From the IMG/VR virus record IMGVR_UViG_3300046167_000169, positions 1-28,311 of that record: a stretch of 28,311 bases of DNA, one strand, 5' to 3'. Numbering within the stretch: position 1 is the stretch's first letter; each line of letters begins with the position of its first letter. Shown here in pieces: positions 1 to 28,311 of this stretch. The notes under the pieces were generated by a model. It did not search any database and was not told the DNA's origin. It saw only the letters and a list, made by a program, of their open reading frames with translations. Position numbers and translations under genes: made by a program. The DNA comes from a virus.

Positions 1-456
1 CCGCAGTGGCCCCCGCAACGCCCTACAAAAACTAGCAAGCGAATTCCCCGGCGCTGTGGCGGCGCATTCCCCGCCGGTTTCCCGTGGCGTTTAAGCTTTA
101 TAGAATAGCAAAATTGAATTGCTTTCTTTTGTGCTTTATTTCCAAGGGCTTTGGCCCCCTTAACTCATACTTTGTAGTTATACCGCTATAATTTAACCTA
201 TAAAAACAAGGGCTTTGATGCAGAACCGGGCGAAGCAGGGCGGGGCATGCGCCACCCCACCCCCCACCGGTACCGTATACAATACCTACCCAATTTCAGG
301 AAAATGGACCTGCAAAGTGCCTCATGTACGACACCTCCTTTGTTTAGCTCTGTGAGAAATCGCCAACTCCCTTACACTAAAGTTTGCAAAGTTAGCATAG
401 TTCTTGCAAAGTTTTGCAAAGCTCTTGTTGACTCTGTTGTGCCACTTAGTTAGGGT
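1..456. other. Non-coding/regulatory stretch at window start
   Basis: No convincing complete gene lies here. The first ~95 bases are GC-rich and one forward frame is open from base 2 to a TAA at 92-94, so this could be the 3' end of a gene cut by the window edge; 30 codons is too little to decide. Bases 100-210 are AT-rich and contain a perfect TATAAT at 187-192 without a well-placed -35. CAAGGGCTTTG occurs twice (143-153 and 207-217). Bases 218-285 are again very GC-rich. Bases 310-421 hold repeated TTGCAAAG elements. A 68-codon open frame at 247-453 has no protein-like character and is not called. Confidence 0.6.
383..421. repeat. Cluster of TTGCAAAG palindromic repeats
   Basis: TTGCAAAG occurs at 384-391, 404-411 and 414-421; two copies sit in the perfect palindrome TTTGCAAA (383-390, 413-420). 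A related CTGCAAAG lies at 310-317. Centres are 20 and 10 bp apart, close to two and one helical turns, so a dimeric protein could bind all three on one DNA face. They lie just upstream of the gene starting at 457. An operator or iteron role is inferred. Confidence 0.5.
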
Positions 457-831
457 ATGAGTTACAGGCGTACAGCTTTGCCTGATGTTTTACTGAAGGC
501 TTACGTTATGGCCGATTTTGAAGATAAGCTTGTTAGTGCAGAACTAACTGTCCCCATCCAGATTACGAATGAGTTTGATGTAGACCGTAATGGTAACAGC
601 TACATTGTGACTGTGATTTATACTGCAGATGAAGATGATCCTGTAGAGGTTCGAGTGTCATTGGATGATGTGGTTAATACCATGGCTGATGAGTATTCTG
701 ATCCAGAGGGTTATCAGCATATGTATGTGGTAGCACATGAGCTATCACGGTGTTCTGAGGAGCTTCGTGAGAAGGCTTCATATGTGGAGGACAGCGCCAA
801 TGCTGTAGGTAGATTATTTGATCTAGACTGA
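457..831 (+). CDS. Hypothetical acidic protein, 124 aa
   Basis: Unrecognised protein. It is acidic with no membrane segment, cysteine pattern or catalytic motif that I recognise. The middle part (residues ~30-65) alternates in a way that suggests beta strands, and the last ~35 residues look helical. The ATG at 457 has only a weak AGGG element in front. An in-frame ATG at 508 has a GAAGG about ten bases upstream and could be the true start, giving 107 aa. The stop overlaps the start of the next gene by one base (TGATG), so the two are probably co-transcribed and translationally coupled. Confidence 0.65.
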   Translation: MSYRRTALPDVLLKAYVMADFEDKLVSAELTVPIQITNEFDVDRNGNSYIVTVIYTADEDDPVEVRVSLDDVVNTMADEYSDPEGYQHMYVVAHELSRCSEELREKASYVEDSANAVGRLFDLD

Positions 832-1367
832 TGCGGGGCTGCATGGACTGCGGCACTAAGTTGCTGGTTGGAGATAATTGGGCTGCGGGTAGACAGAGGC
901 ATAACATATACCGATGTACTAGCTGCTTTATAAAGAAGCAGAACCTGTACAGGGAACTTACTAACTACAACGCAAAGCGGATGTACGTTAATGGTAAGTA
1001 CATTGCACAGTCTCATCCTCTTTATAAGCCCGGTAGGTATAAGAGCTTTAACGATGCTGCGTTTTCTGGCTTACAGAACTACAATACCACTAAGGCTGGT
1101 TATGTTTATGTGATTACGAATGCTGCTTGGCCTGAATGGGTTAAAGTGGGAATGGCTATAGATGCGGATGATAGACTTAATGGCTATCAAACCTCTAGCC
1201 CGTTTAGGGATTATGAGCTTCAGTATTCTGTTTATTGTAAGGATCGTAGGAAGCTTGAGCGTAAGGCCCATAAGGCTGTAGGTTCTATTGCTTCTGATCG
1301 TAATAATGAATGGTTTAAGGCCTCTGTTGAGGATGCTGTTGACTGCATAACGGGTATTATTAAATAG
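831..1367 (+). CDS. Zinc-ribbon protein with T5orf172 / GIY-YIG-type nuclease domain
   Basis: 178 aa. The N terminus has two Cys-x-x-Cys pairs (C4/C7 and C29/C32), a likely zinc ribbon. From about residue 90 it reads as the T5orf172 (Mug113-like) branch of the GIY-YIG fold: GYVYVITN, then KVGMA, an RLNGYQTSSP segment, a Tyr-rich strand, a Glu and a His on the following helix, and a closing NEWF motif. Members of this superfamily are DNA endonucleases or DNA-binding modules of phages, some acting as homing or host-directed nucleases; the actual target cannot be read from sequence. The start overlaps the upstream stop by one base. The stop is followed after two bases by the dyad at 1370-1431. 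Confidence 0.8.
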   Translation: MRGCMDCGTKLLVGDNWAAGRQRHNIYRCTSCFIKKQNLYRELTNYNAKRMYVNGKYIAQSHPLYKPGRYKSFNDAAFSGLQNYNTTKAGYVYVITNAAWPEWVKVGMAIDADDRLNGYQTSSPFRDYELQYSVYCKDRRKLERKAHKAVGSIASDRNNEWFKASVEDAVDCITGIIK

Positions 1368-1369
1368 CA

Positions 1370-1431
1370 AAACTCCCCTTAGCTAAATGGTGATATACTT
1401 GCAGGTATAGCCAATTAACTAAGAGGAGTTT
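1370..1431. promoter_or_regulatory. Long dyad spanning an extended -10 promoter and the next gene's RBS
   Basis: An imperfect inverted repeat centred at about 1400.5. AAACTCC (1370-1376) pairs with GGAGTTT (1425-1431), CTTAG (1378-1382) with CTAAG (1419-1423), and TGG (1388-1390) with CCA (1411-1413), with few mismatches. A smaller TATAC/GTATA stem lies in the centre. The centre contains TGATATACT (1391-1399), an extended -10 promoter with no clear -35. The 3' arm contains the Shine-Dalgarno AAGAGGAG (1421-1428) of the next gene. It could be an operator, an RBS-sequestering hairpin, or a terminator of the upstream gene. Confidence 0.55.
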
Positions 1432-1437
1432 AATGTT

Positions 1438-1588
1438 ATGGGTATTATTAAGAAGATCTTACTGTCACTGCAGGAATCACAACAGCGTAGGGCTGATTAC
1501 TGGATATTACAGAATCTGAGTGATAAAGAACTAGCGGGATATAGGTATTACTAGGTCAGAGATTGCGCACACAGTGTACTGCTCATAG
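1438..1588 (+). CDS. DUF1127-like small protein, interrupted by a +1 frameshift
   Basis: The frame opened at ATG 1438 (also an ATG at 1433) behind a strong AAGAGGAG ribosome site runs 38 codons to a TAG at 1552-1554. It contains RRADYWILQNLSDKELA, typical of DUF1127 (YjiS-like) proteins. After GCGGGA at 1534-1539 the family motif continues in the +1 frame as DIGITRSEI to a TAG at 1586-1588. Removing one G from the run 1536-1538 gives one 49-aa DUF1127 protein. DUF1127 proteins are small, Arg-rich and abundant in Alphaproteobacteria; some are linked to RNA turnover or phosphate and stress physiology. In a phage it may modulate host RNA metabolism, which is inference. The break is either a data error or a real lesion. 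Confidence 0.7.
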
Positions 1589-1656
1589 GGTACTACTTAT
1601 ACCTGTACCGCCTGCAGCGAGCTTATAAATTATAACAACATCTGACGATAAGTAAA

Positions 1657-1706
1657 CCCCCTAATTAAGCCATTTGTTAATTAATTTATGGTAAATAGTT
1701 AGGGGG
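1657..1706. promoter_or_regulatory. 50-bp imperfect palindrome abutting a -35 box
   Basis: CCCCCTAA (1657-1664) pairs with TTAGGGGG (1699-1706). Inside, CCAT (1670-1673) pairs with ATGG (1688-1691) around TTAATTAA (1677-1684). All share a centre near 1681. The right arm ends one base before the -35 hexamer at 1707. It could be an operator or a weak terminator insulating the upstream genes; there is no U-tract. Confidence 0.5.
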
Positions 1707-1736
1707 TTGACTTGTTGCATTCTGCAATGGTACAAT
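1707..1736 (+). promoter_or_regulatory. Sigma-70-type promoter
   Basis: TTGACT (1707-1712), an 18-bp spacer and TACAAT (1731-1736): five of six matches to consensus in each hexamer. The predicted start near 1743 lies only about ten bases before the TTG start codon at 1753, so the transcript would have a very short leader. Confidence 0.65.
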
Positions 1737-1752
1737 AGAAGGTATAGAGTGT

Positions 1753-1995
1753 TTGATAAACCTCATTTATATTCGTGCTGCAATCCGTGAAAAGACTGGT
1801 CAGGTTCTGAAACTTGAAGAGGTACGAGATCTTCTGTTGGAGGAAGGTCTGATCACTAGGAAGCAAGCTGCAGACGGTAACCTTATCTTTCGTGGATATG
1901 ATGATTTCTTTGAAACAGACGTAGCTGCGAAGACAGTTGAGCCTGTTGAATATTTAATTGATGTGGAACCTTCCTATGAAAATGACGAAGACTAA
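1753..1995 (+). CDS. Hypothetical protein, 80 aa, TTG start
   Basis: Unrecognised small protein. The N-terminal half (residues ~8-35) looks like two helices with a helix-turn-helix-like rhythm (VRDLLLEEGLITRKQAADG); the C terminus is acidic. The only in-frame start candidate is TTG at 1753, with GAAGG at 1738-1742 about ten bases upstream, although that element may lie partly upstream of the predicted transcription start. It overlaps the next small gene by 14 bases. It is the first gene behind the 1707 promoter, so it could be a regulator or small host-interaction protein; no function can be assigned. Confidence 0.6.
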   Translation: MINLIYIRAAIREKTGQVLKLEEVRDLLLEEGLITRKQAADGNLIFRGYDDFFETDVAAKTVEPVEYLIDVEPSYENDED

Positions 1996-2119
1996 GTCCT
2001 GCGGTGCAGATGTGGAGCCTTCCCGTAAGCCTAAGATGGCTATGGGCGGTTACATGAAGATTGAGAAGAAGAAGCCTATGGGTGCGTCTAAGGGCGGCTA
2101 TGTGAAGAAGTCTAAGTGA
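1982..2119 (+). CDS. Small Lys-rich protein, 45 aa
   Basis: A 45-codon frame that overlaps the preceding gene by 14 bases and the next gene's ATG (2119) by one base (TGATG). The product is strongly basic, with repeated Lys-Met-Gly-Gly-Tyr patterns (MAMGGYMK, SKGGYVKKSK) and one Cys. Short basic proteins of this kind are frequent in marine phage genomes near structural genes and may bind nucleic acid. Tight packing between coupled genes supports it being real; the function is unknown. Confidence 0.5.
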   Translation: MTKTKSCGADVEPSRKPKMAMGGYMKIEKKKPMGASKGGYVKKSK

Positions 2120-2436
2120 TGACTTCTTGGGTTGCGGTTATAATGGTTTGCATGGGTACTGAAATTAGTCAGTGCAATGTGGCTGTTTACCCCACCTCTT
2201 ATTACAATCTTTCTGATTGCCGCAATAAAGTAGCTCAGGGCTACAGAATGGCAAAGGCTTCAGGGATGCTTGTTTCTGGTTCCTGCAGTCAGGTTAAGAT
2301 TAAGGGTACTGACTATATAGTACCTAACGAGGTTGCAGAATTAGCTGCAGTTAATGCCTCAAGTATATCGGTATTTTATTATGATTTGTGTGCTTGCATT
2401 TATTTCGATGGGCCATGCTTGGATCTCTGGATCTAA
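2119..2436 (+). CDS. Small Cys-containing protein, possibly exported; C terminus doubtful
   Basis: ATG at 2119 overlaps the upstream stop; a GTG at 2116 is also in frame. Residues 1-15 include a hydrophobic stretch that could act as an export signal. Cys residues near 11, 19 and 34 and a CSQVKIKG segment near residue 57 follow. From about residue 62 the sequence loses protein-like character and overlaps another frame by 83 bases. Removing one G from GGG at 2304-2306 would end the protein at a TAG (2318-2320) after KIKVLTI and remove the overlap, so a further single-base insertion is possible here. Function unknown. Confidence 0.5.
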   Translation: MTSWVAVIMVCMGTEISQCNVAVYPTSYYNLSDCRNKVAQGYRMAKASGMLVSGSCSQVKIKGTDYIVPNEVAELAAVNASSISVFYYDLCACIYFDGPCLDLWI

Positions 2437-2531
2437 TCGCCTCTACAAAGCCTGTTACTATGATTGCGGCCAGAAGGGTGGCACCTAATGGATTGTCGTA
2501 TGACCGGCGGTATGTAGTTAGTCCCTCGTAG
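2354..2531 (+). CDS. Small secreted-type protein, probable +1 frameshift
   Basis: ATG at 2354 (or 2381) opens a frame with a hydrophobic N-terminal stretch (FIMICVLAFISMGHA) typical of a signal peptide, followed by a CYYDCGQK motif. The frame stops at TAA 2486-2488. Removing one G from GGG 2476-2478 continues it as VAPNGLSYDRRYVVSPS to a TAG at 2529-2531, about 58 aa in all. The continuation is plausible but not family-verified. No strong ribosome site is seen, so it may be coupled to the upstream gene. Possibly a periplasmic protein; function unknown. Confidence 0.4.
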
Positions 2532-2559
2532 CAGATGCTTCTAAGAGCTTTGTGGTCCA

Positions 2560-3033
2560 ATGATTGAGGTTCTGGCTCTTGCAGGTGCGGTAGGTAAAGT
2601 AGCGTCCTCTATTTCTAGTGCGGTACAGGCGGGTAAGGATGTAGGATCTATATTACCTGCATTCGGTAAATTAGCTAAATTAGAGGCTGATATTAACCTT
2701 GCGGAAAAGGGTAGGCACAAAGGTCCACTAGGACGCCTAACCTCAAGTGAGGAAGAGGGGTTTGCGATTGCGCAGGCCAAGATGAAGCATAAAGAGGTTA
2801 CGGACCATTTACGCTCCATCTGCCAGTTATACGGTCCTCCCGGTATGTGGGATACGGTTGTACGGGAACAGGCTGCAGCACGGAAGCGCCACAAGGATGC
2901 CTTAGAGGCACAGGCAGCTAAACGTGATCGTCTATTCTACATCCTCAGTATTATAGTTGCGATTGCAGTATTTGCTCTGGGTAGTGCCGGTCTGATCTGG
3001 GGTGCTGCAATTCTAGCAGAAAATCAAAGGTAG
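2560..3033 (+). CDS. Conserved marine-phage-type protein with C-terminal membrane segment, 157 aa
   Basis: The first ~35 residues are small and hydrophobic (Ala/Val/Ser-rich), followed by an amphipathic Lys/Glu-rich helical middle and an RKRHKDALEAQAAKRDR stretch. A single clear transmembrane helix at about residues 126-150 (LFYILSIIVAIAVFALGSAGLIWG) closes the protein. The conserved-looking core GRHKGPLGRLTS is at about residues 50-61. I recognise this as resembling proteins found just upstream of terminase genes in marine phages, with no established function. A virion or membrane-associated role is possible. The ribosome site is weak; the gene ends four bases before the next start. Confidence 0.7.
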   Translation: MIEVLALAGAVGKVASSISSAVQAGKDVGSILPAFGKLAKLEADINLAEKGRHKGPLGRLTSSEEEGFAIAQAKMKHKEVTDHLRSICQLYGPPGMWDTVVREQAAARKRHKDALEAQAAKRDRLFYILSIIVAIAVFALGSAGLIWGAAILAENQR

Positions 3034-3037
3034 GGTT

Positions 3038-3307
3038 ATGGCCGGTAAGACTAAAGCAGAGAAGATTGCAGCCGCTAAAAAGCGTCATGGTTTTACTTCT
3101 GTAAATAAGCCTCGCCGTGGTGGCCCTAAGAAGTTTGAGGTTCTGGCGGTTGAAGGCGACAGCGTTAAGTACATCACCTTTGGAGATCCTAATATGGAGA
3201 TCCGTAAGGATAACCCTGCAGCCCGTAAATCATTCCGTGCAAGACATAAGTGCGACACGGCTAAATCAAAACTAACGGCCAGATATTGGTCCTGTAAGAA
3301 ATGGTGA
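3038..3307 (+). CDS. Small conserved basic protein, 89 aa
   Basis: A basic protein beginning MAGKTKAEKIAAAKKRHGF, with a GDPNMEIRKDNPAARKSFRARHKCD block and a C-terminal KLTARYWSCKKW. The RARHKCD...ARYWSCK pattern looks like one that recurs in many marine phage genomes; it includes two Cys and an aromatic C terminus. No enzymatic activity is evident. The preceding gene ends at 3033, with GTAGGG in front of the ATG. A nucleic-acid-binding or minor structural role is possible but not shown. Confidence 0.7.
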   Translation: MAGKTKAEKIAAAKKRHGFTSVNKPRRGGPKKFEVLAVEGDSVKYITFGDPNMEIRKDNPAARKSFRARHKCDTAKSKLTARYWSCKKW

Positions 3308-3311
3308 TCTA

Positions 3312-3461
3312 ATGTCTCTGCTTAAAAACATGAATGCCCGTAAGAAGGCTGGTACGTCCCGGTCTAAAGGTAAAAGCACTATCAGTGATAAGACCTACAA
3401 GGATCTTAAAGCCGGTAAGATGAACAAAGGCGGCACCGCTGTTAAGCGGAAAAAGAAATGA
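3312..3461 (+). CDS. Small Lys-rich protein, 49 aa
   Basis: A 49-codon frame starting five bases after the previous stop. Its stop overlaps the next gene's start in an ATGA quartet (3458-3461). The product is very basic (MSLLKNMNARKKAGTSRSKG... ending KRKKK). The tight coupling on both sides supports translation. It resembles the 45-aa basic protein at 1982-2119 in style, not in alignable sequence. A nucleic-acid-binding role is plausible from charge alone. Confidence 0.55.
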   Translation: MSLLKNMNARKKAGTSRSKGKSTISDKTYKDLKAGKMNKGGTAVKRKKK

Positions 3462-3934
3462 AAGCTTACGGCATCAGAGGTACTATTGAGAAGGTACGGA
3501 ATGCCAATGGTCCTGCCCAGCATTTAGCTTGTGCTATGTCTGGTTTGATTATGGCTGGTATGTTTGTAGGCCATGTTACGTCTTCTCTGATTTGTCTTTG
3601 GGGTACGATGAGTATTTTAGTGGCGGTTGCTACTGTTTGGTTCTCTCGTACTTTACTGAAGTACACTCTGATTGCTGATTTCTTTCTGAGTATGGTCGTA
3701 CTGTTTCAGTATTTGATGTACGAAGCCCCCACCCCTATGCACCCTGTGTATCACGTTATGACCGCAGACGGCATGTCCACTGCCTCACGACCCAACGATC
3801 CTATGCAAATGACTATGGTTGATGAAGTAGCCCATGCCGCTGCCTTGGTTTGGTTAGCGTTGTGGAGCCTTTACTTAGCAAATCTAGTTCAGCGTCAAAT
3901 TTTAGAACGTAAGAGATTTTCTAATGAATACTGA
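3458..3934 (+). CDS. Multi-pass membrane protein, 158 aa
   Basis: Four hydrophobic segments, at about residues 22-40, 42-61, 67-88 and 124-144, with a Pro/Met/His-rich loop between the third and fourth. The last ~14 residues are charged. Coupled by ATGA overlap to the preceding small gene and overlapping the next by 11 bases. No holin gene is obvious beside the endolysin, so this and the next gene are holin candidates by topology only. The size and four-helix layout are not diagnostic. Confidence 0.65.
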   Translation: MKAYGIRGTIEKVRNANGPAQHLACAMSGLIMAGMFVGHVTSSLICLWGTMSILVAVATVWFSRTLLKYTLIADFFLSMVVLFQYLMYEAPTPMHPVYHVMTADGMSTASRPNDPMQMTMVDEVAHAAALVWLALWSLYLANLVQRQILERKRFSNEY

Positions 3935-4217
3935 TCAATTGATTCCTATTATTGTTGCTTTGGTTTCTGCAGGTGGCTTGTGGACGTATTTGTCTAAAAG
4001 AGCGCAGCACAGCTTTGAAGCTATGAAGAACGATAAGGATCGCAGTGCTGAGTTTCAGGAAACTCTGAAGGAGCAAGTAGATCGGCTTTCTGAGAAGTTA
4101 GACAGGGTTCTGCAGGACAAAGAACAGTTGCTGATCGAAATGTCAGAATTGAAGGCATCTCTTGCACGGGCGGAAGAAACGATCCGGCATCTTGAACAAA
4201 GGCTAATGAGTAAATGA
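3924..4217 (+). CDS. Membrane-anchored coiled-coil protein, 97 aa
   Basis: One N-terminal transmembrane helix (about residues 6-24, LIPIIVALVSAGGLWTYL) followed by about 70 residues of heptad-like coiled coil rich in Glu, Lys and Leu. This layout resembles an i-spanin or membrane scaffold, but a proper spanin pair lies at 24154-24578, so a spanin role is less likely. The start overlaps the upstream gene by 11 bases and the stop overlaps TerS in an ATGA quartet. Small proteins of this shape are common in front of marine phage terminase genes; function unknown. Confidence 0.65.
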   Translation: MNTDQLIPIIVALVSAGGLWTYLSKRAQHSFEAMKNDKDRSAEFQETLKEQVDRLSEKLDRVLQDKEQLLIEMSELKASLARAEETIRHLEQRLMSK

Positions 4218-4603
4218 CCGATGAACCTAGAAAATATACTGAAAAACAGAATGCCTTTCTGGAAGCACTTATGGGTGAAGCCCGTGGTAATATCCGTAAG
4301 GCTATGGATATTGCTGGCTATTCTAAAGGTACGGGAGCTTCTGAAGTTACTGTACCGCTTAAAGAAGAGATTATTGAACGAGCATCGATGATGCTTGCCA
4401 TGAACGCCCCTAAAGCTGCCCACGGGTTGCTGGGTGTTCTGGATGACCCCACGGCGCTGGGCGCACGGAATGCTATCAACGCTGCCCGTGAGGTATTGGA
4501 TCGTACAGGTCTAGTTAAACGGGAGAAGGTAGAGGTCACCAATAATGGTGGTGGCATGTTTATTCTACCGCCAAAAGCAGATGACTTGGATCAACAAAAC
4601 TAG
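4214..4603 (+). CDS. terS: Terminase small subunit
   Basis: 129 aa, immediately before and overlapping TerL. The N terminus (TEKQNAFLEALMGEARGNIRKAMDIAGYS) has the helix-turn-helix style of TerS DNA-binding domains. The middle (NAPKAAHGLLGVLDDPTALGARNAINAAREVLDRTG) is the helical oligomerisation region seen in many TerS families. The C terminus ends with a short beta-like FILPP motif. TerS recognises phage DNA and delivers it to TerL for packaging into the prohead. It begins in an ATGA overlap with the upstream gene. The identification rests on this pattern and on position. Confidence 0.85.
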   Translation: MTDEPRKYTEKQNAFLEALMGEARGNIRKAMDIAGYSKGTGASEVTVPLKEEIIERASMMLAMNAPKAAHGLLGVLDDPTALGARNAINAAREVLDRTGLVKREKVEVTNNGGGMFILPPKADDLDQQN

Positions 4604-6459
4604 GAAGAACTCTACACAGCGGTTACCTTATGCGTACAAGCCTGTGGAAGAGGGTTCCTTACAACTAATACCAGATCCAGACGTAGTTCCTCTTGTTGAA
4701 CAGGCTATGGATCACTTGGACGAAGGCTTTAGCACCCGTAAGGTTGCGGAATGGCTTTCCTAACAAAGTAGGCCGCAGTATTTCTGGTCAGGGTATTAGT
4801 AATATCTGGAAGCTGCACCGGCCCAACAGTAAGCGGGTTAAAGAGCTTAAAAAGGCACATCGTAAGAAGCCTAAGCCACACACCGCCGCTGAAAAAGAAG
4901 AAGCCCGTCTGAAGCGTAAGATCTCAGACAGCAAGCGTATCAAGACTATGATGGAGAACCGTCTAGCTGATAAGTTTGGGGCCACCCAAGAGGCGGAAGA
5001 AGAGTTTGAGAGCATCTCTGATACTCTAGACTTCGGTGTTATCACGCATGAACAACAAGAGCGTGAGGTTGTATTCCAGCCTAACCCCGGCCCACAGACG
5101 GACTTCCTAGCGGCCTCTGAGCGTGAGGTACTATATGGTGGCGCAGCGGGTGGAGGTAAGTCCTACGGGCTTCTGGCAGACCCTATGCGGTACTTCCACA
5201 ATAAGAACTTCAACGGGATCATCCTGCGCCGTACTAACGATGAATTGCGGGAACTGATCTGGAAGTCACAAGAGATGTACCCGAAGATCTATCCGGGTGC
5301 TAAGTGGCAGGAGAAGAAGTCTCAGTGGGTGTTCCCTAGCGGTGCTAAACTGTGGATGACCTACCTAGAGCGTGATGAAGATGTTCTGCGGTATCAGGGT
5401 CTAGCTTTTAGCTACATAGCCTTCGATGAGCTTACACAGTACGCCACACCGTTTGCATGGAACTATATGCGCTCACGGCTTCGTACTACGGACCCAGAGC
5501 TACCTCTGTTCCAAAGAGCCACAACCAACCCCGGCGGTAGAGGGCATGGCTGGGTTAAGCAGATGTTCGTAGACCCTGCGCCAGCAAACAAACGCTTTGT
5601 TGCAACGGATCTAGAAACCGGGGAGCCGATGGTGTTCCCGAAAGGACATGACAAAGAGGGCGAACCTCTTTTCTACCGCAAGTTTATCCCTGCATCATTG
5701 AGAGACAATCCGTATCTTATGCAGGATGGGCAGTACGAGGCTAACCTTTTAGCTCTGCCTGAGATGCAGCGGCGTCAGTTGCTAGAGGGTGATTGGGCAG
5801 TAGCAGATGGTGCAGCCTTCCCTGAGTTCAAGCAGTCCAAGCATGTATGTGAACCCTTCGATATACCGGATGATTGGCGCAGGTTTAGGTCATGTGACTA
5901 CGGTTATAGTTCTTTTTCTGCGGTACATTGGTTTGCCATCGATCCTAGCTACGAGACTTTGTACGTTTACCGGGAATTGTATGTGTCTAAGCATACCGGC
6001 AAAGACCTTGGCCGTGCGGTTATGGAAGCAGAGCGTGGTGAGAGCATACACTACGGTGTTCTGGATAGCTCTTGCTGGCACAACCGGGGTCAAATCGGCC
6101 CTAGCATAGCCGAAGAGATGATCTCAATGGGTTGCCGCTGGCGTCCGAGTGATCGTTCTGCAGGCGCAAGGGTCTCCGGTAAGAACAGGTTCCACGAAGT
6201 TCTCAAGATTAACGAGGAAACGGATACCCCCGGCATCGTTTTCTTCAATACCTGTCGCCAGATTATAGCAGATTTACCTGTAATACCTTCTGACCCCAAA
6301 GGTTCCGATGACATCGACCCCAGATATGCAACAGACCATGCATACGACAGCGTCCGGTACGGCATTATGAGTAGGCCCAGAGCCTTTTCACCCTTTGATA
6401 TGGGACGGGGCGTCCCAATACAGCGGTACACACCCTCAGATTCAAGATTTGGATACTAA
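4581..6459 (+). CDS. terL: Terminase large subunit, +1 frameshift near the N terminus
   Basis: The packaging motor ATPase and nuclease. Restored length is about 625 aa from ATG 4581, which overlaps TerS by 23 bases. The N-terminal 60 codons end at a TAA (4761-4763), while the +1 frame continues directly: ...STRKVAEWLS joins NKVGRSISGQGISNIW. That stretch resembles the recombinase-like helical segment found at the N terminus of some marine phage TerL proteins. One base in TTTCCT (4756-4761) is extra. Downstream are Walker A GGAAGGGKS (DNA 5138-5164), Walker B YIAFDELTQ, and nuclease-domain aspartates in RSCDYGYS, GVLDSSCW and ATDHAYDSVRYG. Nearly all of both catalytic domains are intact. Confidence 0.95.
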
Positions 6460-6462
6460 AAT

Positions 6463-8610
6463 ATGGCTTTAATGGATAAACCGACCGGATCTCTGACAGA
6501 AGATCAAACAGAAGCGGAGCAAGTTGTAGCTCTTGTAGAGGATGGTGACGTAGAACAAGAGAATTTAGACTTCTCCGGGGCAGCATCCTTTATACAAGGG
6601 CAGTTTCGCAAGTCAAAAGACCACCGTTTGTCCGATGAAGAGCGTTGGTTAATGGCATATCGCAATTATCGGGGTATTTACGGCCCTGATGTGCAGTTTA
6701 CTGACACAGAAAAGTCCCAAGCCTTTGTTAAGATCACTAAAACCAAGGTTTTGGCAGCATATGCGCAGATTGTAGACGTATTATTCGCCGGTTCTAAGTT
6801 CCCGGTGGGTATTGAAAGCCGCAAGTACCCTAATAATGTTGCTGGTGAGGTAAATTACGACCCAAATGCCATTACTTCTGAAAAAGTAGAGGAAATGGCC
6901 GGTGTACAGTACACACCCAAGCGTCCTATTGCCCGTCCCGACATTGAGAAGGATTTGGGGCCATATAAGGACAAATTAGAGCCTATTGCCGATGAATTAG
7001 AGATGGGTTCAGGTGATTCCCCTTCTGCTGTCTACTTTGAGCCTGCAAAACTTGCTGCCCAGACCATGGAACGCAAGATGCATGACCAGTTGGATGAAAC
7101 CAGCGCCTCTAAGCACCTTCGTTCTGTAGCATTTGAAACATGCCTGTTCGGCACCGGTATTCTCAAGGGTCCATTTGCCTTCGACAAGGAATACCCACGT
7201 TGGGATGAAGAGGGTAATTATGATCCTTTGTATGAAACTATTCCCAAAGTGGAGTATGTGTCTATCTGGGATCTATACCCCGACCCAGACGCCCGAAACA
7301 TGGCTGAAGCTGAGTATACTATACAACGGCATCGTCTGAACCGTACCCAGCTTCGTGCGCTTAAACGCCGCCCACACTTCCGCACTGAGAGCATCGAACT
7401 CGCTATTGAGCAAGGGCCACAGTATCAGCGTGAGTATTGGGAAGATGCATTAGACGAAAGCAATAACTCTGAAAGCCCAGACCGCTTCGAGGTGCTTGAG
7501 TATTGGGGTGTGCTTGATGCAGAGCTTGCAGAACAGGCTGACATCGATCTGCCTGAAGAAATGGAAGATCGTGACGAAGTTCAGGTAAATGTTTGGGTCT
7601 GTAACGGACAAATACTTCGCCTAGTGATCAACCCGTTTACACCTACTCGCATCCCATACTCTGCAGTGCCATACGAGCTTAACCCATACGGCTTCTTCGG
7701 TATCGGCGTTGCTGAGAATATGGAAGACACGCAGTTGTTGATGAATGGCTTCATGCGGATGGCTGTAGATAACGGTGCGTTGTCCGGCAACCTCTTGATT
7801 GAGATTGATGAGACTAACCTCGTACCGGGGCAGGATCTTTCTGTGTACCCCGGCAAAGTGTTTCGGAGACAGGGAGGCCAAGTTGGTGCTGCCATACACG
7901 GAACCAAGTTCCCCAACGTGTCTAACGAGCTTCTAATGATGTTCGATAAGGCCCGTCAGTTGTCTGATGAAGCTACAGGTATCCCTTCCTACAGCCACGG
8001 CGTAGGCGGTGTGATGGGTGTAGGTCGTACCGCCTCTGGTATGTCCATGCTTATGGGCGCAGCCGCACAGAACATCAAAGCGGTTGTACGCAACCTAGAT
8101 GATTATCTGTTGGCTCCTCTGGGCAAAGCACTCTTCGCTTTCAACATGCAGTTTAACTTCGATCAGATGTACACCAAAGGTGATCTTTCGGTTACAGCCC
8201 GTGGCACCGAGAGCTTGATGCGCAACGAGATCCGCAGCCAGCGTCTGCTACAGTTTATGCAGATGACCGCTAACCAACAGATGGCACCGTTTGTTAAGTA
8301 TGACTTCATCCTGCGTGAACTCGCAGCGTCCATGGACCTAGATGAAGATAAGATTATGAACGATCCACGGGAAGCGATGATCCAAGCCAAGATGATGGCT
8401 GAGATCCAAGCTATGATGCCCCAGCCCGACCCAGCACAAGCTGCACCAGCACCGGGTGGCGCTCCATCCCCGCAAGATCCTACCGGCAACGGCAATGGTA
8501 ACATTGCACCGGGTAGCGCACCTGAACCGGGCGCTCCCGGCTTCACAGGCGCAGGTGGTGGAGACAACGGCGGTAACGTACCGCAGCCGCCACAAGGACA
8601 GCCTCAGTAA
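6463..8610 (+). CDS. Portal protein
   Basis: 715 aa, directly after TerL, the usual place of a portal gene. It is acidic and mixed alpha/beta with a long N-terminal region (SFIQGQFRKSKDHRLSDEERWLMAYRNYRGIYG). Typical portal segments follow: a YVSIWDLYPDPDARN motif, an RIPYSAVPYELNPYGFFGIG region preceding the long spine helix, and YSHGVGGVMGVGRTASGMS before the crown. The last ~70 residues are Pro/Gly/Gln-rich and disordered. The portal dodecamer forms the DNA entry vertex and binds terminase and tail. The frame is uninterrupted. The stop overlaps the next ATG by one base (TAATG). Confidence 0.93.
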   Translation: MALMDKPTGSLTEDQTEAEQVVALVEDGDVEQENLDFSGAASFIQGQFRKSKDHRLSDEERWLMAYRNYRGIYGPDVQFTDTEKSQAFVKITKTKVLAAYAQIVDVLFAGSKFPVGIESRKYPNNVAGEVNYDPNAITSEKVEEMAGVQYTPKRPIARPDIEKDLGPYKDKLEPIADELEMGSGDSPSAVYFEPAKLAAQTMERKMHDQLDETSASKHLRSVAFETCLFGTGILKGPFAFDKEYPRWDEEGNYDPLYETIPKVEYVSIWDLYPDPDARNMAEAEYTIQRHRLNRTQLRALKRRPHFRTESIELAIEQGPQYQREYWEDALDESNNSESPDRFEVLEYWGVLDAELAEQADIDLPEEMEDRDEVQVNVWVCNGQILRLVINPFTPTRIPYSAVPYELNPYGFFGIGVAENMEDTQLLMNGFMRMAVDNGALSGNLLIEIDETNLVPGQDLSVYPGKVFRRQGGQVGAAIHGTKFPNVSNELLMMFDKARQLSDEATGIPSYSHGVGGVMGVGRTASGMSMLMGAAAQNIKAVVRNLDDYLLAPLGKALFAFNMQFNFDQMYTKGDLSVTARGTESLMRNEIRSQRLLQFMQMTANQQMAPFVKYDFILRELAASMDLDEDKIMNDPREAMIQAKMMAEIQAMMPQPDPAQAAPAPGGAPSPQDPTGNGNGNIAPGSAPEPGAPGFTGAGGGDNGGNVPQPPQGQPQ

Positions 8611-8826
8611 TGGATAAGGCACAGTACCGCACATTCCTGCCCTTGGTGAACAACCGGGAACTGATGAACCTTCTGCAAGAGTATGCTGCCGCCCGAATTG
8701 AAGGGTGCTCGTGACCTCTTAGAGAAACAAAAAGATCCCCAGCGTATTTTAGAAGTCCAAGGGGCAATCACAGAACTTCGTAGATTTAAAACGCTTCGTG
8801 ATGAAGTGATTAAGGGTGCAGAATAA
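8610..8826 (+). CDS. Small head-region protein, 71 aa, +1 frameshift
   Basis: ATG 8610 overlaps the portal stop. The frame ends at TGA 8712-8714 after ARIEGCS. Removing one G from GGG 8703-8705 restores ARIEGARDLLEKQKDP... through GAITELRRFKTLRDEVIKGAE to a TAA at 8824-8826, which itself overlaps the next ATG. The restored protein is helical and charged. It sits between portal and hydrolase genes in the head module, a position where marine podoviruses carry a short protein of this kind. Role unknown; a head-assembly or connector accessory function is possible. Confidence 0.65.
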
Positions 8827-10022
8827 TGGACAACAATCTTACAACAAGCCCTCGCCCTAAGTCTCGCCCAAAGACAGTACTACCCTACGAGGATGCAGAT
8901 AAGATTGAGCGTGTGGTATGGGCAGAAGCCCGTGGGGAGGGCGTAGAAGGCCGAAACGCTGTTCGTGGGGTGATCTTCAACCGATTAGCCTCTTCACGCT
9001 TCCCAGACACCGTAGATGAGCTTCTGACCGCAGATGAGTTTGAGCCGATCCGTAAGTATGGTGACGTTTATAGCATCCCCGTACCAGAAGAGGATCTACA
9101 ACAGGGTCACGCTGAGTTCGCTGATTACTATCAGATGGGCGAGGACGCAGTTGATGGGCGTACATTCTTCCAGAACACGAAGACCACTAAGGCCCGTGGT
9201 ACAGACTTTTCTGGCCCAGATCCAATAACCATCGGGAAGCACACTTTTACCCGTGGCTATGAAGGTCAAGAGCCGGTGTACGACACAGATTTCTCACACA
9301 ATATTACGATTACTTATCCAGAGTACGCAGAGGCCGAAGGCATGGCCCTTGGTGGTTTAGCGGTAGCTCGCAAAGGTATTATGACCCCGGAAGGTGAAGA
9401 CATGGCAAACAATAAATTTCAATTAGATGAAAACAAAGCAGATATTAACAATGACGGGTCTCTGTCTTCATACGAGAAGACCCGTGCAGAGGCAGTGCAG
9501 AAGGCCACCTCTGAAGAGGAAGAGCTTGATATGTACCACGGCGGCATGATGGGTCCAGTAGATCCTGTGTCCGGTAATCCAATCCCCGTGGGTTCCTCTG
9601 CAGAAGAGGTACGGGACGATATTGATATTAACATATCCCAAGGCGAATACGTTCTGCCTGCAGATGTAGTCAAATGGCATGGCCTGAAACACATCATGGA
9701 TCTGCAAGAAGAGGCAAAGATGGGTCTTATGGCAATGGATGCCATGGGGCTTATCAAAGAGGCTGACGAAGAAGCAGCCGAAGAAGAGGGTGAAGTCTGT
9801 CCGAAGTGTGATGGAACCGGGTGTGATCACTGTGATGGCACAGGGTATCATTACGAGGAAGAGGCAACCCCAGAGGGTGAAGTTGTAGAAGAAGCAGTTG
9901 TGGAGGTTTCCGAAGAGGAACCGGAAGTCAACGAAACAGATGATTACAAAGACAGTGATTATTCAAAAAAGACTTCCATGTACGGCATGGTGAAGAAGCC
10001 AAAGGTTACCTTCATCGTGTGA
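8826..10022 (+). CDS. SleB-type cell-wall hydrolase fused to EF-hand and structural segments
   Basis: 398 aa. Residues ~22-165 match the Hydrolase_2/SleB fold: WAEARGEG with likely catalytic Glu34, GVIFNRL, then GRTFFQNT and ITIGKHTFT. After a low-complexity linker, residues 206-217 (DINNDGSLSSYE) form a canonical 12-residue EF-hand loop. Residues ~230-315 (MYHGG..., GEYVLPADVVKWHGLK) resemble segments of marine phage head-region structural proteins. A CxxC-x4-CxxC zinc motif (residues ~325-337, CPKCDGTGCDHCDGTG) looks like the DnaJ type. The C terminus is acidic. An in-frame ATG at 9402, behind AAGGTGAAG, could start a shorter product of residues 193-398. Probably virion-associated peptidoglycan hydrolase; not the lysis endolysin. 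Confidence 0.8.
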   Translation: MDNNLTTSPRPKSRPKTVLPYEDADKIERVVWAEARGEGVEGRNAVRGVIFNRLASSRFPDTVDELLTADEFEPIRKYGDVYSIPVPEEDLQQGHAEFADYYQMGEDAVDGRTFFQNTKTTKARGTDFSGPDPITIGKHTFTRGYEGQEPVYDTDFSHNITITYPEYAEAEGMALGGLAVARKGIMTPEGEDMANNKFQLDENKADINNDGSLSSYEKTRAEAVQKATSEEEELDMYHGGMMGPVDPVSGNPIPVGSSAEEVRDDIDINISQGEYVLPADVVKWHGLKHIMDLQEEAKMGLMAMDAMGLIKEADEEAAEEEGEVCPKCDGTGCDHCDGTGYHYEEEATPEGEVVEEAVVEVSEEEPEVNETDDYKDSDYSKKTSMYGMVKKPKVTFIV

Positions 10023-10035
10023 TTTAGAGGGCCAC

Positions 10036-10053
10036 CTTCACCAAAGAGTGAAG
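10036..10053 (+). other. Stem-loop before scaffold gene
   Basis: CTTCAC (10036-10041), a six-base loop and GTGAAG (10048-10053), flanked by GGG and CCCCC. It sits between the hydrolase stop and the scaffold ribosome site (AGAGGA, 10060-10065). Possible RNA-processing or attenuation element; there is no U-tract. Confidence 0.4.
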
Positions 10054-10069
10054 CCCCCAGAGGAAAACC

Positions 10070-10843
10070 ATGAGCAAATATAGACGTAAAGAAGAGCTAG
10101 AGGCTGATACCTCTTACTCTGAAGAATTGGAAGCACAGGTAGCTGTAGATTCTGAACCCAAAGAGCCAGAAGAGGCTTCCTTTAAAAAACGGTATGGAGA
10201 CCTTCGGCGTCACACCCAACAGTTGATGTCCCAGAAGGACCAAGAGCTAGAGAAGCTGAAGTCACAGCTTGATAGCGCCGCAAAGGGCCAGATCAAATTT
10301 CCCAAGACAGATGAGGAAATTGAGCAATGGACGAACAAGTATCCTGATGTTGCGAAGATCGTAGACACTATTGCACGGAAACGTGCCAATGAAGCCCTTG
10401 AAGAAGGCGAGAAGCGTCTAGGTCATTTGAAGGACTTGGAGACTAAGCTCACCAAAAAAGAAGCAGAGCAACAGCTAATGAAGCTGCATCCTGACTTCAA
10501 CGAGATCCGGCAAGACCCAGCCTTCCACGAATGGGTCGCCATGCAGCCACTGTACATCAATGATGCTCTGTATAAGAACAACACAGATGCCATGGCCGCA
10601 GCCCGTGCAATCGACTTGTACAAGGCAGACACCGGTAAGCGTAAGACTTCCTCAAAGAAGTCGGCAGCGCAGGCAGTAGGCCGATCAACCTCTGCAACAC
10701 CAGCGGCTACGGGAAAAGCTAAGTTTAGCGAAAGCCAAGTAGCTCGTATGTCTGATCGTGAGTACGATGCTAATGAGGAGGCAATCCTTGAAGCCATGAA
10801 GTCAGGTGCATTTACCTACGACATGACCGGCGGCGCACGTTAA
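10070..10843 (+). CDS. Capsid scaffold/assembly protein
   Basis: 257 aa, highly charged and largely helical, with coiled-coil segments at about residues 38-67 and 105-145 (Glu/Lys/Leu-rich) and a basic Ser/Ala/Lys-rich linker near residues 188-215. This composition, the length, and the position directly before the major capsid gene match podovirus scaffold proteins such as T7 gp9, though no motif is diagnostic. It guides coat protein into a prohead and then leaves. A good AGAGGA ribosome site precedes the ATG. It is followed by the large regulatory gap before the capsid gene. Confidence 0.8.
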   Translation: MSKYRRKEELEADTSYSEELEAQVAVDSEPKEPEEASFKKRYGDLRRHTQQLMSQKDQELEKLKSQLDSAAKGQIKFPKTDEEIEQWTNKYPDVAKIVDTIARKRANEALEEGEKRLGHLKDLETKLTKKEAEQQLMKLHPDFNEIRQDPAFHEWVAMQPLYINDALYKNNTDAMAAARAIDLYKADTGKRKTSSKKSAAQAVGRSTSATPAATGKAKFSESQVARMSDREYDANEEAILEAMKSGAFTYDMTGGAR

Positions 10844-10937
10844 TAAGTTTCCTATACGAAACCTTAATGTAACAAAGTGCTATAGCAACCTGTCCCTTTA
10901 GTGGCGCAAATAAGTGGCAGTTCTAGCAAATTAACTA

Positions 10938-10965
10938 TTGACAAAGTGAGCAATACTTATATGCT
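10938..10965 (+). promoter_or_regulatory. Candidate promoter P1 upstream of the capsid gene
   Basis: Perfect -35 TTGACA (10938-10943), a 16-bp spacer and TATGCT (10960-10965), which matches the -10 consensus at four of six positions. It is followed at once by the CTGTCCC/GGGGCAG stem-loop. Confidence 0.45.
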
Positions 10966-11004
10966 AGGGCTGTCCCTACTAGGGGCAGGTTATAGTAATA
11001 GCTA

Positions 11005-11033
11005 TTTACTAACTATAACAAACGTGCTATACT
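11005..11033 (+). promoter_or_regulatory. Candidate promoter P2 upstream of the capsid gene
   Basis: TTTACT (11005-11010), a 17-bp spacer and an extended -10 TGCTATACT (11025-11033). It shares the TGnTATACTT core with the promoter inside the dyad at 1370-1431. Predicted start near 11040, giving a leader of about 278 bases with three stem-loops. Confidence 0.55.
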
Positions 11034-11317
11034 TATTCATATGAACAACCTTTTACCTGTCTTTAACCAAAGATAGCTATGAGATTGTTTCTTCAATCTC
11101 GCTTACAGAACAAAGCCTCTATTACAGACTACCTTTGTATCTGTTTATATCCAGAAGAAATAATAAATTAGTCTACCAGTGTGGTGTGGCCCGTAGATAT
11201 GTATCATGGCCTGATACATCTTCTGCGCACCCATAACATTAACACTGCCACTTAATAATTACCTTCTGTTTTGTCTGTCGGCTAGTCCGACCTGCCATTT
11301 CACAAGGAGATATTACA

Positions 11318-12355
11318 ATGGCTTTTCCATCAGCGGGTGGGTACACAAACCTCCCAAATGGGGCGTTCAGCCCAGTCATCTACTCAAAAAAGGTACAAAA
11401 AGCCTTTAGAAACAGTTCAGTAGTAGAAGATATTACAAACACAGACTATGCTGGCGAAATCGCTAACATGGGCGACAGTGTTAAAATTATCAAAGAACCC
11501 GAAATCACAATCAACTCTTATGCCCGTGGCACTACGCTTGCGACACAAGACTTGGCAGACGCTGATTTTACTATGGTTGTTGACCAAGCAAACTACTTCC
11601 AGTTCGCACTGGATGACATCGAAGAAGCGCATTCCCATGTTTCTTTCATGGACCTCGCAACAGACCGTGCTGGTTTCAAACTGCGTGATGCATTTGACCA
11701 AGACGTTCTGGGCTACATGTCCGGTTACACATGGAACGGTTCTGCATGGGTTGCTCGTACAGCCGCTGCAGGTACTAAAGCAGATGCAGCAGCAGGCGCA
11801 GACGAATTGCTGGCAGCTAACAAGCTGACACAAGGTGCCTTCGGTGGTTCCACTGCAGCTAACTCCATTCCTGTAACTGCAGGTGGCGGTGCTGGTGCTT
11901 TGACATCACCTTTGGCTGTTCTGAACCGCATGGCTCGTCTTATGGACGCAGCTAACGTGGACACAGATGGTCGCTGGATCGTTGTAGACCCTGTCTTCAA
12001 AGAGATCCTGATGGACGAAGATGCGAAGCTGGTTAACGCTGACTTCGGTGGCGATGCAGAAGTACGCAATGGTCGCCTTCCCGGCACCATCCGTGGCTTC
12101 CGTGTATATCAGTCCAACAACCTTCCTTACAAAGGTACAGGCGCTGGTACATCTGCCGCTGCAGGTTCTGCAACTAACTTCGGTGTTCTGGTCGCAGGCC
12201 ATGACTCCGCAGCCGCAGTAGCTGACCAAATTGCGAAAACTGAGAGCTTCCGCTCACCAGAAACATTCGCAGATATTGTTCGTGGCATGCAGCTTTATGG
12301 CCGGAAGATTCTCCGCCCAGAAGGCTTGATCACAGCAAACTACAACTTGGCCTAA
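11318..12355 (+). CDS. Major capsid protein
   Basis: 345 aa behind a strong AAGGAGA ribosome site and a dedicated control region, as expected for the most abundant virion protein. The N terminus (SAGGYTNLPNGAFSPVIYSKKVQKAF) and the sections MGDSVKIIKEPEITINSYARGT, DQANYFQFALDDIE and DGRWIVVDPVFKEILMDE fit HK97-fold capsid proteins of short-tailed marine phages. An Ala/Gly-rich insertion (residues ~145-190) probably forms a surface loop. Third codon positions favour C, unlike most neighbours, consistent with high expression. It lies between scaffold and tail tubular A as in T7-like order. The frame is intact. Confidence 0.9.
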   Translation: MAFPSAGGYTNLPNGAFSPVIYSKKVQKAFRNSSVVEDITNTDYAGEIANMGDSVKIIKEPEITINSYARGTTLATQDLADADFTMVVDQANYFQFALDDIEEAHSHVSFMDLATDRAGFKLRDAFDQDVLGYMSGYTWNGSAWVARTAAAGTKADAAAGADELLAANKLTQGAFGGSTAANSIPVTAGGGAGALTSPLAVLNRMARLMDAANVDTDGRWIVVDPVFKEILMDEDAKLVNADFGGDAEVRNGRLPGTIRGFRVYQSNNLPYKGTGAGTSAAAGSATNFGVLVAGHDSAAAVADQIAKTESFRSPETFADIVRGMQLYGRKILRPEGLITANYNLA

Positions 12356-12364
12356 TGGTTAAGC

Positions 12365-12386
12365 GGGGGCAGGGCAACTTGCCCCC
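12365..12386 (+). terminator. Terminator-like stem-loop after the capsid gene
   Basis: GGGGGCA (12365-12371), an eight-base loop and TGCCCCC (12380-12386) form a perfect, very GC-rich seven-pair stem, ten bases after the capsid stop. It is followed by AACACCCTTCTTT, a weak T-tract. Position matches partial terminators that reduce expression of tail genes relative to capsid. Confidence 0.6.
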
Positions 12387-12410
12387 AACACCCTTCTTTA
12401 AGGATCATCC

Positions 12411-13101
12411 ATGCCTAGTACTTACCTAGATTTATGTAACATGGTGCTTCGCCGCATCAATGAGGTAGAGATCGCCGCCGATGATTTTTCCATCGGTTCG
12501 TGGCGTTCAGGCTTTGGTTAAAGATGCGGTCAAGGCCGCTATTGCCAAAATCAATCAAGCTGAGTTTGAATGGCCCTTTAATGCTTCTGAGCATACACAG
12601 GTTTTAACACCCGGTCGTACAGAATACGATTGGCCTGATTATTTTAAGATTGCCGACTTTAATACTTTTCAGATCCAGAAGGACAGTTCTTTAGGCACAA
12701 GCTTTAAAACCTTAAAAGGTATTGAGCGTGATGAATGGTATTCTCAACACCGGGACAGTGACTACGATGCAGGTGCCACAGGTCGGTCTATTCCTGACTA
12801 TGTATTCCCATCACACGGCACAGGCTTTGGCGTATCACCATCACCGGACAAGGCGTACAGTGTGCGCTTTCGGTATTATCTGAACTACGCCGATCTTACA
12901 GCGTACAGCGATGTATCCCGCATCCCAGCCAGCTTCGATACCGTTATTGTGGATGGTGCTTTGTACCACCTGTACATGTTTAAGGATAACCTAGAGGCCG
13001 CTAATGCAGCCTACGGAGCTTTCCAAGCAGGTCTTAAAGATCTGCAGACCCTATTCATCAACAGCTACGAATACATCCGTGATACAAGGATCAAGTTCTA
13101 A
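12411..13101 (+). CDS. Tail tubular protein A (T7 gp11-like), +1 frameshift
   Basis: Restored length about 229 aa. ATG 12411 follows AAGGA (12400-12404). The first 24 codons (PSTYLDLCNMVLRRINEVEI...) match the usual start of podovirus tail tubular A proteins. The frame then breaks in the T run 12485-12489; dropping one T continues as DDFPSVRGVQALVKDAVKAAI. The rest is intact: NASEHTQVLTPGRTEYDWP and RIPASFDTVIVDGALYHLYMFKDN. This protein forms the gatekeeper ring between portal and nozzle. The stop codon overlaps the tail tubular B ATG by one base, as in a coupled pair. Confidence 0.85.
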
Positions 13102-14740
13102 TGGCTGACGAAATCCAGAGTTTCAAAGTTGTATGTTCTGGTGGTCTAAACAGCAACGAAAACCATTTGTTTCTGTCTGAGGCAGCATCCGGTGCAGCCA
13201 CACGCTTAGTTAACTACGAGCCTAGCCTTTATGGCGGGTATCGCCGCATTGAAGGGTATACGCTCTTAGGTGGTCTCAATGTAGAGGTAGGCGCTGGCGT
13301 AGCCGAAGGTCCGGTTCTTTGTGTAGCGATTTACAAGAACGAACACATTGGTAATCCGTACATCATTGCAGCCCGTAAAGATGTTGGTGCTAACACCTAT
13401 AAGTTTTACAAGTTCATAGACTTTGTTGGCTGGCAGGTAATGACCAACAGCCTTACGCTCAACACCACAGATGGTGTTCGTACAGTTAAGAAGCTGCGTC
13501 ATACTCAGTTTGACTTTGGCAATGGCTCTAACATCATCTTCGTAGACGGTGTTAACAACGCAATCATCTTTGATGGTCAAAACTGGAAACAGCTTAACAG
13601 CACCAATACTGGCACTTCGTCCAGCCCCGGTGGAGACCAGATCCTTAACGCCCCAGCAATTGTGGAAGTCTTTGAGAACCACATTTTCTTAGGGGGAGAT
13701 CTAACCTCCCGTGCTGTTATATGTCACTCAGCACCTGCAGATCCATATAACTTCACTGCAGGCATCCGGTGGTGGTCAGATCACTCCGGGCTTTAACGTA
13801 GTTCAGTTCAAACCTTTCCGTGACGATCTATTTGTATTCGGTATTAACGGCATCAAGAAGGTAAGCCCTGATATTACTGCAGGCTTTGTTCTTGATCAGG
13901 TCACAGCCAATGTAGGTTGTGTTGCACGGGACAGCGTACTGGAAATTGGTGGGGATCTAATCTTTCTATCACCAGAAGGTTTCCGCCCTGTTGCTGGTAC
14001 ATCCCGCATCGGTGACGTTGAGATCCAGACACTATCAAAACCTATTCAAGTTACTCTGGTTGATATGATCCGCAACTACGACATGGATAACCTGAACGGT
14101 GTTGTGATCCGTGGTAAGTCTCAGGTTCGCTTCTTTGTAGATGATGATGGTACTGAGGTTACAGACAGCTACGGCATAATTGGTGGGCTTGCAGATCAAC
14201 AGGGTTCCATTGGTTGGGAGTTTGGAGAGCTTACAGGCATCCGGGCGTCATGCTGCACATCTGATTACATCGGGCGCACAGAGTTACATTCTGCATGGCG
14301 ACTATGACGGTAAAGTGTATCGCCAAGAGCAAGGCACCAGCTTTAATGGTGGTGATATTCTCGCTGTATACGCCACGCCTTACCTAGATTTTGGTGACAC
14401 AGAAACCCGCAAGACCATGCGCAAGGTAAACACCTTTGTTCGTGCTGAAGGTCCGGTAGAGGTCTTTCTGTCCATGGCCTACGATTGGGGCGACTACACC
14501 ACATCACGCCCCTCTTCATACTCCCAAACCAGCGCAGGTGGTCCTGTGGAGTACGGCGGAAGAAACATTGACTTTGCCGGTGCGAACATCCTGTACGGCG
14601 GTAACTCCAAACCAATTATGACTTCAGACATTCAAGGATCTGGCTTCTCCTCACGGGCGACCTTCGTGACGGTTGGGCAATCAGAACCTTATTCGATCCA
14701 AGGTCTAGTATTTGAATTTTCGATTTCAGGAAGGCGATAA
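13101..14740 (+). CDS. Tail tubular protein B (T7 gp12-like nozzle), two +1 frameshifts
   Basis: Restored length about 545 aa. It begins with a GLNSNENHLFLSEAASGAATRLVNYEPSLYGGYRRIEG region typical of podovirus nozzle proteins. The first frame ends at TAA 13794-13796; one extra G at 13761-13762 explains it, restoring FTAASGGGQITPGFNVVQFKPFRD. The second ends at 14307; one extra G in GGG 14272-14274 restores SDYIGAQSYILHGDYDGKVY. The C-terminal part (YATPYLDFGD, RKTMRKVNTFVRAEGPVEV) is intact. The protein forms the tail nozzle and carries fibre-attachment surfaces. It is coupled to tail tubular A in front and followed by the fibre gene after three bases. Confidence 0.88.
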
Positions 14741-14743
14741 AGT

Positions 14744-16797
14744 ATGGCAGGTTATACACGCCAATCAGTAGCGGATATTATCAACGGCGCAGAGATTACT
14801 GCACCACCGCTTAATGCTGAATTTAACCAACTACGAAACGCCTTTGATGCTACTGGCGGTCACTCACACGATGGTAGTGCAGGCAACTCACCTGCAATCA
14901 ATCTACAGACTTCTGTATCTGGCTACCTTCTGCCCATTAACGGCGGTACAGGCGGTAAGAGCAACGTAACCGCAACATCCAATCCTACGATTACAGATGA
15001 TGTAGGGGCAGGGCTACGCACCCGGCTCTATCTGGCTTAACACCAGCACCAAGCCGTATCTTTATCTGCGTGAACAATACATCCTCTGCAGCGGTGTGGT
15101 TTGAGGCTGTAGGTCAAACAGCTACTGAGCTTTCGCCAGAAGTAACGAATACTATTGATCTGGGTACAACAACCAATCGCTACAAAGATCTTTTTCTATC
15201 TGGTTCAATTGATGGTACGCAGAACGCTACCTTTGGCGGTACGCTAAACGTCACCGGAACCACTACAGTAGGTACGCTAAACGGTACAACAGCAAGTGTA
15301 ACCGGACTAACTACTCTAGCCCAAGTCGATGCTAACAGCGGTACGATTGATGGCACTGTAATCGGTGGTAACGCAGCCAGCCCAATCACTGGTACGACAA
15401 TCACCTCTACAGGCGGTTTCACTGGTGATCTGGTAGGCGATGTAACTGGCGATATTACTTCTGCTAACACCTCTACGTTCAACAACATCACGGCCACAGG
15501 TACAACAACGGGTACGTTTGTAGGTGACCTAACAGGCAACGTAACAGCCACTACAGGTTCATCTCAGTTCAACAACGTGACCATTAACGGCACACTGAAC
15601 ATGGATGGCGCTTCAGCCGCTACCATTGAGAACCTTACTGATCCGGTAAACTTGCAAGATGCAGCCACAAAGAACTACGTCGATGTAGGGTTAGCTAACT
15701 TAGTCGATGCCTCACCCGCAGCCTTAGACACGCTTAATGAGCTTGCGGCTGCGCTGGGCGATGACGCTAACTTCAGCGCAACGATGACAACGGCTTTGGC
15801 TGGTAAGGTGGCTGATACAGGCGACACCATGACAGGCAACCTGATTATGTCCGGTGCTACGGTTACAGGTCTGCCATTGCCTACAGCTAACACTGAAGCG
15901 GCTTCTAAGCAGTACACAGATCAACAGGATGCTCTTCAGGTATCACGGGCTGGCGATAACATGTCCGGTCCTTTGGCGATGGGTCTTAACAAGATCACAA
16001 ACCTTGGGACGCCCACTGCCGCCACTGATGCAAGCACGAAAGGCTACACTGACGGCATTCTAGGCTCTGCTACAGCGGCTTCTGCCAGTGCAGCGGCTGC
16101 AGCTACATCTGAGGCCAATGCTGCGGTATCGGAAGCCAACGCACTTGCTTCTGAGAACACCGCACAAGATTGGGCAATCAAGACAGATGGTACGGTAGAT
16201 GGTATAAACTATTCTGCTAAATACTGGGCTACCCAAGCAGACGTAGGAACGGTAGCTACCAATGTAGCTGACATGAACACGGTCGCAGGCTCAATCGCTA
16301 ACGTGAACCTTACCGGCGGATCAATTGCAGCGGTCAATACAGTCGCAACCAATATCAATAATGTTAACGACTTCTTTGATACATACTTCGTAAGCCCTAC
16401 GCAGCCTTCTGGTGCAAACGTAACAGAGGGTGATCTGTGGTTCGATACAACCGCACAGGTACTGAAGGTACGCTCTTCTAGTGGCTTCCAGAACGCTGGT
16501 TCATCCGTAAACGGTACAGCGGAACGGCAGGACTATGAGGCTACTGCAGGTCAGACAAGCTTCGCAGCGGTGTACGATCCCACATACGTTGATGTGTATT
16601 TGAACGGCATCAAATTAGCACCTTCAGACTTTACCGCAACAGATGGAGCCAATGTGGTCTTGGCCTCACCAGCGGCAGCCGGGGATAGCGTTTCTATCGT
16701 TAGCTTCGGCACCTTTGAATTGGCAGACCACTACAACAGAACAACAGTCGATGCTCTCATCGATGATGTCGAAACTTTAGCATTGGCAGGTATATAA
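14744..16797 (+). CDS. Tail fibre protein 1, two +1 frameshifts
   Basis: Restored length about 683 aa. Residues 1-95 (YTRQSVADIINGAEITAPPLNAEFNQL, GGHSHDGS) look like a virion-attachment head with an HxH motif. One extra G in GGG 15011-15013 and one extra C in CC 15054-15055 break the frame; correction restores DDVGAGYAPGSIWLNTSTK then RIFICVNNTSSAAVW. The shaft is made of Gly/Thr/Asn beta-type repeats (GDLVGDVTGDI, GDLTGNVT) and DAATKNYVD/DASTKGYTD repeats typical of trimeric fibres. An Ala/Ser-rich helix precedes a C-terminal domain (TAGQTSFAAVYDPTYVDVYLNGIKL) like those in marine phage fibres. It binds the nozzle and may present the next gene's tip. Confidence 0.85.
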
Positions 16798-16798
16798 T

Positions 16799-18741
16799 AT
16801 GGCTATTAACACTACTCAGATCGAGGCAAACCTCACAACTAAACTTAACGCCACTACAGGCACCACTGAAGGAAAAGAGTTCCTTCTGCTAGGTAAAGCT
16901 GTCGAGGCTCTTACGCCCACTGTTACTGTACAAGGCGTGATTAACGAAGGCACAACCCAAGTCGCAGCCGTTACCTCTGAAGGCACAACACAGGTAGGTC
17001 TAGTCACCACCGAAGGTACTACCCAAGTAGCTGCGGTACAAGCGGCTGGCTCTAGTTATGCTACGCTATCTGGTGCTACCTTCACGGGTGACATCGACCT
17101 TGGCACTAACAAGATCACATACTCTAACGTGTATAGCACCTTAGCTGACCTTCCCACCGCTGCCGATTACCACGGCATGTTTGCCCATGTTCATGCGACA
17201 GGTAAGGGGTATTTTGCCCATGCGGGTTCTTGGGTTGAATTAGCAAATGTAGATTCTTCTGGTAATTTAGTAGTATCTGGTTCAATTACGGCTGATAGCT
17301 TTGTAGGTGTGGTCACTTCTACAGTAATTGCTAATCCCACTAGCAGTTTAGGGGCTAGTATTCCTTCTAGTTTAGCAAGTTCGACTACGTTTTCTGCAAC
17401 GCCGGGTGTGTCTGGATCAACCATAGCTTCATTCACCTATACTGCACAGGGTGGATCTGAAACCACAGTTTCTGCATCTAATAATTCTGCTACAGTTACA
17501 CTTCCTGTACCAACTGGTTCCGTAGGTGATGACTTCGTAGTAACTGTTTTTGCTACAGATAATCTTGGAAATGTAAGTGGTACTTTCACCCAGACATCTA
17601 CTCTAGTTGACGTACTCGTAGCAACTCCAGTGTTAACTGTGACCCAAACTAGCTACACGACATCTTCTTATTCAGCTTCTCTTGCTCAAGCTACTACACA
17701 CGCAAGTACAAATTGGCAGATTTCCACTGTTTCTGATTTTAGCACTATTGTTGAAGAGTCTTTGTTAGATACATCCAACTTAGAATCCTATACACCTTCT
17801 TTTACAGGTGTTATTGGTACTACATACTACGTCCGTGCCCAACATGTTGACGCTAATGATGTATCTTCAGAGTATTCAACAGTAGCTTCTTATACTCAGG
17901 CTGCTATTGGGGAAACTTCATATACCACTCCCGGAACCTACACCTTTACCATTCCTGCCGGGGTCACTTCTATTAGTGCTGTTTGCGTTGGCGGCGGCGG
18001 CGGTGGAACTGGTGACCATGATGGCGGTGGTGGCTGTGCCGGTGCTCTTGGTTATAAAAATAACATAGCTGTTACACCGGGGGATAGCTGGACTGTTATA
18101 GTGGGTGATCGTGGACTGGGTGGTACAACAGACGGCGGTTATGGAAACAATGGTTCAGAAAGCCGATTTTTAGATCCCAGTAATCTTACTGTGGTCTCCG
18201 CACAGGGGGGTATTCGTGGTTTTCCTAACACTGATTCTACTGTAGCTTCCAAGGCTTCCTTCGTGGGTGACGGCGGCGGCAGAGGCGGAAACCAACCCGG
18301 TCAGGCCACCGTACAAAGGACGGGCGGTGCTGGCGCTGGCGGTTACAACGGTGATGGCGCAAGCCCACCCGGTTACAATGTTGCAGCGGCACAGCCTGCT
18401 AGTGGGTCTGGTGCGGGTGGACACGGGGGTTCAAACAATAACTGGCTCCAAGGCGGCGGCGGCGGTGTTGGCATCTTAGGCATTGGTGCTGATGGAATTA
18501 GCTACGGACAGGTACAGGATCCCCCTCGGCACCTACGGAGGTACGCCTAGAGGGCGCTCAGGCGGTGGCGGCTCCGGTGGTAGTGATGGGGTGTGGTCCT
18601 TCTACCCGTGGCAATGGCGGAGCCTATGGCGCAGGCGGTGGCGGAACTTACTCTGGTATACATACCGGAGGCCACGGAGGTGTTGGGGCGGTAAGAATCA
18701 TTTGGGGTCCGGGCCGTAGCTTCCCGAGTAATGCAACCTAA
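16799..18741 (+). CDS. Tail fibre protein 2 with Gly-rich tip, two +1 frameshifts
   Basis: Restored length about 646 aa, starting one base after fibre 1. Residues 50-82 are three 11-residue EGTTQVAAV-type repeats. Residues ~105-150 (YSTLADLPTAADYHGMFAHVHATGKGYFAH) resemble a structural segment of marine phages. Two fibronectin-like stretches (~180-380) follow, then a glycine-rich tip. The frame stops at 18548-18550; one extra base near 18500-18525, probably in CCCCC 18521-18525, and one G in GGGG 18588-18591 restore GTYGGTPRGRSGGGG and then GNGGAYGAGGGGTYSG through VRIIWGPGRSFPS to a TAA at 18739-18741. That closing motif recurs in Gly-rich phage fibre tips. Probable receptor-binding protein. 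Confidence 0.8.
16946..17044 (+). repeat. Three 33-bp coding repeats in fibre 2
   Basis: Tandem units at 16946-16978, 16979-17011 and 17012-17044 encode E-G-T-T-Q-V plus five variable residues. The third-base differences show old duplication. They probably extend the fibre shaft. Confidence 0.7.
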
Positions 18742-18941
18742 TGGCTTATTTTGATGTAATATACAAAAGCCCTTCTGGCATTGTCGGGCAGCATACGGCG
18801 GTTGAGGCATACGATGCCAAAGAAGCCGCCTATAAATCCCCGGTTTATTTGACGTACTCCAGCTTATTCAAGCCTGAAGATTATACGGTACTTTCAGTAA
18901 ACCCATCAGAAAATGTACCAACAAAAAATCAAGGAAGTTGA
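18741..18941 (+). CDS. Hypothetical protein, 66 aa
   Basis: Intact small protein whose ATG overlaps the restored stop of fibre 2 (TAATG), which itself supports the frame correction of that gene. Mixed alpha/beta: a leading strand (YFDVIYKSPSG), a helix around VEAYDAKEAAYKS, then Tyr-rich strands and a polar tail. No membrane segment. Short proteins between fibre and assembly chaperone genes may help fibre folding or attachment; that is inference from position. Confidence 0.6.
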   Translation: MAYFDVIYKSPSGIVGQHTAVEAYDAKEAAYKSPVYLTYSSLFKPEDYTVLSVNPSENVPTKNQGS

Positions 18942-18942
18942 G

Positions 18943-19389
18943 ATGGATAATTTAGTAATAAAAATAGTTGATGGCGCACCGGTAGATCACCCTATTACAT
19001 GGAGTAGTCTGGTCTTAATCCATCCTGAAGCTACGGCGGATACCTTAAAGAAACTTGGATACGCTAAGTTTTGTAAGCACGAAAAGTATCCAGATACCCC
19101 TACTCATACTTATGAGAGTGCTGGGTTTTCGATGGACACCTATGGTGTTGTTTGGGAATCATTCACAGCGGTTGTCCGTGATACACCAGATTCTCTCATG
19201 GCAGCACAAAATGTTAGAAATCGCAGAAATGCGGCACTTGCACAGACCGATTGGGTTGCAACAAAAGCCTCTGAAACGTCCACAGCGGTTTCCGCTGATA
19301 TGGCAACCTATAGGGAAAATCTGAGGAATATAACCGACCATGCAAACTTTCCGTTCTTAGAAGAGACGGATTGGCCTGTTAAGCCCTAA
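18943..19389 (+). CDS. Tail-assembly-chaperone-like protein
   Basis: 148 aa from ATG 18943, chosen because AAGGAAG (18931-18937) lies at proper spacing; an upstream in-frame ATG at 18913 is inside the previous gene and lacks a site. The last ~60 residues carry RNRRNAALAQTDWVATKA ... MATYRENLRNITDH ... WPVKP, the pattern of the Phage_tail_APC family (tail assembly chaperone), often found next to fibre genes. The N-terminal ~85 residues are not recognised and include an HPITWSSLVLIHPEA segment. Probably helps fibre or adhesin assembly. Confidence 0.75.
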   Translation: MDNLVIKIVDGAPVDHPITWSSLVLIHPEATADTLKKLGYAKFCKHEKYPDTPTHTYESAGFSMDTYGVVWESFTAVVRDTPDSLMAAQNVRNRRNAALAQTDWVATKASETSTAVSADMATYRENLRNITDHANFPFLEETDWPVKP

Positions 19390-19404
19390 CACTGAGGTAT
19401 CCCC

Positions 19405-21390
19405 ATGAGCAAAGCAAGAATACTAGCCGACCTGATTTCCGACAGTCAGATCACGGCATCCGAAATTGTAGGTCTTGAACTTAACTCCATCCAAGAGGGC
19501 GACACGGTTGTTCAGGTCTCCGACACAGGCAGCGGCGGTAAGGTCGTTGTCCGTGTGGATGGCGCTGATAATGCAGAGTTTAACGCCAATGGTATGGTAA
19601 TCCCCAAAGGCACTACAGCAGAGCGTGACCCAGCGGCTGTTGTTGGTACGCTGCGATACAACACAACCACAGGCTTCTTCGAGACCTTCACAAGCTCTGG
19701 CTGGGGCGCTGTGGCTACACCTCCGAGTATCACGAGTGTTACACCTAGCAACTTCAATGGTGAAGCCGGTGCTACCTTCACGGTAGATGGTGCATTCTTC
19801 GATGTAGATACCACGGCATCATTCAAGGGGGCTGACGGCACAGAGTATGCTGTTGCTACACTTACCTTTGTTAGTAGTACCCAGATCACGCTTACCAATG
19901 CTACGAACCTTCCAGCGGCTAACGAGCCTTTTAGGGTAAAGGTCACTAATGGTGCAGGTCTGTCAGTTGAAAGTATTCAAGGCATTGATGCTGGTTCTGT
20001 ACCAGCCTTCACGACAGCCGCAGGTAGTCTTGCTAGCACCACTTGGACGAACCCCGTTTCGGTAACGGTAAACGCTACGGACGCTGAGAATACCATTACA
20101 GGATATTCTGTCACTGAGGGTAATCTACCTGCGGGTCTTTCTCTAAACGCCACTACAGGTGCAATCACAGGAACGTCTGTTGGGCAAGCTACGACAACGT
20201 ACACGTTTACCATCGGTGCTACAGATAGCGCAGGTAATACGAACACCCGTCAGTTTAACATTCAGATCGTTAATGCTGCTCCCGTTTGGAGTAGCCCTGC
20301 GGAAGGTAGTACTGTAGAACTAGAAACAAATGCGGCAAGTTCTATTACTTTATCTGCTACAGACCCCGAAGGCGAAGCTGTTAGCTACACCTCTGGTGCG
20401 CTGCCTACAGGTCTTTCTATAAGCGGTAATGTTATTTCTGGGGCGCCTACCGTTGATGCGAACACTAGCGTTGCTATTACTGCGTCTGATGGGTTTGCGT
20501 CTAGTGTAAGAAACTTCTTCATTAATGTGGCCCAGCCTTTTCAACAGCAATTTATTTCACATAGTACAAGTACTCAGACCTATAATTACACCGGTAGTAT
20601 TGAAGAGTATTTAGTCCCCACTACCGGTTCATACAGATTGTTAATTTCTGGTGCTATGGGTGGTCGTCCAGCAGACAATAGCTATGCGCCCTCTGGTTTT
20701 AATGAGTCTACTTGGCGGGGCAGAGGAAGAAGAATTGAGGTGTATTACAATTTTGAAGCGGGAGAAGTTTTAAAGTTTGTGGTTGGTGAAATAGGAGATA
20801 TAAACTCCTCTGGAAATGGCGGTAACGGTGGCGGTGTCGGCGGTGGTGGCTCTTTCTTGTGGAAAGATACGGGCACTGTTTTGATTGGTGCCGCTGGCGG
20901 TGGCGGTGGCGGGTCCATCATAAACACAAGCGGACAGGCTAATCTTCTGTATGGCCGTGACGGTAACAATGCCAATGACGGTTTAGATAGCCATGCAGGT
21001 GATTCAACTGGCGGCGTCAACGGCGGGGATGGTAGAGAATTTTTAAGCCATGGTGGTGGAACCGGGACTCAGAACCGTGCAAGGGGTTGGCTTTCCATGA
21101 GCGCAGCAATGAACTTCCGGCCTAACCCAAATTCTCAGTATGGCACTCCTGCTACTTTTGGTGGCGGAGGGTTATCCAGAAATGGAGACCATGCGGGTGG
21201 CGGCGGCGGAGGTTACTCTGGTGGCGGCTATGGAGATTATGGACATAACTCTGGCTTTGGTAACACCGATGGCCGTAACGGAGGCGGCGGTGGTGGCTCG
21301 TATGCTATTGCTGACTCTAGGTCATCCAATTTAGCTTTTGGTATACGGACTTCTAATGGTCAAATTACAATCGAAGCCGCATTATCTTAG
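19405..21390 (+). CDS. Large adhesin/fibre with Ig-like domains and Gly-rich tip
   Basis: 661 aa, intact, with a GAGG site before the ATG. Residues 1-40 (ARILADLISDSQITASEIVGL) and 68-108 (GTTAERDPAAVVGTLRYNTTTGFFE) are virion-anchor segments seen in marine phages. Residues ~110-200 (SITSVTPSNFNGEAGATFTVDG) are IPT/TIG-like. Two putative Ig (He_PIG) units follow at ~200-285 and ~290-380, each with the LPAGLSLN/ITGT or LPTGLSIS/ISGAP signature. Residues ~395-661 are a Gly-rich domain with many GGGG runs and Ser/Asn/Tyr. It is a good candidate for receptor recognition alongside fibre 2. Base use becomes more AT-rich at third positions after about 20,300. Confidence 0.82.
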   Translation: MSKARILADLISDSQITASEIVGLELNSIQEGDTVVQVSDTGSGGKVVVRVDGADNAEFNANGMVIPKGTTAERDPAAVVGTLRYNTTTGFFETFTSSGWGAVATPPSITSVTPSNFNGEAGATFTVDGAFFDVDTTASFKGADGTEYAVATLTFVSSTQITLTNATNLPAANEPFRVKVTNGAGLSVESIQGIDAGSVPAFTTAAGSLASTTWTNPVSVTVNATDAENTITGYSVTEGNLPAGLSLNATTGAITGTSVGQATTTYTFTIGATDSAGNTNTRQFNIQIVNAAPVWSSPAEGSTVELETNAASSITLSATDPEGEAVSYTSGALPTGLSISGNVISGAPTVDANTSVAITASDGFASSVRNFFINVAQPFQQQFISHSTSTQTYNYTGSIEEYLVPTTGSYRLLISGAMGGRPADNSYAPSGFNESTWRGRGRRIEVYYNFEAGEVLKFVVGEIGDINSSGNGGNGGGVGGGGSFLWKDTGTVLIGAAGGGGGGSIINTSGQANLLYGRDGNNANDGLDSHAGDSTGGVNGGDGREFLSHGGGTGTQNRARGWLSMSAAMNFRPNPNSQYGTPATFGGGGLSRNGDHAGGGGGGYSGGGYGDYGHNSGFGNTDGRNGGGGGGSYAIADSRSSNLAFGIRTSNGQITIEAALS

Positions 21391-21410
21391 CATGGAACAC
21401 ACTCAAGAAG

Positions 21411-21440
21411 GTTGGCACATATCCAAAAGCAACAGCCAAC
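21411..21440 (+). other. Weak stem-loop after the adhesin gene
   Basis: GTTGGC (21411-21416) pairs with GCCAAC (21435-21440) with an 18-base loop and one or two further pairs outside. There is no U-tract. Possibly a weak terminator upstream of the promoter at 21448. Confidence 0.3.
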
Positions 21441-21447
21441 TTAACCC

Positions 21448-21476
21448 TTGCTAATACACTAACTAAGTGCTAAAAT
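21448..21476 (+). promoter_or_regulatory. Promoter upstream of GNAT-like and lysis genes
   Basis: TTGCTA (21448-21453), a 17-bp spacer and an extended -10 TGCTAAAAT (21468-21476). Predicted start near 21483, about 27 bases before the next ATG. It has the same TGn extension as the promoters at 1391 and 11025. Confidence 0.6.
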
Positions 21477-21509
21477 CATAAACAGTATTACCAATCAGTT
21501 TAGGCACTT

Positions 21510-21965
21510 ATGACAGATGAAACCCCAGAGTTTCGGACTGTCCTGCTAACCCCTCCAGAAGTATTACATGTATGGCCTTCCATACAAGGCGACATAGACA
21601 AAGCACTGTCCCACGGGATCGATGAAATGTCTGTATTTGATCTCTTCAAGGACGCCATCAACGGTACGGTCTTTGTTTGGATCACACTGGACCCGGATAG
21701 CAAGATAGTCTGCACAACCACCCTTAGATTTCTGACATACAAGAACGTAAAAACGTGTCAGATCATCACCAACACCACTAACGGTGTTTCACTCAAGCAG
21801 GTCGAAGCAGATCACAGATTGTTTGAGGACTTTGCCAAAAAGAACGGCTGTTCGCATCTTCAGGTATGGGGGCGCAAGGGCTGGCTCAGACGCCTTCAGA
21901 CGCTCAGTTCTAGGCAAGGCAACAAATACAAAACTCAATATTATGTATTCGACATGGAGATTTAG
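21510..21965 (+). CDS. GNAT-like phage protein, 151 aa
   Basis: Intact. The order LTPPEVLHVWPSIQGDIDKALSHG, VFDLFKDAINGTVFVWITLD, CTTTLRFLTYKNVKTCQIIT and FEDFAKKNGCSHLQVWGRKGWLRRL resembles the acetyltransferase-like (GNAT fold) proteins found among late genes of marine and T7-like phages. The acetyl-CoA loop (Q/R-x-x-G-x-G/A) is not evident, so catalysis is uncertain. Such proteins have been suggested to modify host or virion proteins. The gene has its own upstream promoter and a weak ribosome site. Confidence 0.6.
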   Translation: MTDETPEFRTVLLTPPEVLHVWPSIQGDIDKALSHGIDEMSVFDLFKDAINGTVFVWITLDPDSKIVCTTTLRFLTYKNVKTCQIITNTTNGVSLKQVEADHRLFEDFAKKNGCSHLQVWGRKGWLRRLQTLSSRQGNKYKTQYYVFDMEI

Positions 21966-23423
21966 ATGCAACTGTATAACCCTTTTATGCCCTACCGGTA
22001 TTTGCACCCACGGGCTTCTGGCCTGATTGCGTATAAAGGCGGCGGTGGCGGTGCATCTGCAGAGCAAGTAGATGCCAGTGTTCAAGGTGGTGTTACCGCT
22101 GTCAATGCGAACACTGATGCGGGTTTTGCAGATGCTGCGGTTGTAGGTGAAGAAATTAAAAGCAACCAAGGCACCATGCTTGATAATCAGGCAAATCTTA
22201 GTACCGGCCAGAGTGATATTCGGGCAGATATTGCTGCCATACCGCAGACATCTGTTACTACACAGGTTGTAGATACTTCTGGTATTGAGAACCGTATTGG
22301 TAGTCTTGAGGGTACAACCAACACAGGCTTCGCTGATGTAGGTGGCCGCCTTGATACTGTAAATAGCACACTGGGCAACGTGCAGGGTTCTGTGGATACC
22401 GGTTTCAGCAATATGAACCAATCCTTGAATAATGTCACAGAGGGCCAAACGGATATTCAGAATAACCTGACAGACATTTCAGGTAACATGACAGACCGCT
22501 TCAATACGGTAGACAGCACACTCAACACAGGCTTTGCTGGCGTCAACGATAATGTGAACGCACAGTTTGATACGCAAAACCAGAGCCTGACAGATTTATC
22601 TGCTAATGTTCTTGGTGGGCAGACTAACCTGCAATCATACCTTGAGGGCATGTCAGATCGTTCTGATACCTACTACGGCGGTCTTGCTGAAGGCCAAGCC
22701 GGTATCATGGGCGGCATCGGCGGGATGCAGACAGGTCTCAACGATTTCCGTGAGAACTATGACGCTAACACTACTCTGGCTAACCAGACCCGTGCGGAGC
22801 TTCTGGATACTGTTACTGGTGGGTTTAACCAAACTCGTGAAACGATCTCTGACAGCTTTAACGACACCAGCCGGGACATTAACAATGTATCTGGTCAGGT
22901 TGATGAGCAAGCTCGTAGGGCTGCAGCCGATGCACCAGTAACCGCACAAGAGTTTACTCAGACTATCCGTGAACTTGCTTCTGGTCTTGACGCAGGAACC
23001 CGTGAACAGGCGGCTGCACAGAACGATGTAGTACAGCGTTTGGACACAGTTAAGCAGGTGCTTTCAACGCAGGGTGAAAACCTTCCTGATGACATTCGTC
23101 AGCAATACACTCAGCTTGCACAGGCATTTGACCAAAACGGTAGACTGGTTCGTGAAAGCATTGATGCACAGGGCGTAACCACACGCCGTGCGATGGATAA
23201 CCAGAGCAACGTATTACTGGCTAACTTTGACCAACAAGGTCAAATGCTGGGCCAAAACATGTTCAATGTAAATTCACTACTCAAGCAAATGGATCAGCTT
23301 GGGTACACAGGCCAAGGGCGACAGCCGGGTACACTGGCACCGCAGCAATTGGTCAACCGTAGAGCCGCAATCGATAGCGGCCTGATGGAAAGACAAGATC
23401 CATATTTTAACACATTCGGGTAA
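21966..23423 (+). CDS. Long coiled-coil structural protein, 485 aa
   Basis: Intact, with GGAG about eight bases before the ATG and directly adjoining the previous stop. After a short N-terminal part and a GGGGG stretch near residue 25, the protein is a long series of Asn/Gln/Thr/Leu-rich repeats of the style TGFADVGGRLDTVNSTLGNV and TGFSNMNQSLNNVTEGQTDI, with phase suggesting an extended helical coiled coil. The C terminus (NRRAAIDSGLMERQDPY) is compact. No enzymatic motif. It may be a virion fibre or ejection-related protein; location between GNAT-like and lysis genes does not decide. Confidence 0.65.
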   Translation: MQLYNPFMPYRYLHPRASGLIAYKGGGGGASAEQVDASVQGGVTAVNANTDAGFADAAVVGEEIKSNQGTMLDNQANLSTGQSDIRADIAAIPQTSVTTQVVDTSGIENRIGSLEGTTNTGFADVGGRLDTVNSTLGNVQGSVDTGFSNMNQSLNNVTEGQTDIQNNLTDISGNMTDRFNTVDSTLNTGFAGVNDNVNAQFDTQNQSLTDLSANVLGGQTNLQSYLEGMSDRSDTYYGGLAEGQAGIMGGIGGMQTGLNDFRENYDANTTLANQTRAELLDTVTGGFNQTRETISDSFNDTSRDINNVSGQVDEQARRAAADAPVTAQEFTQTIRELASGLDAGTREQAAAQNDVVQRLDTVKQVLSTQGENLPDDIRQQYTQLAQAFDQNGRLVRESIDAQGVTTRRAMDNQSNVLLANFDQQGQMLGQNMFNVNSLLKQMDQLGYTGQGRQPGTLAPQQLVNRRAAIDSGLMERQDPYFNTFG

Positions 23424-23425
23424 AC

Positions 23426-24161
23426 ATGCATCCAAAATCAATCTCTGACCAAGGCCTTAACTTAATCAAGAAGTTTGAGGGTCTGCACAAAGTAGGGCCA
23501 GACGGTATGGTAGTTCCATATCGCTGCCCTGCTAATATTCTCACCATCGGCTACGGCCACACTAAAGGTGTGAAGAAGAATATGCGTCTTACAAAGCAAG
23601 AGGCAGAAGACCTTTTGCGGCAAGATATGAAGATCTACGAGGCCGATGTTAAACGTCTGGTCGATGTACCTTTAACGCAGTACCAGTTCGATGCCTTAGT
23701 GTCGTTTGTATTCAACCTTGGTAGCGGTGCCTTTGGCGGCTCTACGCTTCTAAAGAAGCTTAACGCAGGTGATTATTCTGCAGTACCGGCACAATTGATG
23801 CGCTGGAACAAAGCACGGGTTGGTGGCAAACTTCAGCCCCTTACCGGTCTCACACGCCGCCGTGCTGCAGAGGCAGCTTTGTTCACATTGGACGCACAGC
23901 TACCTAGCGATGACGTAGATGTACCAATGGCTCAGAAGCCTGCAGCACAGGACAAGAAACCTCTAGCTAAATCTAAGACGATGGCAGGTGTAGGTATCGC
24001 TGGTGCAGCCACGGGCCTGAACGAAATGGCAGGGACAGCTACAGGGACTTGTAGCCTACGCTGACAGCCTCAAGACCGTTTTCCTACTCTGTGCAATCGC
24101 CGGTATCGCTCTGGCAGCATACGCACGGTGGAAGGACCAAAAGGACGGGGTTGATGTTTAG
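23426..24161 (+). CDS. GH24 endolysin (lysozyme) with C-terminal membrane segment, +1 frameshift
   Basis: Restored length about 244 aa. Residues ~5-160 are a phage lysozyme: catalytic Glu18 in KKFEGLH, then PYRCPANILTIGYGHT, where Cys34 replaces the T4 aspartate and Thr40 is kept, as in the CP-type subgroup. Later come LTQYQFDALVSFVFNLGSG and LTRRRAAEA. One frame ends at TGA 24062-24064; dropping one G from GGG 24044-24046 restores LVAYADSLKTVFLLCAIAGIALAAYARWK to a TAG at 24159-24161. Hydrophobic stretches at ~186-200 and ~217-233 suggest a membrane-associated C terminus. It degrades host peptidoglycan at lysis. Confidence 0.9.
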
Positions 24162-24397
24162 CATCTTTGGCAAAGTTAAGACTTACATCATTGCCACCTT
24201 AGGCCCTCGCTCTGCCCATTATTTACGTCTTTGGGCAGATTAAAGGACGGGCGAAAGAGAAGAACAAAGTCCTTACCGATGAACTACAGGCGCAGCAAAA
24301 GGCGGCTGATTTTTATAAGGCGATGTCTGAAAATGAAAGCGACAATCTTACTGATCGCAAGTCTATCACTGACCGGCTGCGCTCAAACGGTCTATAG
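24154..24397 (+). CDS. i-spanin (Rz-like), +1 frameshift
   Basis: Restored length about 80 aa, overlapping the endolysin stop. ATG 24154 opens MFSIFGKVKTYIIATL; the frame breaks at GGCCC 24202-24206. One extra G or C there explains it, and the +1 frame gives LALPIIYVFGQIKGRAKEKNK. The product has one N-terminal transmembrane helix (~9-27) and a charged coiled-coil periplasmic part (TDELQAQQKAADFYKAMSE...), the i-spanin layout. Its 3' part contains the start of the o-spanin gene in another frame, the classical nested Rz/Rz1 arrangement. It pairs with the outer-membrane lipoprotein to disrupt the outer membrane. Confidence 0.82.
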
Positions 24398-24578
24398 AAC
24401 CCAACTCGAAATCTATTGCCCACAAATCAAGCAGTATGATGACCGGTTCAATGCCCAATTAGCCGATGAATTAGAGAGCCTTCCTGCCGATGCTACGGCA
24501 ATAGATGAGGCTGTAAAAAACTACATCTACTTGCGAGATCGTATCCGCAGATGTGAAGAAGAAAAGGATAAGATCTAA
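24333..24578 (+). CDS. o-spanin lipoprotein (Rz1-like)
   Basis: 81 aa from ATG 24333, nested in the 3' end of the i-spanin gene and running past it. The N terminus MKATILLIASLSLTGC is a lipoprotein signal with lipobox Leu-Thr-Gly-Cys (Cys16 acylated). The mature part has YCPQIKQYDD and a helical acidic tail. Longer in-frame starts upstream (from 24231) would bury the signal peptide and read basic nonsense, so 24333 is preferred. The stop overlaps the next ATG by one base. Expected to sit in the outer membrane and bind the i-spanin. The frame is intact. Confidence 0.85.
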   Translation: MKATILLIASLSLTGCAQTVYRTQLEIYCPQIKQYDDRFNAQLADELESLPADATAIDEAVKNYIYLRDRIRRCEEEKDKI

Positions 24579-26956
24579 TGGGTTTATGGGCAGATACCTT
24601 TGGGGGCGGCAACAGCTTTACTGAAAGCGTGGCAAATACTTTTACTCCTAATGATGGCAAAGAATATCAAGGCGGTAGTTTGGTGGATACCAATACCAAT
24701 AAGGTTATTTCTGGCGGTGTAATGAACGACGATAACACCAACCAGAGTAACTCTTCTGTTGGTTCTACGTCTGCCGGTCATGGCGAAGCGGCTGGAATAT
24801 CTGGAATATTTAGTAACAATAATGACGATGATACCCCTAGCGGAATGGCTCCTTCGGGTCTGCAGGCTGCGCTGGGCTATGTAAGCCCCGTAGGTCTCAT
24901 CGGTAAGCTTTCTGGATGGGCTAATGATCTTGATCCATCAAAAGACAGTACAAAGGTTGTTGGTGGTCAACAGGTATACGACAATGGAAAAGGTTTTGTG
25001 TATTCCTATAACTTCTTAGGCCTTCCATACGAGGTTGAGGTCCAAGGTGATGCTGTCGTTGATAAGCTGTCTATTAAGGACGAAGAGACAGGGCTTACAG
25101 GGTATGAATCCCTTGCTGCACAAGCCACCGCTCAGGGTGATAACGATGGGGCTGCCGCTATTATGCAGGAAGCTGCAGACAACGCACAAGCCGCTGAAGG
25201 TGCAGCCTCTACAGGACCATTGTCTGCCGATGGCATAGCTAAGATGGTTGTGGATTCTGGTATTGCTTCGTCCAACGAAGAAATCCAAGCGATGCTTGCA
25301 GACCCTAAAGCATTTTTAGATGCAAAGGGTATTAACCTTTCTGACATTATCCCTAACCTAGACCCTGCTACTGCAGGAACACTACTAGATCCTAGTAATC
25401 CTAATTATGCCCTCAAAGGTCTTGAGAAGTATCTGCCTCAGACAGTTACAGGTGTTGCACCGGTTCGCAGCCCTACTGCAGTAGACCCTGCATCGTTCAC
25501 CACAGCGACTGCATCTGATCGCATGAACAACCCACAGTTTATTATGGACGCTGCCACAGGCGAAGTTCGTGACGCTAACCTAGTGGACGCAGAAGGCTAC
25601 ACGCTGGACATGAAGGGTTCTGCCACAGGCATTAACGCTGATGGTACAGTGAACCAAACTGGCGAAGCTCTTAACGATTACGCCACACAAAAGTTCAGTT
25701 CAATAATCGATACACGAACCGTTGCCGGTAAGCTCATGGCCCAAAACCTTGGCGAAGGTAACTATGTAGATATGAAGTCTACCGTAACCGGACAGCTTGA
25801 AATGCTGGCCGATTCTTTTGTTGGCTCAGACGGTGAACCTAAGATCCCTGCCTTTGCTCAAGCACAAGCCCGTGCAGTAGGACGTACAATCACATTTAAG
25901 GGTATGACCGGTACTGCAGCCACAGCGGCTATGGCTACCGCCCTGATGGAAGCAAGCCTTCCAATTGCACAGCAAGAGGCGCAGTTCTTTCAAACCCTGA
26001 CTGTTAAAAACCTAGACAACAAGCAACAGGCTATCATTAACAAAGCTACGGTTCTGTCTAACTTTGATTTGGCTAACCTAGACGCCCGTGAGACTGCAGC
26101 GGTACAGAATGCTCAAGCCTTCTTAGAGATGGATCTGAGCAATCTAACCAACGAACAACAGGCCTTTATGATTAACACTCAGGCCCGTGTTCAGGTTCTG
26201 CTTGAAGACACACAGCAAGAGAATGCCACCCGCCGGTTTTCTGCGGAAAGTAAGAATGACTTCACTAAGTTCTACACAGAGCTTGGTACGCAGGTTGAAC
26301 AGTTTAATGCTAACCTGATGTCTGAGCTAAAGCGGTTCAATGCTGGCGAGATTAACGATGCCACAGAGTTCCGTATGGCCTTAGAAAATGAGCGCCAACA
26401 GTTCTACTCAAAGATGCAGTATGCTGTGGATGAATCTAACGCCCAGTGGCGGCAGACCGTTGCAACCGCCAACACGCAGATGGCTTATGATGCCGCCGCA
26501 ATTGATACAAAGAACATTCTGGATATTTCGCAAGAAGGTCTTAACCGTACATGGGACCGCACGGACAGTGTCTTGGATTACTTATTTAAGGGTGCGGTTA
26601 GCGAGGAAGAGTTTGAGTTGCGTCTTCTCTTAGGTGAGATGCAGGCACAGGCGGCTACTCCACAGAAGGCAAGCCTCTTTGATACACTTCTGGGCGGTGC
26701 CATCAAAATTGGTGCAGCGGCTGCAGGTGCCTCTGATGTACGACTTAAAGAAAACATTCAGCCCTACGACACACTCAACGGTGTCCAGTTCTACACATGG
26801 GATTGGAACGATACGGCCAAGGAGATCGGCTACGACAAGTATCCAACCATGGGCGTGATCGCACAGGAAGTTCAGAAGACACACCCTGACACGGTAATTG
26901 AGGGGCCAGAGGGCTACCTAATGGTTAATTACGGGAAGCTTAAAAATGAAATTTGA
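24578..26956 (+). CDS. Virion protein with C-terminal peptidase S74 (intramolecular chaperone) domain
   Basis: 792 aa, intact, AAGGA before the ATG. Residues 1-120 are Asn/Gly/Ser-rich; ~140-260 include helical Ala/Gln segments; ~420-690 are largely helical with Gln, Asn and Ala (QEAQFFQTLTVKNLDNKQQAI, DNYLFK-like ends). From Ser719 the sequence is SDVRLKENIQPYD, GVQFYTWDW, MGVIAQEVQKTHPDTV, GYLMVNYGKL: the S74 endosialidase-type autoprocessing chaperone. Ser719 and Lys724 match the Ser-Lys dyad spacing of the family, so self-cleavage before Ser719 is expected after trimerisation. The long helical body is unlike a fibre; an ejection or internal virion protein is possible. Confidence 0.8.
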   Translation: MGLWADTFGGGNSFTESVANTFTPNDGKEYQGGSLVDTNTNKVISGGVMNDDNTNQSNSSVGSTSAGHGEAAGISGIFSNNNDDDTPSGMAPSGLQAALGYVSPVGLIGKLSGWANDLDPSKDSTKVVGGQQVYDNGKGFVYSYNFLGLPYEVEVQGDAVVDKLSIKDEETGLTGYESLAAQATAQGDNDGAAAIMQEAADNAQAAEGAASTGPLSADGIAKMVVDSGIASSNEEIQAMLADPKAFLDAKGINLSDIIPNLDPATAGTLLDPSNPNYALKGLEKYLPQTVTGVAPVRSPTAVDPASFTTATASDRMNNPQFIMDAATGEVRDANLVDAEGYTLDMKGSATGINADGTVNQTGEALNDYATQKFSSIIDTRTVAGKLMAQNLGEGNYVDMKSTVTGQLEMLADSFVGSDGEPKIPAFAQAQARAVGRTITFKGMTGTAATAAMATALMEASLPIAQQEAQFFQTLTVKNLDNKQQAIINKATVLSNFDLANLDARETAAVQNAQAFLEMDLSNLTNEQQAFMINTQARVQVLLEDTQQENATRRFSAESKNDFTKFYTELGTQVEQFNANLMSELKRFNAGEINDATEFRMALENERQQFYSKMQYAVDESNAQWRQTVATANTQMAYDAAAIDTKNILDISQEGLNRTWDRTDSVLDYLFKGAVSEEEFELRLLLGEMQAQAATPQKASLFDTLLGGAIKIGAAAAGASDVRLKENIQPYDTLNGVQFYTWDWNDTAKEIGYDKYPTMGVIAQEVQKTHPDTVIEGPEGYLMVNYGKLKNEI

Positions 26957-27122
26957 AGACGCAATTGAGAAGTCCATTAAGAGCTTTCTGAAAGGTAGCA
27001 TGCCCGAAGAGCTTATGAAGGTTCAGGGCAACCCTGTGATCTACACACCTGATTACATGGATGAGCTAGAGGAAGATCTAGCAGACATGGAACCCCTAGA
27101 AGATGAGGTGGAAGATGTTTGA
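26946..27122 (+). CDS. Small acidic protein, 58 aa
   Basis: ATG 26946 lies inside the 3' end of the S74 gene (11-base overlap) and the stop overlaps the next gene's start by eight bases. The product is MKFEDAIEKSIKSFLKGS..., with a short helix, a VIYTPDYMDELEED segment and a very acidic tail. Both overlaps and the lack of gaps in this region support translation. Function unknown; perhaps an assembly accessory for its neighbours. Confidence 0.6.
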   Translation: MKFEDAIEKSIKSFLKGSMPEELMKVQGNPVIYTPDYMDELEEDLADMEPLEDEVEDV

Positions 27123-27672
27123 TCCAAAGACAATAGGCCCAATACCGGGTGAGAACTACACCGCTGATACTCGTAACTATCCATGGCACCGGCCACCAGA
27201 GATTGAGACCTATGACGGTACAGTAGAGTACGTCATGGAGCGGATGAATGATGAAACCACCGCAGAGATAGTCTACAGTCTTATGGAGCTAAAGCGCCCT
27301 CTGACTAACATCGTTGCAGGCTTAATGATGCAGGGTATTGGTCGTGGTAAATTCCAGATCGACATGGCTATCTTAGCGGCTGGCCCGGTCTACCGTTATC
27401 TGCAGATCTTAGCCGACAGTGAGAACATTAAATACGAAGATGGTCTAAATGCTAAACGCACACCGATCACCTCCACCACGCTTAAAATGATGATGGGTGT
27501 TGTGGACGATGTAGATCCCGAAGAGACAGACCCTGAGAGCGCCGTAGAAGCCGTCTCAGAGGGCGAAGGCGGTCTTATGGCACCGGCACAGCCTACAGAA
27601 GAAATGACCGCCACAGCGGAAGAACAGGCGCTCATGTTGGGCGGCTCTGATACTGAAGAAGAGGTGGTGTAA
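27115..27672 (+). CDS. Conserved marine-phage-type virion protein, 185 aa
   Basis: ATG 27115 is chosen because GAGGTGG lies seven bases upstream; an in-frame ATG at 27103 is less well placed. The start FDPKTIGPIPGENYTADTRNYPWHRPPEIETYD resembles a family common in marine phages. A helical core with an LAAGPVYRYLQILADS stretch follows, then a long acidic Ala/Glu tail. No enzymatic motif. The stop overlaps the next start by one base. Probably structural; exact role unknown. Confidence 0.65.
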   Translation: MFDPKTIGPIPGENYTADTRNYPWHRPPEIETYDGTVEYVMERMNDETTAEIVYSLMELKRPLTNIVAGLMMQGIGRGKFQIDMAILAAGPVYRYLQILADSENIKYEDGLNAKRTPITSTTLKMMMGVVDDVDPEETDPESAVEAVSEGEGGLMAPAQPTEEMTATAEEQALMLGGSDTEEEVV

Positions 27673-28311
27673 TGTCCCTACGGTCAACGAAGAGCCGCAT
27701 CCAAGGTAAGATTGCTTCTGGTGCATTTAATCAGCCTAACAATACACTGGCAGACGCTATCGATACCGGCGCTGGTATTATGGCTAAAGGGATCATGCGT
27801 CAGGCGGAAGAGAAGCGTCTTGAGGAGCGTGAGGCTAAAAAAGAAAAGGCTGCAGAAGCCAGACGCCTCGCCGCAGCGCAAGCTAAAAAAGAGGCAGAGG
27901 CACGGAAGAACCAGCGCATTGCTAATTCTATTGCCCTCCGCTTTGGTATCGACCCCAAAAATGCACAAGGCATGGCATATGTTACTAATGAGGTAGAGAT
28001 CCATGGCACTGATGCCATCGGCGTAATTCAGAAAGACTTTGATGACCGAAAAGTCAATCTATCAGAAGTAGAGGTTACTGAAGACTTCGTGACAGGTGCT
28101 AGCCCCAATCAAGCACCCCCTATGCGTCTGCCTCCAAATCCTGATGGCAGCATGCGTACTACCTTAGATATTGGTGAGGCGATTGATGATCTAGAAGCAA
28201 CTGGTAGCCCCGCCGCTTCTGCCGCACGGTCTGCAGCCGAAAGCCGTTTCAGCCCACAACAGCTAAACAAGGGCGAAGTACAGACAGAGACCACAACTTC
28301 ACAAGGGTTTG
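27672..28311 (+). CDS. Partial gene, probable large virion protein (N-terminal 213 codons)
   Basis: Open from ATG 27672 to the window end with no stop, so only the N terminus is visible. It begins SLRSTKSRIQGKIASGAFNQPNNTLADAI, followed by a strongly charged Ala/Glu/Arg/Lys helix at about residues 38-85 that looks like a coiled coil. A mixed region with Pro-rich linkers follows. In phages of this layout a large internal or ejection protein often lies here; that is inference. The gene is coupled to the previous one by a TAATG overlap. Confidence 0.7.
   Translation, partial: MSLRSTKSRIQGKIASGAFNQPNNTLADAIDTGAGIMAKGIMRQAEEKRLEEREAKKEKAAEARRLAAAQAKKEAEARKNQRIANSIALRFGIDPKNAQGMAYVTNEVEIHGTDAIGVIQKDFDDRKVNLSEVEVTEDFVTGASPNQAPPMRLPPNPDGSMRTTLDIGEAIDDLEATGSPAASAARSAAESRFSPQQLNKGEVQTETTTSQGF

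Follow-up and report, generated by a model that had tools for sequence, protein, structure and literature searches.

The window, i.e. the whole stretch of 28,311 bases that we analysed, is a single virus record and represents a 28.3 kb fragment of an HMO-2011-type phage, a group described as dominant and broadly distributed among marine viruses in the available text of PMC9038755. It carries the coat protein of this group and a like gene order around it: in the isolates as in the window, portal-type and unnamed genes are followed by the coat gene and then by tail-type genes. The major coat protein gene (11318..12355, + strand; 345 aa) matches phrog_267 (major head protein, 1e-60) and has no Pfam match at E ≤ 0.001. 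Its product shares 88% identity with the coat of Roseobacter phage CRP-235 (59–88% with those of eight Roseobacter CRP phages), 56.5% with that of Puniceispirillum phage HMO-2011, and 50–51% with those of three further CRP phages. The upstream neighbour is an ORF of 257 aa (10070..10843, + strand; phrog_13678, function unknown), which has a syntenic counterpart before the coat gene in the isolates and is a putative scaffold gene, so named for this position. Between the end of this ORF at 10843 and the start of the coat ORF at 11318 lie 474 non-coding nucleotides (10844–11317), as a previous sequence-only reading had pointed out; no ORF of at least 50 aa on either strand overlaps them. The gap is retained within the HMO-2011-type group, with a length of 233 to 602 nt in the relatives whose upstream ORF could be placed, and aligning the gaps of close relatives reveals short invariant blocks that are complementary to one another.

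The main feature of the gap is a structured RNA of ∼165 nt (11103–11268), with a promoter-like site on its 5' side and a ribosome site on its 3' side, which is made of a hairpin (A) and a long rod holding two further stems (B and C). Hairpin A (11105..11144, + strand) has the internal loop CC (11116–11117)/CTAC (11129–11132) and is found in both the consensus fold of relatives and the fold of the window. The rod, or domain II (11152..11268, + strand), is closed by an outer stem CAGAAG (11152–11157)/CTTCTG (11263–11268) that is present in the covariance model (see below) and in the window fold. Inside the rod, stem B (11170..11252, + strand; consensus and window folds) pairs AGT-CTAC-CAGTGT (11170–11182) with ACACTG-CC-ACT (11242–11252), and stem C (11187..11233, + strand) pairs TGG-CC-CGTAGA (11187–11197) with TCTGCG-CAC-CCA (11222–11233) in the consensus register, from which the GG/CC is displaced by one in the window's own fold. 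At the tip of stem C, the window fold places a variable apical stem-loop, ATGTATCA-TGGCC-TGATACAT (11199..11219, + strand). The minimum-energy fold of the window has the same helices as the consensus from relatives, and the presumed transcript (11040–11317) folds at −69.4 kcal/mol as compared to −50.0 ± 4.5 kcal/mol for shuffled sequences (z = −4.28; none of 200 shuffles was as good).

Smaller elements flank this RNA. On its 5' side are a first leader hairpin, CTGTCTTT/AAAGATAG (11057..11076, + strand; window fold, with counterparts seen by eye in closer relatives), and the hairpin GAGATTG/CAATCTC (11081..11100, + strand); on its 3' side are hairpin D (GTCGG/CCGAC, 11277..11291, + strand; window fold, with a hairpin of other sequence seen by eye at this place in many relatives) and, after it, the Shine-Dalgarno-like AAGGAG (11304..11309, + strand; window sequence). 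The sequence-only reading had counted four stem-loops in the gap; helices are indeed present, but they number more than four, and those it named do not include the main ones, i.e. hairpin A and the rod that holds stems B and C. Both inverted repeats that it did name exist. The first (ATGTATCA at 11199–11206 with TGATACAT at 11212–11219) forms a real hairpin but turns out to be the variable tip of stem C within a far larger conserved structure, and the second (GAGATTG at 11081–11087 with CAATCTC at 11094–11100) is present in the window but was recognised, by eye, in closer relatives only.

Using a sequence-only alignment of 20 sequences (the window and 19 relatives) as input, de novo consensus folding returned stems A, B and C, and for 14 of the 23 pairs one sequence or more had both partners replaced. 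For the 35-pair structure on the 20-sequence alignment, 18 pairs were double-changed, as compared to 10.7 in shuffles (none of 500 reached 18) and 7–9 with slid partners; these include figures for the outer stem that are lowered because this stem is out of register in seven of the 20 rows. The numbers rise in alignments fitted to the covariance model: 33 of 34 pairs are double-changed in 77 distinct rows (14–17 with slid partners), all 34 pairs are changed on both sides in the held-out matches (14–19 with slid partners), and on a coat-protein tree of 75 sequences there are 137 same-branch compensatory changes, whereas 5000 permuted pairings average 10.4 and never exceed 46. These three alignments lean to the structure of the model, unlike the 20-sequence alignment. 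G-U cells outnumber C-A cells in three alignments (106 to 66, 48 to 31 and 100 to 27), an excess that leans towards the coat strand, although the model to which two of these alignments were fitted was itself built on that strand.

The covariation check that had been proposed along with the sequence-only reading therefore finds base pairing conserved with compensatory change, as expected of a structured cis-acting mRNA leader, and the claim of a non-coding capsid control region with a leader-type RNA is upheld. Comparison of the relatives establishes, at the level of sequence, that 11103–11268 is a conserved structured RNA under selection on the strand of the coat gene; in many phages of the sea and of soils, its structure has been retained ahead of the coat gene despite changes in the letters. 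An ordinary intergenic promoter region with hairpins that arose by chance would fit the chance number of promoter-like and terminator-like sites in the window, but it is refuted by the covariation, and the held-out model matches and the constant position of the RNA (both below) also speak against it, leaving it a negligible probability.

One asymmetric internal loop is found three times in this RNA, with a short strand that is CC or AC and a long strand that is mostly HYAC, or CAC in stem C. In A and C the 5' strand of the loop is the short one, in B the 3' strand, i.e. the loop is used once in the opposite sense. Tallied over the 77 distinct rows (a few are gapped there), the loop of hairpin A has CC (50) or AC (23) versus CTAC (46), ATAC (10), CCAC (6), ACAC (6) and few others (the exceptions to HYAC being GTAT in three rows and GTAC in one); that of stem B has CTAC (28), CCAC (27), TTAC (9), ACAC (7) and few others (exceptions: TAAC in two rows, CAAC and ACCAC in one each) versus CC (58) or AC (19); and that of stem C has CC (70) or AC (6) versus CAC (42), ATAC (17), ACAC (11), TTAC (6) and CCAC (1). 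The helices flanking the loops vary freely in sequence. The repeated loop may be a module that binds a protein or serves tertiary packing, and its threefold occurrence among freely varying helices predicts a specific binding protein. C-loops, one class of internal loops, are C-rich and are characterised by particular non-canonical contacts between bases in three dimensions. The C-loop motif named in PMC3854523 and PMC12510878 resembles the loop found here in being asymmetric and recurrent, a likeness that we take as a lead only, the present loop being known by sequence alone; the available text of these two sources gives no sequence rule for the motif.

To search for this RNA we used covariance models; a hand-written motif descriptor was dropped in their favour since it was too strict (it was found upstream of the coat gene in 59 of 105 loci, with six matches elsewhere). 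The first model (R1) gave 81 matches in 97 loci at E ≤ 1, which were used to build a second model (R2). R2 matches 88 of the 97 loci and, with the cut-off at E ≤ 1, has no further match in the 700,290 bases (both strands) that were scanned (model E-values are rough because the calibration was short). As 81 of these 88 loci were already in the model alignment, the independent test is the set of 90 held-out loci only, which consists of 80 loci retrieved by using the phiM6 coat (from a Sinorhizobium phage) as query and 10 (out of 16) from genome contigs; R2 matches 64 of these 90 loci, which were not used in building it. Together this makes 152 matches (88 + 64), every one of them on the coat strand and 23–127 nt before the coat start, which is the constant place and strand before one gene expected of a cis-acting leader. 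Twenty-three records were searched over their full length: 17 contain a single match and none contains two. The isolates carrying the leader RNA include CRP-235, CRP-3 and phiM6, in which the conserved pre-coat RNA offers a testable handle on late-gene control.

A leader that is processed to a separate, trans-acting RNA (a small RNA acting on host or phage mRNAs, a sponge, or an assembly RNA), in line with the small RNA suggested in the sequence-only reading, would leave the same traces as a cis-acting leader. The RNA is compact, strongly structured and present in at most one copy in each of the 23 records, as such an RNA might be, but trans action makes the pre-coat place kept by 152 of 152 matches unnecessary, and conservation sits in the internal loops, with no conserved unpaired seed noticed in an informal look; we consider a trans-acting RNA unlikely.

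The whole records in which R2 has no match are CRP-207, CRP-2, CRP-603, HTVC115P, HTVC033P and ctYwJ313; B- and C-like elements can be seen by eye in the first three. Among the nine loci missed in the set of 97, two (L036 and L053) are truncated on the 5' side, two belong to pelagiphages whose gaps measure only 58 nt (L091) and 31 nt (L092), four (L069, L089, L096 and L097) have B-/C-like elements by eye only, and one (L093, phage ctYwJ313) has an HNH ORF in the region. In this last locus, the HNH-type nuclease ORF (2210–2779) stands between hairpin-A-like and B/C-like stretches, as if it had been inserted in the leader RNA (by eye). In the held-out set, 26 of the 90 loci are unmatched; we inspected 17 upstream stretches, and most are B-/C-like by eye only, L259 not clearly so. 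In the Rhizobium phages RHph_N3_19 and RHph_I3_11 the gap is 155 nt long; stems B and C, but no other part, are readable there by eye, and R2 gives a single weak match, in one phage of the two (E = 0.12).

We also searched IMG/VR independently of the coat gene, using a 20-letter gapped pattern, which returned at least 119 stretches. Among the 119 matches listed, 101 (70 of 80 and 31 of 39) have a coat homologue downstream, and none of the other 18 fits the model; by a rough estimate, chance would yield a dozen or so matches to such a pattern, given the size of the collection. Three of four genome bins have a match, and in G010 there are two, each on its own contig, so the single-copy rule holds per phage record and not per bin. 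Host homologues were sought in the class to which G008 (the assembly, titled Pelagibacteraceae, that holds L226) belongs, and none of its 190 genomes gave a match at E ≤ 0.01, an empty result that is uninformative as the search had no positive control. HMO-2011-like coat contigs (L219–L224 and L227) were also found in bins named Flavobacteriales, Neomarinimicrobiota, Euryarchaeota, Bacteroidetes and Blastopirellula; these are probably mis-binned phage contigs.

The pelagiphage-type loci give a different picture: none of 80 matches (seven of them begin inside the coat gene and could not show the RNA), and the gap before the coat gene is 28–43 nt in 42 of the 43 loci that we looked at (the other was not measurable). 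Eight further phages with related coats, of which four are pelagiphage isolates and four infect gammaproteobacteria, likewise have no match (0 of 8), and their annotated gaps are 16–58 nt. Among named phages, the leader RNA is seen in those of Roseobacter, SAR116 and Rhizobiales hosts. Since SAR11 and gammaproteobacterial phages have related coats and lack the RNA, it is not required for making such a coat. The same observation bears on autoregulation, in which the coat or scaffold protein would bind the loops and repress coat translation when assembly lags, a special case of the protein-bound leader proposed below. The exclusive coupling of the RNA to the coat gene and the three like sites per RNA would suit autoregulation, but the related coats of pelagiphages and gammaproteobacterial phages do without the RNA, and coat protein is required in large excess, which makes this special case quite improbable.

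Group I introns (RF00028, 50–83 bits) are found in the coat gene of close relatives, including L016 (2011–2222), L017 (4155–4373), L030 (4156–4367) and L031 (4156–4367), and also L114, L117, L140, L156 and L227. In L016, L017, L030 and L031 the coat frame stops after 55 codons, at the same place; the coat gene of the window has no such break.

Candidate promoters had been proposed at 10938 and 11005, and both hexamer pairs are present: TTGACA-16-TATGCT (10938..10965, + strand) and an extended −10 site, TTTACT-17-TATACT with TG before the second hexamer (11005..11033, + strand). By themselves they are at chance level (four promoter-like sites in 1.3 kb, as compared to 2.0 ± 1.5 in shuffles), and the upstream site is seen in the closest relatives only (alignment, by eye). 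What supports the 11005 site is its conservation, like sites being found in relatives: a promoter-like site reaches p ≤ 0.05 in 52 of 76 distinct upstream stretches, and the 24 that miss this level include that of the window, whose own best site has p = 0.07 (not significant). In 30 of the 76 stretches the best-scoring −10 hexamer (some scores are poor) ends 10–22 nt before the model start, which places hairpin A near the 5' end of the transcript there. A hairpin CTGTCCCT/AGGGGCAG can form between both promoter sites (10890–10897 and 10970–10988 in the window), and CTGTCCCT is present twice, 80 nt apart.

At the other end of the gene, a strong hairpin directly follows the coat stop codon (12365..12386, + strand; seen in the window sequence and in the flanks of relatives). 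A post-coat hairpin of at least eight pairs is found in 69 of 71 distinct flanks, as compared to 14 of 1420 shuffled ones, and 22 of the 69 carry a T-rich tail; a simple terminator scan of the window did not list the hairpin at 12365–12386. Since most relatives have a promoter-like site and nearly all flanks have this hairpin, the coat gene looks like a transcription unit of its own with structured ends.

Antitermination RNAs of the put/nut type act in cis to suppress termination by RNA polymerase. The put RNA of phage HK022 is found in early operons, where it acts on the polymerase, and consists of two simple hairpins. It is similar to the coat leader RNA in that both are phage RNAs just behind a promoter with conserved features in a stem-loop context. 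In a put-like antitermination, the nascent leader would bind RNA polymerase and cause readthrough past the post-coat hairpin or terminator into the remaining structural operon, thereby setting the coat:tail ratio; the promoter-like site upstream, the long structural gene block and the conserved hairpin after the coat gene are consistent with this, and conserved loops with variable helices suit an RNA that binds polymerase or a factor. However, only 22 of the 69 post-coat hairpins have the T-rich tail, the RNA is a single copy before a single gene, and it differs from put in that it is not two simple hairpins and precedes the coat gene instead of lying in early operons. An action on the polymerase is hypothetical here, and we hold antitermination to be improbable.

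The reading that we favour, with a probability of roughly 0.55, is that the RNA is a cis-acting leader of the coat mRNA that is bound by a protein at its loops and sets mRNA lifetime and/or translation. Host RNA polymerase with a sigma-70-type factor would start near 11040 (from the 11005 site), and the RNA would then make up the 5' leader of a coat mRNA that is mainly monocistronic and has its 3' end at the post-coat hairpin. A host or phage protein would recognise the repeated internal loops and, once bound, would set the lifetime of the coat mRNA and/or its translation rate, with the outcome that coat protein is made in the needed excess over the neighbouring late proteins. Judging from the sequences, the leader RNA probably governs how much coat is made. 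A more specific form of this reading, which we put forward tentatively as possible but rather doubtful, is a new RNA family in which a docking rod of inverted copies of the loop module (a core in B and C, with a third copy in A) would be bound by a dedicated protein to form a ribonucleoprotein switch timing or scaling coat synthesis in phages of Roseobacter, SAR116 and Rhizobiales hosts. If this is true, the absence of the RNA in SAR11 phages would point to a host protein as the partner, one that SAR11 does not have.

Other kinds of control element were considered and rejected. A translational switch would need conserved pairing with the ribosome site, and none was found. Pairing of ATCTC+CTT (11096–11104) with the ribosome site (11304–11311), which the window's own fold allows in competition with GAGATTG/CAATCTC, was discarded since the GAGATTG hairpin is absent, by eye, in many relatives, and pairing of a GCCAT before the ribosome site with the start ATGGC was discarded since ATGGC is near-invariant through its coding of Met-Ala and GCCAT is not universal. 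For a terminator-type riboswitch or attenuator, no terminator-like site was found between the RNA and the coat gene (window 10500–11800; window only), and no tRNA or tmRNA was found.

We compared the RNA with known systems. The window has no match in Rfam 15 at gathering score, and eight relatives have none at E ≤ 0.1; within the gap, the only hit at E ≤ 5 is snoZ157, which lies on the opposite strand and scores 15.8 bits where 55 are needed for gathering, so a known RNA family was rejected. In phage T7, a leader with a promoter and an RNase III site precedes the major capsid gene (gene 10) and leads to high levels of capsid mRNA. That leader is similar to the one described here in having a structured leader and a promoter directly before the major capsid gene, and differs in that T7 relies on a phage-encoded polymerase and has just one RNase III hairpin, whereas here we see a host sigma-70-type site, a larger RNA and three conserved loops. 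According to the available text of Weinberg et al. 2010 (PMC2864571), the manA and wcaG RNA motifs are likewise structured RNAs that comparative genomics revealed in phages and metagenomes from the sea, and for which a role in control has been suggested; they are found with metabolic genes in T4-like cyanophages, whereas the coat leader RNA matches no Rfam family. The words 'promoter' and 'non-coding' are absent from the available text of PMC9038755, as are 'promoter' and 'noncoding' from that of PMC6918029; the accessible portions of the literature searched contained nothing on late-gene control in HMO-2011-type phages. No description of the coat leader RNA was found in the literature searched. 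A structured phage mRNA leader is a known kind of element; this leader RNA and its repeated loop seem to be new. There is reportedly a 2023 catalogue of candidate structured RNAs in viruses, which may hold the leader RNA unnamed.

Some further features were noticed elsewhere in the window. The SU10-type adaptor gene after the coat gene has a frame broken near its start (12411–12490), with an N-terminal-like part in another frame, which may stem from an error in sequencing or assembly. The record probably contains more frame breaks, as three overlapping ORFs (13101–13796, 13711–14307 and 14180–14740) are found versus a single tail gene of 1680 nt in CRP-235. At 831–1367 the window has an ORF with a T5orf172 domain, which may encode a GIY-YIG-like nuclease.
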